A stretch of 64,000 bases of DNA, from the NCBI GenBank assembly GCA_028699915.1, contig JAQVTR010000002.1:1-64000 (forward strand). Reading direction: 5' to 3'. Shown here piece after piece: positions 1-64,000 of the stretch. How positions within the stretch are numbered: position 1 is the first letter of the stretch; each line of letters begins with the position of its first letter. The position numbers and the translations under genes were made by a program. This DNA comes from Fidelibacterota bacterium. Its GTDB lineage: Bacteria > Fidelibacterota > Fidelibacteria > Fidelibacterales > Fidelibacteraceae. The notes beneath the pieces were generated by a model, which worked only from the letters and a program-made list of their open reading frames with translations, had not been told where the DNA came from and made no database searches.

Positions 1-46
1 CCGGTTTAGCCGTTAGAATTATCAGTAAAATTACAGCTCTCACCAT
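1..46 (-). CDS. Possible start of a secreted or membrane protein, cut by window edge
   Basis: An ATG at 46 reads leftward as 15 open codons beginning MVRAVILLIILTAKP, which looks like a positively charged n-region followed by a hydrophobic core, as in a signal peptide. It would be divergent from lepA. No good ribosome binding site is visible, and a second short frame in the same DNA closes after 19 codons. Only the edge fragment is visible, so this is a weak call. Confidence 0.25.
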   Translation of the reverse strand, partial: MVRAVILLIILTAKP

Positions 47-279
47 CTTGCAATTTATCAATCATCTTAACAATAAACCCTTAAATCACATCAAACATGC
101 GCTCAGTTAGTTTCACACAACGGGTTAGGATTAATATTATTTTGCTGCAAGATAAAGATCGGACCGCGCGGTTTTGAAGATCGAATAAGATCCGGTATTT
201 TCAAGCCGAGCTCAAGGCTATCCTTTTGATGGTAAATGATTTTGTTGGCTTTTGTCGCGCTAACATTTATATTTCGCCT

Positions 280-2085
280 ATGAAAATTCCGATACGTAAC
301 TTCAGCATCATTGCGCATATTGATCATGGAAAATCCACCCTGGCGGATCGTCTCCTTGAAATGACCGGGACGCTGAGTAAATTGCAGATGAAAGAACAGG
401 TCCTTGACGACATGGACCTGGAGCGGGAGCGTGGCATTACTATTAAGTCGCATCCCATCCGGCTGCAGTACAAGGCCCGCGACGGACACAATTACATCCT
501 GAACCTGATCGACACGCCGGGACATGTGGATTTTTCCTACGAAGTATCCCGCAGTCTTGCTGCATGTGAAGGCGCGCTGCTCCTGGTGGACGCTTCGCAG
601 GGAATTGAGGCGCAGACCATTTCCAATACCTTTCTTGCTCTGGAAAACAACTTGGAGATCATACCTGTCATCAACAAGGTCGATCTGCCGGGCGCCCAGG
701 TCGATGCCGCCAAAGAGCAGATCATTGACCTGCTGGGCTGTGACGAATCGGATATCCTGCTGACTTCCGCCAAAACAGGTCTGGGCGTGGACGAACTGCT
801 GGAGGCGATTGTCCGGCGCATACCGGCCCCCCGCATTCAGGACGATGTTCCGGCGCGGGCGCTGATCTTTGACAGCGTTTTCGACAGCTACCGAGGTGCA
901 ATACCCTATGTCAGGGTGATGGAAGGGGAGCTTCGCCCCGGTAAAAAACTGCGCTCCTTTGCCACCCGCAACGAATACGAGATCACGGAAGTCGGGCATT
1001 TCCATCTTAAGCGTGTCCGCAGCGACGTGCTGAGTTCCGGCGATGTCGGATATATTGTCGCTCAGATCAAAAATATCAAGGACTTACGGGTAGGGGACAC
1101 CATTACCACCGTCGACAATCCCGCAAAAGCGCCGCTTTCCGGCTACAAAGAAATGAAATCTATGGTTTTTTCCGGTATCTATCCCGTCATCAATGACGAT
1201 TACGACGAATTGCGACAGGCGCTTGAAAAACTGCAGCTGAATGATGCGGCCCTGCATTTTGAACCCGAGACCTCCGATGCCCTCGGCTTTGGCTTTCGCT
1301 GCGGATTCCTGGGCATGCTGCACCTGGAAATCGTTCAGGAGCGCCTGGAACGGGAATTCGGTCAGTCCATCGTCAGCACAGTTCCAAACGTGGAATTTCA
1401 TGCCTTTTTGCGGAACGGAGAGATGACCCGGGTGGATACGCCGGCAAAAATGCCGCAAGGCGATATCGACCGAATTGAAGAACCCTATGTGAGAGCAGAA
1501 ATCATCTCCCCGGTGGAGTTTATCGGCGCAATGATGAAACTGACCCAGGAAAAGCGCGGAATTTACCGGAACACGCACTATCTTGACAAGAATAAAGTCC
1601 AGCTGATGTACGAAATACCGCTTTCAGAGATCGTTTTCGATTTTTACGACCGACTCAAGACGGTTAGCCGGGGCTATGCGTCCCTGGATTATGAATTTAC
1701 GGGCTACCGCCCTGCGGAACTCGTGAAACTGGATATCCTGATTAACGGTGAGCCTGTCGATGCGCTTTCGCTGATTACGCATCGTGATGATGCCGCTTAT
1801 CAGGGCCGCGAGCTGGTGGTCAAGCTACGCAGCCTCATTCCGCGGCATCAATTTGAAGTCCCGATCCAGGCAGCCGTAGGCGCCAAAATCCTGGCTCGGG
1901 AAAATGTGAAGGCCCTGCGCAAAAATGTGACCGCAAAATGCTACGGCGGCGACATTACGCGAAAACGCAAACTGCTTGAACGTCAGAAGGAAGGCAAAAA
2001 ACGCATGAAGCAGGTCGGCGCCGTCCAGGTCCCGCAGGAGGCCTTCTTTGCCGTCCTCCAGATCGATAAGACCAAGAAAAACTAA
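280..2085 (+). CDS. lepA: Elongation factor 4 (LepA), ribosome back-translocating GTPase
   Basis: A 601-residue translational GTPase, the normal length for LepA/EF4. The G1 loop AHIDHGKST lies at residues 12-20, the switch I motif RERGITIK near 46, DTPGH near 78 and NKVD near 132. The C-terminus carries the LepA-specific basic domain ([20 protein letters not shown], then QEAFFAVL). LepA binds the ribosome and remodels stalled or mis-translocated complexes. The ATG at 280 was chosen because the family starts a few residues before the P-loop; an upstream in-frame ATG at 226 would add 18 residues absent from relatives. No Shine-Dalgarno is evident. The gene appears monocistronic. Confidence 0.97.
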
Positions 2086-2333
2086 ATTCCCCTGTCGTGC
2101 AGTAAATATATCGATCAAGAGTCCAAATATTTCACGAATTGCGCGAATTATATAGTTATTTTTCTGTAGTAATATTTTAATTATCTTAACTCAAGTTGTG
2201 CAATCAATTTTCCAAGGTATCGGTTCGCAAAATTGTCCAGAATCATCTAAAATATTTATCCTGAAATAACCCGTGATCCTGTCAAAAACAATCCTGTATA
2301 TCCTGTGATCCTGTCTAAAAAAACCATATCCCA
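2086..2333. repeat. Intergenic spacer with four ATCCTGT motifs
   Basis: This 248-bp AT-rich gap separates convergent lepA and the PrsW-like gene. ATCCTGT occurs at 2276, 2291, 2300 and 2308, and the 11-mer GTGATCCTGTC is repeated exactly at 2273 and 2305, 32 bp apart. A copy of the CTTRASYCAAGTT motif lies at 2185-2197. I see no ORF and no convincing hairpin terminator here. Confidence 0.6.
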
Positions 2334-3020
2334 TTAATCCAAAAACCCATCCCGGTTCCGCCTAAAGCTGTCTTTCTGCAGATCGCGAATGCGCTTGGAG
2401 AATAAGACCCATCCGTAAAAGGAAATTATCGCGATAAAGAGACCGGAACCCAGGGCGGAGACAACAGCGGTCAAATTAAAGGCCGCATGCAGCAGAATGG
2501 CTGCAAGCAAACCGGCTCCCAGTGTTACCGGACGCCGCATTTTGAATTTAGTGACCGCCGCAGCGTAACCCCAGAGAGCGGAAAAAAGAAAATGTCCCGG
2601 AATCGATAAAAAAGCCCGCAAACCGGCGACTTGATACACACGTTCATGCTCCAGTGCCGAAAACACATAGAAAAAGTTTTCAAGCGTGGCAAAACCCAAT
2701 GCGATCGAACAGGCATAAATGATCCCGTCCAACGGTTCGTCAAAGTCACGGTGATGGTAAAAGAAGATCATAAAGATCAAAAATTTCACAATCTCTTCAA
2801 TTACCGGTGCAGTAAGGACCGCAAGTATGAAATCCGAACCGAAGTCCAGAAACCATTCCAGAATAAGTGCCAGGAATACGCTCAAAGCACCCAGCATGAA
2901 AGCCTTGAGAATCATCGACTTGGGTTCGGGCTCATAGCGGTCGCGCCGGTATATGTAAATGATCCAGAGCAGACCCGGCAGGACCGATAAGATCAGGATT
3001 TCTACAGCGGTCTTCAGCAA
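2334..3020 (-). CDS. PrsW-family intramembrane metalloprotease
   Basis: A 228-residue polytopic membrane protein. The PrsW/CAAX-protease type motifs are present: E75-E76 in APVIEEIVKF, E114 in ATLENFFY, H143 in PGHFLF and H178 in LLHAAFN, which are expected to hold a metal inside the membrane. A basic stretch with RYEPEP follows the first helix, as in PrsW homologs. In Bacillus, PrsW performs site-1 cleavage of an anti-sigma factor; no anti-sigma/sigma pair is nearby, so the substrate here is unknown. It is divergent from the TtcA-like gene across about 96 bp and convergent with lepA. Confidence 0.85.
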   Translation of the reverse strand: MLKTAVEILILSVLPGLLWIIYIYRRDRYEPEPKSMILKAFMLGALSVFLALILEWFLDFGSDFILAVLTAPVIEEIVKFLIFMIFFYHHRDFDEPLDGIIYACSIALGFATLENFFYVFSALEHERVYQVAGLRAFLSIPGHFLFSALWGYAAAVTKFKMRRPVTLGAGLLAAILLHAAFNLTAVVSALGSGLFIAIISFYGWVLFSKRIRDLQKDSFRRNRDGFLD

Positions 3021-3116
3021 AACAGACTCCTTATCTGCAGAAAAATAAGAAAAGAATTTAAAAAATTACGAGAAATAATGATTTTCTTGCACATTTATTG
3101 TCCGTATTTTAAAATC

Positions 3117-3842
3117 ATGGCTACAAAACTCGAAAAAACACTGATTCGCTACATTGAGGAAGCCAACGAAGAATGGAAGCTGTTTAAAAAAGGGGAGAGG
3201 CTGATCGTCGGTGTTTCCGGAGGCAAGGACAGCCTTTCCTGTCTGCGCCTTCTCTCGTTCTTTGATCTGCATTTAAAGGCCGTACATATAAATCTTTTCG
3301 GGAAAGGCGTATCCGGGCTTAAGGAATACTGTTCTTTCTATGCTGATTATCAAGAGATTAAGGCAGTTCCCATCAGCAATAAGCGTATCCAGAAGAATCC
3401 CTGTTATCGCTGTTCCAGAGAACGAAGACAATTGCTTTTAGAAGCGGCGGCAGCTTTTAATTGTCACAAGATCGCACTTGGACATCATAAGGACGATGCT
3501 GCGGAAACCCTGATAATCAACATGATCTACAGCCGTGAAATCAGCACCATGATGCCGCTGCAGGTGCTTTTTAAGGGCACCTACATGATCATTCGTCCAA
3601 TGTACCTTATCCCGGAACCGATGATCCTCAGCTATGCGAGGGAACAAGGGATACCCGAACTCGATGCCGGCTGTGAATTCGGAGAGGATTCCAAACGCCG
3701 ACGAGTTAAAGAACTGCTAGCGCAACTTAACACGGAGTCGAAAGGCATTGACGTCATAGAGAATGTATTTTCATCCATGAAACAGATCAAGCACGGTTTT
3801 ATTCCTTTTGACAAGAAAAATGCAGACCATAGCATTAAATAA
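3117..3842 (+). CDS. TtcA-like tRNA 2-thiolation ATPase (PP-loop family)
   Basis: A 241-residue ATP-pyrophosphatase. The PP-loop SGGKDS is at residues 34-39, a CxxC pair (C96, C99) sits in PCYRCSRERR, and GHHKDD at 122-127 is the second nucleotide-site signature. The order matches TtcA/TtuA-type tRNA sulfurtransferases, in which the cysteines bind a 4Fe-4S cluster. C186 could be the third ligand. TtcA makes 2-thiocytidine at tRNA position 32; a related function is likely, but the substrate is not provable from sequence. The ATG at 3117 was preferred over 3078, whose 13 extra residues are not family-like. Neither start has a clear Shine-Dalgarno. Confidence 0.8.
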   Translation: MATKLEKTLIRYIEEANEEWKLFKKGERLIVGVSGGKDSLSCLRLLSFFDLHLKAVHINLFGKGVSGLKEYCSFYADYQEIKAVPISNKRIQKNPCYRCSRERRQLLLEAAAAFNCHKIALGHHKDDAAETLIINMIYSREISTMMPLQVLFKGTYMIIRPMYLIPEPMILSYAREQGIPELDAGCEFGEDSKRRRVKELLAQLNTESKGIDVIENVFSSMKQIKHGFIPFDKKNADHSIK

Positions 3843-4101
3843 AAAAGATCGCGCCTTAGAAGGCAAGTATTAGAGCGGCCATCACAATCAACTGAATATC
3901 AATTATATAGGAAAGCCACTATTTGGTTTCTGTTAAACACGGCTAAAAACAAAATAAAAATTACTGCCTATAATATATATTATGTAAACAGATTGATTTT
4001 TTGAGCGCTGCGCAGGGCGATTTTTATAAGGGTGTGCCTTTCCCCCCGGTTCGTAAGCGGATTTTTATTAGGTTCTCTTTCTTTGCAAATTATTTGATAA
4101 T
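3843..4101. other. AT-rich intergenic spacer with a 14-bp palindrome
   Basis: Between the TtcA-like gene and the leuS terminator. It contains the perfect palindrome ATAATATATATTAT at 3970-3983, which includes a TATAAT hexamer but has no matching -35 element, and a GC-rich patch around 4002-4020. No ORF with coding character and no recognised RNA was found. Confidence 0.4.
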
Positions 4102-4128
4102 AAAAAAGGCAGTCCGAGAAGACTGCCT
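4102..4128 (-). terminator. Rho-independent terminator of leuS
   Basis: Read on the minus strand, AGGCAGTC pairs perfectly with GACTGCCT around a six-base loop and is followed by TTTTTATTA. It lies about 24 bases past the leuS stop codon. Confidence 0.9.
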
Positions 4129-4151
4129 CTCCCCTGTATTTTTGTATGAAT

Positions 4152-6587
4152 TTACTTTAAAACGAGCGTGATGATCTTCCTGGGGATCACAATGCATTTA
4201 AGGATTTGTTTACCTTCCGTATAAAAGGCGTATTTTTCATGATCTTTGAGTGCTTCCCGTATATCGGTTTCAACTGCTTCCGAAGAAATGTTGATCTTAA
4301 AACGCACCTTCCCATTGATCTGTACGGGATATTCGATCATTTCATCTTTTGCCTTTTCCGGATCATATAATGGCCAGGCCGAATAGCTTAATACATCTTT
4401 TGAACCCATACGCTGCCACAACTCTTCTCCGATATGCGGTGCAAATACAGAAAGGATCTTTATAAAATCCAGCATATGAGGACGATACAGAAATTCAGCT
4501 TTATAACAGTCGTTGATAAAGATCATCATCTGACTGATCGCCGTATTAAAGCGAACTTGTTCAATATGCTCCGTTACGGTTTTCACCATCTTATGGAAGC
4601 TTATTTCAAGCGTATTGTCGAGTTTATTGCAAATTTGCGGATTGATCTCTTCGTTTTCGTCGACATAAATGCGCCAGATACGGTTTAAAAAGCGATGAAT
4701 GCCCCCCAGGCCTTCGGTAGACCAGGGTTTTGCACGATCGATCGGTCCCATGAACATTTCATACATGCGCAGCGAATCAGCACCGTATTCTTTGATCACT
4801 TCGTCGGGATTCACGACATTCCCTCGGGATTTGCTCATTTTTTCTCCGTCCGTACCGAGAATAAGTCCCTGATTCAAAAGCTTTTGAAATGGTTCATCAT
4901 GAGAAACGACACCCAGATCATAAAGGACTTTATGCCAGAAGCGTGCATATAAAAGATGCAGTACGGCGTGTTCCGCCCCCCCAATATAAAAATCAACCTG
5001 ACCCCAGTAACGTTCTGCAGCGGAATACACGAGAGCCTTGTCATAATCCGGGCTCATGTAGCGCAGATAATACCAGTTCGACCCTGCCCATTGCGGCATG
5101 GTATGCGTCTCACGATAATAGGTCTTCCCGTCTTTTCCCTTGAATTCCACCCAGTCGCGGATATTCGCCAGGGGGCTCTGCCCTGCCCCTGCCGGTTCGA
5201 ATTTATCGACTTCCGGCAGTAAGAGCGGCAATTTTTCCTCATTTATGGCGTAAACATTGCCATCCGCATCCTTATAGAGCGGAATGGGTTCGCCCCAGTA
5301 TCGCTGACGCGAAAAGAGCCAGTCACGCAGCTTGTAATTGATCGTTCTTTCTCCGCATCCCTGATCTTTCAGCCAGGTGTTCATTTTCCGAATGGCGTCA
5401 TCCTTGCTTAATCCGTCCAGAAAAGCGGAATTGATATGCAGGCCGTCGCCTTCAAATGCAGATTCACGAATATTGCCGCCTTCCAGAACCGGGATAATCT
5501 CCAGTCCGAATGCTTTTGCAAACTCCCAGTCCCGCTGATCATGACCCGGAACCGCCATTATGGCGCCGGTCCCGTAACTGATCAGGACATAATCTGCGAT
5601 CCAGACGGGAATTTTTTTGCCGTTTACGGGATTGAGGGCGTAAGCCCCGGTAAATACTCCCGTTTTCTCTTTGGAGAGCTCTGTGCGGTCCAGATCGCTC
5701 TTTAAAGCGGCTTTCTCACAATACTCGTCCACTGCTTTCCGCCGTTCGGGAACCGTGATCCGCTTCACGAGCGGATGCTCGGGTGCCAAAACCATGTAAG
5801 TGGCTCCAAACAGCGTGTCGGAACGCGTTGTAAAGACCTCGATGAACCTATCGTTATGTTCGTCAAGAGCAAAACAAATCTTTGCGCCTTCGCTGCGGCC
5901 GATCCAGTTGCGCTGCATTTCCTTGATGCTCTCCGGCCAATCCAGTTTATCCAGACCTTCCAGCAAGCGGTCGGCATAGGCGGTGATCTTTAACATCCAC
6001 TGTTTCAGCATAATACGCTTTACCGGATAATCGCCGCGCTCGCTGCGGCCGTTCACGACCTCTTCGTTCGCCAGCACGGATTTCAGATCCTCACACCACC
6101 AGACCGGGGTCTCAGCCTCATAAACCAGGCCTTGTTTATAGAGTTGCAAAAAGATCCACTGCGTCCAGCGATAATATTCGGGATCTGTAGTGTTAACGAC
6201 CCTGCTCCAGTCATAGGAAAATCCGAACATCTTCAGCTGACGGGTAAAATTCCGGATATTTTTTTCCGTCGTGATCCGCGGATGCGTCCCGGTCTGTAGC
6301 GCATAGGTCTCCGCTGGCAGTCCGAAAGCATCAAATCCGATGGGATGCAGCACATTATAGCCTTTCATTCGCCGGTAACGGGCAAGGATGTCGCTGGCCG
6401 TATAACCTTCCGGGTGACCCACATGCAGGCCGTTCCCGGAAGGATAGGGAAACATATCCAAAATGTAATATTTCGGTTTGGCGGGGTCTTCCGTACTCTT
6501 AAATATTTGCTCTTCTTCCCAGAATTTCTGCCACTTGGGCTCGATTTCGGCAAAAGGATAGCTGCGGGTTTTGGCTGCGTCGGACAT
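4152..6587 (-). CDS. leuS: Leucyl-tRNA synthetase
   Basis: An 811-residue class Ia synthetase that charges tRNA-Leu. The HIGH-type motif HVGH is at 55-58 and KMSKS at 583-587, with the CP1 editing domain between them and the anticodon-binding and C-terminal domains after. The length is typical for bacterial LeuRS. The ATG at 6587 was chosen over the in-frame GTG at 6593 because GGAG stands five bases before it. It is transcribed alone, from a likely promoter at 6618-6646 to the terminator at 4102-4128, and is divergent from the phosphodiester glycosidase gene. Confidence 0.98.
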
Positions 6588-6617
6588 AATCACTCCGTTT
6601 GATCACATTTACCCGCT

Positions 6618-6646
6618 AAAATAAAGAATGAAAGAATGATTTACAA
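6618..6646 (-). promoter_or_regulatory. Probable leuS promoter
   Basis: Minus-strand TTGTAA and TATTTT hexamers are separated by exactly 17 bases and end about 30 bases upstream of the leuS start codon. This is a sigma-70-type match only. Confidence 0.5.
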
Positions 6647-6729
6647 GCACCATGTTTCCAATATTGCAACCGCATCTGCTTCCCAAAGTTCTTCCATATC
6701 CCGCTTTATACTGATTAATCGTTTTATCT

Positions 6730-6760
6730 TTGAATGCTTTCGCTTAAATTCTCTTATAAA
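6730..6760 (+). promoter_or_regulatory. Possible promoter of the phosphodiester glycosidase gene
   Basis: TTGAAT and TATAAA with a 19-base spacer, 15 bases before the start codon at 6776. The spacer is longer than ideal. Confidence 0.35.
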
Positions 6761-6775
6761 ATTACGGAGATACCC

Positions 6776-7600
6776 ATGAAAAAATCCGCCCTTTTTCTGA
6801 GCGTTTTGCTTCTCGTTTTCAGTTCCTGCAGCACTTCCGTGCAATTCTTAAGCAAGGATCAGTCCGAGCGGATCCATCCGGATATCGAATGGAAGGTCAT
6901 CCAAAGTGGCAATTGGAACGGGAAAGCGGCATCTATCAACATTCTGGATGTGGACATGAACCGATTTGACGGGGACTTTGCTCTTGCCTGGTACCGCGAT
7001 TCACTGGTCAGAACATCGGAAATTGCCGAAGCCCGCCAGGGAATAGCCGCCATTAACGGTTCTTTTTTCGATATGCGGAAAGGCGGATCCGTCCTGTTTC
7101 TTCAGGAAAACGGCATTATGGTTGCCGAAACGCAGGACCGTGCAGCCTTTGTGAACGAAGGCGCTTATGCCGTGGATACCGCTGGCACGCTGATGATCCT
7201 GAAAAAAGCGGAAGACCGGGACTGGAGTTACTCCCCCGCTTTCCGTGACATTCTGGTTTCCGGCCCGCTGCTGATCCATGACGGCGAACTCTGCACTCCT
7301 GAACGTATTCCTTTCAACCTGAACCGGCATCCGCGGACCGCGATCGGCATCACGGATGAAAATCATTTTCTTCTTGTAACGGTCGACGGCCGTCATGCGG
7401 AAGCTGCAGGCATGAACATGTGGGAATTACGGGATCTGATGGAAAGTCTGGCCTGCAGATACGCGCTGAATTTTGACGGCGGCGGGTCCACGACCATGTA
7501 TATTCGCGGGAAAGGGGTCGTTAACTATCCTTCTGACAACCGTAAATTTGATCATGATGGTGAACGGCGGATTTCCAACGCCATACTTGTAATACCGTAA
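6776..7600 (+). CDS. Lipoprotein phosphodiester glycosidase (NAGPA/DUF2233 domain)
   Basis: A 274-residue exported lipoprotein. The signal MKKSALFLSVLLLVFSSC ends in a lipobox with C18 as the lipidation site. The mature part matches the NAGPA/DUF2233 fold: AAINGSFFD near the N-terminus, SGPLLIHDG in the middle, HPRTAIGITDENHFLLVTVDGR, and the signature LNFDGGGSTTMY near the C-terminus. Family members hydrolyse GlcNAc-1-phosphodiester or related linkages; the bacterial substrates are mostly unknown, so an envelope or polymer role is inference. The start at 6776 is supported by GGAG ten bases upstream and by the signal peptide beginning exactly there. It stands alone before the tandem-repeat region. 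Confidence 0.88.
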   Translation: MKKSALFLSVLLLVFSSCSTSVQFLSKDQSERIHPDIEWKVIQSGNWNGKAASINILDVDMNRFDGDFALAWYRDSLVRTSEIAEARQGIAAINGSFFDMRKGGSVLFLQENGIMVAETQDRAAFVNEGAYAVDTAGTLMILKKAEDRDWSYSPAFRDILVSGPLLIHDGELCTPERIPFNLNRHPRTAIGITDENHFLLVTVDGRHAEAAGMNMWELRDLMESLACRYALNFDGGGSTTMYIRGKGVVNYPSDNRKFDHDGERRISNAILVIP

Positions 7601-7637
7601 AGATTGAATATTCTTTGGTATTTTTTGCGGGGAAAAG

Positions 7638-7707
7638 ATTTGAGTCAAATTATTTGGGTCAATTAATTTGAGTCAATTGTTTTGAGTCAATTTATTTGAC
7701 CCAATTG
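7638..7707. repeat. Five tandem 14-bp repeats with TTGAGTCAA core
   Basis: Five contiguous 14-bp units start at 7638, 7652, 7666, 7680 and 7694: ATTTGAGTCAAATT, ATTTGGGTCAATTA, ATTTGAGTCAATTG, TTTTGAGTCAATTT and ATTTGACCCAATTG. The core TTGA-G-TCAA is an odd-centred palindrome, and the core of unit 5 (TTGACCCAA) is the reverse complement of that of unit 2 (TTGGGTCAA). The array lies between a gene end and the tRNA promoter, about 37 bases upstream of its -35 box. It could be an iteron-like protein-binding array; nothing here shows what binds it. Confidence 0.85.
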
Positions 7708-7744
7708 GACTGTAATAATCTCCGCTTATATTTTTACAAAGCCC

Positions 7745-7773
7745 TTGACAAACGATAACTTTTGTTTTAACTT
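7745..7773 (+). promoter_or_regulatory. Promoter of the initiator tRNA gene
   Basis: A perfect TTGACA at 7745-7750, a 17-base spacer and TAACTT at 7768-7773. The predicted start point falls about 20 bases before the tRNA 5' end. Confidence 0.65.
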
Positions 7774-7800
7774 AGACTGCCTTGAAAGAAGGCATGATAT

Positions 7801-7873
7801 CGCGGAGTGGAGCAGTTGGTAGCTCGTTGGGCTCATAACCCAAAGGCCACAGGTTCGAATCCTGTCTCCGCTA
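7801..7873 (+). tRNA. Initiator tRNA-fMet (CAT anticodon)
   Basis: A full cloverleaf can be folded. The acceptor is CGCGGAG with CTCCGCT, the D stem GAGC/GCTC, the anticodon stem TTGGG/CCCAA with loop CTCATAA, the variable loop has five bases, and the T stem is ACAGG/CCTGT with loop TTCGAAT. Initiator features are the unpaired 1-72 position, the A11-U24 pair and three G-C pairs closing the anticodon stem. Position 72 is U rather than the usual A, giving C1-U72 instead of C1-A72. The discriminator is A73 and CCA is not encoded. Confidence 0.96.
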
Positions 7874-7878
7874 CAAAA

Positions 7879-7900
7879 AACAGAGCCATGCGGCTCTGTT
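7879..7900. terminator. Bidirectional terminator between tRNA-fMet and AMMECR1 gene
   Basis: AACAGAGCC and GGCTCTGTT form a perfect nine-base-pair stem around ATGC. On the minus strand it is followed by a run of six T residues, so it should end the long minus-strand operon efficiently; on the plus strand it follows the tRNA with a shorter T tract. Confidence 0.85.
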
Positions 7901-7924
7901 TGCATTCAGGGAAATTAAAATGAT

Positions 7925-8470
7925 CTAAACTTCATTTTCCGAGAACACTTCCGCTGTAAAAACAAAGAAACGGCAGTCGGGTTTCAGGTAACTGTCCACC
8001 GGCAGACCGGCTTTCAGGGAAAGATGTCGCAGGGTCGCCTTCAGATCCCAGCCTTGCTCCGGCGCGACTTGCGGCAGAAAAACAGCCTGATGCATGCCTT
8101 TTTTCATTATGATGCCGTGCTTCCCAATCTCGATATCTAGATAGGAATCCACTTTTTCCAATGGAGAGAGCAGGGATATTTCGATATCGGTCTTCTCCAG
8201 TTCTTCCGCCTGTAAAGGCGAAAAGCGGGGATCCCGGAAAGCGGCGGCATCCGCCATCTCATACAGGGCCCTGGATAGCGGACGGACTCCTTCAATGTAG
8301 CCGATGCATCCGCGCAGTTCCCCTTGCTTATGCAGAGTAACAAAAAGTCCCGGACGCGTATCGTAGACCGGATCGGCGGAAAGGAGCGGCGCTTCTTCTC
8401 CGAAGAGGCGATGCCGCAAATAAGCTCTGACGGCACAGAGCATTTCATTTTTTGTTTTTGTGGCGGTCAT
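7925..8470 (-). CDS. AMMECR1-domain protein (AmmeMemoRadiSam system protein A)
   Basis: A 181-residue AMMECR1 domain protein with the invariant LRGCIGYIEG at 52-61 and the FRDPRFSPL and EISLLSPLE segments. In many prokaryotes it is found with a Memo-like dioxygenase and a radical SAM protein (the AmmeMemoRadiSam set), but neither partner is in this window. The molecular activity is unknown. It is the last gene of the minus-strand operon. Its ATG lies inside the end of the helicase gene (26-bp overlap), with AAAGGA placed six bases before it, indicating coupled translation. Confidence 0.9.
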   Translation of the reverse strand: MTATKTKNEMLCAVRAYLRHRLFGEEAPLLSADPVYDTRPGLFVTLHKQGELRGCIGYIEGVRPLSRALYEMADAAAFRDPRFSPLQAEELEKTDIEISLLSPLEKVDSYLDIEIGKHGIIMKKGMHQAVFLPQVAPEQGWDLKATLRHLSLKAGLPVDSYLKPDCRFFVFTAEVFSENEV

Positions 8471-11423
8471 GTTTGTTCCTTTTAACCCAATTCCCGATGT
8501 TTTCCATCAGCTCCTCGCTGTTTTTCACAAAACGGATATCCGCCGGGATCGATTGCATGAAATATTGTCCGTAGCGTTTGACACTAAGGCGCTTATCCAT
8601 AATGAGCGCTATGCCTCTGTCTTCGCGGGAACGGATCAGACGTCCGAAACCCTGTTTGAATTTTAAGATCGCTTCCGGAACACTGTATTCCATAAAGGCA
8701 TTGCCGCCCTGTTTCTCGATGTCTTCGGTTATGGCCTGCACAACCGGTTCGGTGGGTACCGCGAAGGGCAGTTTGGTAATAATGAGCAGTTCCAAAGTTT
8801 CGCCCGGAATATCCACGCCTTCCCAGAAGGATTCCGTACCCAAAAGCACCGATTTTGTATCCCGGATAAAACGCTGAAGCAGCGCTGTTCTCGAAGCTGA
8901 ACCCATTTGGGTGACCAGCTGAAAATTGTATTCCCGCGCAGCGGGCTCCAGAATATTCCGGATATTTTTAATGGATGCGTACGAGGTTGTCAGTACCAGC
9001 GTGCCAAGTTTGAAACGCGCAGAAAGTTCCGCTATGGTTTTCCCCACCTCTTCGTCGAAATGTTTGTTCCCCGGCTCCTGAAAATGCGTCAGGTTCCATA
9101 TCTCGCATTGTTCACGGTAATCAAAGGGCGATTCGTAAACCGTGGTCTTAACCCGTTCTTCTTCAATAAGATCCATGCCGGAGCGCTTCATGAAATATTT
9201 AAAACGTCCGGCAACGCTTAAGGTGGCGGATGTCGCGATCAAGGCATATTTATTCCGGTAGATTTGTTCGTAAAGTTCCCGGTTGACATGCAGCGGTACC
9301 GCTTTGATGCTGACATAGATGCTCTCGGGATCGGTGGGGATCTCGTACCAGTATATCATTTCCTCATCATCCGGAGAAAGGCAAATGCGCAAAGCATTCT
9401 GCATTTCCTCAAAAACGGTGATCGCCAGTTCCAGTTCATCCATTTGCTCAGATATTGAGGCCTTTTCAGCCGGTTCCAGGCTGTCGACCTCTTTTTTCAG
9501 CAAATCCAGCGTGCTGTCCAGCCGGGCGGCAGACTGCAAAAGTGCTTCGGCCGTTGTCATGCCGCTGAAGGGACAGCTGTCGCTCTTATAGCGGATCTTC
9601 TGCACATAGCGCTGATCGGCATCGCGTACGTGATGGTTGATCTCTTTCAGCAGTGTTTTATAAAAAAGGGTGCTGGCCTTCAGAAGCGTTTCCACATCGT
9701 CTTCCGCCTGGCTAATGCGTTTGATGATCATATCCCGGTCTTCGTTCTTCCACTCCTTGCCCTTCCCCGCATAGCGGCTAAGACTGACCAAAGCGCCCAG
9801 GTGAATGCGGCCGGGCGTATAAAGCTTGTGCAGGATGCGTTCAATGGACCAGGGTGTAATTTCGATACCAAGATACTGATATGCGGCCTTAACCAGATTG
9901 TGTGCCTCGTCAATGATGCATACGGGATGTTCGGGCAAAATGCTGTTTCCGGCAGCGGCGTCGCTGAGCAGCAGGGAATGATTGACAATGATGATATCCG
10001 CGACATGGGCCAGTTTCCGGATCTTGCCCAGAAAGCAGCCATGATTTTCGGCGCATTTTTTGGTCGTGCAATATCCCGGTTCGCTGAAAAGCTTAGCCCA
10101 GATATACGGCACCCGCTGGATCTGAAATCCGCTGTTTTCTTCGATATCCCCGGTCAGGGTCTCCCGGAGCCAGACCAGCAGCGGCAGCAAATGCGGCCGG
10201 TCAAAAGGCAGTACGGCCTGATCCAGGTTTTTCATCAGCCACTGCCATTTGGTCAGGCAGATGTAATTCTGACGGCCTTTAAGCAGAACCACGGTAAAAT
10301 CCGGATCAACAAAATCGTGAACAAAGGGTATATCTTTCAGAAAGAGCTGTTCCTGCAGGTTCTTCGTGTAGGAGGAAACCACAATAGACATGCCGTCACG
10401 ACGGTTCTTTTTCATCCACTTTACAGCTGGAATAAGGTAAGCCAGCGACTTCCCCACTCCGGTACCGGCTTCTGCGATCAGGCATTCGCCCTGATTAAAA
10501 GCCTCCACAATGTCACCGGCCATTTTCATTTGTCCAAGGCGGACCTCAAAGGAAGGCAGTGTTTCCGAAAGCCGCCCGTTCACTCCGAAGATGTTGTCCA
10601 CATCACCACGGCTGATCTTGCGAATGTTTCCTTCCGAATGTAAATTCCGGTTCTTAAAATCCCCCAGCTTATTGTCCGGCATAATGTGGTAAGGCCGCAA
10701 TTTTTCGGGTTCGGTCCTTCCGCTCTCCACGTAATGGTTCAGAATGCGTTGATAAAGATCATAATTGTGCAGTGTGGGTAATGCTTCAATAATAAAAAAA
10801 ATGTCTTTATATAGCGATATGTCATAATGCAGCATGATCTCGAGTATTTTAAAAAAGAGACGTCCGGTATTCCGGGTATCCACATCCGCCCGGTGTGCGC
10901 CCTCCGTTTCCAGCCCAAAATGCGAAGCAAGGGTCTCAAGTTTTCGATCCGGCAGATAATAAAGAAAAATGCGTGCAAGATCCAGAGTGTCGATCACGGG
11001 ATTGCCCAGCGGCGTATCCATCTTGGCATTCAGATAACTTACATCGAAAGGGGCGTTGTGTGCAATGAGGGGATTGTTACCGAAAAATTCGCGGATTTCT
11101 TCTATGCGCTCGGCAAAGGCGGGCTGATCCCGCACCATTGTATCATCAATACGGGTCAGTTCCGTAATGAATTCAGGGATAGGTCTACCCGGATTGCAGA
11201 AAAAGTTACATTCGTCACGAATCTCGCCGTTAACGAATTTTACAGCGGAAAATTGAATGACCTCCTCCTGCCGGGGATCCAGACCGGTAGTTTCGACATC
11301 AAAAGCAATACAGGTATCCAGACCCAGTTTCAGCAGCAGCTCGGAATCATGCAGCGGCAAGGTGTATCCTTTCTTATTTATTCCCTTTTGAACATCATGC
11401 GGGAAAACGCCGGAATATACCAT
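8445..11423 (-). CDS. dinG: DinG-type ATP-dependent helicase with N-terminal 3'-5' exonuclease domain
   Basis: A 992-residue two-part protein. Residues 38-195 form a DnaQ-like exonuclease with ExoI FDVETTG (41-47), ExoII HNAPFD (122-127) and ExoIII HRADVDT (177-183). Residues 290 onward form an XPD/DinG superfamily 2 helicase with Walker A AEAGTGVGKS (317-326), DEAH, SATLS, and the motif with QGFGRLIRS near the end. Cysteines in YICLTKW, GYCTTKKC and HGCF fit the XPD-type 4Fe-4S cluster. Exonuclease fusion is typical of Firmicutes-style DinG; the active-site residues all look intact. The predicted role is unwinding of repair or R-loop intermediates. It lies 67 bp downstream of the flavoprotein gene and overlaps AMMECR1. 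Confidence 0.93.
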   Translation of the reverse strand: MVYSGVFPHDVQKGINKKGYTLPLHDSELLLKLGLDTCIAFDVETTGLDPRQEEVIQFSAVKFVNGEIRDECNFFCNPGRPIPEFITELTRIDDTMVRDQPAFAERIEEIREFFGNNPLIAHNAPFDVSYLNAKMDTPLGNPVIDTLDLARIFLYYLPDRKLETLASHFGLETEGAHRADVDTRNTGRLFFKILEIMLHYDISLYKDIFFIIEALPTLHNYDLYQRILNHYVESGRTEPEKLRPYHIMPDNKLGDFKNRNLHSEGNIRKISRGDVDNIFGVNGRLSETLPSFEVRLGQMKMAGDIVEAFNQGECLIAEAGTGVGKSLAYLIPAVKWMKKNRRDGMSIVVSSYTKNLQEQLFLKDIPFVHDFVDPDFTVVLLKGRQNYICLTKWQWLMKNLDQAVLPFDRPHLLPLLVWLRETLTGDIEENSGFQIQRVPYIWAKLFSEPGYCTTKKCAENHGCFLGKIRKLAHVADIIIVNHSLLLSDAAAGNSILPEHPVCIIDEAHNLVKAAYQYLGIEITPWSIERILHKLYTPGRIHLGALVSLSRYAGKGKEWKNEDRDMIIKRISQAEDDVETLLKASTLFYKTLLKEINHHVRDADQRYVQKIRYKSDSCPFSGMTTAEALLQSAARLDSTLDLLKKEVDSLEPAEKASISEQMDELELAITVFEEMQNALRICLSPDDEEMIYWYEIPTDPESIYVSIKAVPLHVNRELYEQIYRNKYALIATSATLSVAGRFKYFMKRSGMDLIEEERVKTTVYESPFDYREQCEIWNLTHFQEPGNKHFDEEVGKTIAELSARFKLGTLVLTTSYASIKNIRNILEPAAREYNFQLVTQMGSASRTALLQRFIRDTKSVLLGTESFWEGVDIPGETLELLIITKLPFAVPTEPVVQAITEDIEKQGGNAFMEYSVPEAILKFKQGFGRLIRSREDRGIALIMDKRLSVKRYGQYFMQSIPADIRFVKNSEELMENIGNWVKRNKHDRHKNKK

Positions 11424-11490
11424 TTCGCAGAGAAAAACACAAAACTTTACTCATAAGATTAAGTTCAGCACTATTGCCGGAGATAAAAAA

Positions 11491-12675
11491 TCAGATACCG
11501 GCAAATGCACGCATCACATCGGCAAGAAATCCCGGGTGCTGCTTGACCACCTGGCGGAACACTGCAAGAAAACTGCGTTTTCGGATATCGATCTTCAGAA
11601 CTTCTTCGCCGATGCGGTTGTATTCTTCATCGCTCATCTGATAGACCAGTTCCTTGATGCGGTACTGGGATTCATGGTTTTTCCCAAAGTTCCGATAAAT
11701 GCTTTTTTCATAGTGATCAAAAAAAGCCTGCATCTTTTCCGGTTTTTTACAGGCTTCGCCTGCCGCCTTGCCCGCCAATATCCCGCTTTTGATCGCATGG
11801 GTGATTCCGCCGCCGTTCAGGGGGTTTACCATATGTCCCGCATCGCCCGCGATCAGGAAATTGGGGCTGCTGAGAACTTTCAGGTTGGTAGTAACCGGAA
11901 CTCCGGCAGCAATATAACGCTGAACCGCCGCATCCGGAAAAAAACGTTTCAGGAAATCCCGGAGATAGGATTCGGCGTTGCGGTTTTTCTCCGAATACTT
12001 GCCGTTGATCCCCAACCCTACATTTGCACAACGGTTCGCCTTTGGGAACACCCAGGCGTAACCGCCTGGCGCATAACAAGTTCCAACGTACAAATAAAGT
12101 GCTTTTTCGGGAATATCCACGCCCGAGACCGTCGCCTGTACGCAAGGTTCAATGTCTTTCATTTTAAGAACACTGTCAATTTCCGCCTGCCGGGCAAGGC
12201 GGCTTTCAACTCCGTCGGCGGCAATGAGCACTTTTGCATAATATTCCTGCAGCTCACCGCGTTCTTCAACCTTTACCCCGCAAATTTCACCGGCAGCATT
12301 CTTCAGCAATTCCCGAACGTTGCAGCGCATCCGGATGCAGGTCCCCTGCTCTGCGGCCCGGGCGGCCATGTCATACTCGAACAGATCCCGGTTGATGATA
12401 TATCCCTCGTAGATATTGCTCTTTAATTTTACTTCTTTTCCGTTCGGCAGAACCATAATAAAGGTATTGACTTCCGAGCTGATCCAGCGGGGGTCGACAT
12501 CCATATAACTGCAAAAGTCCACTTTCCCCACCGCTTCTCCGCAACGTACGGGGACTCCCATTTCACGCTTTCGTTCAAACAGCAGAACCGAAGCGCCGCT
12601 TTTGACGGCTTCCAGAGCGGCAAATATACCTGCAGGACCGCCGCCGACGACAATAATATCCCAATCACGCTTCAT
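11491..12675 (-). CDS. Geranylgeranyl-reductase-family FAD-dependent oxidoreductase
   Basis: A 394-residue flavoprotein. The FAD-binding GGGPAG is at 11-16, an ERKREMGVPVRCGEAVG segment follows as in geranylgeranyl reductases, and LIAGDAGHMVNPLNGGGI near 275 is the second FAD signature. The family hydrogenates double bonds of prenyl chains in archaeal lipids, chlorophyll or menaquinone. A bacterium without photosynthesis genes in view most plausibly uses it on menaquinone or polyprenyl carriers; this is inference. The start codon overlaps the ferredoxin gene by 11 bp, strongly suggesting that ferredoxin supplies its electrons. Confidence 0.87.
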   Translation of the reverse strand: MKRDWDIIVVGGGPAGIFAALEAVKSGASVLLFERKREMGVPVRCGEAVGKVDFCSYMDVDPRWISSEVNTFIMVLPNGKEVKLKSNIYEGYIINRDLFEYDMAARAAEQGTCIRMRCNVRELLKNAAGEICGVKVEERGELQEYYAKVLIAADGVESRLARQAEIDSVLKMKDIEPCVQATVSGVDIPEKALYLYVGTCYAPGGYAWVFPKANRCANVGLGINGKYSEKNRNAESYLRDFLKRFFPDAAVQRYIAAGVPVTTNLKVLSSPNFLIAGDAGHMVNPLNGGGITHAIKSGILAGKAAGEACKKPEKMQAFFDHYEKSIYRNFGKNHESQYRIKELVYQMSDEEYNRIGEEVLKIDIRKRSFLAVFRQVVKQHPGFLADVMRAFAGI

Positions 12676-12841
12676 TTTTTAACTCCAGGGCCCCGATAGG
12701 GCAAATATTAACACAAAGACCGCATAGCGTACATGCCTGATGGTCAATGCTGAGAAGGCTTTCCGTCAGCATCAAGGCATCTGCGGGACAAACGGCAATA
12801 CAGGTCCCGCATTGATCGCAATGTCCGGATAGAAGCAGCAT
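12665..12841 (-). CDS. Small 2[4Fe-4S] ferredoxin
   Basis: A 58-residue protein. It has two classical cluster motifs, CDQCGTCIAVCP and CTLCGLCVNICP, spaced as in clostridial ferredoxins, and almost nothing else. The ATG at 12841 has AAGGAG six bases upstream. The gene ends inside the first codons of the geranylgeranyl-reductase-like gene (11-bp overlap) and begins 12 bp after the preceding gene. It is a low-potential electron carrier, most likely the direct donor to the adjacent flavoprotein. Confidence 0.93.
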   Translation of the reverse strand: MLLLSGHCDQCGTCIAVCPADALMLTESLLSIDHQACTLCGLCVNICPIGALELKNEA

Positions 12842-12853
12842 CCTGCACTCCTT

Positions 12854-13333
12854 TTATTGTATAAGTTGCAGTGTAAAATAACCCAGAGCGCTGCCAAGCA
12901 CGTCATAAACCAGATCTTTCCAGCTGAATATCCCCTTCCTGCCGAAAACGTCATAAAATTCTTTTCCCAGCGACAGCGAAAAGCTTAATCCCAGTGAAAT
13001 ATGGCCTGCATCGCTTTCGGGAAAACGGAAATTCCGGTTAAGAACATAATGGCTCTGAAGAACGATAAAATAGGATGTGCTCAGATGCATCCATTTGTCG
13101 GGAGAGAACCAGCGATCGTTCGGCTGGCGCAAGGCAAAGGGATGCTCCGATACGGGATCCCGATAAGGGGAAATTGGGCTGAATTCCTTCTTTAGTCCGC
13201 GATCATCTTCAATATTGTAGTATTTGACCGAAGACAAAGGGACCCGGGTTACCGTTGAATCGCTTGTCGCTTCGTCCGCTGCAGAAAACAGCAGACCAAA
13301 GCAGCATAATGCAAGGCATAAGAAACGTGTCAT
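12854..13333 (-). CDS. YfiM/DUF2279-like exported protein
   Basis: A 159-residue protein starting MTRFLCLALCCFGLLFSA, a probable signal peptide. The mature part has DKWMHLSTSYF, GKEFYDVFGRKG and FSWKDLVYDVLGSALGY, which resembles the DUF2279/YfiM pattern of a conserved DK-H, then KE-D, then S-x-D-x-x-x-D within short hydrophobic helices. The function of that family is unknown. The start at 13333 shares an ATGA overlap with the NSS transporter stop, so the two are translationally coupled; an upstream in-frame ATG at 13423 lies deep inside the transporter gene and was rejected. Confidence 0.65.
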   Translation of the reverse strand: MTRFLCLALCCFGLLFSAADEATSDSTVTRVPLSSVKYYNIEDDRGLKKEFSPISPYRDPVSEHPFALRQPNDRWFSPDKWMHLSTSYFIVLQSHYVLNRNFRFPESDAGHISLGLSFSLSLGKEFYDVFGRKGIFSWKDLVYDVLGSALGYFTLQLIQ

Positions 13334-14694
13334 ATTATCCCCGTTATACTTAAAAATACCAAAACGATAAGTACGGGCGCTACAAATTTCAGAAGAAAAA
13401 ACCAGACATTTCCTGTCCGGCACAAACCCCTGTTTTCGCTGATCCCACGATAAAGTTCGTTCAGCACCGTACTTTTTTTCATTACCCAGGCGACAAAGAC
13501 CGCGATCAGCAGCCCTCCCAAAGGCAATAATATATTTGCTGACAGATAATCCATAATATCAAACATAGTCCTGTCAAACAGACGGATATTGCTCCAGCTG
13601 CCAAAAGACAGTGCGGCCGGAATTCCCAGGATAAAAATAAGTGCCGATACGACGATCACAATATGGTGGCGGGAAAACCGGGTTTCATCCAAGAGAGTGG
13701 ATACAAGCATTTCAAGAATGGAAATTGTGGAAGTAAGTGCGGCAATGGAAAGCAATGTAAAAAAGAGCAGCGAGAAGAGGGAGCCGCCGGGCATCATACT
13801 GAAAACGGCAGGGAGCACGTTAAATACTAATCCGGGTCCTTCTGCAGGATTAAAACCCATTCCGAACACCGAAGTAAAGATCGCCAGTCCGGCCATCAGG
13901 GCAATAAGAGTGTCCAGCACCACAATCATTGAACCGCAGAAAAGAATATTGTCATTTTTATCAAGATAACTTCCATAGGTAAGCAAAACACCCATTCCTA
14001 CACTCAAGGTGAAAAAAGCGTGTCCAAGCGCAATAAGGACCGTTTTAAAGCTGATCGTCGACCAGTCCGGTTTGAACAGAAAGGCCAGCCCTTTTCCGTT
14101 GCTGTCCAGCGATATGCCCCAGATAACAAGAAAGATCAGGATTAGGAAGAATATCGGCATTAAGAGCCGGGCAATACGTTCAATACCGTTTTTGACTCCG
14201 AAGTATACCACAAGCCCGCCGGTCGCGACAAAGACAAAATGCCAGAAGAGGATCCATAGCGGATTGGAGACCAGTTTCTGAAAATGAAGGGCGGCGTCTC
14301 CGGATGAGGAAAAACCTGCGATATGTCCGCTGAGCGATTCAAAAACGTAGCCCATAGACCAGCCGGCAATGACATTGTAATAGCCCAGGATGATGAAGCC
14401 GGTTAAAAAGAACAGGGCCCCTGCAGCCATCCAAATCTTTTTATGGCGTTTAGCATAGTTCCGGAATGTGGAAATGGGGCCTTTCTGGGCATATCTTCCT
14501 AAAAGGATCTCCGCAATCAGCACCGGAAGGCCGATGAGGAGAATACAGAGCAAATAGATAATAATGAATGCCGCTCCCCCGTTCTCGCCGGTAATGTAGG
14601 GAAATTTCCAGATGTTTCCCAGCCCCACCGCCGAACCGGCTGCAGCCAGAATAAATCCCAGTTTGTTGCCCCAATGTTCACGCGTTTCTTCCAT
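13330..14694 (-). CDS. Sodium:neurotransmitter symporter family (NSS/SNF) transporter
   Basis: A 454-residue polytopic inner-membrane protein. The N-terminus REHWGNKLGFILAAAGSAVG continues LGNIWKFPYITGENGGAAF, the strongly conserved TM1 signature of LeuT-like transporters that binds sodium and substrate, followed by PVLIAEILLGRYAQ in TM2. About eleven hydrophobic segments are visible, the usual number for bacterial NSS. Substrates in this family are amino acids or related amines; the exact one cannot be read from sequence. It sits between a DUF5683 protein (14-bp gap) and the YfiM-like gene (ATGA overlap). Confidence 0.92.
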   Translation of the reverse strand: MEETREHWGNKLGFILAAAGSAVGLGNIWKFPYITGENGGAAFIIIYLLCILLIGLPVLIAEILLGRYAQKGPISTFRNYAKRHKKIWMAAGALFFLTGFIILGYYNVIAGWSMGYVFESLSGHIAGFSSSGDAALHFQKLVSNPLWILFWHFVFVATGGLVVYFGVKNGIERIARLLMPIFFLILIFLVIWGISLDSNGKGLAFLFKPDWSTISFKTVLIALGHAFFTLSVGMGVLLTYGSYLDKNDNILFCGSMIVVLDTLIALMAGLAIFTSVFGMGFNPAEGPGLVFNVLPAVFSMMPGGSLFSLLFFTLLSIAALTSTISILEMLVSTLLDETRFSRHHIVIVVSALIFILGIPAALSFGSWSNIRLFDRTMFDIMDYLSANILLPLGGLLIAVFVAWVMKKSTVLNELYRGISENRGLCRTGNVWFFLLKFVAPVLIVLVFLSITGII

Positions 14695-14708
14695 GCCCCT
14701 TCCCTTTT

Positions 14709-15161
14709 CTAAAAAACCACGCTTAAGCGCAAGCCCATCATTTCCGGATCCGGCTGAAGAATCAAATGTTCATCCGGAAAGGCGCTCAAATGCGCATCCA
14801 CATATGCATCAATAATATTGTAGACATAAACGGCCACCGAAAACCAGGTTACCCGCTTTGCAATCGTCAGCGATTGCTGGGCTTCCTTGCTGACGGCTCC
14901 GTAAAGATCTCTATACTGTGCATATTGAATATAATAAAATGCCGCCGTTCCCGCCAGCGCCCCGTTTGTCCCCAGAAAAATCAGGCTCTTGCCCCACTTT
15001 CCGTTATACATTTGTCCGGCACCCGGGAGCAGCAGCGACAGTCCGGTTGCCAACGCCGGACTTTTTGCTTTTCCGCCTTGAAAATACAAGGTATCGGGTT
15101 CAGCGGATAAACCCTGCAAAAGCATAAGTATCAGTACAATTCTTAAGCAATATCGATTCAT
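14709..15161 (-). CDS. DUF5683-like exported/membrane protein
   Basis: A 150-residue protein with a signal peptide (MNRYCLRIVLILMLLQGLSA) and the segment KSPALATGLSLLLPGAGQMY followed by NGKWGKSLIF, typical of DUF5683 and related small membrane proteins common in Bacteroidetes and neighbours. Two or three hydrophobic helices follow, and the C-terminus (LRLSVVF) ends like an outer-membrane strand. No function is known. Its start overlaps the ridA stop by four bases (ATGA). Confidence 0.7.
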   Translation of the reverse strand: MNRYCLRIVLILMLLQGLSAEPDTLYFQGGKAKSPALATGLSLLLPGAGQMYNGKWGKSLIFLGTNGALAGTAAFYYIQYAQYRDLYGAVSKEAQQSLTIAKRVTWFSVAVYVYNIIDAYVDAHLSAFPDEHLILQPDPEMMGLRLSVVF

Positions 15162-15538
15162 ATCTTGGCAGCAACAGCTTCAATTTCGATATCGGCATCC
15201 TTGGGCAGACGTGCAACCTGCACTGCGGAACGCGCAGGCGGGTTTTGTGCAAAAATCCCCGCAAAAACGGCATTTACGTCCGCAAAGTTTTCCAGATCTT
15301 TCAAAAACACCGTGAGTTTCAGAATGCTGTCCCGGTTTCCTCCGCCGGCTTCCACAACCGCGATCACGTTTTCCAGTGCCGCCCGGGTCGCCCTGACGAT
15401 GTCGTCGCGGATCAGTGCGCCGCTAATCATGTCAACCGGCAGCTGCCCGGATGTGAAGATCAGTCCGTCCGCGGAAGTTCCCTGCGAATAAGCTCCAATC
15501 GGCGCCGGTGCTTTTGGACTTGACACTATCGTTTTCAT
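15158..15538 (-). CDS. ridA: RidA family enamine/imine deaminase
   Basis: A 126-residue Rid protein. It contains GAYSQG near the N-terminus, FTSGQLPVD, the active-site arginine in PPARSAVQVARLP and the glutamate in IEIEAVA, as in archetypal RidA. It hydrolyses reactive enamines such as 2-aminoacrylate formed by PLP enzymes, which suits the branched-chain amino acid genes nearby. The ATG at 15538 is preceded by GGGAG; a longer in-frame reading to 15694 would add 52 unrelated residues. It is the first gene of the operon running to AMMECR1, behind a striking palindrome. Confidence 0.95.
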   Translation of the reverse strand: MKTIVSSPKAPAPIGAYSQGTSADGLIFTSGQLPVDMISGALIRDDIVRATRAALENVIAVVEAGGGNRDSILKLTVFLKDLENFADVNAVFAGIFAQNPPARSAVQVARLPKDADIEIEAVAAKI

Positions 15539-15567
15539 ATGTTTACTCCCTTTTGTGAAAGATCGGT

Positions 15568-15585
15568 AAAAAATGCGCATTTTTT
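15568..15585. promoter_or_regulatory. 18-bp perfect palindrome upstream of ridA
   Basis: AAAAAATGCGCATTTTTT is a perfect palindrome 30-47 bases before the ridA start. It may be an operator or a cruciform-prone site. Confidence 0.55.
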
Positions 15586-15586
15586 C

Positions 15587-15610
15587 ATGAAATTCAAAAC
15601 TGTATTTCAT
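15587..15610. promoter_or_regulatory. Inverted repeat in the ridA/zinc-ribbon divergent region
   Basis: ATGAAAT at 15587-15593 and ATTTCAT at 15604-15610 form a perfect 7-bp inverted repeat with a 10-base centre, next to the 18-bp palindrome. With that palindrome it could form the operator region controlling the divergent genes. Confidence 0.4.
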
Positions 15611-15693
15611 AAAAAAGCATCCGGAATAAATCTTGTAAACGCCGTCGATTCCGCATAAATTTGTTGCGTTAACGTTATTTGTCGAGGTATCCA

Positions 15694-16086
15694 ATGAAAA
15701 ACGATTACGTCTGTCCCTTTTGCAAAGGGCATCTGAAGGTAAAGAACAGCGTTATTCTTTCCGCGCGCAAAACAAACGGTGAACGCGGATTGCTCCTTTT
15801 AAGTCCTGAAATCGGTAATTATACCGTTCGGAAACACCGCACTTTCAGTCTTGTTGACGGGGAACGTACAGACCTCTACTGCCCGATCTGTCATGCCAAC
15901 CTGATGGCTCAGAACTACAACGACAACCTTGCCCGTCTCCTGCGTATCGATGAATTCGGTGAGGAAAGCGTCATCCTGATCTCTGAGATCGTAGGGGAAC
16001 GTTGCACCTACGTGATCCATGGGAAAAAGGTCCAGAAGTATGGCGACGACGCTACGAACTACTTTGGTGCCGGAACGGAATTTTAG
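15694..16086 (+). CDS. Conserved hypothetical protein with zinc-ribbon cysteine pairs
   Basis: A 130-residue soluble protein. Two CxxC pairs, CPFC near residue 8 and CPIC near 67, are the right spacing for a single zinc-ribbon-like metal site, with a basic segment between them and an acidic, hydrophobic C-terminal half. I do not recognise the family. GAGG lies eight bases before the ATG at 15694, which supports this start over the in-frame ATG at 15679. It is divergent from ridA and ends before leuD on the opposite strand. Confidence 0.7.
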   Translation: MKNDYVCPFCKGHLKVKNSVILSARKTNGERGLLLLSPEIGNYTVRKHRTFSLVDGERTDLYCPICHANLMAQNYNDNLARLLRIDEFGEESVILISEIVGERCTYVIHGKKVQKYGDDATNYFGAGTEF

Positions 16087-16150
16087 TCCAATTAGAAGTA
16101 AGAATAGTGAAGCCCCTCCCCTTTTATTCCTTTTTACCGGGCAGGCAAGC

Positions 16151-16648
16151 TTAAGCTAAGCCCTTTTCAGCCAGTTGCTGCCGTACTTTTTTCATCAGAC
16201 CACCGGCGCTGATCATCGCTTTCACAAATTCCGGAAAGGGTTTAAAGGGATAGCGTTTGCCGGATCTCAATTCAATGATCTCCGCGCTTTTAAGGTCGAT
16301 CTCAATTTCGGAACTGTCATCGATCATTTCACTGATCCCGGGACACTCAATTGCTAAGAAACCGTTATTAATGCAGTTACGGTAAAATATCCTTGCAAAG
16401 GAATCCGCGACCACTGCACGAATTCCGGCTCCGCGCAATGCCCAGACGGCATGTTCGCGCGAAGATCCGCAGCCAAAATTTTCACCGGCAATGATAAGGT
16501 CACCCTCACTGACTTTTTTTACAAATTTCGGGTCGATGTCTTCCATGGCATGCGCCGCAAGATCTTCTTCCCGGTCCATGTTCAGATAGCGGGCAGGAAT
16601 GATCTCGTCGGTATTGATATCGTTTCGTGGGTATACGTGAGCTTTCAT
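16151..16648 (-). CDS. leuD: 3-isopropylmalate dehydratase small subunit
   Basis: A 165-residue swivelling subunit of isopropylmalate isomerase, of the short class found in archaea and clostridia. It contains [12 protein letters not shown] at the start, [17 protein letters not shown] and the [14 protein letters not shown] segment. It pairs with LeuC to interconvert 2- and 3-isopropylmalate in leucine synthesis. Its ATG overlaps the leuC stop codon in an ATGA, coupling the two subunits. It is the last gene of the ilvC-leuACD operon; leuB is not in the window. Confidence 0.97.
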
Positions 16649-17922
16649 GATTTTTCCTCCAGGCAGGTCCTCGGATCACAAATATATCCGCAGATCGCCG
16701 AAGCTGCTGCGGTTGCCGGGCTGGCCAGATAGACTTCGGAATCCGGGCTCCCCATGCGGCCGACAAAATTACGGTTCGTCGTGGAAACACAGCGCTCGCC
16801 TGCTGCAAGGATTCCCATATGGCCTCCCAGACATGCGCCGCAGGTGGGTGTGGATACGGCAGCTCCCGCTTCCGTAAAGATATCTAAAAGTCCTTCACGG
16901 TTCGCCTGTTTCCATATTTCCGTTGAAGCCGGTACAACAATGCAACGCGTTCCAGATGCGACCTTCTTCCCTTTCAGGATCTGTGCCGCAATGCGGAGAT
17001 CGCTGATATGTCCGTTGGTGCAGCTGCCAATATAGGCCTGATCCACCGGTATTTTTTCCTTGATTTCAGATACCGGCCTGACATTGGAAGGCAAATGGGG
17101 AAAAGCAAGCAGCGGTTCAAGACTGCCGGTATCAATTTCATAAGTTTTTTCGTAAACGGCATCCGGATCGCTTTCCACCTGAGAATAATTTTCAATTCCG
17201 CGTTCCTGAAGATATTTCGCGGTAACCTGATCTGCCGCGATAATGCCGGATTTGGCTCCCGCTTCGATCGCCATATTGCACAATGTCATGCGTTCTTCCA
17301 TTCCCATATTCTCAACGGTGTCACCGCGGAATTCCATGGCGCGGTACAGGGCTCCGTCGACGCCGATACGGCGGATGATCTCCAGGATAAGGTCCTTGGC
17401 ATAGACGCCCTTCGGCAGTTTCCCTCTTATGCGGAACAGCAGTGAAGACGGGACTTTGAACCAAAGTTCTCCGGTCGCCAGCGCGGCTGCAAGATCCGTG
17501 CTGCCGATTCCCGTTGAAAATGCAGCAAAAGCACCGTGTGTACAGGTATGGCTGTCCGCACCGACTATTGTCATTCCCGGAAGCACATATCCCTGCTCCG
17601 GGAGCAAGGCATGGCAAACCCCGTGTCTGCCCAATTCATAAAAGGCATCAATACCGTTTTCACGCGCCCACAAACGGATCTTGCGGATCATTTCAGCGGA
17701 CTTGATATCCTTGTTGGGAACAAAATGGTCCGGCATGATCACGATTTTTCGGGGATCAAAAACCTTTTGGATCCCTTGCTTTTTCAGCATATCAATTGCC
17801 GGTGTCGTCGTTACGTCATGGCACATGATCAGATCCAGGCCTGCATTTATCAGCATGCCGGGACTGACCTTTTCATGGGCGGAGTGCCGGGCAAGAATTT
17901 TTTCCGTTATGGTCATTCCCAT
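16645..17922 (-). CDS. leuC: 3-isopropylmalate dehydratase large subunit
   Basis: A 425-residue aconitase-family protein of the shorter HacA/LeuC type, matching the short LeuD. Substrate and cluster signatures include [20 protein letters not shown], the first cluster cysteine in GSCTNG and two more in [11 protein letters not shown]; these three cysteines hold the 4Fe-4S cluster. The close homoaconitase branch shares these features, but the operon with leuA and ilvC points to leucine synthesis. AAGGA stands a few bases before the ATG at 17922. Confidence 0.96.
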
Positions 17923-17935
17923 TCCGTCGTTCCTT

Positions 17936-19465
17936 TTACTTTTTTATGTCGGAATAATTCATTACGCGGTTCAGGCCGCTGATAATGGCCATGGCTCCGG
18001 CCCTGATCACGTCTTCATGCACGGCACGGCCGGAAAAAATGCGGCCCTGCGCATCTTTCAGCTTAATGGAAACATCCGCCAATGCGTCTGTACCGCCCGT
18101 TATGGCTTTTAGATTGTATTCCAGCAGCTGTACGCTGGGGTCGATAATACTCCAGACAGCCTTACTCAGAGCATCGATGGGACCATCTCCTACACCGGCG
18201 CCGATCTTTTCCTGTCCGTTGATGCACAATTTTACCGAAGCGGTGGGCGTCATCCCGCTGCCGGTGGTTACGGCAAAGCCTTCCAGCCTGATGTGCTGCT
18301 CTTTGTCCGGCAATTCCCCGAGAATGTCCATCGCAATGGCAAGTACGTCATCGCGTTCGACTGACTTGTTTTTATCTGCCAAAGCCTTGACCTTTTCCAC
18401 AACCCTTTCGCTCTGCCGGGTATTGAGAATATAGCCCTCGTCTTCCAGCAAGGCCAGGATCGCGTGTTTCCCGCTGTGTTTGCCGATCACGATATTGTCG
18501 CCGGACCAGCCCACGTCCTCTGCGCTCATGATCTCGTAGGTGGCTTTGCTCTGCAAAACACCGTGCTGATGAATACCGGCTTCATGCGCAAAGGCATTTT
18601 GTCCCACGATGGCTTTGTTCCTTGCGATCTCCAATCCGGTAAGCCGTGAAACCAGACGACTGGTCTTATACAATTCGCGGGTAATGATGCCGGTTTCCAC
18701 ACCGAAATAATCGCTGCGTGTTTTAAGGTTCATTACAATTTCTTCGAGCGAGGCGTTCCCGGCGCGTTCGCCGATGCCGTTAATGCAGCATTCAATCTGC
18801 GTTGCGCCGGCTTTGACGGCCGCAAGGGAATTCGCCACGGCGTTCCCCAGATCGTTATGACAATGCACGCTGACCACGACGTTCCGGACTTCCGGCACTT
18901 TTTCAAAAAGCGTGTGGATACGCTTCCCGAACTCCTCGGGTTCGGTATATCCCACCGTATCCGGAATATTAATGGTCGTTGCGCCGGCTTCAATGACGGC
19001 GCGAACCACATCGCACATGTATTCCAGGCTGGTGCGGCCGGCATCTTCAGGTGAAAATTCCACATCGTCGCAATAGGATCTTGCGCGTTTGACCGCCCGG
19101 ACGGCGGAGGCAATGACCTCTTCCTTGGACTTTCGCAGTTTCTCGTCCCGATGAATGTCCGAAGTGGCAATAAAAGTATGGATTCGCGGTCTTTTAGCGT
19201 ATTTGACAGCTTCCCAGCAACAGTCGATATCCTTGTCCATTGCCCGGGCCAGACCGCAGATCACCGGCCCTTCGATCTGCCGGGCGATCTGGCGAACCGC
19301 TTCGAAATCACCCGGTGAGGCAATGGGGAATCCCGCTTCAATAATGTCTGCGCCCAGTTTATTTAGCTGTTCAGCGATAAGAATTTTTTCCTTGATAGTG
19401 AGCGATGCGCCGGGACTTTGTTCGCCGTCCCGCAGTGTAGTATCAAAGATAAGTATGCGTTGCAT
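17936..19465 (-). CDS. leuA: 2-isopropylmalate synthase
   Basis: A 509-residue enzyme, full length for type I LeuA. The TIM-barrel begins [16 protein letters not shown] with the metal-binding aspartate, and [14 protein letters not shown] supplies the two metal histidines. The C-terminal third (from about 385) is the LeuA dimer domain that binds leucine for feedback inhibition. It condenses acetyl-CoA with 2-oxoisovalerate, the first committed step to leucine. It lies 29 bp after ilvC. Citramalate synthase is the main alternative; the context favours LeuA. Confidence 0.95.
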
Positions 19466-19494
19466 GATGCCAATCCTTTCGCTGTTATGTGTTG

Positions 19495-20487
19495 TTATGT
19501 TTCAAAACCCATTTTTTGACGCAGATCTGCGCCGATCTTTTCAATAAGATGTGCTTCGTCCTTTTCTTTTATCGCTTTGTAAAGCGGCCTGCCCTTCTCG
19601 TTTTCCTTGATCCATTCCGCTGCAAAATTTCCCTTCCGTATCTCGGTCAGGACCTTCTTCATTTCCTCTCGTACCCCCAATCCGATAATGCGGCGTCCGC
19701 GGGTCAGGTCACCGTATTCGGCCGTGTCCGATATCGCGTTTCGCATTCCCGCAATTCCTCTTTCATAGATCAGATCGGCAATAAGTTTTACTTCATGCAG
19801 GCATTCGAAATAGGCGATCTCGGGCTGGAAGCCCGCTTCCACCAGGGTATCGAAACCTGCGCGTACCAATTCGCTAAGCCCTCCGCAAAGGACGGCCTGT
19901 TCGCCAAACAGATCGGCTTCGGTCTCCGCAGCAAAGCTTGTTTCAATAATGCCCAGGCGTCCGCATCCGATAGCGCAGGCATGCGCCAGAGCTAGTTTGC
20001 CTGCACTGCCGCTGATGTCCTGATACACGGCGATCAGTCCGGGAACTCCCCGCCCCGCGATAAATTGAGCCCGCACCTGTTTACCGACCCCTTTGGGAGC
20101 AACCATGTACACGTCGATATCGGGAGGAGCAAGGATCTGTCGGTAGTGGATATTAAATCCGTGCGAAAATACCAGTGCTTTCCCGGCCTTCATTTCTGCG
20201 GCAATCTCCGTTCTATAGACGGCGGGCTGTATTCCGTCAGGCAAAAGTATGTGCACAATGTCCGCCTGCTTTGCGGCATCGGCAGCCTTCAAAGGCTTAA
20301 AACCGTCTTGAATTGCCCTGTTGTAATTCGCCGTTCCGAAAAGTTCCGAAACGATGACGGAATAACCGTTTTCCCGAAGGTTTTGCGCCTGTGCATGCCC
20401 CTGATTTCCGTAACCGATCACGGCGATCTTCTTTTCCCGAAGCAGTTCCGTATCTGCATCTGCATCGTAATACATTTTAACGGACAT
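19495..20487 (-). CDS. ilvC: Ketol-acid reductoisomerase
   Basis: A 330-residue class I KARI. The Rossmann motif GYGNQGHAQAQNLRENGY is at 25-42, the C-terminal knotted domain has ETEADLFGEQAVLCGG and the ECLHEVKLI helix with metal-binding glutamates. It converts acetolactate to dihydroxyisovalerate in valine, leucine and isoleucine synthesis. The cofactor loop after beta-2 reads VSELFGTANY (46-55), lacking the arginine and serines normally used to bind the NADPH phosphate and carrying a glutamate, which may mean NADH use. It is the first gene after the strong promoter at 20500-20527. Confidence 0.96.
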   Translation of the reverse strand: MSVKMYYDADADTELLREKKIAVIGYGNQGHAQAQNLRENGYSVIVSELFGTANYNRAIQDGFKPLKAADAAKQADIVHILLPDGIQPAVYRTEIAAEMKAGKALVFSHGFNIHYRQILAPPDIDVYMVAPKGVGKQVRAQFIAGRGVPGLIAVYQDISGSAGKLALAHACAIGCGRLGIIETSFAAETEADLFGEQAVLCGGLSELVRAGFDTLVEAGFQPEIAYFECLHEVKLIADLIYERGIAGMRNAISDTAEYGDLTRGRRIIGLGVREEMKKVLTEIRKGNFAAEWIKENEKGRPLYKAIKEKDEAHLIEKIGADLRQKMGFET

Positions 20488-20499
20488 TCCTAAACTCCT

Positions 20500-20527
20500 G
20501 TTATACAGTGTATTGCAAAATTGTCAA
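20500..20527 (-). promoter_or_regulatory. Strong sigma-70-type promoter of the ilvC-leuACD operon
   Basis: On the minus strand TTGACA, a 16-base spacer and TATAAC lie so close to ilvC that the predicted start point falls five to eight bases before the ATG, overlapping the AGGAG sequence. This leaves no room for a leader peptide attenuator between this promoter and ilvC and predicts a very short or leaderless transcript. The rest of the 173-bp gap is AT-rich without other features. Confidence 0.75.
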
Positions 20528-20660
20528 TTAGTTGAATATACAAAACATTTTCCCTTATCGCCAACAGATAGTATTGATTTTGAATATTTTTTGTTTAATT
20601 TGGCAAGAAACAAATTATTCTATGTCATTTTACGCTGTTTAAATTATTATTATGAATGAA

Positions 20661-21326
20661 TTAAATATTTTTATCGATAAATCTTTTATATCCGTTTTTG
20701 CGGAGCAGGCAGGCCGGACATTTGCCGCAGCCGTAACCCCAGGGATGCCTTGTCCCGCGTTCGCCCAGATAGCAGGTATGAGAGAATTCCACAACTTTCT
20801 CCAGAACCCCGAGTTCCTGGCTCAAAGCCCAGATACCGGACTTATCAAGTTTCTGCAGGGGTGCATGGATGTGTATCGGATAATCCAGCCCCTTGCTCAG
20901 GCTTTCCTGCATAGCAGCAATAAAATCACTGCGGCAATCCGGATACCCGGAATAATCCGCGTCGTTAACGCCCGTCACCAGATCATGGATGCCGCGCTTG
21001 TAAGCCAGGGAGCCTGCAAGACCGAGAAACACGATGTTCCGCCCCGGGACAAAGGTATTTGGCAGGTCGTTAGCCCCTGTTTCAATTCTGCGTTCCTCAA
21101 TCATGGCGCTCCCGCCGATTTGCCGGAAAGCAGGAACCTGCAATTCGTGCAAGTGCACCTTTTCCATTTCCGCCAGTTTCCGCGCGCTTTCATATTCGAT
21201 CCGGTGGCGTTGTTCGTAATGAAAAAACACCGCCTCTACGGAAGAAAATTGAGACTTTGCCCAATACAGGCAGGTTGTAGAATCCTGCCCGCCGGAAAAA
21301 AGCAGCAGCGCCGTGGCTCCGATCAT
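20661..21326 (-). CDS. queC: 7-cyano-7-deazaguanine synthase (queuosine pathway)
   Basis: A 221-residue PP-loop enzyme. SGGQDSTTC at 11-19 binds ATP, and a zinc site is formed by C in HTCYLGERG and the GCGKCPACLLRKNG cluster near the C-terminus. QueC turns 7-carboxy-7-deazaguanine into preQ0 using ammonia and ATP. The gene begins three bases after the queE stop codon, ends the queD-queE-queC operon and is of normal length. Confidence 0.97.
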   Translation of the reverse strand: MIGATALLLFSGGQDSTTCLYWAKSQFSSVEAVFFHYEQRHRIEYESARKLAEMEKVHLHELQVPAFRQIGGSAMIEERRIETGANDLPNTFVPGRNIVFLGLAGSLAYKRGIHDLVTGVNDADYSGYPDCRSDFIAAMQESLSKGLDYPIHIHAPLQKLDKSGIWALSQELGVLEKVVEFSHTCYLGERGTRHPWGYGCGKCPACLLRKNGYKRFIDKNI

Positions 21327-21329
21327 TGT

Positions 21330-21950
21330 TTATTTGACTCCGATGACCTTATGGATCTGAAGGCTCAGACGCCATTCCGGATGTTTCAGCACATAGCGAA
21401 AACAGTACTGTGCGACATTCGTATCAAAAAATTCTGCGGAACGGGTGCCTATGGGAAGGTTGTGGGTAGGATTCTTTGGGGAAATAAAGTAATGTTCAGC
21501 CTGAATACCGTATTTTTCGGGTATTTCGTCCTGACCAAGCAGGACTTTCAGTTCCTGACATTCATTGATCTTTACTTTATTGTTCTTGGGTGAAACCGTG
21601 ATCCAGTCAAACAAGGCGTGCTTTGGTAAAAACATGCCGTTGGTTTCCACGGTAATGTAATAACCTTCATTTTTCAGGATTTCCGCCAGTTCGGTGGTAT
21701 CACACATCAGCGGTTCACCGCCGGTGATCACGACAAATTTACAGGGATAATCGCGAATATTCGCCAGGATCTCGGGGGCGGACATTTCCACTCCGGTCAA
21801 GAATTCGGTGTCGCAGAAATCACAGCGAAGATTGCAGTCGCAAAAACGGATAAAAACCGCCGCTTTTCCAGCATGAAAGCCTTCCGCCTGAATGCTGTAA
21901 AAGATCTCGTTTATTTTGTATAGACTGCCTTGCTGTCCGCTGTTTCCCAT
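21330..21950 (-). CDS. queE: 7-carboxy-7-deazaguanine synthase (radical SAM)
   Basis: A 206-residue minimal radical SAM enzyme. YKINEIFYSIQAEG precedes the cluster motif CNLRCDFC (Cx3Cx2C), and VITGGEPLM follows. QueE contracts the pterin ring of 6-carboxytetrahydropterin to the 7-deazapurine. The ATG at 21950 gives a 40-bp overlap with queD; no ATG or GTG lies closer to the conserved YKINEIF segment, so this start is accepted although its first ten residues are not family-like. Confidence 0.95.
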   Translation of the reverse strand: MGNSGQQGSLYKINEIFYSIQAEGFHAGKAAVFIRFCDCNLRCDFCDTEFLTGVEMSAPEILANIRDYPCKFVVITGGEPLMCDTTELAEILKNEGYYITVETNGMFLPKHALFDWITVSPKNNKVKINECQELKVLLGQDEIPEKYGIQAEHYFISPKNPTHNLPIGTRSAEFFDTNVAQYCFRYVLKHPEWRLSLQIHKVIGVK

Positions 21951-22306
21951 ATAATAACCTGTTTTATTGTTAAGCCGGCATCCCTGAGACGATCGTAGGT
22001 CCAGCGGCAGAGATTTTCCGTCGTTACCTCGTAAGGGAAGATCACATGTTGCAGTTCTTTTGGAAAGGTATCCATTAAAAGGCGGTCCTTTTCATAGATC
22101 ACCGTGGCATGGTCAAGAACATCGATAACATGTTCATGCACAATGCGTTTCATTTCGTTAAAATCGATCAGCATGCCGTGCTCGTCCGGCTCCCCTTCCA
22201 GGGTGACCTCCAAACGGTAGGTGTGGCCGTGCAAATTACGGCACTTGCCCGAATGAAAGCTCAGACGGTGCGCCATATCAAAGTGAAATGTCTTGCTCAG
22301 TTCCAT
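21911..22306 (-). CDS. queD: 6-carboxytetrahydropterin synthase
   Basis: A 131-residue PTPS-family protein. Zinc histidines are in FDMAHRL and NLHGHTY, the catalytic cysteine in SGKCRNLHGH, and the C-terminal acidic TTENLCRW and IIWET segments bind substrate. It makes 6-carboxytetrahydropterin from dihydroneopterin triphosphate as the first dedicated step of queuosine synthesis. An ATG at 22312 is in frame two codons earlier, but AGGA lies five bases before the ATG at 22306, so the shorter form is preferred. Confidence 0.95.
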   Translation of the reverse strand: MELSKTFHFDMAHRLSFHSGKCRNLHGHTYRLEVTLEGEPDEHGMLIDFNEMKRIVHEHVIDVLDHATVIYEKDRLLMDTFPKELQHVIFPYEVTTENLCRWTYDRLRDAGLTIKQVIIWETADSKAVYTK

Positions 22307-22445
22307 CTGCATCCTGTTTTTACCGACCGAAGATAGGATATTTTTTGTCCATACTCAACACAATTTCGTACGATGCAAGCCTTTGTAAAACAGACTTCTT
22401 TTGAAGGGTTTTTTAGTTTGTTCAATTGATGCGCTTTTGGATGTA

Positions 22446-23204
22446 TCATTCCCCGATATTGCTGGTATCTTGCGGCGCTCCCGCTGTTCCGGGGTATGCA
22501 AAACGAACCTGTACGGTGTCCAGAGCGTCCCCCATATCGTAGACGGAATCAATGTAATCCAACAGTTTGTTCGGATCGGATGAAGCATTGGACATCAGAT
22601 AGAGCATGATCATTTTATAAGCGGTGGAGCTGTGCCTGTAAAGATCCTGTTTAATCTTGGCATCGCCGGACAGCATTTGATTTTTGTAATTGTTCAGGGA
22701 ATAATTCATAATATCCATCATGTTGCGTTCAATAAGGTTCAGGTCCCGGATCATATACTGCAGTTCCCTCGAAAGATGTTTCTGATTGATGATCAGGGAA
22801 TCCAGCGTTGTTTTGACGCGGGAAAGATCAAAAATCGAATAATCGGCGTCTTTAAAGCGGGTCTGCAGGCGCTGCAGCGTATCGACATCCGCAATAATGC
22901 TGTCGATAAAAACGGATTGTTCAGCAATTTGCTCTTCCAGTTCGGCAATTTCGTAACTTTTTTGATACAACTCGTTCATCATGTCCAGAAAGAGGCTTTG
23001 ATGCTCAAGCTGCATGGCGCTGAAAATCGAATCCTGCTGCAAAACACGCTGTTCCCGTTCTTGCTGCATCAGGATCAACAGGGTGCTGTCCGTCCTTGCG
23101 CTTTGTTGATAGAGTCGCTGATTTTCAAGCTGAACCCAGGATTTGGTCGCGCAGCCGGTGGCGAGCAGCAATATAAAAAGCGGGATCAGAACTGTCTTCT
23201 TCAT
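22446..23204 (-). CDS. Coiled-coil lipoprotein of unknown function
   Basis: A 252-residue protein starting MKKTVLIPLFILLLATGC, a clear lipoprotein signal with C18 as the lipid-modified residue. The mature part is almost entirely helical and charged, rich in glutamine, leucine and glutamate from about 25 to 170, and predicts an extended coiled coil. The last 60 residues are less regular, ending in a proline/glycine tail. I recognise no domain. It may act as a periplasmic scaffold. Its start overlaps the nadA stop by four bases, so it is cotranscribed with nadA, although no metabolic link is apparent. Confidence 0.75.
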   Translation of the reverse strand: MKKTVLIPLFILLLATGCATKSWVQLENQRLYQQSARTDSTLLILMQQEREQRVLQQDSIFSAMQLEHQSLFLDMMNELYQKSYEIAELEEQIAEQSVFIDSIIADVDTLQRLQTRFKDADYSIFDLSRVKTTLDSLIINQKHLSRELQYMIRDLNLIERNMMDIMNYSLNNYKNQMLSGDAKIKQDLYRHSSTAYKMIMLYLMSNASSDPNKLLDYIDSVYDMGDALDTVQVRFAYPGTAGAPQDTSNIGE

Positions 23205-24268
23205 AGCGATAACATACGCATTAATGCGCTTTTTGCATAATGTTTAATTTCCGGATTGACCCGGATACGCTGAGTGCTGCCGCCATCACGGATGCCTTGC
23301 AATGTCTTTTGCAGTTTTTCCGGCGTGATCCGGTACATGGTCGTGCATTGAACACCTTTCCCGGAAAGGGAGAGTACTGTTTTATCCGGAAAACGTTTCT
23401 TTAGGCGCCTCACCAGATGTTCTTCGGTACCGACGCCCCAGATACTGCCGGCCGGTGCCGAGCTGACCTGCTGAATGATTGCACTCGTACTTCCAAAATC
23501 ATCGGATGCCTGAACAACGGCTTCGCTGCATTCTCCATGAACAATGATACGGATCCCGGGGTATTCTTTACGGAGACGATAGACATCCTCCACCCGGAAT
23601 TGCCGGTGCACGCTGCAGTAACCATCCCATAAAAAGACCCGAATATCTTTCATCTGGCGGCGATCCGGAAGCCGGTCCAGCAGCCAGAGCTGTTTTTTGT
23701 TCATGCCTTTATGCAGTGCCGTGTTGGCACCAAGATAGCGGTCCGGCAGAAAAAGGATCTTTGAACCCAGCTCCATGGCACGATCGAACACAGGTCCGGC
23801 ATTGGAGCTGGTGCAGACCAGACCTCCGCGTTCTCCCACAAAGGCTTTGATGTCTGCAGATGAATTGATATAAGTAACAGGAATGATCGTTTCATCCGAA
23901 ACTGCGGTCAGTTTCCCCCAGGTTTCCTCAACCTGCCGACGTCCGGCCATGTCTGCCATGGCGCAACCCGCTTCAAGATCGGGAATATAGACCGCCTGAT
24001 CTTCTTCCGTCAGGATATCCGCACATTCTGCCATAAAATATACGCCGCAGAACACGATATGCTTTTTCTGCATTTCTGCGGCTTTGCGGCTCAGGATCAG
24101 GGAATCCCCGGTAATATCCGCAAATTGCAGAACGTCGTCCCGCTGATAATGGTGACCCAGTATGACCAGTTCGGAACTGAGCTCCTTTTTAAGGACTTTT
24201 ATCGCAGAAAGCAGTTCCGGAGAGCTTGTGCTCTCCCGGAATGTCTCAACGCCTTTTTCACCCGACAT
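23201..24268 (-). CDS. nadA: Quinolinate synthase A
   Basis: A 355-residue 4Fe-4S enzyme that condenses iminoaspartate with dihydroxyacetone phosphate to quinolinate in NAD synthesis. Family signatures are ILGHHYQRDDVLQFADITGD at the start of the first repeat, VFCGVYFMAE, VCTSSNAGPVF and GVQCTTMYRIT, whose cysteines are placed to ligate the cluster. The three pseudo-repeats of NadA are recognisable. nadB and nadC are not in view. It follows cobO by four bases and overlaps the downstream lipoprotein gene. Confidence 0.95.
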   Translation of the reverse strand: MSGEKGVETFRESTSSPELLSAIKVLKKELSSELVILGHHYQRDDVLQFADITGDSLILSRKAAEMQKKHIVFCGVYFMAECADILTEEDQAVYIPDLEAGCAMADMAGRRQVEETWGKLTAVSDETIIPVTYINSSADIKAFVGERGGLVCTSSNAGPVFDRAMELGSKILFLPDRYLGANTALHKGMNKKQLWLLDRLPDRRQMKDIRVFLWDGYCSVHRQFRVEDVYRLRKEYPGIRIIVHGECSEAVVQASDDFGSTSAIIQQVSSAPAGSIWGVGTEEHLVRRLKKRFPDKTVLSLSGKGVQCTTMYRITPEKLQKTLQGIRDGGSTQRIRVNPEIKHYAKSALMRMLSL

Positions 24269-24272
24269 CCTA

Positions 24273-24794
24273 TTAATAATCTATTCCTTCCACGGCTTTT
24301 TCGTTCCTTTGAAACGGATGTTTTATCTCCTGCATTTCAGTAACCAGGTCCGCCGCATCGATCAAGGCTTGAGTAGCGCCTCTGCCCGTGAGGATCAAAT
24401 GCAAATCCGCGGGGAGGGAATGAATCAGCGCCAGGATCTGATCTTCGGAAATCAGACGCACCATCAGCGCTGTCAGGATCTCGTCCAGGATCAGAAGTTC
24501 GTAATGTCCCGAACGCATCTTCTTTTCTGCAAGCTCCAGCGCTTCAGCGGCGGCCTGACGGTGATCACTTTCATCATGCCGGTCTCCGGGCAGTTTGTAA
24601 AAGCCGATGCCTTCCTGGTACATATCAACAAAATCCTTCAAAAAATGCTTGACCGCATGGTGTTCTCCGTACTGGGAACCGTCTTTGATAAACTGGATGA
24701 TGCAGGTTTTTTTCAGATATCCGGCCGTACGCAGCATGGTACCCAGAGCTGCACTGGTCTTCCCTTTTCCATTTCCGGTGTATATGATGATCAC
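24273..24794 (-). CDS. cobO: Cob(I)alamin adenosyltransferase (CobA/CobO/BtuR type)
   Basis: A 173-residue ATP:corrinoid adenosyltransferase. The P-loop [13 protein letters not shown] lies within the first 20 residues, and [11 protein letters not shown] is the Walker B-like segment, followed by LILTGRGA. It attaches the adenosyl ligand to reduced cobalamin. The start is the GTG at 24794, which forms a GTGA overlap with the stop of the Cys-rich gene and gives the family's usual beginning; the longer frame to 24917 lies inside that gene. No other cobalamin genes are present, so salvage is as likely as synthesis. Confidence 0.92.
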
Positions 24795-24994
24795 TGGATT
24801 TTCCCTTCTGTTACCAATCTTGCAAAATGGGCAAAGGAGCGGTCGTAGGTCGCTTCCGCTGCTTTTGGGAAAAAGCAGGCCGGCAGTTCCCGCGCACGGC
24901 GATGATAGGCGATACATTCACAGCAGATGCCTTTTTTGGAGCAGGGATAACTGCAGTTGCATTGCTGCAGATTGTTTTCCTTTTTACAATTCAT
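24791..24994 (-). CDS. Cysteine-rich small protein (DUF6485-like)
   Basis: A 67-residue protein with seven cysteines in the first 26 residues plus one more in ELPACFFP. The pattern [21 protein letters not shown] followed by ELPACFFP resembles a family of short metal-binding-looking proteins (DUF6485 as I recall it). Such clusters usually bind zinc or an iron-sulfur centre, but the function is unknown. It starts eight bases after the sigma-54 activator gene and its stop overlaps the cobO GTG, so the three genes appear to be expressed together. Confidence 0.8.
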
Positions 24995-25002
24995 TCTTAT
25001 TC

Positions 25003-26163
25003 TTAACCCCTCAGATCATATTCTTTAATTTTGCGGTATAAGGTGCGTTCGCTCATGCCAAGCGCCTGGGCGCTTTTCCGTTTGGAGCCGTAATACTTTG
25101 CCAGGGTACGCGCGATGGTCTCTTTTTCGATATCCTGCATTGTGCGGTCTTCCGCAGCTGTATCCACATCGATGTCGTGTGCCTCCGAACTCTGGATATA
25201 ACGCGAAATATCTTTCATTTTGTTCATGGTCACAACATCGCTGATATCAATCTGCGACAGTTTCTCCTTGATCTCCTCCATATCCTGACGCAGCAGAAAA
25301 AGCTGCCGGAGGATCAGCTCACGCTCGACCTGTTCCGTATCCTTGTTAACCCGGACCGGGAAGCGCGTATCGTAATGTCCTTCTCCGTAAACCGGTCCAA
25401 GATGCAATGAAACGGTTTCAGGGCTGATCATTTTCCCTTTTTCAAGAATAAAAACAGATTCAATGAAATTCTTCAGTTCACGGACATTCCCTTCCCAGGG
25501 CGCCCGGATCAGCATCTCCATCGCTTGCGGTGTGACAGGTTTGTAGGAAGCATGGTGCTCGTCCGCATAACGCATCATAAAGAATTCCGCCAGCATCGGG
25601 ATATCCTCTCTGCGTTCCCGCAATGCGGGAATGCGGATCATGATGGTCTTTAAACGGTAATACAGGTCCTTTCTAAAACGTCCGGATTTGACTTCCTCGC
25701 TCAGATCGCGATTTGTTGCAGCGATCACCCGTACGTCAACTTTGCGGCTGCTGCTCTCGCCTACCCGCGTTATCTCGCCCTGTTCGAGCACTCGCAATAA
25801 TTTTACCTGAGTTTCGGGTGGCAACTCGCCGATCTCATCCAGCAAAATCGTTCCCTTGTCGGCAGTTTCGAAAAAACCTTTGCGGTCTTCGACAGCGCCG
25901 GTGAAAGATCCTTTTTTGTGCCCGAACAATTCCGATTCGATAGTACCCGCCGGTATGGCCCCGCAGTTTACGATGACATAAGGAGCATGCCTCCGCAACG
26001 ACAAGTCATGCAATGCCCTGGCTACCAGCTCTTTGCCCACACCGCTTTCCCCAAGAATAAGGATGCTGATATTGGAGGGCGCCACCTGTTCAACTGCCTG
26101 AATGAGCTGGCGGATCTCTTCGGATTTGCCAATAATGCCGTATTTTTGTTCAATGTTTCTCAT
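25003..26163 (-). CDS. Sigma-54-dependent transcriptional activator lacking a receiver domain
   Basis: A 386-residue PspF-like bacterial enhancer-binding protein. The AAA+ domain starts directly at the N-terminus: Walker A GESGVGKE (38-45), the sigma-54 contact loop GSFTGA (85-90, serine in place of the usual alanine), Walker [10 protein letters not shown] near 106-114 and an arginine-finger segment. Residues about 255-350 form a charged linker without a recognised domain. The C-terminus ([20 protein letters not shown]) is a Fis-type helix-turn-helix. With no sensory domain, control probably comes from a partner protein or expression level. It heads the cobO-nadA gene group. Confidence 0.93.
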
Positions 26164-26241
26164 AAGGGAAATTAATGCGACCGTTTCGTAATTTCAAGTC
26201 AAATTTGTCAATTTGGCATATTAACGTGACTATGTGAAGAA

Positions 26242-26288
26242 GCCGGTATTGTTCAGTTTCGGAAATCTGTTGTTTCTGAAAGACCGGC
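26242..26288 (-). terminator. Possible terminator hairpin after the TPR gene
   Basis: GCCGGT and ACCGGC form the base of a long stem with partial inner TTTC/GAAA pairing directly after the stop codon of the 26291 gene. No good T tract follows, so it may be Rho-independent only in part. Confidence 0.4.
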
Positions 26289-26290
26289 AA

Positions 26291-27397
26291 TTATTTTTTC
26301 AGTTTTTTTATCAAATCCTTAGCTTCGCGGACATGGGGGATAATTTCCGATGAGTTAACGGTCTCTTCATAATAAAGCAGCGCGGTTCGCGTTAACCCCA
26401 TTTCAAGGTAGACATCGCCGGTGTATTTCAGGATAATGGCCTTGTACCAGGAATACTCGATATTGTCAAGTTCATGCGCGCGATTAAAAAATTCCAGTGC
26501 GTACATATGCTCTTTTTTCAGCATTGCCTTTATCCCTTTTAAATAAAGGACCCTTGCGCGCATCCCGATGTCGTTTTCCAGGATACCGTCATCCAGAAGC
26601 CGCTGAATGTGCCGCAAATGACGGTCCCCTTCCAGATAGCGGCCTCTGAAGTAGTTGCATTCTGCGGCGATGGCGCGTACTTCCAAATTATTGGGAAAAC
26701 GGGTTAAAAAGGTTTCAAGCAATTCTCCGCAGGAAAGGAAATCCATTTTGTCGTAAAGATAAACGTACATCAGGGCGATTGCCGCTTCCCATTTTGTAAA
26801 TTTTCCATTCCGGTAGGCCTTTTCAAGATCCTCTATGCCATCGCCCATCGTTTCGGACATCATGTTCTCAAGGCCGATATTCCGCCCGAAGACAGAGAGA
26901 TAATACTGAAATGATCCCGTGCCGAAGAACATATCAGAGAAAGGCTCATTGCTGTAGCGGTCGATCACGATTTTCTTTTCCAGGATCCTGGGTCCGTCTT
27001 TAATGATCTGAAAATAATCCATTTTATTGAGATAAATTCGCATTTTTCCCGCAAGCAGCACGATATAATAGAATTGGACATCCACATCTTCGGGATGCCG
27101 GTTCAAATATTTTTCGTAAATTGGGCGGTAGAGGGCGATCACGGAATCCGCACGCTCCATAATACCTTCATATCTGGCATTTACCAGGTCCATGCGGATA
27201 TTTGCATAGGAAAGAAAGGACATACAGGGAAAGGCATCATCGAGGGTGTTGATCCGTTTGTCCAGATATTCGCGGGTTTCCGCAAAACGATAATTGTAAA
27301 AGAGCTCGAAAACCTCGGAATAAGGTTCATTTTCCGCATGAAGAAAGACAGCGGACAGAAAGAAAGCACCCAGAATATAAAGACCATATTTTTTCAT
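26291..27397 (-). CDS. Exported TPR-like protein
   Basis: A 368-residue protein with a signal peptide (MKKYGLYILGAFFLSAVFLHA) and a helical mature part. Repeats of the tetratricopeptide type are most evident from about 230 to 360, for example ALEFFNRAHELD and AIILKYTGDVYLEMGLTRTA. TPRs mediate protein contacts, here probably in the periplasm. It is the last gene of the Bat-SPOR operon, and its ATG overlaps the SPOR gene stop (ATGA). A role as an accessory of the Bat complex is inferred from position only. Confidence 0.72.
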   Translation of the reverse strand: MKKYGLYILGAFFLSAVFLHAENEPYSEVFELFYNYRFAETREYLDKRINTLDDAFPCMSFLSYANIRMDLVNARYEGIMERADSVIALYRPIYEKYLNRHPEDVDVQFYYIVLLAGKMRIYLNKMDYFQIIKDGPRILEKKIVIDRYSNEPFSDMFFGTGSFQYYLSVFGRNIGLENMMSETMGDGIEDLEKAYRNGKFTKWEAAIALMYVYLYDKMDFLSCGELLETFLTRFPNNLEVRAIAAECNYFRGRYLEGDRHLRHIQRLLDDGILENDIGMRARVLYLKGIKAMLKKEHMYALEFFNRAHELDNIEYSWYKAIILKYTGDVYLEMGLTRTALLYYEETVNSSEIIPHVREAKDLIKKLKK

Positions 27398-27831
27398 TTT
27401 TGGATAACGATCTTGCTGGGGACAACCCAGGCAAATTTAAAACCCCGGGCCTGCATGATCTCCTGGAATCGCATCGCCTCCTCCTGTTTGGCAAAGTTGC
27501 CGATACGCACCTTATAGTTGGGCGGTTCAAAATCGACATAGACCGGGAGCTCGTAATTCTTATCGGCCTGAGCTTTCACACGCATGGCCTCATCGCGGTC
27601 CTGGGTCGAGATCAGCTGAATGCGGTAGCCCGATGTTTCTATGTATTCCCGCTCCGTCAGCAGCGTATTAATCGGGAAAACCGTCTCATCACTATGTAAC
27701 AGGATTTTGAATTCCTTAATGCGGTAAGCGGTGCGCACATCGGAAGGATCCAGAAATTCCTGCTGAAAGGCTTGCGCATTGAGCGAGGAGCTCAGTAAAA
27801 TCCATGCGATGTACAGAACAAACTTTTTCAT
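27394..27831 (-). CDS. Exported SPOR-domain protein
   Basis: A 145-residue protein. Residues 1-21 are a signal peptide, and residues 67-142 (SGYRIQLISTQDRDEAMRVK, then YKVRIGNFAKQEEAMRF) form a SPOR domain, which binds denuded glycan strands of peptidoglycan. It likely marks sites of septal or remodelled cell wall. It overlaps BatE by four bases and the TPR gene by four bases, so it is firmly part of this operon. Confidence 0.85.
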   Translation of the reverse strand: MKKFVLYIAWILLSSSLNAQAFQQEFLDPSDVRTAYRIKEFKILLHSDETVFPINTLLTEREYIETSGYRIQLISTQDRDEAMRVKAQADKNYELPVYVDFEPPNYKVRIGNFAKQEEAMRFQEIMQARGFKFAWVVPSKIVIQK

Positions 27832-28607
27832 TCTTCTATTTTACCCAAATATTTGGTACTAATCCAGCCTATTTTATCATCAAAATAACTGATCTTTGCC
27901 CACTTGTCCTCAATTTCTTTTCCAATGCGGACTTTGGAACCTTCATGCAAGGTAAACAACAAGGTCGCATTCCTGTCGGGTTCCGAGAAAATATCGGCGC
28001 TTTCGGCAAGAATAACGGCATGTTTTGCATTCCGTCTTTCCAGCAGTACATCGGCAGTAACGATCGTCAGAAGAAGGATCATCAGGGAAAGTGCTATCAC
28101 GATTGCCATTACGGGTTTTCTGTTTGCATGGCCACGGAGATGCCTTTTGAGACGGTAGAGAGCAGGGACCATTACCAGTATTGCCAGAAGGTAGGCAATC
28201 AGCCGGATCATCCGGTCCAGAGGCAGACGTTTTTGCATTTCCCCGTACCAGCGGAAAAGCGGAAACATTTCCGGCAGAACCACCTTGTCGATCAATTGTT
28301 CGCGGACGATGTTCAAATTATAGCGTATATCAGGATGGGCCGGGGCAAGAAGTGCCGCTTTTTCCCAATACTGAATGGCGGGCCCCGTCTCTCCAAGCCG
28401 GTAGTAGGAATTTCCGATATTATAATACAGTTCCCAACTCACGGTCCCGCTTTCTGCAAGATCGCGGAACTGTGCAAGTGCGCTTTGGTAATCTTCCGCA
28501 GCATAGGCGGACACGGCCTGTTTAAAAAGCGGGTCGCGTCCGGGATTGTCACTCTTTGCCAGGATCAGCAAGGGCAGAAGCGCAATGATCAGAATGCGTT
28601 TTATCAT
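27828..28607 (-). CDS. batE: BatE-like TPR/SH3 membrane protein
   Basis: A 259-residue protein. A signal or anchor helix is followed by TPR repeats (YYNIGNSYYRLGETGPAIQY at about 60-79), two transmembrane helices around 135-152 and 165-190, and a C-terminal bacterial SH3 domain ending DKIGWISTKYLGKIEE. This TPR-TM-TM-SH3 order is that of BatE in Bacteroides aerotolerance operons. Its exact role is unknown. The start overlaps the batD stop (ATGA). Confidence 0.85.
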   Translation of the reverse strand: MIKRILIIALLPLLILAKSDNPGRDPLFKQAVSAYAAEDYQSALAQFRDLAESGTVSWELYYNIGNSYYRLGETGPAIQYWEKAALLAPAHPDIRYNLNIVREQLIDKVVLPEMFPLFRWYGEMQKRLPLDRMIRLIAYLLAILVMVPALYRLKRHLRGHANRKPVMAIVIALSLMILLLTIVTADVLLERRNAKHAVILAESADIFSEPDRNATLLFTLHEGSKVRIGKEIEDKWAKISYFDDKIGWISTKYLGKIEE

Positions 28608-30304
28608 ACTCCTTCCATTTCCTCAATAATGGCGATCACCTTATCCTTAAGCACTTCAAGTTGATTCCGGGACAAGAGCCCCGGAGCGTATTTATAGGTT
28701 TCAATCGTTTTCATCACATCCGCAATACCGGGATGGGCGTTCTGGCTTAATTGTTTGTCATTCATATAGTTAAGTATTCCCTGCTCAATACCGTACAAGA
28801 GCAGATCGGCCCGGGATTCCACAGTGACTTTCCGGAAATGCTGCATTGCGTTTTTCAGTGCGTTCTTTTTCCGGATCCGCTGCATGTTCCGTTCACGCAG
28901 GGAAAACATATGCTCCATCAGTACAAAGGCCAGGAGAAAGATCAGTACAAAAACATAGGGGATGCGATTGCGCGGATCACGTACGGGATTATAGGAAAGG
29001 GAAACGCATCTTTCTTCATCCATCTGGATAAAGCGGATATCTTTGGCAAGCAAACGAACTTCTTCCGGAGTCAGGGCGGAATTGTAATCCCCTTCAAGTT
29101 CGTTGTGTGCGAGAACGCGGATCTCTTTGACCGGCATTGAAATGGTTCTGTACTCTTTATTCCTCAGGGAAAAATAGGTAAAGCGGACATCCTCCGGCCG
29201 ATAATGGCCGGCTCTTGAGGGGATTAGAACATACTCCCAAGTCCGTTGCCCGCGATAATCCTGATCCTGCAGCTGATAGCTGTTTTTTACCCGCGGTTCA
29301 AAGACTTCGATATTTGCGGGGAATGCCTGTTCGGGAAAAGTGAAGTGGGGCATATTTCCATGCCCGATCAGATCAATGCGCAAGGTACTTGCCTGATTTT
29401 CCCGGATCAGGCTGCTGTCCAGTGAAATGTGCATGGCAAAATCCCCGATGGCACCGGTAAAATGCGGACCCGCTCCGCCCGGCAGCGGGAATACGGTAAT
29501 GGTGTCCGGGGCTGAATACAGGTTAACATCGTTCGTGGAACTCCCGAAAAAGGGGTCATCAAAAATGGATTTGAAACGCTCCTGACGTTTCAGTGAAATT
29601 CGGAAAGCCTTTGCCGGAATGATAAATTCACCTGTTTGGGTTGCCGTGAGCGTCAGCGAAGCAATCTCCGCAATAATGTATTCTTTGCCGCCGAGGATCT
29701 GTTTGGAAGATGCCGGCAGGTCGTGCATTTTGAATCGGTCGACAATAAAGCCCTCCATGCTTTGCAGGGGTGCGCTGGTGTAATTTACCACGCGTTCACT
29801 GGTATAGAGATAATAGCTAAGCGTAAAGGTTTCCCCCTGATACATAGAATCCTTGGGCAACTGCAGTTTAATAAAGCTTGAAGGAAGGGCGGTCGCGCTG
29901 TCCGAAGTTTCGCTGATCCCGGATTTGCCGACCTGCAAAGTAAAAGGTTCGGTCCGGAATATTTCTCCTTTGATATCAAATTCATATCCGGGAATACGGA
30001 TCCGTCCCGTTCTTTTTGCCAGAACCTCATAAGAAAGGCTGCTGCTGCTGTTCATTTTGCCGTTGACCCAGCTATAATTGCTGGAACTGTAGGGTCCACC
30101 GACAATCTGCAGATCATCGTGCAGATCAAAATTAATGTTGCGGGGTGCGTTTTTGATATTTTCAAAAGTAAAGGTAAGGCGGATTTCTTCATTCTGGCTG
30201 AATTGCGTTTTACTGGCCGTAAGTGTCACATGCTGAGACCAGAGCAAGGGGGTCAGAAGAAGAAAGAAAATTACCGTTTTAACGAAACAACGATGCTTTA
30301 CCAT
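28604..30304 (-). CDS. batD: BatD-family oxygen-tolerance protein
   Basis: A 566-residue exported membrane protein. A signal peptide (residues 1-23) leads into repeated Ig-like beta domains with the BatD features VTLTASKTQFSQNEEIRLTF, GKMNSSSSLSYEVLAKRTG and MYQGETFTLSYYLYTS. One transmembrane helix near 440-460 precedes a basic cytoplasmic tail. Bat proteins were first linked to aerotolerance in Bacteroides, although the mechanism is not settled. It overlaps BatC by seven bases and BatE by four. The window has no batA, batB, MoxR ATPase or DUF58 gene next to it. Confidence 0.9.
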   Translation of the reverse strand: MVKHRCFVKTVIFFLLLTPLLWSQHVTLTASKTQFSQNEEIRLTFTFENIKNAPRNINFDLHDDLQIVGGPYSSSNYSWVNGKMNSSSSLSYEVLAKRTGRIRIPGYEFDIKGEIFRTEPFTLQVGKSGISETSDSATALPSSFIKLQLPKDSMYQGETFTLSYYLYTSERVVNYTSAPLQSMEGFIVDRFKMHDLPASSKQILGGKEYIIAEIASLTLTATQTGEFIIPAKAFRISLKRQERFKSIFDDPFFGSSTNDVNLYSAPDTITVFPLPGGAGPHFTGAIGDFAMHISLDSSLIRENQASTLRIDLIGHGNMPHFTFPEQAFPANIEVFEPRVKNSYQLQDQDYRGQRTWEYVLIPSRAGHYRPEDVRFTYFSLRNKEYRTISMPVKEIRVLAHNELEGDYNSALTPEEVRLLAKDIRFIQMDEERCVSLSYNPVRDPRNRIPYVFVLIFLLAFVLMEHMFSLRERNMQRIRKKNALKNAMQHFRKVTVESRADLLLYGIEQGILNYMNDKQLSQNAHPGIADVMKTIETYKYAPGLLSRNQLEVLKDKVIAIIEEMEGV

Positions 30305-31017
30305 TCTTTACTGCGTTTGATCCGTTTGTTATTGCTTCTGTTCAGGATCAGCTTTTTCATCGACTCCATTTCCTTATCCTTCATTGCGTTCAGAATGTTC
30401 CGGATCTGTTCATCCGAAAGATCCATTGCCTCGAGGTCCTCTTCACGCAATTGGGAGGAAGCTGTTTGTTGTTCCTCCGGATCCTTGTCTGAAAGGCCGT
30501 CGTTCCGGTTCTGTGTTGAATCGCGTCCGCTTTCCGGATCGGATTGTCCATTCCGGGGTGAATCCTGCTCTTCCCCCGCCTGTTCTCCCCCGCTCTGTTC
30601 CTGATCTTCCTGTTCCTTCCGCATCAGCATGCGAAGCTGTTCATACATCACCTTGCTGTTCATATCCCGGGGGTCTTCGATCATGCTTTTTTTGAAATGT
30701 TCCATAGCGGCCTGGGCGTCGTTGCCCTGCAGGGCAAGCTGTCCGAGATTATAATGTGCCGCCGCACGTAAATCAGGATCTTGGGCGCTCAGACTCCGGC
30801 GCAGAAGCGGAGCGGCTTCGTCAGGTTTTTTCATGCCCAGGACCGTGGTTCCGGCATTATAGAGAAGTTTTTCGTTTTCCGGGTCATTTTTCAAACGCTG
30901 CCGGTAAAAGTCCAGAGCTTTCTTGAGATCACCCTTGTTAAAGGCCGTTATGCCGGGATCCCGTGCAAAAAGCAGTGCGCTTGTGAACAAGCACAGAACA
31001 AAGCAGTATTTTATCAT
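30298..31017 (-). CDS. batC: BatC-like TPR protein
   Basis: A 239-residue protein. A signal peptide (MIKYCFVLCLFTSALLFA) is followed by TPR repeats over about 23-125 (ALDFYRQRLKNDPENEKLLY, AAHYNLGQLALQGNDAQAAM) and then by a low-complexity, Glu/Gln/Asp/Ser-rich stretch (about 130-195). The C-terminus is helical and basic. This matches BatC. The ATG at 31017 is preferred because it begins the signal peptide; an in-frame ATG at 31038 would add MYRKFGK. It lies about 65 bp downstream of the amidase-like lipoprotein gene. Confidence 0.85.
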   Translation of the reverse strand: MIKYCFVLCLFTSALLFARDPGITAFNKGDLKKALDFYRQRLKNDPENEKLLYNAGTTVLGMKKPDEAAPLLRRSLSAQDPDLRAAAHYNLGQLALQGNDAQAAMEHFKKSMIEDPRDMNSKVMYEQLRMLMRKEQEDQEQSGGEQAGEEQDSPRNGQSDPESGRDSTQNRNDGLSDKDPEEQQTASSQLREEDLEAMDLSDEQIRNILNAMKDKEMESMKKLILNRSNNKRIKRSKEW

Positions 31018-31081
31018 TTTTCCGAACTTCCTGTACATACACTACAAATAAAGCCTTTGCGCTCCGTCTTGTTCCGTTCAA

Positions 31082-34000
31082 TCAGTTGTTCAATGAACTT
31101 TTTTTACGGCCGTCTTTTGGCGTATTCTGCCGGATATCCTGATCATTTTCGAAGAAATCCAGAATAGCTTTCATCAACATATCGCGGTATTCACGCTCTT
31201 CGATACATTCAAAAGGGAAACCCATAATAACGGTATTGTATTCCTCGCCGTTATAGGCAACCGCTGCGCTGACGTTGTTTTCCGCGTAGCGCATGACGGT
31301 CTGCGCGCCGCTATTCTTGGCTGCTTCGATGCCGTCGGGATTCTCGGCTCCGTAGATCTTGGGATGAAATTCAGTCACAAAATTAAAATCCAGATCTTTA
31401 CCGAAAAGTAAGGCATTCTGTGTATAGACTGCGCCGCCGCGAGTGGCGTAATCGGTTCGCCAGGCATATTTAAGAATGTTTTCGGCAAATTCCCGCCGTT
31501 CGGGATCGTCCTTCAGATCAGTCCCGATGTAGGCACCGCTTAAAAAGACGTTCCCTCCCTGCAGACAAAAATTCCGAACGGCTTGAGCAAATTCGACCGG
31601 AAAAACGCGGAAGCGGGGTTCGGCGACCGGTTTGGGCCAGGGAGTTGCCTTTTGCTCCCCGTATACGATATCCAGGCTGCGATAATCCTCCAGATCGACC
31701 AGGCCTGCTGAAACTGCTTCATCGGAAGCCGAATCAAAGGAATATCCCGCCGCCCGTATGGAAAGTCCGTGTATATAGGGATAATCCCGGGTGTTCCCGA
31801 CGATGATCTCACTTTCCCTGTCACCGTAGCTGGCTCCGTTCCCCGGGGAATCGTCATCCAGCCATTTGGAATTTGCGTCAAAATCGTATTGGCTTCCCGT
31901 ATAGCTCAGGTCGTATTTATCCGGAACACTTTTCCCCCAGTGATCCATAAAACCGAGGTATTGTTCGGTTTCCAGCACTTCCGGTCCGGAAACGCGGTCA
32001 AAACCGTTGATGATAAGGATTTTCGGGCTGTCCGGCACATGGCAGACCGAGACGATCTCCGAAGGAAAGCTTTCTCCGCCGTCATTCACGGCGGTAATTT
32101 TAAAACTGTAGATCACGTTGTCAGCGATGCCGGGAATCAGGCACTGTTGCCCGTCCAGCAAGACACCGTCGTCCCAACCGCCGTTGTCCCTTCGGGAATA
32201 AACGACATATTTTTGCGGCATGGCGCTGGGTTCGAGCGGATCGAGCACCGGCTGCCATTTGATGCGAATAACCTTTCCGTGCAGGATCTCAGCCGTAACA
32301 TGATCCGGAGGCAGGGGTTGTACCACAAATTCCTGTTGATTCTGAACCGCCAGAAAGCGCAGCATTCCCTTGTATATGGAACGACCCACGTCAAAACGGA
32401 ACTGGGGGTCGTTGCCAAATTTCATATCCAGAAAATTATGGTGAGAATGAAGTTCCAGAAGAACTGCCGGGACATTGGGTCTCCAGGCTTCACTGTAGCC
32501 GGAATCCCACATACCGCGGTGATTCCATGCAGGATCGTATTTACTGCGGATATCATCCACGATTTGGGTCTGAATAATGTCCGCCAGATCCCGGTTCACG
32601 TAGCGGGACTGTCCGTCAGGGAAAACAAGCTCTTCTTCCTTTTCGGGATCTTTCCAGTCCGTTTTTCCGCCGCGCCTGCTGTAGATCAGGAGCGTACCGA
32701 CCACGGTATCGTTTCGTGTGGTGCCTGCATCGGTATGAAATGCAAAAGAAAGGTCCAGGGGAATCCCCAATCCGGGAGTATCCCGTTCATCGTTCGGACC
32801 GTAAGGGGCGCCTTTTAAATAATTTACCCATTCACCGCGGCATTTATAGTCATCATTGTAGTCCACCGTATCCCGATGAATATTGTAAACCGATTCGGGC
32901 ATGCCGGCATACTGCAAATAGTAGCGGGATGCTTCCACCCAGCGCGGCTTTCCGCTGGTTTTTCCGCCACGTTCGATATTTCCCATACCACCGCCGAAGC
33001 GAACGGCATCGGTGCTGATAAACTTGTTCTGACTCAGTCGGTTGGCCCGGACAATGACTTTTCCTTCACGACCGGCATTAAATTGGAACTTGCCCAGGTA
33101 GATCCAGGTTTCGCCCCCTATCTGCTGATTAACAAGAAAATCGGTCTTGCCGCCGGCATGGTATACCGTATAGCGCGCATTGTCAATATTGCTGGGATTA
33201 TGATGGTAGGAAATATAAACGCTGTACTCGCCGCTTTTAGGTATGTCCGGGATATATTCCACATAGGCGTTGTGATCATTGGCCAGGCGGCGCCGGGCAC
33301 TACCCATCATAAAGGGGTTCTCACCGGACTGATAGGGGTTGTCGGAGGGTCCCCAACCGTAGCCGCATGGTTCCCATTGGCCGTTTTCAATATAGCCTTC
33401 CCCGCCGATATCGTTATCGACAATAACCTCGTTTGTGTTAAGATCCCGTTCCCGGGGAAGAAAAACATTGGCCCCGGCATTTTCCAGCATCGGGACCAGA
33501 TACTGAAGCACGTAAGAAGTGGGAAAAATATCCTCCACGACCTGAAAGTTCCTGGCGCGTTGCCATTCCCAGCGATCGAGGGAATTTTCATAATACCATC
33601 CATGACTGTTCCAAAGCGCAATATGCCTGCCGTAGAGACCCCGTGACGGCGTATAGGGCTTGCTGTTGTTCCTGACCAGCGGTTCGGTTTTGGAAATATT
33701 AACCGGGAACTTTGTCCTGTCCCGCATTTCGGGATTCGGTATATAATAATTGGGAATCAATTTTTCGACCGGAACGCCGGTGCTGAAAAAACGGATTTCA
33801 TAATTCCGGTAAGAAGCGCCGAGTTCTTCACGCAAAGCTCGGTACATGCTTTCAAGGCTTGATTCCCGCAGCGGGCGATACGCAAAACGGTTGTTGAAAT
33901 AGATATCCAGGCTGCGTTTTTTACGGTCAAGGACCAGCGTATCGATGCGTGTGTAGGGGTCCATTTCCACGCCTGGGATTTTTTGGTCCTTGCTCAGGTC

Positions 34001-34159
34001 CATGAACTGCATGGTTGCCGCATATACTTCCTGAACGCGTTTTCCCTGTTCCAAAAATGCCGGAGGGATCGTCTTTTTGACCGTCTGGGAAGGTCCGCTG
34101 CAGGAGAAGAACACCGCAGCGGTCAAAAAGAGGATCATTCTTATTGTAGCGCGTTTCAT
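31082..34159 (-). CDS. Large lipoprotein with amidase_3-like domain split by a golvesin/xanthan-lyase-like domain
   Basis: A 1025-residue lipoprotein (lipobox VFFSC, C20). Amidase_3-type zinc residues are visible: the histidine of NSHGWY, the glutamate of VVEDIF, the histidine of SFAFHTDAG and the catalytic glutamate of VLLELHSHHN. Between the second and third lies about 190 residues of beta domain (YVEYIPDIPKSGEYSVYISY to STDAVRFGGG), of the golvesin/xanthan-lyase binding type. An FN3-like domain (about 640-735) and a C-terminal Rossmann-like domain beginning SPKILIINGFDRV follow. The predicted activity is muramoyl-alanine amidase or a related hydrolase at the envelope. The start at 34159 has AAAGGGA upstream. 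Confidence 0.8.
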   Translation of the reverse strand: MKRATIRMILFLTAAVFFSCSGPSQTVKKTIPPAFLEQGKRVQEVYAATMQFMDLSKDQKIPGVEMDPYTRIDTLVLDRKKRSLDIYFNNRFAYRPLRESSLESMYRALREELGASYRNYEIRFFSTGVPVEKLIPNYYIPNPEMRDRTKFPVNISKTEPLVRNNSKPYTPSRGLYGRHIALWNSHGWYYENSLDRWEWQRARNFQVVEDIFPTSYVLQYLVPMLENAGANVFLPRERDLNTNEVIVDNDIGGEGYIENGQWEPCGYGWGPSDNPYQSGENPFMMGSARRRLANDHNAYVEYIPDIPKSGEYSVYISYHHNPSNIDNARYTVYHAGGKTDFLVNQQIGGETWIYLGKFQFNAGREGKVIVRANRLSQNKFISTDAVRFGGGMGNIERGGKTSGKPRWVEASRYYLQYAGMPESVYNIHRDTVDYNDDYKCRGEWVNYLKGAPYGPNDERDTPGLGIPLDLSFAFHTDAGTTRNDTVVGTLLIYSRRGGKTDWKDPEKEEELVFPDGQSRYVNRDLADIIQTQIVDDIRSKYDPAWNHRGMWDSGYSEAWRPNVPAVLLELHSHHNFLDMKFGNDPQFRFDVGRSIYKGMLRFLAVQNQQEFVVQPLPPDHVTAEILHGKVIRIKWQPVLDPLEPSAMPQKYVVYSRRDNGGWDDGVLLDGQQCLIPGIADNVIYSFKITAVNDGGESFPSEIVSVCHVPDSPKILIINGFDRVSGPEVLETEQYLGFMDHWGKSVPDKYDLSYTGSQYDFDANSKWLDDDSPGNGASYGDRESEIIVGNTRDYPYIHGLSIRAAGYSFDSASDEAVSAGLVDLEDYRSLDIVYGEQKATPWPKPVAEPRFRVFPVEFAQAVRNFCLQGGNVFLSGAYIGTDLKDDPERREFAENILKYAWRTDYATRGGAVYTQNALLFGKDLDFNFVTEFHPKIYGAENPDGIEAAKNSGAQTVMRYAENNVSAAVAYNGEEYNTVIMGFPFECIEEREYRDMLMKAILDFFENDQDIRQNTPKDGRKKSSLNN

Positions 34160-34184
34160 CAACAAATTTCCCTTTCTCTGACTC

Positions 34185-34892
34185 TCATTTTTTTCTGCAT
34201 TTTTCAACAAAATACCGGAATAACATTAATTTATGCTCTTTATCCGCTATTCGCTCGGGGTGCCACTGCACGCTGAGTACAAAGCGCTCGCCCGGACGTT
34301 CCATCGCTTCGATCACACCGTCCTTTGACTTTGCTGCGATCAAAAGTCCGGAGGGAAAAGCATCGCTCCGGACCGCCTGATGGTGGTACGAATTTACAAC
34401 CAAATGCTTCGTATTAAAAATGCTTTTTAACCATTTTCCGCCACAGATCTCCACCGGATGCTCGGTTTCGCGATGAAATCCGTGGGTTTCCGCCTCATCC
34501 AAATGCTGGATCAGTTTTCCGCCCGATGCCAGTGCAAGCAGCTGATGGCCGGCGCAAATGCCCAATACGGGAATATCCCTTTCTTCCAGCAGCATTTTCA
34601 TCAGCATCATATCGGTTTCGGCACGACGCATATCCATGTATCCCGATTCCGGATGCGGCTTTTCCCCTGACCATGCTGCGGGATAATCGTCGCCGCCGGT
34701 AAAAAGAACGCCATCAAGCTCATCCAGATAGGTGTTCAGCACAGCCGCATCCGGCAGGCAGGGGAAGATCAGCGGGATTGCGCCCGCCTCATAAACGGCG
34801 TGAACATAATTGAGCGGCACCTTGTACCAGCCGCTGCCGTTCTTCTGAAAGCTTGCGTTAATCCCGATAAAGGGGCGTTTGATCTCGTTCAT
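34185..34892 (-). CDS. Class I glutamine amidotransferase-like peptidase (C26, gamma-Glu-GABA hydrolase type)
   Basis: A 235-residue enzyme of the PuuD/peptidase C26 group. The nucleophile sits in GICAGHQLLALASGGKL, and the histidine and glutamate of the triad in SVQWHPER. GVLFTGGDDYP near residue 60 is the oxyanion-side motif. Relatives cleave gamma-glutamyl bonds of small amines or gamma-glutamyl peptides. No polyamine genes are near. It lies just upstream of the amidase-like lipoprotein, 25 bp apart, so a cell-wall or peptide-recycling role is possible but unproved. Confidence 0.88.
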   Translation of the reverse strand: MNEIKRPFIGINASFQKNGSGWYKVPLNYVHAVYEAGAIPLIFPCLPDAAVLNTYLDELDGVLFTGGDDYPAAWSGEKPHPESGYMDMRRAETDMMLMKMLLEERDIPVLGICAGHQLLALASGGKLIQHLDEAETHGFHRETEHPVEICGGKWLKSIFNTKHLVVNSYHHQAVRSDAFPSGLLIAAKSKDGVIEAMERPGERFVLSVQWHPERIADKEHKLMLFRYFVEKCRKK

Positions 34893-34993
34893 GGGAATCC
34901 CGGGTTGCGGAACTGAATGTCCGGATTAAGATCTATGAATGCGCCTTCTGCTGTCGGAACATTCATATTCCTGATGATTGTCAATTGTACGCT

Positions 34994-36241
34994 TTAGGTT
35001 TTCCTTTCCTGCTTTTTTGCAGCCGGGAACAAGATATTGTTCAAAATAAGACGGTAGCCCGGGCTGTTCTTGTGCAGGTCCAGATTAGTGGGAGGATCGC
35101 CGACATAGTGGCGGTAGTCTTCGGGGTCATGACCGCCGTAATAGGTGAAGGTGCCCTTACCCGCATTGCCGTGGATATATTTTACGCGTTCGCTGTTCCG
35201 GGTTTCTCCCATGATCAGAACGTGTTTTTTGATCCGCTTGCGGTTGAAATAGGTGGTTTGTCCCATAAAACCCCGGATCAGAGATTCGTGGTTCTGGGTC
35301 AGCATCGCCGGAATGGGATCAAATTTGGCGGAGAATTCAAAAAGACTGAAATAATCCGTGGCGGGATCCAGCTGCAGGGGAGCAAAACCGGGAGGAATGT
35401 CAATATCCGAAAATTCGTAAAGCTGGGGATCCGGATACAGATTGTAATCCGTAAAAGCAAAGCCAAGACCATAATCGAGTTTCTCCCGGTAATCCGGATC
35501 GATGGGATCGTGGTCAAAGACCGCATGGCAGATATCGGTGCCGGCAGCCGCTAATGCAATGTCATAGGTATCCGTTGCTGCGCACATGGCAAACATAAAA
35601 CCGCCGGAAAGGACATATTCGCGGATTTTTTGGGCAACCGCCAACTTTAATTGCGAGACTTTTTTATATCCCAGCTGTTTTGCCAGGTTTTCCTGCGTGA
35701 TCTGTTCCTGAATATACCAGGGTGCATTGCGGTAGTTGGCGTAAAATTTCCCGTACTGACCGGTAAAATCCTCATGATGCAAATGCAGCCAGTCGTATTT
35801 TTCCAGTTCGGAGCCAAGGATATCCGCGTCGTAGACCTTAGCATAGGGGATCTCCGCATAAGTCAGGGCAAGGGTAACCGCGTCATCCCAGGGGAGCGTA
35901 TTGGGCGGCGTGTAAACGGCGATCTCCGGCGCTTTTTCAAGCAGGATCACCGCCATGTTGTTTTCCTCGATCTGCGCCATAATCCCGGCATAAGAGCTGC
36001 TGCCGACCTTTTCGTAGCTAACGCCGCGCAAGAGGCATTCCTTTTCGAGTTTATCCAGATCGGGAAAAGAAAAAGCGCCGCCGCGGTAATTTAACAGCCA
36101 TTCGACGTTAACCCCGTTCTGCAGGGCAAGATATGCGATCCCGTATGCTTTCAGATGATTGTTCTGGGCATGGTCCATCGGGATCAGGATCGCAGCGGAA
36201 ATCCGCAATGTGATACTGAATAAGACTACAATTCGCGGCAT
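34994..36241 (-). CDS. Conserved exported protein of unknown function, Bacteroidetes-type family
   Basis: A 415-residue protein with a short signal-like N-terminus (MPRIVVLFSITLRISAA) and highly conserved-looking motifs: ILIPMDHAQNNHLKAYGIAY, LPWDDAVTLALTYAEIPY, DWLHLHHEDFTGQYGKFYA, GGFMFAMCAATDTYDIALA, LTQNHESLIRGFMGQT and YYGGHDPEDYRHYVGDPPTN. Many His, Asp and Glu suggest a metal-dependent hydrolase or GATase-like fold. I recall near relatives in Bacteroidetes, sometimes labelled asparagine synthetase B without that enzyme's domains. The start is uncertain between 36241 and 36262; the in-frame reading to 36676 overlaps the divergent lipoprotein gene and was rejected. Confidence 0.75.
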   Translation of the reverse strand: MPRIVVLFSITLRISAAILIPMDHAQNNHLKAYGIAYLALQNGVNVEWLLNYRGGAFSFPDLDKLEKECLLRGVSYEKVGSSSYAGIMAQIEENNMAVILLEKAPEIAVYTPPNTLPWDDAVTLALTYAEIPYAKVYDADILGSELEKYDWLHLHHEDFTGQYGKFYANYRNAPWYIQEQITQENLAKQLGYKKVSQLKLAVAQKIREYVLSGGFMFAMCAATDTYDIALAAAGTDICHAVFDHDPIDPDYREKLDYGLGFAFTDYNLYPDPQLYEFSDIDIPPGFAPLQLDPATDYFSLFEFSAKFDPIPAMLTQNHESLIRGFMGQTTYFNRKRIKKHVLIMGETRNSERVKYIHGNAGKGTFTYYGGHDPEDYRHYVGDPPTNLDLHKNSPGYRLILNNILFPAAKKQERKT

Positions 36242-36313
36242 GTATGTCCATAATCCAAACATTGTGCTAATTTGGATAAATTTATTTAATAAAGCAAATT
36301 TTTTACCTATTAT

Positions 36314-37153
36314 ATGGCTATGAGAACAAGCTATAAATACTTCATTACGCTGCTTATTTTTCTGCTGACTTCCTGCGATATGCAACCCGGCGCCGATATT
36401 TGCGTCAGTCTGCCGCCGCAAGCTTATCTTGTCAGACGCATTGCCGGTGAAGCAATTCCCGTCAGCATTATGATCCCGCCGGGCTCCGCTCCGCCGACCT
36501 ACTCCCCCACACCCTCGCAAATCCGCGATCTGCAGCAGTGCCGGCTTTATATTAAAAACGGACACCCGGACTTCCATTTCGAGAAGAAGCACATCGATCC
36601 CTATCTCATGGAACATCCGGAAATTCATATTGTAGACATGGCGGATTCCATGGATATTATTCCCGGTGACGCCCATATCTGGCTGTCCCCCAGCATTATG
36701 CGAACAGCTGCCGGAAGGATATACCGGGAACTGAACGCGATCTGGCCGGAACGCAATGACTATTTTTATGCCAATTATCAGAATCTGATCCGTGACATTG
36801 ACAGTTTAGACCGGGAGCTTCAGAGCATATTCCGGGATCACCGGGGAGTGGAATTTTTAACCATGCATCCTTCATGGACTTATTTTGCACGGGATTACGG
36901 GATCCGTCAGATCAGTATTCGTGAAGAGAACAAGGCACCTTCCGCCCGGCAGCTCAGCGCCCTGATCGACCATGCCAAAAACTCCGGTATCCGGATTATT
37001 TTCATACAGAAAGAATTCGCTTTTGAACAGACGGATGTGCTGGCACGCGAAATCAATGCACAGGTCGTAGCGCTGGATCCCCTGAATGAATCGTGGCTGA
37101 ACAATCTGCGTCTGACCGGACGTATATTTTTACGGACTTTCAATGACCCCTAA
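36314..37153 (+). CDS. ZnuA/TroA-like metal-binding lipoprotein, first histidine ligand missing
   Basis: A 279-residue lipoprotein (LLTSC, C21). The fold of cluster A-I metal-binding proteins of ABC transporters is recognisable: VSLPPQAYLVRRIAGEAI, YSPTPSQIRDL, GDAHIWLSP (H121) and FLTMHPSWTYFARDYG (H185), then IFIQKEFAFEQTDVLA. The position that normally reads D-P-H-x-Y reads A-P-P-T-Y (59-63), so one metal ligand is absent. No permease or ATPase gene is adjacent. Its end overlaps the DMT transporter gene by 11 bp. It may bind metal differently or use the partner subunits of another transporter. Confidence 0.85.
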   Translation: MAMRTSYKYFITLLIFLLTSCDMQPGADICVSLPPQAYLVRRIAGEAIPVSIMIPPGSAPPTYSPTPSQIRDLQQCRLYIKNGHPDFHFEKKHIDPYLMEHPEIHIVDMADSMDIIPGDAHIWLSPSIMRTAAGRIYRELNAIWPERNDYFYANYQNLIRDIDSLDRELQSIFRDHRGVEFLTMHPSWTYFARDYGIRQISIREENKAPSARQLSALIDHAKNSGIRIIFIQKEFAFEQTDVLAREINAQVVALDPLNESWLNNLRLTGRIFLRTFNDP

Positions 37154-38084
37154 ACGGCCTGTCTTTTTTCTTTATTTTTTGTACCTGATCAATGTATTTC
37201 TCTTCGGCAGTTCCTGGATGTTCAATAAAATAGTCCTGAACGAAGGCGCCGGACCTGTCTGGTCAGCGGCCCTGCGTCAGGGTGTTGCGGCTCTGGTATT
37301 TTTGATCGTGTACTTAATTCGCAAACCCTTGATAAGACCAAATCGAAAGGAACTCATCCTTATTCTTCTTTATGGGATCTGCATGCTGGCGCTGGCACAT
37401 GTGTTCTCCTTTATGGGACAGCAGTATCTCTATTCAGGACTTGCCAGCATTATTTTTAGCATCTTCCCCATTCTCATCCTCCTGATCTCCGGAGTTCTAA
37501 TGCCCCGCCGGGAGCCGCTTACCCTAATGAAGATACTGGGCAGCATTATCGGCTTTTCCGGTATCATCCTCATATTTTACAGCCGGGATATCGCCCTTTC
37601 GGACAGCACTTCCTGGAAAGGGATCCTGCTTGTGCTGCTTGCGGTTTTTGTAAATGCGGTCCCCAATGTGCTCATTAAACGCGACGGAAAAAATATCGAT
37701 CCCCTCATCCTGAATGTCGGCGGGATGCTCGCAGCGGTTCTTTTTTTATTCCCCTTTGCATTATTGACGGAAGGCCTCCCCCGTTTCCCTCTGACCCCGG
37801 TCCTGATCCTGGCGGAATTGTACCTTGGTATTTTTTGCAGCGCACTGGCTTTCTTTTTGTATTTCTACCTCCTGCGGAAGATCTCCGTTTTTAAGATGTC
37901 CCTCTCCGCCTACCTTACGCCGCTTGTTGCGGTTTTTTTGGGCTATGTTTTTTTTGCTGAAAAATTATCCGTAAATCATTATATTGGAATGATATTAATT
38001 ATGACAGGCATTTTTATAACCGGGATCAGGCATGCAAGAAAACCTCGTACGAAAACGCTACAAGAACGCCATTTTGGATCTTGA
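37143..38084 (+). CDS. EamA/DMT-family transporter
   Basis: A 313-residue inner-membrane protein with ten predicted helices in two EamA repeats. FLFGSSWMFNKIVLNEGAGP opens the first half as in other drug/metabolite exporters, and LGYVFFAEKLSVNHYIGMIL closes the second. Substrates are usually amino acids or small metabolites, but the one here is unknown. Its start overlaps the metal-binding lipoprotein gene and its end overlaps ogt by about 50 bp, so these genes are tightly packed. Confidence 0.9.
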   Translation: MTPKRPVFFLYFLYLINVFLFGSSWMFNKIVLNEGAGPVWSAALRQGVAALVFLIVYLIRKPLIRPNRKELILILLYGICMLALAHVFSFMGQQYLYSGLASIIFSIFPILILLISGVLMPRREPLTLMKILGSIIGFSGIILIFYSRDIALSDSTSWKGILLVLLAVFVNAVPNVLIKRDGKNIDPLILNVGGMLAAVLFLFPFALLTEGLPRFPLTPVLILAELYLGIFCSALAFFLYFYLLRKISVFKMSLSAYLTPLVAVFLGYVFFAEKLSVNHYIGMILIMTGIFITGIRHARKPRTKTLQERHFGS

Positions 38085-38529
38085 AATCGCCGTTTATGCC
38101 GGAAGACTGATCGCAATCGCGTTTTTCGGTCTGCAGAAAGACCTTATTCCCCGTCTCCTCCGGTGTGGATACGAAGATTACGGTGAGGGCGATCCGGACT
38201 CGCTGTCCGCTCAGCTCAACACCTATCTCAACGGAGAAGATCCGCGCTTCAGCGTTGCGCTCCGTCTTTACGGCACGCCGTTTCAAATTGCCGTCTGGAA
38301 AGGTTGCATGCGTATTCCTTTCGGACAAACGCGTTCTTACCGGGAACTGGCCCGGATGGCGGGGTATCCCCGTGCGTTCAGGGCTGTCGGCTCAGCCATG
38401 GCAAAAAATCCGCTGCCGCTGATTATTCCCTGTCATCGTGTAATTCGTTCCGACGGCCAAACCGGAGGCTTCGCCGGCGGATCCGCGTTAAAAACCGCAT
38501 TATTAAATCATGAGAAAGGGTTGAAATGA
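38032..38529 (+). CDS. ogt: Methylated-DNA-protein-cysteine methyltransferase
   Basis: A 165-residue suicide repair protein for O6-alkylguanine. The helix-turn-helix part FQIAVWKGCMRIPFGQTRSY is followed by GSAMAKNPLPLIIPCHRVI with the acceptor cysteine in PCHRV, and GGFAGG near the end. All residues needed for alkyl transfer are present. It overlaps the DMT gene and its stop overlaps the start of the GH9 gene (ATGA). Confidence 0.96.
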   Translation: MQENLVRKRYKNAILDLEIAVYAGRLIAIAFFGLQKDLIPRLLRCGYEDYGEGDPDSLSAQLNTYLNGEDPRFSVALRLYGTPFQIAVWKGCMRIPFGQTRSYRELARMAGYPRAFRAVGSAMAKNPLPLIIPCHRVIRSDGQTGGFAGGSALKTALLNHEKGLK

Positions 38530-41042
38530 AACGCATGATCTTTATTCCGCTTCTATTCCTGTTTTTTGCAGTTTCCTGCAAGCTGGGGGAAGAAGCCGCT
38601 CCGGATTCATGGATCCGCATAAATCAGCTGGGATATAAGCCGGGCAGCAGCAAAACTGTCGTATTTTGCACCTTGAACGAAGACACGCGTCCGGAATTTT
38701 TCCGGGTGATCGATGCCGTCACGCATGCGCTGGTTCTCGAAAGTGACGCCATTGATTCCTGCGGTCCTTACGGCCCTTTTGCAGGAACCTACCGTTTTGA
38801 TCTTAATGCTTTTAATACGCCCGGGAAATATTACATCCGTTCAGAAAATGTGGAATCTCCGGCTTTCCGCATTGCGGACAATGTTTACGACGGAACGGCA
38901 GATTTTCTTCTGCGCTACATGCGGCAGCAACGCTGCAATTTTAATCCCTATCTCAACGATTCCTGCCACACTAACGACGGATTTATCGTATACGAACCGG
39001 GGAAAGAGGGCGAGCGTATCAATGTTACCGGGGGCTGGCACGATGCAACGGATTATCTTCAGTATACCGCGACATCCGCCAATGCCGTTTTTCAGATGCT
39101 TTTGGCATACCGGGAATATCCCGCTTCTTTCCGTGATGCCTACGATGCAGCCGGACTCCCTGGCGCCAACGGCATTCCGGATGTGATTGACGAAGCCAAA
39201 TGGGGTATGGACTGGCTTTCCCGTATGAATCCCTCCCCGGACCGCTTTTTCAACCAGATCGCCGATGACCGCGATCATTCCGGTTTTCGTCTTCCGACGG
39301 AAGATTCCGTCCGTTACCATCCCGAGTGGGAAGGCCGCCCGGTCTACTTTTGCACGGGAGAGATCCAGGGGCTGATGAATCACAAGAACCGGACAAGCGG
39401 AGTTGCGTCCACCGCAGGAAAGTTTGCATCGGCGTTTGCTATCGGCGCCCAAGTTCTGCCGGAATTCTATCCGCGCTACGCCGAAGCCCTGGAATTGCGT
39501 GCACAACTGGCCTATGCCTACGGCAAACAGTATCCCGGAGCCTGCCAAACTGCGCCCTGCGTTGCACCGTATTTCTACGAAGAGGATAACTGGGCGGATG
39601 ATATGATGCTGGCAGCCGCAGAACTCTACCGGCTGAACGGAAAAAAATATTTCAGGACAGAAGTGATGAAATTCGCCGAAATGGAGCCGGTATCGCCCTG
39701 GATGGGTGCCGATACGGCCCGGCATTACCAATGGTATCCTTTCTTTAATGCGGGCCATTATGAAGCGGCTTCCGTTGAGACCTTTGAGGAACGTGAAAAG
39801 CTGATCGCCTTGTACGGAGAAGGACTGGAACGTATCCGTCTTCGCGGAGCCGGAAATGCTTTCCGCAACGGAATTCCCTTTATCTGGTGCTCCAATAATT
39901 TTGTCACGGCAGCACTATCCCAATCCCTGCTGTACCGAAAGCTAAGCAATGATGCGCGTTTCGATGAAATGGAAGCAGCTTTGCGCGACTGGCTTTTTGG
40001 ATGCAATCCCTGGGGAAGCAGTATGATCGTGGGCTTGCCGGCTAACGGCGATACTCCGATAGACCCGCACAGTTCTCTGACCTATCTGTACGATATGAAG
40101 ATCGACGGCGGATTGGTGGATGGTCCGGTTTACGGCTCGATCTTCAATAACCTGCAAGGTCTGCGTTTGCTGAATGAAGATGAATATGCGGATTTCCAGT
40201 CCGATCTGGTGGTCTATCACGATGATGCCGGCGACTATTCCACAAACGAGCCGACCATGGACGGTACCGCCTGCCTTGTTCTCTATCTGGCTTCGCTGGA
40301 AAGTCCGAAAAACAATGCCTTTGCTCTCAGCGATGCCTACGGTGCCGTCGTTCGCGGCAATCCGCAGGAAAAGCGCATCGCCCTTCTCTTTTCGGCTCAC
40401 GATAAGGCAGAAGGCGGCATGTTCATTGCCGACAGTCTGAAAGCACTGGATGTCCGGGCATCCTTCTTCTTTACCGGCGATTTTTACCGAAACCCCTTAT
40501 TCAAATCCCTGATCAAACGCCTGATCGGCGACGGACATTACCTGGGCGCGCATTCGGATAAGCATCTGCCGTATAATGAATGGGACAGTAAGCGCACGCT
40601 AAAGGTAAGCGAGGAAACCTTTAAAGAGGACCTCCGTGCAAATTATGCGGCCATGGAGAATTGGGACATTCATAAGGAATCCGCCCGCTACTTTCTGGCT
40701 CCCTATGAATGGTATGACAAAAATATCGCACTCTGGACCTATCATGAAGGTTTGAAACTGATAAACTTCACACCCGGAACTTTGACGCAAGCGGATTATA
40801 CCACTCCCGGTATGGGCAGCAAATACTATGATAATGCCGCGATCTATCAATCCGTGATGTTCTTTGAAGACCGTAACACCCTGAACGGCTTTATCATGCT
40901 AATCCATCCGGGAACCGAAACGGAACGCGACGAAAAATTTTACCATGAACTGCCCCGGCTGATCCGGGAGTTGAAGGCAAAGGGCTATTCCTTTGTCCGC
41001 ATTGACTCAATGCTGGACCTGCCGCACGAAAAGCCGTTTTAA
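38526..41042 (+). CDS. Lipoprotein fusion of GH9 glycoside hydrolase and NodB/CE4-like deacetylase
   Basis: An 838-residue surface lipoprotein (FFAVSC, C18). Residues 28-115 are the Ig-like domain that precedes GH9 (IRINQLGYKPGSSKTVVF). The GH9 catalytic part runs from about 122 to 595 with GGWHDATDY (D173 and D176) and the acid glutamate E575 in TNEPTMDGTA. Residues about 615-830 are a polysaccharide-deacetylase domain with the AHD segment, the metal motif HSDKH (676-680), RYFLAPYEW and MLIHPG. It should cut and deacetylate beta-glucan- or chitin-like polymers at the cell surface. No other CAZyme genes or transport genes for sugar flank it. Confidence 0.88.
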   Translation: MKRMIFIPLLFLFFAVSCKLGEEAAPDSWIRINQLGYKPGSSKTVVFCTLNEDTRPEFFRVIDAVTHALVLESDAIDSCGPYGPFAGTYRFDLNAFNTPGKYYIRSENVESPAFRIADNVYDGTADFLLRYMRQQRCNFNPYLNDSCHTNDGFIVYEPGKEGERINVTGGWHDATDYLQYTATSANAVFQMLLAYREYPASFRDAYDAAGLPGANGIPDVIDEAKWGMDWLSRMNPSPDRFFNQIADDRDHSGFRLPTEDSVRYHPEWEGRPVYFCTGEIQGLMNHKNRTSGVASTAGKFASAFAIGAQVLPEFYPRYAEALELRAQLAYAYGKQYPGACQTAPCVAPYFYEEDNWADDMMLAAAELYRLNGKKYFRTEVMKFAEMEPVSPWMGADTARHYQWYPFFNAGHYEAASVETFEEREKLIALYGEGLERIRLRGAGNAFRNGIPFIWCSNNFVTAALSQSLLYRKLSNDARFDEMEAALRDWLFGCNPWGSSMIVGLPANGDTPIDPHSSLTYLYDMKIDGGLVDGPVYGSIFNNLQGLRLLNEDEYADFQSDLVVYHDDAGDYSTNEPTMDGTACLVLYLASLESPKNNAFALSDAYGAVVRGNPQEKRIALLFSAHDKAEGGMFIADSLKALDVRASFFFTGDFYRNPLFKSLIKRLIGDGHYLGAHSDKHLPYNEWDSKRTLKVSEETFKEDLRANYAAMENWDIHKESARYFLAPYEWYDKNIALWTYHEGLKLINFTPGTLTQADYTTPGMGSKYYDNAAIYQSVMFFEDRNTLNGFIMLIHPGTETERDEKFYHELPRLIRELKAKGYSFVRIDSMLDLPHEKPF

Positions 41043-41268
41043 TCGATAAAAACAAAGCGCCGCTTCCGGTATTAAAGGGAACGACGGAAACGCTGCTGCT
41101 TGAGCGACGTTTTTTCTGTCCTTTTCCCTTGCTCCAATTCGCAATGAAGAAGAATATTTCGAGGATCCCCAAGGTGCCGGGAGCCCGGATGCGCAGAATA
41201 AAATCCTTTTGAATCCGATCAAATAAAACGTAATTTTAAAGATAAATGAGAATTTAATATTGAAAAGT
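41043..41268. other. Intergenic spacer before lipA
   Basis: A 226-bp gap with a T-run at about 41110 after an imperfect stem (possible weak terminator for the GH9 gene). The last 50 bases before lipA are very AT-rich and probably hold its promoter, but no convincing -35/-10 pair was found. A minus-strand frame here overlaps the GH9 gene end and looks non-coding. Confidence 0.35.
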
Positions 41269-42150
41269 ATGATGGAAACACGCAAACCAGAATGGCTGAA
41301 GATCAATCTGCCCGGCGGCACACAATGCCAAACCGTGAAATCGGTCCTGCAGCGTTACCATTTGTGTACGGTTTGTGATGAAGCTCACTGCCCCAACAAA
41401 GAAGAATGCTGGTCACGGAAAACCGCCACTTTCATGATTCTCGGCGATAGCTGTACCCGTAATTGCCGTTTTTGTGCGGTACACAGTGGAATAACGCTTC
41501 CGCCGGATCCGAAAGAACCTGCCGGAATTGCAGAAGCCATCGCCCTCCTGGATCTGGATTACGCCGTGATAACTTGTGTTACCCGGGACGATCTTCCCGA
41601 CGGCGGTGCGGCGCACTGGGCGGCATGCATCCGGGAAGTCCGTAAGCGCAATCCCGCTTGCCGCATTGAGATACTGATTTCTGATCTGCAGGGAAATTTA
41701 AAGGATCTTGACACGATCCTGGACGCTGCTCCGGATGTGATCGGGCACAACCTGGAAACCGTGCCCCGTCTCTACCCACAGGTACGCCCGCAGGCGGATT
41801 ACCTGCGCTCCCTGGAAATACTCCGGCATGCGTCAGAACAGGGTTTTATAAGCAAAACCGGTATTATGCTGGGACTGGGCGAAAACGCTCCGGAAGTGGA
41901 GGCGCTGATCCGGGACAGTATTGAACAGTGCGTATCCGTATTTACTATCGGCCAATATTTGCAGCCTTCTCGAAAACATTTGCCCATCCGCGAATATGTC
42001 AGCCCGGAAACCTTTGCCCTTTACCGGGAATATGCAATGCAGGCAGGTATGCGCTATGTGCTGTCAGGACCCCTGGTACGCTCTTCCTATCAAGCGAAAG
42101 ATGCCTTTCAGTATTTACATGCCGGGAACGGCAAAGGCAATAAAAAATAA
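41269..42150 (+). CDS. lipA: Lipoyl synthase
   Basis: A 293-residue radical SAM enzyme. The auxiliary-cluster motif CTVCDEAHCPNKEEC and the radical SAM motif CTRNCRFC are both complete, and the C-terminal RSSYQAKDAF serine segment is present. LipA inserts sulfur into octanoyl chains on lipoate-dependent proteins. The start is the ATG at 41269 or the next codon; a TTG at 41260 is also in frame. No lipB or lplA is near. It leads the operon to the ABC-F gene. Confidence 0.96.
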   Translation: MMETRKPEWLKINLPGGTQCQTVKSVLQRYHLCTVCDEAHCPNKEECWSRKTATFMILGDSCTRNCRFCAVHSGITLPPDPKEPAGIAEAIALLDLDYAVITCVTRDDLPDGGAAHWAACIREVRKRNPACRIEILISDLQGNLKDLDTILDAAPDVIGHNLETVPRLYPQVRPQADYLRSLEILRHASEQGFISKTGIMLGLGENAPEVEALIRDSIEQCVSVFTIGQYLQPSRKHLPIREYVSPETFALYREYAMQAGMRYVLSGPLVRSSYQAKDAFQYLHAGNGKGNKK

Positions 42151-42161
42151 AAGGGAAAACA

Positions 42162-42833
42162 ATGAAATACCTTTTGGCTCCATCCCTCCTTTCAGCGAAC
42201 TTCATGCAGCTCGGTGAAGAAGTCCGCATGCTGGAAAAAGCCTCGGCCGATCTGCTGCACTGCGATGTCATGGACGGGCATTTTGTGCCGAACCTGACAT
42301 TCGGCCCTCCGATCATCCGGCAATTGAAAGATCATTCCGCACTGCCCCTGGACGTACATCTGATGATCAGCAACCCCGAAGCGATGCTGGACCCGTACCT
42401 GGATGCCGGAGCGGACTGGCTTTCTTTTCAGTATGAAGCCGCCGTTCACCATCAGCGAGCATTGAACCATATCCGCAAAAAGGGCGCAAAAGCGGGGATC
42501 GTGCTCAATCCGGGCACAAATGTGGATCTCATTCGCGATCTGCTGCCGGATTGCGATTACGTTCTGCTTATGTCCGTCAATCCGGGATTCGGCGGCCAGC
42601 ACTACATTCCGCAAGTCGACCGCAAGATCCGCCGGCTGACGGAAATACGGACAGAAATGGGATTGAACGGACTTAATATTGAGGTCGACGGCGGGGTCGG
42701 ACTGCAGAATCTCAGCCGGCTTCGGGCAATGGGTGTCAATATCTTCGTTGCCGGTTCTGCGATCTTCAACAGCCCCGACCCAAAAAAAACGATCGGACAA
42801 ATGCAGCAAATCATCAAGAATAAAGAGGAATGA
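42162..42833 (+). CDS. rpe: Ribulose-phosphate 3-epimerase
   Basis: A 223-residue TIM-barrel enzyme. It shows APSLLSANF, HCDVMDGHFVPNLTFGP, DVHLMISNPE, NPGFGGQHYIP and EVDGGVG, which hold the metal and substrate. It interconverts ribulose-5-phosphate and xylulose-5-phosphate in the pentose phosphate pathway. It follows lipA by 11 bp with GGGAAA upstream of the ATG. Confidence 0.97.
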   Translation: MKYLLAPSLLSANFMQLGEEVRMLEKASADLLHCDVMDGHFVPNLTFGPPIIRQLKDHSALPLDVHLMISNPEAMLDPYLDAGADWLSFQYEAAVHHQRALNHIRKKGAKAGIVLNPGTNVDLIRDLLPDCDYVLLMSVNPGFGGQHYIPQVDRKIRRLTEIRTEMGLNGLNIEVDGGVGLQNLSRLRAMGVNIFVAGSAIFNSPDPKKTIGQMQQIIKNKEE

Positions 42834-42835
42834 CC

Positions 42836-44065
42836 ATGCCTAAAACACTCAGCATACATGCCGATCTTCTTTATGACGGCAATCGGCGCCTGGAAAACAA
42901 GACGCTGATCATCGAAAAAAACATGATTGTGGATATTCACGATCAAAAAGGGAAAGCCGATTACAGCGGTATTGTGACTCCGGCTTTTATTGACGGACAC
43001 AGCCACATCGGGATGCACCGGGAGGGCGAACCGTCGGAAGAGGGAGAGACCAACGACGTGGTAGCGCAGCTACTCATTTCCAACGACCCGCTGAACAGTA
43101 TCTATTTTGATGACCGCGCTTTCAGCGAGGCGGTTGATTTCGGTCAACTCTACTCCTGCGTCGTCCCCGGAAGCGGGAATCTGATCGGCGGGAAAGCCAA
43201 GGTAATCCGGAATTTTTCTCCTAACCGCAGAGATGCGCTCGTCAAGGATTACGGCTATAAAATGGCGCTGGGCTATAATCCGCGTTCGACAACCGACTGG
43301 AAGGGAGAGCGTCCCAATACGCGCATGGGCGTCTACGGCCTTCTGGAACGGAAATTCGACGAGATCCTGCTAAAAAAGGAAAAAGCGGAATTCCGACGTG
43401 AAAAAGCAATACGCGAAGCGGATAAGCAGCTCAAAGAAGCAAAGATCTCAGCTCAGGAAAAAACCGAACTGCTGAAAGATGCGGAACGTGAATATCAACT
43501 GAGTTTCAGCACCGAAGAAAAAGATTACCTGGAATTGCTAAGCGGAAATAAAACCGCTAAAGTCCATGTCCACAAGGAAGACGATGTTCTGTACCTGATC
43601 TACCTGAAAGAAAAATACGGACTCCGGATTAGCGCTGAACATCTGGGCGATGTCTGGCACAAGGATATTTTTAAAGAGCTTGTGAAACACGGTATTCCCA
43701 TCATGTACGGTCCCCTGGCCTCTCTTGGATACAAGGTTGAGCTGAAACACGGCTTTTATCAGAACGCCCGGCTCCTGATGGAGACCACGACTGATTTTGG
43801 GCTGATGTCCGATCACCCCGTTATTCTGACAACCAGCCTGCGTGATACGCTGAAATATTTTTTGATCTTCGGCATGTCCGAACTTGATGCACTGGCCCTG
43901 ATCACACGGAACAATGCCCGCATACTTGGCATTGCTGAACATCTGGGCACGCTTGAACCCGGAAAATGGGCGAGTTTGCTTGTCTGGGACCGGGATCCCC
44001 TGCATCTGGCCGCTTTCCCCCGACTGGTGATCGGCGAAGGTGAAATACTGCGAAAACGGAAATGA
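42836..44065 (+). CDS. Metal-dependent amidohydrolase with a charged helical insertion
   Basis: A 409-residue protein of the amidohydrolase superfamily. The metal-binding H55-S-H57 lies in FIDGHSHIGMH, other candidate ligands are H244/H246 in KVHVHKEDD, H269 in SAEHLGD and D326-H327 in MSDHPV, and the C-terminus ends NNARILGIAEHLGTLEPGKW as in imidazolonepropionase-like enzymes. Residues about 171-235 are a lysine/glutamate-rich helical insertion likely to form a coiled-coil hairpin. The substrate is unknown. GAGG is seven bases before the ATG at 42836, better than the overlapping ATG at 42830. Confidence 0.85.
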   Translation: MPKTLSIHADLLYDGNRRLENKTLIIEKNMIVDIHDQKGKADYSGIVTPAFIDGHSHIGMHREGEPSEEGETNDVVAQLLISNDPLNSIYFDDRAFSEAVDFGQLYSCVVPGSGNLIGGKAKVIRNFSPNRRDALVKDYGYKMALGYNPRSTTDWKGERPNTRMGVYGLLERKFDEILLKKEKAEFRREKAIREADKQLKEAKISAQEKTELLKDAEREYQLSFSTEEKDYLELLSGNKTAKVHVHKEDDVLYLIYLKEKYGLRISAEHLGDVWHKDIFKELVKHGIPIMYGPLASLGYKVELKHGFYQNARLLMETTTDFGLMSDHPVILTTSLRDTLKYFLIFGMSELDALALITRNNARILGIAEHLGTLEPGKWASLLVWDRDPLHLAAFPRLVIGEGEILRKRK

Positions 44066-45135
44066 TCATGCAAAAAGGCAACAAAAAAATACAGGACTGG
44101 TTTGAAAAGGAACTCCGGATCAATCCCCTGCCGGTGCTGGAACACGGGTATCATCCGCCGGTACGTTATGAGATTCTAAAAAGCTTCTACCAGTTGGAGC
44201 ACGACGATCCGCGCCTTTTGCAGGCGGAACAGGATGTGCGCCAGGCAACACGTCGCGTGACCTTGCTGCTGACCCTGGAACGCATCATTTTTCACATCGA
44301 TAAATTTGAAGAAGAACGTGAAGAGGAAAAACTGGTCAAACTGGCTTCCATTGTCCGTGAACTGCGTTTCTACCATTGCAGCCGGAACATGACCGCGATC
44401 CGAAAAGCCCTGGCTCTGCTGGTACGTTATCAGCGGGAAGACGGTTCCTTTCCGGTTTCATTAGCGGCAAATGTGTTTATTATCGAAGCAATCCTGAGCT
44501 ACGGGATTGTAAACAATCCTTATATGGAAAAGGCCCTGCGCTGGCTCCTGACCTTGCAGAATTCGGATAAAGGCTGGGGCAATACCGAGGAAGGACAATC
44601 GGATATCTGGTTGACATGCAGCATCTTGCATGCATTCAGCTATAACGTGAAATATACCCGGAACACCAAGATCCGTAAAGGCGCGGACTTTATTCTTTCT
44701 CATCTGTATGAAAGCAACAAAGGCGGAGTGATCGAGAGCAAGGAAGCCTGGGAGGTCCTTGCCGATTCCTATTTTCTCAAGGAATCTTTTACCGGCGGTA
44801 TCCTTGCGGTTCTGGAAATGCTGGCAAGACTCAATTTCAACAGCGCCGATCCCCGTATCCGGGAAATGCTGAACTGGTTGAAAGACCGTCAGCTGCGAAG
44901 CGGACTGTGGCCTTCGCAGACCTACGACCTGATGAACCGCAAAGCGGACGAACGCGTCAGCCTGCGTGTTGTTCGCGTTTTCAAACTGTTCTTAATTATG
45001 CCCAAACAGGGTTCCGCTACCATAAAAACCTTCCGCATTCGCCAGGAAGGTCGGACATCGGCAAAAAAACCGGCCTTTATCACCGATCCCCTGAATCACC
45101 CCAAACCCGAAGAAACCGAGAGGAATTATGAATAA
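44062..45135 (+). CDS. Alpha/alpha-barrel protein, prenyltransferase/squalene-cyclase-like repeats
   Basis: A 357-residue soluble helical protein. QW-like repeats are visible: LLVRYQREDGSFPVSLAAN, LLTLQNSDKGWGNTEEGQSD, LKDRQLRSGLWPSQTYDL. These are the signature of the alpha6/alpha6 toroid of terpene cyclases and prenyltransferases, but the DXDD cyclase acid motif is not seen, so a catalytic cyclase is doubtful. The last 50 residues are basic and look disordered. The start (44062, or ATG at 44068) overlaps the amidohydrolase stop in ATGA, linking it to that gene. Confidence 0.65.
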   Translation: MIMQKGNKKIQDWFEKELRINPLPVLEHGYHPPVRYEILKSFYQLEHDDPRLLQAEQDVRQATRRVTLLLTLERIIFHIDKFEEEREEEKLVKLASIVRELRFYHCSRNMTAIRKALALLVRYQREDGSFPVSLAANVFIIEAILSYGIVNNPYMEKALRWLLTLQNSDKGWGNTEEGQSDIWLTCSILHAFSYNVKYTRNTKIRKGADFILSHLYESNKGGVIESKEAWEVLADSYFLKESFTGGILAVLEMLARLNFNSADPRIREMLNWLKDRQLRSGLWPSQTYDLMNRKADERVSLRVVRVFKLFLIMPKQGSATIKTFRIRQEGRTSAKKPAFITDPLNHPKPEETERNYE

Positions 45136-47509
45136 GTTCGAAGCTGTCGATATGGACAAAAAAACGCTGAATGAATTCAATGAGCCCCGTGAAGTGCCGC
45201 TGATGCCGCTGCGCAATACGGTCCTTTTCCCAAAACAAATGATCCCTTTGTACATCGGGCGCATTCATTCCCTGCGTCTGATGAACGATATTCTGAAAGA
45301 AGACAAACTCTTTGTGGTCGTTACGCAAAAAGATATCAATGTTGAAAATCCGGGCGAGGAAGATCTCTATAAATACGGCACGCTGACCAAGGTCATTAAG
45401 ATCATTCAGATGCCGGACACCAGCCGTTCGGTCATGGTCCAGGGCATTGCGCGGGTCAGGATCCACAGCATTACCCGTCAGGAACCCTATTATCACGCCA
45501 TCGTCGAGCGCGTTCAGGAGATCTACGAAGACAACATCGAATCTCTGGCAATCCGTGAAAAGCTCAAAGAATACTTCACCGAACTGGTAGCTTTGTCCGA
45601 TTACCTTTCCCGGGATAACATCCGGATCATGATGAATACCGAAGATAACGGCAATCTTGCCGATGTCGTCATTTCCATGCTGAACATTCCCCTTGAGGAA
45701 AAACAGTATATTCTGGAACAGGCAGATATCAATAAACGCCTGAATGAGATATCGGTCATCCTGCACCGCGAAATCCAGAAAGCCAAGATCGGTGAAAAGA
45801 TCATGAGCGATGTTAAGGATTCCATTAATAAGAACCAGCGTGAATATTATCTGCGCGAACAGATGAAAGCCATCCGCAAGGAACTGGGCGAAGAAGAGGA
45901 CGAACGCATTGCGGATCTGAAAAAGAAACTGGACGAAGCGGGTCTTCCCGATGATGCCCGCGAAGCTGCGGACCGCGAAATGGAACGTCTTGCCCGTACA
46001 TCAAAACAATCGCCGGAGTATAATGTCAGTCTGAATTATATTGAACTCCTGGCTGAACTCCCCTGGTCTCATTCTACCGATGACGAGATTGTACTGGAGA
46101 GCGCCGCCCGGATCCTGGATGAGGATCATTACGGCCTGGACAAGGTTAAAAAACGGATCCTCGAGTACCTGGCCGTCCGCAAACTGAAACTGGAAAAGGA
46201 TGCGCAGTCGGCGGTCAAAGGCCCCATTCTCTGTTTTGTCGGACCTCCGGGAACCGGCAAGACCTCCGTTGCAAAATCCATTGCCCGTGCCATGGGCCGC
46301 CGGGTACACCGCATGTCCCTGGGCGGCGTGCGGGACGAGGCCGAGATCCGGGGGCATCGCCGCACCTATATCGGCGCCATGCCGGGACGCATCATTCAAG
46401 GCATTAAAAGGGCCGGCTCCAACAATCCGATTTTTATTTTGGACGAGATCGATAAACTGGGTGCGGATTACAAGGGCGACCCCTCCTCCGCCCTCTTGGA
46501 GGTACTGGATCCGGAACAAAACTACAGTTTTTCGGATCATTACCTGGAAACATCTTTTGACCTGAGCAAAGTGATGTTCATTGCAACGGCAAACTGGCCG
46601 GAGACCATTCCCCAGCCCTTGCGCGATCGAATGGAACTTATCGAGTTTTCGGGCTATACAATGCCGGAAAAAATGCATATCGCACGTAAATTTCTGATTC
46701 CTAAGCAGCTTGTGGAACACGGGCTCAGTGAAAAGGATATTCTGTTTGCCGAAGACGGGGTCTACATGCTTATTCAGAATTACACTCGCGAGGCCGGCGT
46801 CCGTCAGCTGGAACGCGAGATTGCCAATATTTGCCGGAAAGTGGCAAAGGAAAAGGTTGAAAACGGCCGTTTCCGTAAGCGCAGCATTAGCGAAAAGATT
46901 GTCGAGAACTATCTTGGAAAACAGAAATTCTTCAGTGACCGTTCCGAACGCATGAAACGCGCCGGTATTGCCATCGGCCTTGCTTGGACCCAGGTAGGCG
47001 GTGATATTCTCTTTATCGAAGCCACTAAAATGCCCGGTGAAGGGAAATTACAGCTAACGGGTCAGCTGGGCGATGTAATGAAGGAATCCGCACAGGCGGT
47101 GTTGAGCTATATCCGCGCCAACGCCACTGAACTGGGCATTCAGGAACGCTTTGACAAAGCGTACGACATCCACATTCATATTCCTGCGGGTGCCGTTCCC
47201 AAGGATGGTCCGTCCGCGGGCGTTACCCTGCTTTCCGCTGTCGTCAGCGTGCTGACCGGCCGCAAAGTGAAGGATGATCTTGCCATGACCGGTGAAATCA
47301 CCTTGCGTGGCTCGGTCCTGCCGGTCGGCGGTATCAAGGAAAAGGTGATTGCGGCCCATCGTGCGGGTCTGCACACTATTATTCTTCCCGACCGCAACCA
47401 AAAGGATATTGACGACATTCCCGCTGAGATCCGGAATGACCTGAAGTTCAATTTTGTGAAAGATATGAGCGAGGTGCTGAATATCGCCCTTGAAGAACCG
47501 ATAAAATGA
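45128..47509 (+). CDS. lon: Lon ATP-dependent protease
   Basis: A 793-residue LonA protease. The N-terminal substrate domain spans residues 20-215, a helical region follows, the AAA+ module has Walker A GPPGTGKT at 372-379, and the protease domain has the catalytic dyad S696 (in DGPSAG) and K739 (in IKEKVIAAH). All active residues are intact and the length is normal. It degrades misfolded and regulatory proteins in the cytoplasm. GAGAGGAATT precedes the ATG, and the gene overlaps the previous one by eight bases. Confidence 0.98.
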   Translation: MNKFEAVDMDKKTLNEFNEPREVPLMPLRNTVLFPKQMIPLYIGRIHSLRLMNDILKEDKLFVVVTQKDINVENPGEEDLYKYGTLTKVIKIIQMPDTSRSVMVQGIARVRIHSITRQEPYYHAIVERVQEIYEDNIESLAIREKLKEYFTELVALSDYLSRDNIRIMMNTEDNGNLADVVISMLNIPLEEKQYILEQADINKRLNEISVILHREIQKAKIGEKIMSDVKDSINKNQREYYLREQMKAIRKELGEEEDERIADLKKKLDEAGLPDDAREAADREMERLARTSKQSPEYNVSLNYIELLAELPWSHSTDDEIVLESAARILDEDHYGLDKVKKRILEYLAVRKLKLEKDAQSAVKGPILCFVGPPGTGKTSVAKSIARAMGRRVHRMSLGGVRDEAEIRGHRRTYIGAMPGRIIQGIKRAGSNNPIFILDEIDKLGADYKGDPSSALLEVLDPEQNYSFSDHYLETSFDLSKVMFIATANWPETIPQPLRDRMELIEFSGYTMPEKMHIARKFLIPKQLVEHGLSEKDILFAEDGVYMLIQNYTREAGVRQLEREIANICRKVAKEKVENGRFRKRSISEKIVENYLGKQKFFSDRSERMKRAGIAIGLAWTQVGGDILFIEATKMPGEGKLQLTGQLGDVMKESAQAVLSYIRANATELGIQERFDKAYDIHIHIPAGAVPKDGPSAGVTLLSAVVSVLTGRKVKDDLAMTGEITLRGSVLPVGGIKEKVIAAHRAGLHTIILPDRNQKDIDDIPAEIRNDLKFNFVKDMSEVLNIALEEPIK

Positions 47510-47524
47510 TCCTGAATTACAACG

Positions 47525-49438
47525 ATGATCCAGCTCGCTGATATTTCGCTGAATTTTGGTCCGCAGATCCTCTTTGATCATATCGCATTGAGCATTGATC
47601 CTTCGAAACATCTGGGTTTGGTTGGACAAAACGGTTCGGGAAAATCCACCCTGCTGAAACTGATCGCCGGCATGCAGGAAGCCAGCGCCGGTTCTGTGGT
47701 CGTTCCGCGTAACTGGAATGTAGCCTATCTTCCTCAGGAGATCACCTACAACCGTTCGCAAAAACCGCTGCTAAACGAAGTTCTGAGCGTATTTGATCAT
47801 GTCTTTGGCATTGAAAAGCAGATGCGCGTCATCGAGCATCAGCTTTCGGAGAGGAGCGATGCGGAACTGCTGCAGGAATACGATCATTTGCAGGAGCGAT
47901 TTCACCGCTTGAACGGTTATCAGGCGGAAGCAAAGACTAAGGAAATTCTAAGCGGACTGGGATTTCGTGAAAAAGATCTTTCGCGAGCGGTTTCGGAATT
48001 TTCCGGCGGCTGGCAGATGCGCATTGCGCTTGCAAAGCTTTTACTGGACGAACCCGACTGCCTTTTACTGGACGAACCGACGAACCATATGGATCTGGAG
48101 ACCCTGGTCTGGCTGGAAAACCTTCTGAGTCGTTTCCGGGGTGCGCTCATCATTGTTTCCCATGACCGCTATTTTTTGGATAAACTTGTCCAGGGAATTA
48201 TAGAAGTAGAAAATGCAAAGGTAACCCTGTATCCCGGAAATTATACCGATTACGAAGTCCGGAAAGAAGAACGCCTGGAACATGAATTTGCCGTAATGCG
48301 CAATCAGGAACGAAAAATTGCCCATATGCAGCAGTTTATAGAACGCTTTAGGTATAAAGCCAGCAAGGCAAGACAAGTTCAAAGCCGTATAAAACAGCTG
48401 TCCAGGATTACCGTTCACGAGCCCGAGATCATGAAGCGGCACATCCGTTTCCGTTTTACCCGTGCAGAGCGCAGCGGAGATCCGGTTGCCGCTGCAACGA
48501 ACCTGGCATTTTCCTATCCGGGAACTCCGGTTTTCAGCAATACCAATTTTGAGATCCGCCGCGGCGAAAAGGTTGCCCTGGTGGGTCCTAACGGTGTTGG
48601 AAAATCCACCCTTATGAAACTGATCACGGGCGAACTTACAGCAGATGAAGGCACCCTTAAAAGCGCTTACAATCTAAAAATCGCCTATTTCGCCCAGCAG
48701 CACCTGGAACAACTGGATCTCAGTAAAAGCGTCCTGGAAGAAATCTGGGGCGCCGCGCCGGAATTGCCCCGGAACGAGATCCGCGGCCTGCTGGGGCGCT
48801 TTCTTTTTTCCGGTGAAGATGTGGACAAACCGGTATTGGTACTCAGCGGCGGCGAAAAAAGCCGGCTGGTGCTGATGAAACTGCTGCTTTCCAAAGCCAA
48901 CTTTCTAATACTGGATGAACCTACCAACCACCTGGACATGCAGAGCAAGGAAATACTCGCCGAAGCGCTTGACGAATTTGAGGGTTCCGTACTAATCGTT
49001 AGCCACGACCGTTTTTTTCTGGACATGCTGGTTACCAAGGTCATTTATTTCAAAGACGGGGTTGCCAGGGAATACCTGGGCAATTACTCCGAATATGAGG
49101 AAAAATTCCTCGCGCTTGTTGCCGCCGGAGATGCAGAGAAACCTTTAGAAGGCCTGAACGAACGAAAAGCGCAAAAGCGCAGGGAAGCCGAGGAACGTCA
49201 AGCCCGTTACCGTGCACTGAAAGGAGTGCGCGAAGAGCTGGAAAAGCTGGAAAAAATCATCGCAAAACTGGATGCGCGCAAGAATGAGCTGGACGCATTG
49301 TTCATCTCTCCCGATTTTAAGAACCTCTCGATCCGCGAAATGCACGAACGCTCCCGTGAACATGAAAAGATATCCTCGCAATTGAAACAGCATGAAAACA
49401 AATGGCTGGAACTGCAGGACAAGATCGAAAATACCTGA
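47525..49438 (+). CDS. ABC-F family ATPase (Uup/YdiF-like ribosome-associated factor)
   Basis: A 637-residue protein with two ABC domains and no membrane segments. Walker A motifs are GQNGSGKST (34-42) and GPNGVGKST in the second half; signatures are SGGWQMRIALAKLLL and LSGGEKSRLVLMKLLL. The ABC-F interdomain arm (about 235-300) is rich in Glu, Arg and Gln, and the C-terminal 90 residues form a coiled coil typical of Uup. Such proteins act on the ribosomal E-site or in DNA/ribosome maintenance. Antibiotic resistance is not indicated. It follows lon by 15 bp. Confidence 0.93.
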   Translation: MIQLADISLNFGPQILFDHIALSIDPSKHLGLVGQNGSGKSTLLKLIAGMQEASAGSVVVPRNWNVAYLPQEITYNRSQKPLLNEVLSVFDHVFGIEKQMRVIEHQLSERSDAELLQEYDHLQERFHRLNGYQAEAKTKEILSGLGFREKDLSRAVSEFSGGWQMRIALAKLLLDEPDCLLLDEPTNHMDLETLVWLENLLSRFRGALIIVSHDRYFLDKLVQGIIEVENAKVTLYPGNYTDYEVRKEERLEHEFAVMRNQERKIAHMQQFIERFRYKASKARQVQSRIKQLSRITVHEPEIMKRHIRFRFTRAERSGDPVAAATNLAFSYPGTPVFSNTNFEIRRGEKVALVGPNGVGKSTLMKLITGELTADEGTLKSAYNLKIAYFAQQHLEQLDLSKSVLEEIWGAAPELPRNEIRGLLGRFLFSGEDVDKPVLVLSGGEKSRLVLMKLLLSKANFLILDEPTNHLDMQSKEILAEALDEFEGSVLIVSHDRFFLDMLVTKVIYFKDGVAREYLGNYSEYEEKFLALVAAGDAEKPLEGLNERKAQKRREAEERQARYRALKGVREELEKLEKIIAKLDARKNELDALFISPDFKNLSIREMHERSREHEKISSQLKQHENKWLELQDKIENT

Positions 49439-49514
49439 ATCCCTTTTTTCGCAACGATATTATTCAAGCATTTTTATGAAATCTTTGTTATATTCCGGAG
49501 CATAAGGACAATGA

Positions 49515-49545
49515 TAACATTATACAGGTTTATTAAACAATGTTA
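49515..49545. promoter_or_regulatory. Inverted repeat upstream of serA
   Basis: TAACATT at 49515-49521 and AATGTTA at 49539-49545 form a perfect 7-bp inverted repeat ending 15 bases before the serA ATG. It may be an operator, or a hairpin affecting ribosome access to the AAAGGAG site just downstream. Confidence 0.35.
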
Positions 49546-49560
49546 ACAAAGGAGAACAGT

Positions 49561-50451
49561 ATGAAAATACTGATCACAGACGGATTGAGCGCACAGGGGC
49601 AGGCAATCCTGAAAAAATCGGGGATCGAATACGATATTCATTTTTACGAACCGGATGAACTGATCAAGGCGATTGTAGACTATGACTGCGTATTGGTCCG
49701 TTCTGCGACAAAAATACCGAAAGAAGTCATTGACGCAGGGAAAAAATTAAAGGTCATCGCCCGCGGCGGTGCCGGCATCGACAACATTGACCATGTATAT
49801 GCATTGTCAAAGGGAATACCGGTCCTCAATACGCCCGCGGCAAATTCCGCTTCGGTTGCGGAACTTGCGATTGCACACATGTTCGTACTGGCCCGTTTTT
49901 TACATCAGTCGAACATCAGCATGCGTGAAGGAAAATGGGAAAAGAAAAAATATAAAGGCATTGAACTGGCCGGCAAGACGCTGGGGCTGATCGGCTGCGG
50001 CAAGATCGGACGCCTGACGGCGGAAAAGGCGCTGGGGCTGGGAATGAAAGTGGTCGGTTGCGATCCGATTGTTAAAGACCTTGGTCATAATGCGCAGATC
50101 CATGATTTTGAAGAAGTCCTCCGGGAATCGGATTTCATTTCGCTGCATGTTCCCAAAATGAAGGAAGCACTGATCGGAAAAAAAGAGATCGCTATGATGA
50201 AGGACGGCGTGTACATCATCAACTGTTCCCGCGGCGGCGTTGTGGACGAAAATGCGCTGTTGGAAGCCCTGAACAGCGGAAAAGTCGCCGGGGCCGGTCT
50301 GGACGTTTTTGTCAACGAACCGACCGACAACATGGCGCTCATCAGCCATCCCAATGTTTCGGTCACCCCGCATGTCGGAGCTTCGACCAATGAAGCACAG
50401 GATCGCGTTGGTGTGGAGATCGCCGAGAAGATCGTAGCGGCATTAAAGTAA
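49561..50451 (+). CDS. serA: D-3-phosphoglycerate dehydrogenase (short form without ACT domain)
   Basis: A 296-residue D-2-hydroxyacid dehydrogenase. The nucleotide-binding GCGKIG is at 145-150, and the catalytic triad is R224 (NCSRGG), E253 (VNEP) and H271 (PHVGAS). Compared with long SerA it stops before the ASB and ACT domains, so serine feedback of the usual kind is absent. The serine-pathway call rests partly on the neighbouring DUF1015 gene, which is often found with serA; a general hydroxyacid dehydrogenase is possible. AAAGGAG is placed well before the ATG at 49561. Confidence 0.88.
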   Translation: MKILITDGLSAQGQAILKKSGIEYDIHFYEPDELIKAIVDYDCVLVRSATKIPKEVIDAGKKLKVIARGGAGIDNIDHVYALSKGIPVLNTPAANSASVAELAIAHMFVLARFLHQSNISMREGKWEKKKYKGIELAGKTLGLIGCGKIGRLTAEKALGLGMKVVGCDPIVKDLGHNAQIHDFEEVLRESDFISLHVPKMKEALIGKKEIAMMKDGVYIINCSRGGVVDENALLEALNSGKVAGAGLDVFVNEPTDNMALISHPNVSVTPHVGASTNEAQDRVGVEIAEKIVAALK

Positions 50452-50483
50452 AATCGCCCGACTCAAGCTTGTACAGCATAAAT

Positions 50484-50529
50484 CGACAATTTGTTTGCAT
50501 ATAATGCGTAAAAACGCCATTTATTGTCG
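50484..50529. other. Long imperfect hairpin after serA
   Basis: CGACAAT (50484-50490) pairs with ATTGTCG (50523-50529), and an inner GCAT-ATA-ATGC lies at 50497-50507. There is no T tract, so it may be a processing or regulatory structure rather than a terminator. Confidence 0.4.
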
Positions 50530-50572
50530 GGATACTTGAGCCAAGTTATTCATTAAAACCAACATCATATCC

Positions 50573-50587
50573 AATTGATAATCAATT
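50573..50587. promoter_or_regulatory. Perfect 15-bp palindrome AATTGAT-A-ATCAATT
   Basis: A symmetric 7-1-7 element in the promoter region of the DUF1015 gene, about 130 bp before its ATG. It is a candidate operator of unknown regulator. Confidence 0.45.
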
Positions 50588-50614
50588 ATATGCGATATTT
50601 AATTAAAATTATTT

Positions 50615-50630
50615 TGTGATGAGTGTCACA
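50615..50630. promoter_or_regulatory. CRP-type binding site TGTGA-N6-TCACA
   Basis: TGTGA-TGAGTG-TCACA matches both half-sites of the cAMP-CRP consensus exactly. It lies about 66-81 bp upstream of the TATAAT near 50696, a position typical of class I activation. The regulator gene is not in the window. Confidence 0.6.
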
Positions 50631-50717
50631 GAAATCTGATAAAACAACTTAAGTCAAGTTATTGTTTTAATCGCGGGATTGATGTATTTTATCAATATAT
50701 AATATAGTGGAGGTCCT

Positions 50718-51962
50718 ATGGTCAGAATTAAAGCTTTCAACGGAATTCGCCCGAATAACGCACTCGCGTCCCGCATCGCCTCTCCCCCCTACGATGTTTT
50801 GGATTCGGATGAAGCCCGCCTGCTGGTCCGTAATAATCCCCACAGCTTCCTGCATGTGGTAAAATCGGAAGTGGATCTCCCGCCCGATGTGGATCTCTAC
50901 GATCCCCGGGTTTACCGGAAAGCACGCGAAAATTTCGCTTTCTTCCGTGAAAATTACATGCAGCAGGATAAACAGCCCTCCATGTATGTCTACAGGCAGG
51001 TTATGGACGGCCGCTCCCAAACCGGCCTGATCGCCTGTCAGCATATCGATGATTATCTGGAAGGCCGGGTCAAGATCCACGAGCTTACGCGGGAGGACAA
51101 GGAGCAGGACCGTATCACGCATATTGATACCGTCAACGCAAATACGGGTCCGGTTTTTTACACTTATCCCCAGGATCGCCTGATCGACGCGCTGATCGCG
51201 CAAGCATTGATCCCGGAGCCGGAATATGATTTTACGGCGGATGACGGCATACGCCATACCCTCTGGCATATCGGCGAAAAAAAGGTCTGCGACAGCCTGA
51301 TTGAAGCCTTTGCACGCATCCCCTGTGTCTACGTCGCAGACGGCCATCACCGCTCCAAAGCCTCGGCAATGGTAGGGAAACTCCGCCGGGAAAAGAATCC
51401 GGCTCATCAAGGAAACGAAGAATACAACTGGTTCATGGCGGTCTTTTTTCCGGAGAATCAGCTCTATCTGATGGATTACAACCGCGTGGTCAAAGATCTT
51501 AACGGTCTGGACACAACGACCTTTCTGCGCCGCATCGGCGATGTGTGCAAGATTGAAAAAAAATGCTGCGCATGGTCATCTAAACCGAGCGCCGAACATG
51601 AAATGGCAATGTATCTTGACCGTCAGTGGTACCGGCTTCAATTTCGCGAAATTCCCGAAAATCCCGATCCGGCGGAAAACATCGACTCCGCACTGCTTAC
51701 GAGCCGGATACTGAAACCGTTTCTTGGAATTGAAAATCTCCGCAAGGACAAACGTATTGACTTTGTCGGCGGGAAACACGGACTTCAGGAACTGCAGCGC
51801 CGGGTAGACAGCGGAGAAATGGCTCTGGCATTTGCTCTTTATCCCATTAGCATGCGGCAGCTGATGCATATTGCGGACTCCAATGCACTGATGCCGCCTA
51901 AGACCACCTGGTTTGAACCTAAACTTCGCAGCGGACTGCTTATACACACCCTGGACGAATGA
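50718..51962 (+). CDS. DUF1015 family protein
   Basis: A 414-residue cytoplasmic protein. It opens VRIKAFNGIRPNNALASRIA, then SPPYDVLDSDEARLLV, continues with SFLHVVKSE, YVADGHHRSKASAMV near 205 and NWFMAVFFPENQL near 235, all typical of DUF1015. The GHHR motif recalls ParB/SerK-like nucleotide sites, and the family commonly neighbours serA or serC, so a role in serine metabolism, perhaps as a serine kinase, is an inference. GGAGG precedes the ATG. Palindromes and a CRP-like site lie upstream. Confidence 0.88.
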   Translation: MVRIKAFNGIRPNNALASRIASPPYDVLDSDEARLLVRNNPHSFLHVVKSEVDLPPDVDLYDPRVYRKARENFAFFRENYMQQDKQPSMYVYRQVMDGRSQTGLIACQHIDDYLEGRVKIHELTREDKEQDRITHIDTVNANTGPVFYTYPQDRLIDALIAQALIPEPEYDFTADDGIRHTLWHIGEKKVCDSLIEAFARIPCVYVADGHHRSKASAMVGKLRREKNPAHQGNEEYNWFMAVFFPENQLYLMDYNRVVKDLNGLDTTTFLRRIGDVCKIEKKCCAWSSKPSAEHEMAMYLDRQWYRLQFREIPENPDPAENIDSALLTSRILKPFLGIENLRKDKRIDFVGGKHGLQELQRRVDSGEMALAFALYPISMRQLMHIADSNALMPPKTTWFEPKLRSGLLIHTLDE

Positions 51963-52363
51963 TGCAGCATCACAGTTTAATCAAATTTGAAGCCCGTTTG
52001 AAGAAGACGCTCGACGAGATCGATCATATCCTCGAAAACCGCTACGGTGAACGCTATGATCTGCATCCTGCGCGGCGCGGTCATGGTACGACATCCAACC
52101 GTTCCCATGACGGACTTTTTGATATCCGCGGCGAATTCACTCTGGGTTTGGGCAGCAAAAAAGGACGCGGCTATATTGTCGATATCGATATGAAGACTCT
52201 GGAAAAAATTCCTCCAGAGATCATCGAAGAGATCGAAGAAGCGGCAATTGCGGAATTGAGAATACGGCTTCCCAAGGTGTTTCCCGCCCGCCGCCTGGAT
52301 GTCGAACGCGACGGCAATATGATCAAGATCATCGGCGATTTGTCTTTAGGAAGTACAAGATAA
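51959..52363 (+). CDS. Conserved hypothetical protein
   Basis: A 134-residue soluble protein. A conserved-looking middle part has LHPARRGHGTTSNRSHDGLF, then DIRGEFTLGLGSKKGRGYIV. The C-terminal half is an acidic helix (PPEIIEEIEEAAIAELRIRL) followed by a basic end. I do not recognise it. It starts in an ATGA overlap with DUF1015 and is therefore translationally coupled to it; ATG codons at 51959 and 51962 are both possible. Confidence 0.7.
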   Translation: MMQHHSLIKFEARLKKTLDEIDHILENRYGERYDLHPARRGHGTTSNRSHDGLFDIRGEFTLGLGSKKGRGYIVDIDMKTLEKIPPEIIEEIEEAAIAELRIRLPKVFPARRLDVERDGNMIKIIGDLSLGSTR

Positions 52364-52392
52364 TATTTCCAGGTTTTTTATCCTGCAAACTA

Positions 52393-52420
52393 TCCGGAAG
52401 CGGCTTGCTGTTCTTCCGGA
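52393..52420. terminator. Hairpin between convergent genes, possible terminator
   Basis: TCCGGAAG (52393-52400) and CTTCCGGA (52413-52420) make a perfect 8-bp stem with a 12-base loop, placed between the hypothetical gene and clpB, which converge. No T tract follows, so efficiency is uncertain. Confidence 0.45.
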
Positions 52421-52447
52421 CGATCAGTCTCAAATTCTTCGGATCCT

Positions 52448-55033
52448 CTATTTTTTGGCGCTTACGATAATGCCGTTGTCGTTTACGCCGATCAGGTAAT
52501 GATTCCCTGGCAACAGCCTGCCGGCCAGCAACTCCTCCGCAAGGCGGTTTTCCACCTCGTGCTGGATCAGGCGCTTCAGCGGGCGCGCTCCGAAATTGGG
52601 ATCGTAACCCTTTTCCGCCAAATAACAGCGTGCATCCGCATCCGCTTCTACATGAATATTCTGCAGCGCCAGACGTTCCTGCACACGGCGAAACTGAATA
52701 TCAGCAATGGCTTTCAGCTGTTCGTGGCTCAGTCCCTGAAATGCAATGATCTCATCGATGCGATTGATGAATTCCGGGCGGAAATGCAGGCGAAGACGTT
52801 CCTGCAGGCGCGGATCCAGAGTGTCGAAGGAAGCCCCTCTTTCAAATAATTCCCTGCCCAGTTCCGACCCGAGATTGGATGTCATGATGATCAGGGTATT
52901 GCGGAAATCCACGGTACGGCCTTTCCCGTCCGTCAGGCGGCCATCATCCAGGATCTGCAGAAGAATGTTGAACACATCCGGATGCGCTTTTTCGATCTCG
53001 TCCAGCAGGATCACCGAATAAGGCCGGCGGCGGATACTTTCCGTGAGCTTGCCGCCTTCCTCGTAACCGATATAGCCCGGCGGCGCCCCGATCATGCGCG
53101 ACACGGAATGCCGCTCCATGTACTCGGACATATCCAGGCGCACCAAGGCGTGTTCATCATCAAAGAGAAAATGCGCCAGAGCCCGGGACAATTCCGTTTT
53201 TCCGACACCGCTGGGCCCGAGGAACAAAAAGGACCCGATCGGACGATTTTCGTCTCCCAGTCCGCTGCGGCTGCGGCGAACGGCATTGGAGACCGCCTTC
53301 AGCGCCGCATCCTGACCGACCACACGCTCATGAAGATGCACTTCAAGGTTTAGCAAGCGCTCGTTTTCCGATTGCAGCATGCGCTTGACGGGAATGCCGG
53401 TCCAGCGGCTGAGCACTTCGGCGATATCCTCCTCGTCGACCTCTTCTTTCAGCAGCGGTGATTCCGTATGTAATTTTTCCAGCTTCCCTTTTTCACTTTC
53501 CAGTTTTTCCTGCATTTTAATCAGCGTACCATAGCGGATCTGCGCCACCTTTTCATAGTCGCCGCTGCGTTCGGCTTCCGCTTCTTCCGCTTTCAGCCGC
53601 TCAATGGCGCTTTTAATGTTCCGTATATCCGTGATCAGGGATTTTTCGGACATCCATTTAGCGCGGAGATCTTCAAGTTTGGTGCCGATATCCCTGAGTT
53701 CCTTTTCAAGTTCTTTCAGGCGTTGTGCAGAAGCCGCATCTTTCTCCTTCTTCAGGGCTTGCTTTTCAATCTCCAGCTGAACGCGCCGGCGTTCAAATTC
53801 GTCCACTTCCTCCGGCATGCTGTCGATCTCCACCCGCAGGCGCGATGCCGCTTCATCAACCAAATCAATGGCCTTGTCCGGCAGAAAACGGTCTGCGATA
53901 TAACGGTCCGACAATCGCGCTGCTGCAACCAGGGCGGCGTCGGTGATACGCACACCGTGATGAATATCGTATTTTTCTTTAATGCCCCGCAGAATGGAGA
54001 CTGTATCCTCGACCGAGGGTTCGCCGACATAGATCTTCTGGAAACGGCGTTCCAGTGCGGAATCTTTTTCTATATATTTCTGATATTCGTTCAGGGTTGT
54101 TGCGCCGACGCAATGCAAAAGTCCGCGTGCCAATGCCGGCTTAAGCATGTTTCCGGCATCAACCGCACCTTCGGCGTTGCCGGCACCTACGATCAGATGC
54201 AGTTCGTCAATAAAAAGAATGATCTGTCCGTTCGATTCCTCCACCTCTTTCAGCACCGCCTTAAAGCGGTCTTCAAATTCGCCGCGATACTTGGCACCAG
54301 CCAATATGGAAGAAATATCAAGCATTATAATTCGCTTGTTTTTAAGTGATTCCGGAACATCCGCATTCACAATGCGCTGTGCAAGTCCCTCAACAATCGC
54401 CGTCTTTCCTACTCCGGGTTCACCGATCAGGACAGGATTGTTTTTGGTACGGCGCGACAAAACCTGAATACTGCGGCGGATCTCATCGTCCCTGCCGATC
54501 ACCGGATCCAGCCTGGCTTCTGCCGCCCGTTCCGTCAGATCCACTCCAAAACGTTTTAAGGCCTCATATTTGGATTCCGGATGTTCGTCTTTTACCGCTT
54601 TGCTCCCGCGGATCTTCCGCATCAGAATAAGAAAACGGTCACGGTCAAGATCGCTTCCACGCAAAATATCGCAAACAGCTCCGTTTTGCATCAGTGCCAG
54701 GAAAAGATGCTCTACGCTGACATATTCATCCTTGATCGCTGCAGCTTCTTTTTCGGCTTCGTGAAAAATACGCAAAAGATCCTGCCCCGGATAGGTCTGC
54801 GATACCGAAGCGACTTTCGGCAGTTTGCGGATCCCTTCTTCCGTTCGCCGGATCAGCTCTTCCACCGGCGTATTGCTCAATCCGATCAGACGCGGTATCA
54901 GCCCCTCCTCCTGCGTCAGCAAGGCGTAGGTCAGGTGCAGCGGCGTAATTTCCTGCTGACCGTATTCTCCGGCCAGGAACTGGCTCTGCTGAATCGCTTC
55001 GCGGCTTTTAACCGTATATTTATTGAAATCCAT
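52448..55033 (-). CDS. clpB: ClpB disaggregase
   Basis: An 861-residue AAA+ chaperone. The N-terminal Clp repeat domain ([20 protein letters not shown]) is complete, followed by AAA1 with GEPGVGKTA, the long coiled-coil middle domain (about 400-530) that contacts DnaK, and AAA2 with GPSGVGKTE. It extracts and refolds aggregated proteins with DnaK/GrpE. GAAAGGAGAT precedes the ATG at 55033. Repeated TGTCA elements lie upstream and may be regulatory. Confidence 0.98.
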
Positions 55034-55096
55034 CGTTATCTCCTTTCACCCTTCATCCCGTTTTTAAGCATCAAATTCCATACCAAAAGTGTAAAA

Positions 55097-55142
55097 ATGT
55101 CATTTTGACATAATACCCGGACCTCAATTGTCATATTGTCAT
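55097..55142. promoter_or_regulatory. TGTCA repeat cluster in the clpB/RNase H divergent region
   Basis: ATGTCA-TTT-TGACAT at 55097-55111 is a perfect inverted repeat, and ATTGTCAT is repeated exactly in tandem at 55127 and 55135. Four TGTCA half-sites within 45 bp between two divergent genes suggest an operator. It does not match CIRCE. Confidence 0.45.
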
Positions 55143-55239
55143 TATGTGGCAATAAAATATTCGCTTTTTACCTCTGATCTGTCCCCGTTCCGGATAAAAA
55201 ACGCTTCTGTTCCTGCCGCGTTAAGCTTATATTTAGCGA

Positions 55240-55950
55240 ATGAATCACTTGCATCAGGACAAAACCCTTCCCTGCGCCCGCGCATTCAGCGAATACCTGA
55301 ATCAATTCGAATTCCGCGCCCTGCCGGATCTTGATGCGACCCGGGACTATGCGGCAAAAATGGACATATACGCAGCGGATCTGTACATCGGAAAACTGGC
55401 GATCTATTACAGCCCCAGGAAAAAAACTTATACCCTCAGCTGTCCCGCAATCACAGTTCCGGCTTACCGGGATGTGCTGAAGGAAAAATGGCGGGATTTT
55501 CAAAACACCTTGATGCCGGAAGCCGGCCATAACGGCGTTTCCGCCTACGTAGACGGATCCTTTATGCAAGAACGCATCGGTTACGGCGCCGTTCTTGTAC
55601 AAAAAAACCGTATCCTCACGGAGATCTCCGGCAGTCTTGACAGCCAATACAATGCACACCGCCAGATCGCCGGCGAACTGAAGGCGGTCCTGGAAGCGCT
55701 TGCCTGGTGTCAAAAAAACAGGATCGGGGAGCTGCATATTTACTATGATTATCAAGGCATAGAAATGTGGGCTCGAGGCAAATGGAAAGCCAAAACCGAA
55801 CTGACACAAAAATATCAGCAATTCATGGTCCGCCAATCCATGATCCTTCACTTTCACAAGGTCAGTGCACACAGCGGCAACCGCTGGAACGAACATGCCG
55901 ACCGCCTGGCAAAGCTGGGAGCGGAAAAAAACACCCCGCTTCAGGGATAA
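55240..55950 (+). CDS. rnhA: Ribonuclease HI with N-terminal extension
   Basis: A 236-residue protein. The RNase H domain (about 102-232) has the catalytic set: D in AYVDGSF, E in QIAGELKAVL, D in IYYDYQG and D in HADRLAK. It removes RNA from RNA-DNA hybrids. The first 100 residues (DLDATRDYAAKMDIYAADLY, then IGKLAIYYSPRKKTYTL) are not the usual hybrid-binding or viroplasmin domain. The gene ends three bases before uvrB. Confidence 0.85.
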   Translation: MNHLHQDKTLPCARAFSEYLNQFEFRALPDLDATRDYAAKMDIYAADLYIGKLAIYYSPRKKTYTLSCPAITVPAYRDVLKEKWRDFQNTLMPEAGHNGVSAYVDGSFMQERIGYGAVLVQKNRILTEISGSLDSQYNAHRQIAGELKAVLEALAWCQKNRIGELHIYYDYQGIEMWARGKWKAKTELTQKYQQFMVRQSMILHFHKVSAHSGNRWNEHADRLAKLGAEKNTPLQG

Positions 55951-55953
55951 TCC

Positions 55954-57963
55954 ATGGCCTTTCGCGAAACAGACAAAGCACTGAAAGTACAATCCTCTTA
56001 CCAGCCCGCCGGTGATCAGCCGGAGGCCATCCGCAGCCTGGTAGAAGGAATACGCCGCGGCGAGCAATATCAGACTCTTTTGGGCATCACAGGCAGCGGT
56101 AAAACCTACACGATGGCCAAGGTCATCGAAGCGGTACAAAAACCTACGCTGATCATTTCCCATAACAAAACCCTTGCGGCACAGCTTTATGGGGAATTCA
56201 AGTCCTTTTTTCCGGACAATGCCGTCGAATACTTCATTTCCTATTACGATTATTATCAGCCGGAAGCCTATATCGCGACCACCGACACCTACATTGAAAA
56301 AGATTCCGACATCAACGACGAGATCGAGAAACTGCGCTTAAAGGCGACCTCTTCACTGCTTGGCCGCAGGGATGTGATCGTGATCGCATCCGTTTCCTGC
56401 ATCTTCGGACTTGGGTCGCCAGAAGATTACGAGAATCAGATCATTGTTCTGCGCAAGGGCGATACGATCAAGCGCAAGGAGCTGTTCGCAAAGCTTGTTT
56501 ATATTCATTACACGCGCAACGATATCAGTTTTTCCCGATCGACCTTCCGGGTCCGCGGTGATAGCATCGAGATCTATCCAGCCTATGAGGACCAAAGCAT
56601 CCGTCTGGAGTTTTGGGGGGATGAGATCGACCGTATTACCGTAACCGAGCCGCTGACGGGAAAAACGTTGAAAGAACTGGAATTTGCTGTCATTTATCCT
56701 GCCAGGCACTTTGTCACCGACAGCGAAAAGGTCAAGATCGCGATTAAAAACATTCGCATTGAATTACAGGAACGCCTGAATGAACTTCGGCAAAACGGCA
56801 AGCTGTTGGAAGCGCAACGTCTTGAACAGCGGACCCAATACGACATTGAAATGATCCAGGAGATCGGCTATTGTTCCGGAATAGAGAATTACAGCCGGCA
56901 TTTGACCCTCAGGAAACCCGGGGAACGCCCCTTTACGCTAATGGATTTTTTTTCCGATGATTTTCTGACCATCATCGACGAATCCCATGCGACGATACCG
57001 CAGATCCATGCCATGTATAACGGCGACCGTTCCCGCAAACAAATATTGGTCGAATACGGTTTCCGTCTTCCCAGCGCCTTTGACAACCGTCCGCTGAAAT
57101 TTCCTGAATTCGAGAAGATGCTGAAGCAGGCGATATTTGTTTCCGCAACGCCATCGGAATATGAAATCCGGCAATCGGAAGGCGTTGTTGTGGAACAAAT
57201 CATCCGTCCCACCGGCTTGCTGGACCCCCGCATTGAACTTCGCCCCACCGAAGGACAGATCGACGATCTGATCCATGAAATCCGGAAGCGGGTTGAAAAG
57301 AAAGAGCGCGTTCTTGTGACGACTCTGACCAAACGGGAATCCGAGGATCTTGCTTCCTATCTGAAGAACCTGAACATCCGCGTGCGTTACCTGCATTCCG
57401 AGATCGACGCCCTGGAGCGTGTGCTTATTCTGCGCGAACTGCGCACCGGCGCTTTTGACGTCCTGGTCGGCGTGAACCTCCTAAGGGAAGGTCTGGATCT
57501 TCCGGAAGTCTCCCTGGTCGCTATTCTGGGAGCGGACAAACAAGGATTCCTGCGTTCTGAACGATCTTTATTCCAGATCGCCGGCCGCGCCTCCCGCAAT
57601 ATCGACGGCACCGTGCTATTTTATGCCGACAGGACCAGCGATGCCATGCAGTCCGTAATCCGGGAAACCCTGCGCAGGCGGGAGCTGCAGATTTTGCACA
57701 ATAAAAAATACGGGATCGAGCCGAAAACCATTTACAAGACCGAAGCGGAAATTCGCAGCATCACCTCTATCGCGGACATGAAGACGGATTACAAAGTGAG
57801 CGGAACTGCTCACAAAAACACTGAAAAACTCAGCAAATTTGAAACTATGAACCTGATCGAGCGTCTGACGATCGAGATGCAGAACGCAGCGGAAAACCTC
57901 GAGTTCGAAAAAGCGGCGTTGCTGCGTGATGAGATCCTGGAATTGCGGAAAAATAAATCTTGA
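55954..57963 (+). CDS. uvrB: UvrABC system protein B
   Basis: A 669-residue excision-repair helicase of usual length. Walker A GITGSGKT is at 44-51, the tyrosine-rich beta-hairpin ([20 protein letters not shown]) inserts between DNA strands, and the C-terminal UVR domain ([20 protein letters not shown]) contacts UvrC. It verifies damage after UvrA loading. It is likely cotranscribed with the RNase HI gene. Confidence 0.98.
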
Positions 57964-58055
57964 TATTTTTTACCATTTTATTGCATTTGCACAAAGTTTT
58001 TTTTACATTTTTCATTGATATGGATAATAAGAAATACACCTTAAGTTAGGAGTGA

Positions 58056-58568
58056 ATGATGAAAAAATTTTTTATGTCCCTTCTCTGGGTTTTGCTCTTT
58101 GCCGCTCTTGGAGCAATGTATTACTACCAGACCACCTTTGACAAACGTTTAGGGAACTCCGATGCCCGCTCAAAGTCCATCGAAGACCGCTATCAGACAT
58201 ATACCGATAAGCAGCATGATTTTGATGTTCTGCTGATCGGACACCGCAAACACATCAATCAGAACAGCCAGAATCTTTCTGATTTGCAGAATGAGCTCAA
58301 ACAATTTAAAAATCAGCACTCCAACGATTTGTTCCTGATCAATATGCGTATCGATTCCCTCGCAAGCATCGTAAACGCCAATCAAGCCGCGTTGCGCAGC
58401 CGTGTTGATGACGTGGATTCCAAAGTCACCAGTCTGCGCCGTACAGTAACCCAGAACAATATTACCGCTACGCAACAGCTGACCACCATTTCCCGTGAAA
58501 TCGAAAAGATGCAAAGCCAGATCCTGGCTCTGGATTCCACCACCGTTAAGGTCAAACAGCGCCGCTGA
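58056..58568 (+). CDS. Membrane-anchored coiled-coil protein
   Basis: A 170-residue protein. One N-terminal transmembrane segment (FFMSLLWVLLFAALGAMYYY) is followed by heptad-rich helix to the end, with no globular domain. The outer part therefore probably extends into the periplasm. Function is unknown. TTAGGAGTG lies before the ATG codons at 58056/58059 and a strong terminator follows the stop, so it is a single-gene unit. Confidence 0.75.
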   Translation: MMKKFFMSLLWVLLFAALGAMYYYQTTFDKRLGNSDARSKSIEDRYQTYTDKQHDFDVLLIGHRKHINQNSQNLSDLQNELKQFKNQHSNDLFLINMRIDSLASIVNANQAALRSRVDDVDSKVTSLRRTVTQNNITATQQLTTISREIEKMQSQILALDSTTVKVKQRR

Positions 58569-58587
58569 TAAATCGCGTCATATAGAT

Positions 58588-58616
58588 AAATCGCTCCTGT
58601 TAGGAGCGATTTTTTG
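58588..58616 (+). terminator. Rho-independent terminator after the coiled-coil gene
   Basis: AAATCGCTCC and GGAGCGATTT form a perfect 10-bp stem around TGTTA and run into TTTT. It lies about 20 bases after the stop codon. Confidence 0.92.
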
Positions 58617-58691
58617 TTTTACCCGATAAATGGAATACTTTGAATTTGAATCGGCAGAACGGCGCTGTTTTTGATTTTCTTTCGGTTCTCA

Positions 58692-58720
58692 TTGCATTTT
58701 TAAGCGCTTCTCTGTATAAT
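58692..58720 (+). promoter_or_regulatory. Promoter of the yebC-ruvC-ruvA unit
   Basis: TTGCAT, a 17-base spacer and a consensus TATAAT at 58715-58720, 36 bases before the yebC ATG. Confidence 0.65.
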
Positions 58721-58756
58721 ATGCAGATTTTTCAACGTTAAGAACAGAGAGGAAAT

Positions 58757-59506
58757 ATGTCCGGACACAGCAAATGGGCAAATATTAAGCACCGGAAAGC
58801 GGCACAGGATTCCAAACGTGCCAAAGTGTGGACAAAAATACTGAAAGAGATCACTATTTCGGCCCGGCATGGCGGTGGTGATCCCGATGCAAATCCGCGG
58901 CTGCGCACAGCGGTCATTGCGGCAAGAACATCCAATATTCCCAATGACACACTGCAGCGCGCAATAAAAAAAGGAACCGGAGAGCTGGAAGGTGTCAATT
59001 ACGAAGAGATCCTTTATGAAGGATACGGGCCTTACGGAATAGCGCTGATGCTGGAAATCATGACCGACAACCGTCAGCGCACGGTTGCCGAAATACGGCA
59101 TTTACTTTCCAAGCACGGCGGCAACCTTGGCGAGAGCGGTTCCGTTGCATGGAATTTTACCCGCAAAGGCAATATTGTCATCGATTCGGAGCAGGTCAGT
59201 GAGGATGATCTGATCATGAAAGCCCTGGATGCGGGTGCGGTTGATGTAAAGCGCGAAGGCGATTCTTTTTCGGTACTCTGTGAGCCTTCAGATTTCAATG
59301 ACCTTCATGAAGCCCTGAAAAAGGATTTCAGCATCAGCCACGCGGAGATCGAACAGATCCCCGGCACCACCGTTAAGATCGAAACGGTTGAAGAAGCCAC
59401 AAAATTCATGAAATTGTACGAAATGCTGGAAGACCATGATGACGTTCAGAAAGTTTGGGACAATTCCGAAATTCCGGAAGCCGTCATGGAACAACTGAAC
59501 GAATGA
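58757..59506 (+). CDS. yebC: YebC/PmpR family DNA-binding regulator
   Basis: A 249-residue protein. MSGHSKWANIKHRKAAQDSK, GGGDPDANPRLRTAV and SNIPNDTLQRAIKKGTGE are diagnostic. YebC-type proteins are reported as transcription regulators or, more recently, as translation factors for proline stretches; the position before ruvC is conserved in many bacteria. GAGAGGAAAT precedes the ATG. Confidence 0.96.
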   Translation: MSGHSKWANIKHRKAAQDSKRAKVWTKILKEITISARHGGGDPDANPRLRTAVIAARTSNIPNDTLQRAIKKGTGELEGVNYEEILYEGYGPYGIALMLEIMTDNRQRTVAEIRHLLSKHGGNLGESGSVAWNFTRKGNIVIDSEQVSEDDLIMKALDAGAVDVKREGDSFSVLCEPSDFNDLHEALKKDFSISHAEIEQIPGTTVKIETVEEATKFMKLYEMLEDHDDVQKVWDNSEIPEAVMEQLNE

Positions 59507-59991
59507 CTATTCTCGGCATAGATCCCGGCCTGAACACAAGCGGATACGGACTGATCCGCGTGAAAGGACCTTACCTGCAATTTCTGGCCGCGGGAACCAT
59601 CTCGACTTTCAAAGCGGAAAATTTCTCTGCTAAGCTCGGGATCCTCTACCGCAGCTGCTGCGGGATCCTGGACGATTACCATCCCGATGCCTATGCCATT
59701 GAAGAAACCTATTCCAATGTCAATCCGCGCACTTCGCTCAAACTGGGACACGCGCGGGGCGTTCTGATGCTGGCCGCTCACGAACGGAATTGTCCGGTTT
59801 ACGAGTATCCTGCGGCAATCGTAAAGAAATCTTTGACCGGAAGAGGCGGCGCATCAAAGGAACAGGTCCGCTACATGGTTCTGAAAATGCTGAAAATGCA
59901 GGATTTTGAGGGAAAAATGGATGTCAGTGACGCTCTGGCGGTTGCCATTACCCATTATCATCATCTTCGCTATCATCTTCTGAAACAATAA
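59503..59991 (+). CDS. ruvC: Holliday junction resolvase RuvC
   Basis: A 162-residue nuclease. D7 in ILGIDPGLNTSGYG, E in AIEETYSN and the C-terminal DVSDALAVAITHYHH aspartates form the catalytic site. The ATG at 59503 overlaps the yebC stop (ATGA). It cleaves Holliday junctions moved by RuvAB; ruvB is not visible in the window. Confidence 0.97.
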   Translation: MTILGIDPGLNTSGYGLIRVKGPYLQFLAAGTISTFKAENFSAKLGILYRSCCGILDDYHPDAYAIEETYSNVNPRTSLKLGHARGVLMLAAHERNCPVYEYPAAIVKKSLTGRGGASKEQVRYMVLKMLKMQDFEGKMDVSDALAVAITHYHHLRYHLLKQ

Positions 59992-60000
59992 GGAAGTCCC

Positions 60001-60600
60001 ATGATCGCATTTCTCAAAGGAAAAATCGAGCTTAAAAAACCGAATTCGGTCGTTCTGAACATTCAGGATGCCGGACTGGAATGCATTATCAGCCTTTACA
60101 CCTACGAAAAACTTCCCGCGCCCGGGAACAGCTGTCGTTTGCTTACCTATCTGCATGTGCGTGAAGACATCCTGCAGCTTTACGGTTTTTTTGACGAAAA
60201 GGAAAAAGGGGTCTTCCTCAAACTGATCTCACTCTCCGGCATCGGGCCTAAGCAGGCGATCAATATTCTTTCCGGTATCCGTTACGATCTGCTGACGAAT
60301 CATATCATCAACGGCGACGTGGCGGCGGTCAAACGTGCCCCGGGTGTCGGTGATAAGACCGCCCGGAGGATCATTCTGGAACTTAAGGAAAAGATCAGTG
60401 ATGAAGAAGTCAGCGCGATCAGCGGTATCGGCGGCGATCCCTTGCTTTCCGCCAATGTTGCCGATGCTCTGCTGGCCCTGGAATCACTGGGCTACAAGCG
60501 CAGTACGGTACAGAATACGATCAATAAATTCATTAAAGACGACGAAACGATCAACACCGAAACCATCATCAAGCGTTTTTTGAATCAACAAAACAAATAG
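60001..60600 (+). CDS. ruvA: Holliday junction DNA helicase subunit RuvA
   Basis: A 199-residue protein. The OB-fold domain ends in LHVREDILQLYGF, the helix-hairpin-helix motifs are LISLSGIGPKQAINIL and KRAPGVGDKTARRIILELK, and domain III at the end contacts RuvB (ALLALESLGYKRS). AAGGA stands before the ATG, nine bases after ruvC. Confidence 0.97.
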   Translation: MIAFLKGKIELKKPNSVVLNIQDAGLECIISLYTYEKLPAPGNSCRLLTYLHVREDILQLYGFFDEKEKGVFLKLISLSGIGPKQAINILSGIRYDLLTNHIINGDVAAVKRAPGVGDKTARRIILELKEKISDEEVSAISGIGGDPLLSANVADALLALESLGYKRSTVQNTINKFIKDDETINTETIIKRFLNQQNK

Positions 60601-60608
60601 TTTATCCC

Positions 60609-61181
60609 ATGCTGAAGACGCTTTTGCTAAAAAACCGTTCCTACCGGCGTTTTTATCCGGAACCCGCACTGAGCGAAGCGGAGTTGAAGGATCTGATCGA
60701 GGCCGCCCGCTTCTCCCCTTCCGCCCGCAACGATCAGCCGCTGAAATACCTGATCCTGCATTCCCGCAAAGCCTGTAATGCGATCTTCCCCTTTTTGGCC
60801 TGGGCGGGATACCTGTCCCAATGGCCGGGGCCATCGGAATCTGAACGTCCGACCTCTTATATCATTATGCTCCTTGATAAACAGATCAGCGATCAAGCCG
60901 ATACGGATGCGGGAATTGCCTGTCAGAGCATCTTGCTCAGCGCCGTTGAAAAAGGTTTTGGGGGTTGCATCCTGGGGGCCATCCAACGTGAGGGCATCCG
61001 CCGTATTTTCAATATTGACCAAGCTTATGAGATCCGCTATGTTATTGCGCTCGGGAAACCTTCTGAATCGGTTGTGACCGAAACCCACCGCAACGGGAAT
61101 ACGCGCTATTACCGTTCCGAAGATGGTACGCATCATGTTCCAAAACGCAGCCGCGAGGAACTGATCCTGAATATTCTCTGA
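60609..61181 (+). CDS. Nitroreductase family flavoprotein
   Basis: A 190-residue FMN-dependent oxidoreductase. RSYRRFYPEP opens as in this family, ARFSPSARNDQPLKYLIL is the FMN-binding segment, and VEKGFGGCILGAIQREGIRR is the typical middle. The substrate is unknown; it may reduce quinones, nitro compounds or flavins. It lies eight bases after ruvA and probably shares its transcript, without functional relation. Confidence 0.9.
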   Translation: MLKTLLLKNRSYRRFYPEPALSEAELKDLIEAARFSPSARNDQPLKYLILHSRKACNAIFPFLAWAGYLSQWPGPSESERPTSYIIMLLDKQISDQADTDAGIACQSILLSAVEKGFGGCILGAIQREGIRRIFNIDQAYEIRYVIALGKPSESVVTETHRNGNTRYYRSEDGTHHVPKRSREELILNIL

Positions 61182-61218
61182 TAATCCTTCAAAATCGCCT
61201 CCAAATTCTGAAACATTA

Positions 61219-61247
61219 TTGGTATTTTCATTTTATTTTTGTATAAT
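61219..61247 (+). promoter_or_regulatory. Promoter of the class V aminotransferase gene
   Basis: TTGGTA, a 17-base T-rich spacer and TATAAT at 61242-61247, 39 bases before the ATG. Confidence 0.6.
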
Positions 61248-61286
61248 TATTTGTCATTGATCATAGTTTAAATAAAGGATGTTGCC

Positions 61287-62360
61287 ATGCACAAGAAGCT
61301 CTTCATTCCGGGTCCGGTTGATGTCCGGCCTGAAATCCTCGAAGCATTTGCCACCCCCATGATCGGTCACCGCACCAAAGATATTTCCGCTTTGCAGGAA
61401 CGGATCTCCATGGGACTGCAAAAATTGTTCTTTACGGAAAATACCATGATCCTTTCCACTTCTTCGGGAACGGGATTGATGGAAGGTGCCGTTCGCTCCT
61501 TTACGGGCCGGCGCGTGCTGGTCTTTTCTGTCGGCGCCTTTGGAAACCGGTGGGCGCAACTGGCAGAAGGCAACGGCGTTCCCGTTGACAAGGTAGAGGT
61601 CACCTGGGGCATGCCAACCCTGCCGGAAGTCGTGGACGAATATCTTGCCACGGGGAAATACGATGTATTTACCGTTACCCACAATGAAACTTCCACCGGC
61701 GTTATGAATGATCTCGAGGCCATTTCCGTGGTCCGTAAAAAATACCCGAACGTGTTCTGGCTGGTAGATGCCGTTTCCTCCATGGGCGGGGCAAAGATCG
61801 AAGTCGACAAGCTGGGTATCGATGTCTGTATCACTTCTACGCAGAAATGCCTGGGTTTGCCTCCCGGAATGTCCGTTGCCTCCGTAAGCGATAAGGCCAT
61901 TGAATACGCAAAAGGCGTCAAAAACCGCGGATGCTATTTCGATTACGTGGAACTCTATAAATTCGTCAAAGAGAAGCCGTATCAGTACCCCTCGACACCC
62001 AGCATTCCACACATGTACGGCCTTGATAAACAGCTGGATTACATTCTGAATCAGGAAGGACTCGAAAAGCGCTTCAACAGACATGCCGCGATGGCGGAAA
62101 CGGTCCGTAAATGGGCGGTTCAAAAGGGATTTGAGATTCTTGCTGCCGAAGGTTACCGCTCGAACACCGTCACCACGATCAGAAACACCAAGGGTATTTC
62201 GATCGCAGACCTGAATAAAAGTTTGGGCCAGCAGGGATATTCCATTTCCAACGGCTACGGCGCCTTGAAAGAAAAAACCTTCCGGATCGCCCATATGGCG
62301 GACCGGCAGCCCGAAGAACTCCAGGCGCTGCTGGATATTCTCAGCAAAGAAATAAAATAA
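61287..62360 (+). CDS. Class V aminotransferase (alanine-glyoxylate / serine-pyruvate type)
   Basis: A 357-residue PLP enzyme. IPGPVDVRPEILEAF starts the fold, D161 in WLVDAVSSMGG binds the pyridine nitrogen, and K187 in ITSTQKCLGLPPG forms the Schiff base. Relatives use alanine, serine or phosphoserine-like donors with glyoxylate or other oxoacids. A role in serine synthesis next to serA is possible, but the genes are 11 kb apart. It is monocistronic with its own promoter and terminator. Confidence 0.9.
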   Translation: MHKKLFIPGPVDVRPEILEAFATPMIGHRTKDISALQERISMGLQKLFFTENTMILSTSSGTGLMEGAVRSFTGRRVLVFSVGAFGNRWAQLAEGNGVPVDKVEVTWGMPTLPEVVDEYLATGKYDVFTVTHNETSTGVMNDLEAISVVRKKYPNVFWLVDAVSSMGGAKIEVDKLGIDVCITSTQKCLGLPPGMSVASVSDKAIEYAKGVKNRGCYFDYVELYKFVKEKPYQYPSTPSIPHMYGLDKQLDYILNQEGLEKRFNRHAAMAETVRKWAVQKGFEILAAEGYRSNTVTTIRNTKGISIADLNKSLGQQGYSISNGYGALKEKTFRIAHMADRQPEELQALLDILSKEIK

Positions 62361-62374
62361 TCCTCAGGGAAATC

Positions 62375-62408
62375 AAAAAGACCCGCGCTTGTTGTCACGG
62401 GTCTTTTT
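62375..62408. terminator. Bidirectional Rho-independent terminator
   Basis: AAAAAGACCCG and CGGGTCTTTTT pair around a 12-base loop. Each strand ends in a T run (eight on plus, five on minus), serving the convergent aminotransferase and iron-sulfur flavoprotein genes. Confidence 0.9.
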
Positions 62409-62425
62409 TTTATTTGAATCATTGT

Positions 62426-64000
62426 TTAAAAGCGAATCTTTTCGCCCGTATCGCTATAGGCAAGTCCCTTGACAGCAAATGCGTTCAGCGGCAAACGATA
62501 GATCTTCCCGGCATTGACACGCTCCGGGGTCGGACCGTAAAGGATGACATGTTTTGCCGATAATTCCTCCAGAACGGGGATATTATATTTCGCAAAGCCG
62601 CGGCTGTTAAGGTAATCGGAATTGACCCAGACCCGCGCATTCGGGCAGTCTTTGATTTTTTCCCAAATCCTTTGCTTTAATTCCGCTTTGCATCTTTCAC
62701 GGTTATAAAGTAAAAGCGGCTTGTTCGCGGCGCCTATTTCATAATCGGCGATATTTTCAAAAACAGCATCCGCAAGTCGCCGGTACGGTCCCGCCGGAGG
62801 CGCGATCAATATCAGACGCGCTCCCCCGAGCCGGGCTATCCGCGCCCGGGCCAACAACATGGCATTCAGTTCTCCTATAAGCACGATCTCATCCGCAGCG
62901 TCCAAATCATTCATCGAAGCAATGCGGAACGCGTTCTCAGGAATGTCGGACGGATCGGCAACAAATTCCGTTGTAACACAGGAGAGCCCGTTTTTCGCTG
63001 CAAAACCCAGCGCATCATTTAGCATCGCATTTGTCATTTTCGGCGAAAGGTGCAGCAGCGTATCCGCAGGAATATCCTTCAGTTTCAACAGGCTTTCCGC
63101 CGTGAATTTCAGATCTTCGCTCTGCCAGGAGAAGCGGCCTTTATAGCAGATATTCAGTTGGTTATAGTTATTATCCTCAACGGGTTTTACCTGAAGGAGC
63201 GTCGTACCCGCGCGGTAAATATCCACAAAGCATGCCGCCCCGCATTCCGTGCAGCGGGTACTTTTCACTTCCCAAAACCCGGGATTATTCTTGTAATGTT
63301 TTGTCTTGGCCAGCAGAGCTCCGGTGGGACAGACATCGATACATTTTCCGCAGCTGCTGCAGGCAGTTTCATCCAGCCTTCCGCCCAGTTCCGGACCGAC
63401 CAGGGTGCTGAGTCCTCGATAGATATAACCCAGCACTGCAGGTCCCTGGATCTCGGCACAAACCCGAATGCAGCGACCGCAATGAATACATTTGTTCGGA
63501 TCGCGAAGTATAAAGGGATGGGTATCGTCGATGGGATGTTTATCTACGATCCCGGAAAAATGGTCTTGGTCGGCACCATATTCATCGGCATATTTGCGCA
63601 ACAAACAGGAAGTGTTTACCATACAGCCGCATTCCAGGCAGCGTTCAGCCTCTTCCCGGGCTTCTTTGGGCCCAAAGGATTGTTCCACTTCCTCAGAACC
63701 TTTAATACGGTATCCCGGATCAAGCTCATTTGCCTTCAATCGCACTTTTTTGGGGATATGGCTGAATTCCTCCGTATCGATATCGCGGGTCTTGTCGGCT
63801 TTTCGCGAATTAAAGTGCGGCCGGCTCTCCATAATCTTTCCGCGCAGAAAACGGTCTATGGCAATTGCCGCACGTTTCCCGTCGGCAACGGCTTCAATCG
63901 CGGTAGCGGGACCGCGGCGAAAATCTCCGCCGGCAAAAACATTGTCGTGCCAGTGCATGGTGGCTTCATCACTGATGGCGGTGTTCTTGGAAGTTAGTCG
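62426..64000 (-). CDS. 3' part of a GltD-like flavoprotein fused to NuoG-like iron-sulfur domains (cut by window edge)
   Basis: The frame is open to the edge, giving 524 visible residues of a longer protein; an in-frame ATG at 63958 is internal. It begins in the last FAD/NAD(P) segment of a GltD-type oxidoreductase (VFAGGDFRRGPATAIEAVAD). A Cys cluster follows (CLECGC), then CIHCGRCIRVC and CSSCGKCIDVCP for two 4Fe-4S clusters, as in NuoG, formate dehydrogenase and NADP-hydrogenase subunits, then CTECGAACFV like the 4Fe-4S domain of molybdopterin oxidoreductases. The remaining 250 residues resemble a truncated molybdopterin-type domain. It probably moves electrons between NAD(P)H and ferredoxin; the partner is unknown. 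Confidence 0.82.
   Translation of the reverse strand, partial: RLTSKNTAISDEATMHWHDNVFAGGDFRRGPATAIEAVADGKRAAIAIDRFLRGKIMESRPHFNSRKADKTRDIDTEEFSHIPKKVRLKANELDPGYRIKGSEEVEQSFGPKEAREEAERCLECGCMVNTSCLLRKYADEYGADQDHFSGIVDKHPIDDTHPFILRDPNKCIHCGRCIRVCAEIQGPAVLGYIYRGLSTLVGPELGGRLDETACSSCGKCIDVCPTGALLAKTKHYKNNPGFWEVKSTRCTECGAACFVDIYRAGTTLLQVKPVEDNNYNQLNICYKGRFSWQSEDLKFTAESLLKLKDIPADTLLHLSPKMTNAMLNDALGFAAKNGLSCVTTEFVADPSDIPENAFRIASMNDLDAADEIVLIGELNAMLLARARIARLGGARLILIAPPAGPYRRLADAVFENIADYEIGAANKPLLLYNRERCKAELKQRIWEKIKDCPNARVWVNSDYLNSRGFAKYNIPVLEELSAKHVILYGPTPERVNAGKIYRLPLNAFAVKGLAYSDTGEKIRF

Follow-up and report, generated by a model that had tools for sequence, protein, structure and literature searches.

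Pairs of a deacetylase and a glycosidase that work together have precedents in other microbes, where the two activities belong to separate proteins. In Thermococcus kodakarensis, Dac deacetylates the non-reducing GlcNAc of diacetylchitobiose, after which the exo-glucosaminidase GlmA cleaves the product (PMC6566704). Within family GH9, the Vibrionaceae proteins VC0615 and PBPRA0520 are exo-glucosaminidases; the VC0615 gene lies in a chitin-utilisation operon, and the characterised enzyme cleaves (GlcN)2 and not (GlcNAc)2, so that a GH9 of this type needs a prior deacetylase; the sections consulted describe no deacetylase domain in these proteins (PMC6096475). Canonical CE4/NodB1.1 deacetylases are recognised by a set of motifs that includes TFDDG (motif 1) and RPPYG (motif 3) (PMC10967932). 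GH9 and CE4 are tabulated as separate entries for a gut Bacteroides clone (PMC5238381), and some xylanases bear deacetylase domains (PMC4928363); our literature search for a GH9–deacetylase fusion or a GH9 chitin route found no description of a GH9–CE4 fusion.

Here we analyse such a fusion, encoded in a stretch of 64,000 nucleotides (the window) from a likely member of the Neomarinimicrobiota. The reading we lean towards is a bifunctional enzyme that acts on partially degraded chitin outside the cytoplasm. If true, it would be a bacterial counterpart, in one polypeptide, of the archaeal deacetylase–glucosaminidase route, with the same proposed order of deacetylation before cleavage. In contrast to the archaeal system, in which Dac and GlmA are two separate enzymes and GlmA belongs to GH35, the window protein is a single chain carrying both a GH9 domain and one of NodB fold. 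A putative step of re-acetylation further sets the window-type system apart.

Architecture and distribution of the fusion gene

A single open reading frame with an ATG start (38526..41042; all features given here and below are on the forward strand) encodes the 838-residue protein. It begins with a signal peptide (38526..38579) ending in the lipobox-like FFAVSC, with Cys18, and a cysteine is found there in five same-genus homologs too. A simple lipobox pattern failed in 36 of 47 non-redundant fused homologs, a count that leaves out the window and two contig-cut homologs and comes from a pattern that overlooked at least one such Cys (L009). The signal peptide is followed by a CelD_N Ig-like domain (residues 27-110, 38604..38855; PF02927, E 5e-15), the GH9 catalytic domain (residues 121-587, 38886..40286; PF00759, E 7e-66, 223.7 bits against a cut-off of 27.7) and a NodB-fold CE4-like domain (residues 606-833, 40341..41024), supported by PF01522 and the predicted fold, with the Polysacc_deac_1 (PF01522) match itself at residues 612-734 (E 3e-10, 40.5 bits against a cut-off of 23.1). 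An N-terminal Ig-like domain is also present in BoGH9A and CelD-type GH9 enzymes, which carry the PDB names xyloglucan-specific endo-glucanase and endoglucanase, and we know of no deacetylase domain in them. Genes assigned by Pfam to a ZnuA-like SBP, an EamA transporter and Ogt lie upstream (36314..38529), with a 4-bp overlap between the Ogt and fusion genes, and the same trio is upstream in L001-L004, one of the three genes being cut in L003.

The sequence-only reading had placed a GH9 and a CE4/NodB-like part in one reading frame, and both domains proved real, since all three Pfam matches lie above their curated cut-offs and one set of collected loci contained 25 fused homologs, of which two are truncated at the end of a contig. 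With this number of fusions the pairing of GH9 and CE4 is beyond chance. The search for proteins with both domains, proposed in the same reading, returned fusions from Neomarinimicrobiota and Bacteroidota; outside these fused copies, the two halves are separate genes, often adjacent. After remote GH9 matches (below ~38% identity) were removed, a CE4-like gene was found in 36 of 40 Bacteroidota genomes of the GH9 clade and in 5 of 355 others (Fisher, 4e-41), and in the host phylum in 18 of 20 genomes with the GH9 and 2 of 41 others (3e-11), both P values being inflated by common ancestry. The 36 Bacteroidota genomes with both halves comprise 23 with fused, 8 with adjacent and 5 with distant genes. 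In the GH9 tree the window's copy falls among the Bacteroidota fusions, which suggests that it was acquired by horizontal transfer.

The GH9 domain

The alignment confirms the active-site residues read from the sequence (D173, D176 and E575) and shows no variation at them: the aspartates of D173...D176 (39042..39053) are kept in 79/79 homologous rows each, and the catalytic acid E575 (40248..40250) in 77/77, counting the rows that have a letter at that site. The predicted model has the (alpha/alpha)6 fold (Z 35.0, 3.5 A over 516 residues against 3x17). Family, fold and catalytic Asp/Glu are common to the window protein and to VC0615 and PBPRA0520, but the sequences are distant and the loops differ. 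By profile search the domain is nearer to the endoglucanase 3x17 (8.1e-47) than to VC0615 (5.5e-15), and in this comparison the VC0615 exo-glucosaminidase subgroup was not its nearest sequence relative.

We consider it unlikely, but worth weighing, that the GH9 domain is a chitosanase-like endo-enzyme acting on partly deacetylated chitin, in which case the CE4-like domain would ready sites for cuts within the chain and the products would be left for other enzymes to finish. An endoglucanase is the best match by fold as well as by profile, and in the model a loop of ~14 residues (442-455) precedes a helix at 456-474, these helix limits being read from the model only, in place of the long blocking alpha9-10 loop (404-442) described for the Vibrio exo-enzyme (PMC6096475). 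Furthermore, the L147 locus has a GH9 of the same clade and, one gene away, a separate GH2 close to the exo-glucosaminidase CsxA (E 7e-165). Against an endo mode, the model also contains a long loop at ~235-293 that carries the family-invariant R271, Y274 and Q281 and might block the cleft.

The CE4-like domain and its altered motifs

Structure prediction gave a NodB fold for the C-terminal part, with a model that matches 4m1b at Z 22.8 and 2.1 A over 198 residues (VIA-align), and PdaA (1ny1, 4e-12) is among the solved relatives in the profile search. This part is therefore predicted to be a CE4/NodB domain, as first proposed, and the objection that it might not have this fold falls away. It has the predicted NodB fold, HSxxH and motif 5 His in common with canonical CE4/NodB1.1 enzymes (PdaA, BA0150, Bc1960). 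Motif 2, already recognised as HSDKH, lies at residues 676-680 (40551..40565), with H676, S677 and H680 invariant in 68/68 rows and the pattern H-[ST]-x-x-H present in every one; D757, a possible motif 4 Asp (40794..40796), the motif 5 His H794 (40905..40907) and R801 (40926..40928) are equally invariant (68/68 each).

The domain departs from the canonical enzymes at motifs 1 and 3. Motif 1 (residues 622-630, 40389..40415) follows the pattern F-[TS]-[GA]-x-[ED]-x-x-[DE]-G and reads FSAHDKAEGG in the window, confirming the altered AHDKAEGG reported earlier, and the tandem Asp of TFDDG is absent from the window protein and from the family across the 68-row alignment. Position 626 is E/D in 67/68 rows and position 629 is D/E in 66/68, indicating from the alignment that the odd motif 1, with two acids in place of TFDDG, is a family-wide trait. 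The Arg of motif 3 (RPPYG) is likewise absent, its site being occupied by L/M/I/V across the same alignment, and the family has the motif PPYEW (APYEW in the window; residues 725-729, 40698..40712), with E728 invariant in 68/68 rows. Where canonical enzymes have the motif 1 Asp pair and the motif 3 Arg, this family instead has the invariant PYEW Glu and R801, which, if the domain acts as proposed, would make it a candidate for a new NodB active-site arrangement.

The same losses could mean that the CE4-like domain has no catalytic role and serves, as a pseudoenzyme, for sugar binding only while GH9 works alone, and the CE4 family offers a precedent in BA3943 (titles of PDB entries 6hm9 and 6hpa). 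We find this improbable, as the acids at 626 and 629 are conserved together with H676, H680, E728, D757 and H794, and this conservation spans divergent copies, including free-standing ones, a pattern that decay is not expected to give.

Gene context and proposed function

Loci that encode a ROK kinase, an MFS carrier and a SIS sugar isomerase are home to many of the unfused relatives and to some of the fused ones, and part of these loci also contain NagA and a DUF5009/HGSNAT-like acetyltransferase. SIS, MFS and ROK genes were found within ~13 kb of the GH9 in 8 of 12 host-phylum genomes with an unfused GH9 and near the GH9 in 7 of 37 Bacteroidota regions, the trio being lacking in the other 30; the 7 of 37 held in a tblastn recount, which guards against genes overlooked by greedy ORF calling, as happened with SIS in L077 and L150. 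An orthologous SIS gene is missing in 35 of 40 GH9-clade Bacteroidota genomes. G038, whose 35% SIS match was removed, was grouped with the genomes without a close SIS. The trio also occurs with no GH9 nearby (L148, L149, L150 and L151, the last only 3.2 kb long). The window's own copy and most Bacteroidota copies are outside such loci, and none of the genomes and regions searched from the window's genus had the fusion inside one. The only NagA tested, that of G015, scored 229.1 bits against a cut-off of 225.65 (TIGR00221). DUF5009 was above cut-off in 5/5 acetyltransferase-like copies scanned and HGSNAT_cat in 3/5, and the L006 DUF5009 protein scored 40.6 bits with the NagX equivalog NF046061, far under its 480-bit cut-off. 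A GH18 chitinase is present in 2 of 58 regions scanned, one in each phylum (L121 and L074); two L147 genes were rejected as GH18 chitinases, since they matched a GH18 reference by BLAST and had no GH18 domain by Pfam. The CsxA-like GH2 close to the L147 GH9 also fits an amino-sugar setting.

Because some relatives sit among amino-sugar genes, the fusion probably deacetylates and then cuts pieces of chitin as a source of food, with a chito-oligosaccharide as the probable target; this context, seen in two phyla, favours the N-acetylated or chitosan-like substrate first proposed over plain cellulose. The CE4-like domain would strip N-acetyl groups off chito-oligosaccharides, and the GH9 domain would then cut the beta-1,4 bond beside the exposed glucosamine, with an exo mode somewhat favoured. 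At the inner membrane, the DUF5009/HGSNAT-like (NagX-like) protein may put an acetyl group back on glucosamine; the MFS carrier would then bring in the resulting GlcNAc, for phosphorylation by the ROK kinase and deacetylation by NagA. What the analysis shows are the domains, predicted fold, residue conservation, co-occurrence and gene context, and from these we infer substrate, reaction order, re-acetylation and compartment. Several observations weigh against this reading: the many copies, including the window's own, outside amino-sugar loci, the frequent lack of the orthologous SIS gene in Bacteroidota, the trio at sites with no GH9, the rarity of GH18, the closer profile match to an endoglucanase, the lost canonical CE4 residues of motifs 1 and 3, and the low NagX score of the L006 protein. 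The fullest version of this proposal is decidedly more tentative: a single-chain machine that deacetylates and then cleaves chitin, with a rewired NodB site in which the 626/629 acids and the PYEW Glu728 replace the TFDD Asp pair and the motif 3 Arg, with transmembrane re-acetylation of glucosamine, and shared horizontally between Bacteroidota and Neomarinimicrobiota.

ROK, SIS and NagA genes would serve muropeptide sugars too, and PdaA is among the relatives of the CE4-like part, so that the fusion could instead scavenge peptidoglycan fragments (GlcNAc-MurNAc). The gene upstream in L137 also resembles, by eye over its first 150 residues, what we take to be an N-acetylmuramoyl-L-alanine amidase. 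We give this reading little credence, as the amidase-like neighbour occurs in one locus only, whereas GH18 accompanies the GH9 in two phyla, and another locus, L147, has the relative of a GH2 exo-glucosaminidase. Action on a plant-type polymer, either cellulose or acetylated xylan, is very unlikely even though GH9 is mainly an endoglucanase family and the Pfam and NCBIfam matches carry cellulase model names, because the recurring named neighbours are amino-sugar genes, and the named neighbours included none that we could recognise as serving xylan or cellulose, weak evidence in that these are a minority of the flanking genes. Such family-model names may cause amino-sugar use by Bacteroidota and Neomarinimicrobiota to be miscounted as cellulose use.

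The SIS protein was considered as a substitute for a missing NagB and rejected, as each of the 21 genomes searched gave a NagB match, which passed the cut-off in 20. A lack of GH20 hexosaminidase was also ruled out, with GH20 in 43 of 61 genomes and in 18 of 20 host-phylum genomes with the GH9. The proposed deacetylate-then-cleave route is therefore not the only one available to these organisms. In the window's genome, NagB is split across two frames.

Domain architecture and active-site residues

The fusion gene (38526-41042, + strand) is an intact 838-aa open reading frame with an N-terminal signal that ends AVSC18 at residue 18. CelD_N (residues 27-110), GH9 (residues 121-587) and PF01522 (residues 612-734) all scored above the Pfam cut-offs, confirming the sequence-only reading of a GH9 enzyme joined to a CE4-like domain in one protein. 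Stops are present in the mirror frame of its reverse strand, and a 305-aa reverse-strand open reading frame lies opposite the gene at 38841-39758. In an AlphaFold2 model of the protein (33-row alignment; pTM 0.71, mean pLDDT 82.9), a CE4/NodB fold is predicted for the C-terminal part, as had been proposed, on the basis of the VIA-align match of residues 606-833 to BA0150 (4m1b; Z 22.8, 2.1 Å over 198 residues).

The GH9 residues D173 and D176 are invariant across the 79 GH9 rows of the alignment, as is E575 wherever a row has a letter at that position (77 rows). F622, H676, H680, Y683, E728, D757, H794, G796 and R801 are among the invariant CE4-like positions, each in 68 of 68 rows. Canonical CE4/NodB enzymes are described in PMC10967932 as carrying a tandem Asp in motif 1 and an Arg in motif 3. 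The claim that motif 1 departs from TFDDG was borne out, and the variant is itself conserved: the 68-row consensus is F[TS][GA]x[ED]xx[DE]G, with E/D at position 626 in 67 rows, D/E at position 629 in 66 and a mixed position 625 (D 31, H 28, G 8, A 1). With this motif and the other residues kept across 68 rows, the domain represents a NodB group that is non-canonical and conserved rather than one decayed copy.

Distribution and descent of the fusion

The homolog search returned 55 pattern stretches in 46 loci, comprising 35 loci of the family (L001-L035) and 11 remote GH9s. The halves are fused in 25 of the 35, two of these being cut by contig ends, and are adjacent separate genes in L018 and L020. 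Among 395 Bacteroidota genomes, with GH9s of this clade counted at ≥38% identity and at most two candidates scored per genome, so that counts are lower bounds, the GH9 was present in at least 40, the CE4-like gene in at least 41 and both in at least 36 (23 fused, including G438 by its locus L118; 8 adjacent; 5 apart). The eight adjacent cases (G067, G129, G145, G168, G187, G203, G418, G424) had match ends no more than about 60 bp apart. In the window's own phylum, probably Neomarinimicrobiota (61 genomes, the window's included), 20 carried the GH9, 20 the CE4-like gene and 18 both, fused in 8 of the 18. Co-occurrence gave Fisher P values, which ignore shared ancestry, of 4e-41 for Bacteroidota and 3e-11 for the own phylum.

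The only GH9 detected in the window's genome (115 contigs, 1.95 Mb) is the fusion's own, and one further PF01522 gene was detected. The genome is probably a Neomarinimicrobiota MAG, since the closest homologs, those of L001-L004 and L008, reach 73-85% identity in their best segments and are labelled Neomarinimicrobiota or Marinimicrobia, and the protein of G001, from the same genus, is identical to that of L004. In a GH9 tree built by a quick method with SH-aLRT support only, the window's genus is nested in a clade with fused Bacteroidota proteins (support 99), the ten unfused own-phylum GH9s are placed away from it, and well-supported branches force at least four changes of phylum label. Phyla are also mixed in the CE4 tree (two forced changes), which is weakly resolved and leaves the genus unplaced. 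The simplest reading is that the window's genus acquired the fused gene by horizontal transfer. Contamination is disfavoured, because the ZnuA-like, EamA and Ogt genes upstream of the fusion are also found in L001-L004. In the window (36314-38529), the ZnuA-like and EamA genes come shortly before the fusion gene, with which Ogt shares a 4-bp overlap; four relatives show the same order. A zinc link between the ZnuA-like neighbour and the CE4 domain would be speculation.

Gene neighbourhoods in the two phyla

In the sister genus (G011, G013, G015, G016), one locus joins an unfused GH9 with amino-sugar genes. The G015 locus holds the CE4-like gene, DUF5009 (a putative glucosamine acetyltransferase), a sugar isomerase gene (SIS), an MFS carrier, a ROK kinase, GH9, a second ROK, a TonB-dependent receptor, a nameless 716-aa protein, a PorV-like protein and NagA; three unrelated genes, of potassium-uptake type plus one without a name, separate the CE4-like gene from DUF5009. 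GH9 likewise accompanies SIS, MFS and ROK in G033, G044, G050 and G053, which brings the count to 8 of the 12 genomes of the phylum whose GH9 is unfused. Among the remaining four, contig breaks interrupt G017, and no SIS match was found in G032, G036 or G037. A close SIS gene tracks GH9 in this phylum (GH9 in 13 of 14 genomes with it, 7 of 47 without). The window's genus carries the SIS-to-NagA cluster without GH9 (L075-L077; the window's genome has it in two pieces, L078 and L079) and DUF5009 at a separate site (L080). A GH18 gene lies about 12-16 kb past NagA in G011 and G015; in L074 (G033), a GH18 gene separates the TonB receptor from the nameless protein.

The nameless protein, 700-716 aa, sits between the TonB-dependent receptor and the PorV-like protein in both phyla (L061:4703-6850, L121:12098-14218, L075:8042-10141); two copies scanned had no Pfam family, and it appears to be a companion of the uptake system. 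L080 holds a 26% relative in a different setting. A SIS_2 protein of the PRK02947 group (L060:13807-14613) occurs in amino-sugar loci though NagB is present elsewhere. The nagB of the window's genome (G000:C72:87480-88255) is split in two overlapping frames, either an assembly error or a broken gene; all 20 other genomes searched had a match above cut-off.

The 37 Bacteroidota regions comprise 17 from the first homolog search (some shortened; L015 without a named phylum) and 20 later ones. SIS, MFS and ROK lie near GH9 in seven (L006, L007, L010, L033, L034, L121, L127) and the set is absent from 30; DUF5009 is present in seven (L006, L007, L009, L010, L016, L034, L127) and absent from 30. In L121, a GH18 gene stands between ROK and the fusion; beyond L121 and L074, the 58 regions scanned gave no match to it at 1e-15. 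L147, found via its SIS gene and outside the 37, has GH9 one gene away from a GH2 that matches the CsxA exo-glucosaminidase (E 7e-165). The SIS-MFS-ROK trio also occurs without a nearby GH9 in L148-L151. Orthologous SIS, counted at ≥70%, was present in 8 of the 395 genomes, with GH9 in 5 of these 8 versus 35 of the other 387 (P 4e-4).

Other neighbours include a PIG-L deacetylase gene after the CE4-like gene in L128 (11401-13854) and, near the fusion in L033 (11850-14585), a sodium:solute symporter linked to a NANM-like (N-acetylneuraminate epimerase) region, with relatives of the symporter also near GH9 in L018, L128 and L129. In six loci (L012, L013, L014, L028, L031, L124), a class-A beta-lactamase-like gene (L028:6621-7982, PF13354) precedes the fusion.

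Proposed substrate and mode of action

The partner genes point to N-acetylglucosamine-type sugars as the substrate class, and the GH18 neighbours to chitin. The proposal of an acetylated or N-acetylated target was partly supported and sharpened. VC0615, a GH9 of a Vibrio chitin operon, is reported to hydrolyse (GlcN)2 and not (GlcNAc)2 (PMC6096475), and the archaeal route described in PMC6566704 deacetylates diacetylchitobiose before an exo-glucosaminidase acts. A GH9 joined to a putative deacetylase, near the acetyltransferase-like membrane protein DUF5009 in some loci, fits the same deacetylate-then-cleave logic. We lean towards chito-oligosaccharide processing by the fusion protein, with a putative CE4 activity. 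Against it, most Bacteroidota copies and the window's own sit outside amino-sugar loci, these genomes commonly carry NagB and GH20, the GH9, unlike VC0615, falls outside the Vibrio subgroup, and the CE4 activity is itself putative. The fusion is a variant of enzyme kinds already known.

The main alternative is endo rather than exo action of the GH9 domain. By VIA-align, model residues 25-594 matched the GH9 endoglucanase 3x17 with Z 35.0 (3.5 Å, 516 residues), and the GH9 glucosaminidases 6gdt and 5dgq matched the model with Z 29.6 (3.2 Å, 480 residues) and Z 29.0 (3.1 Å, 481 residues).
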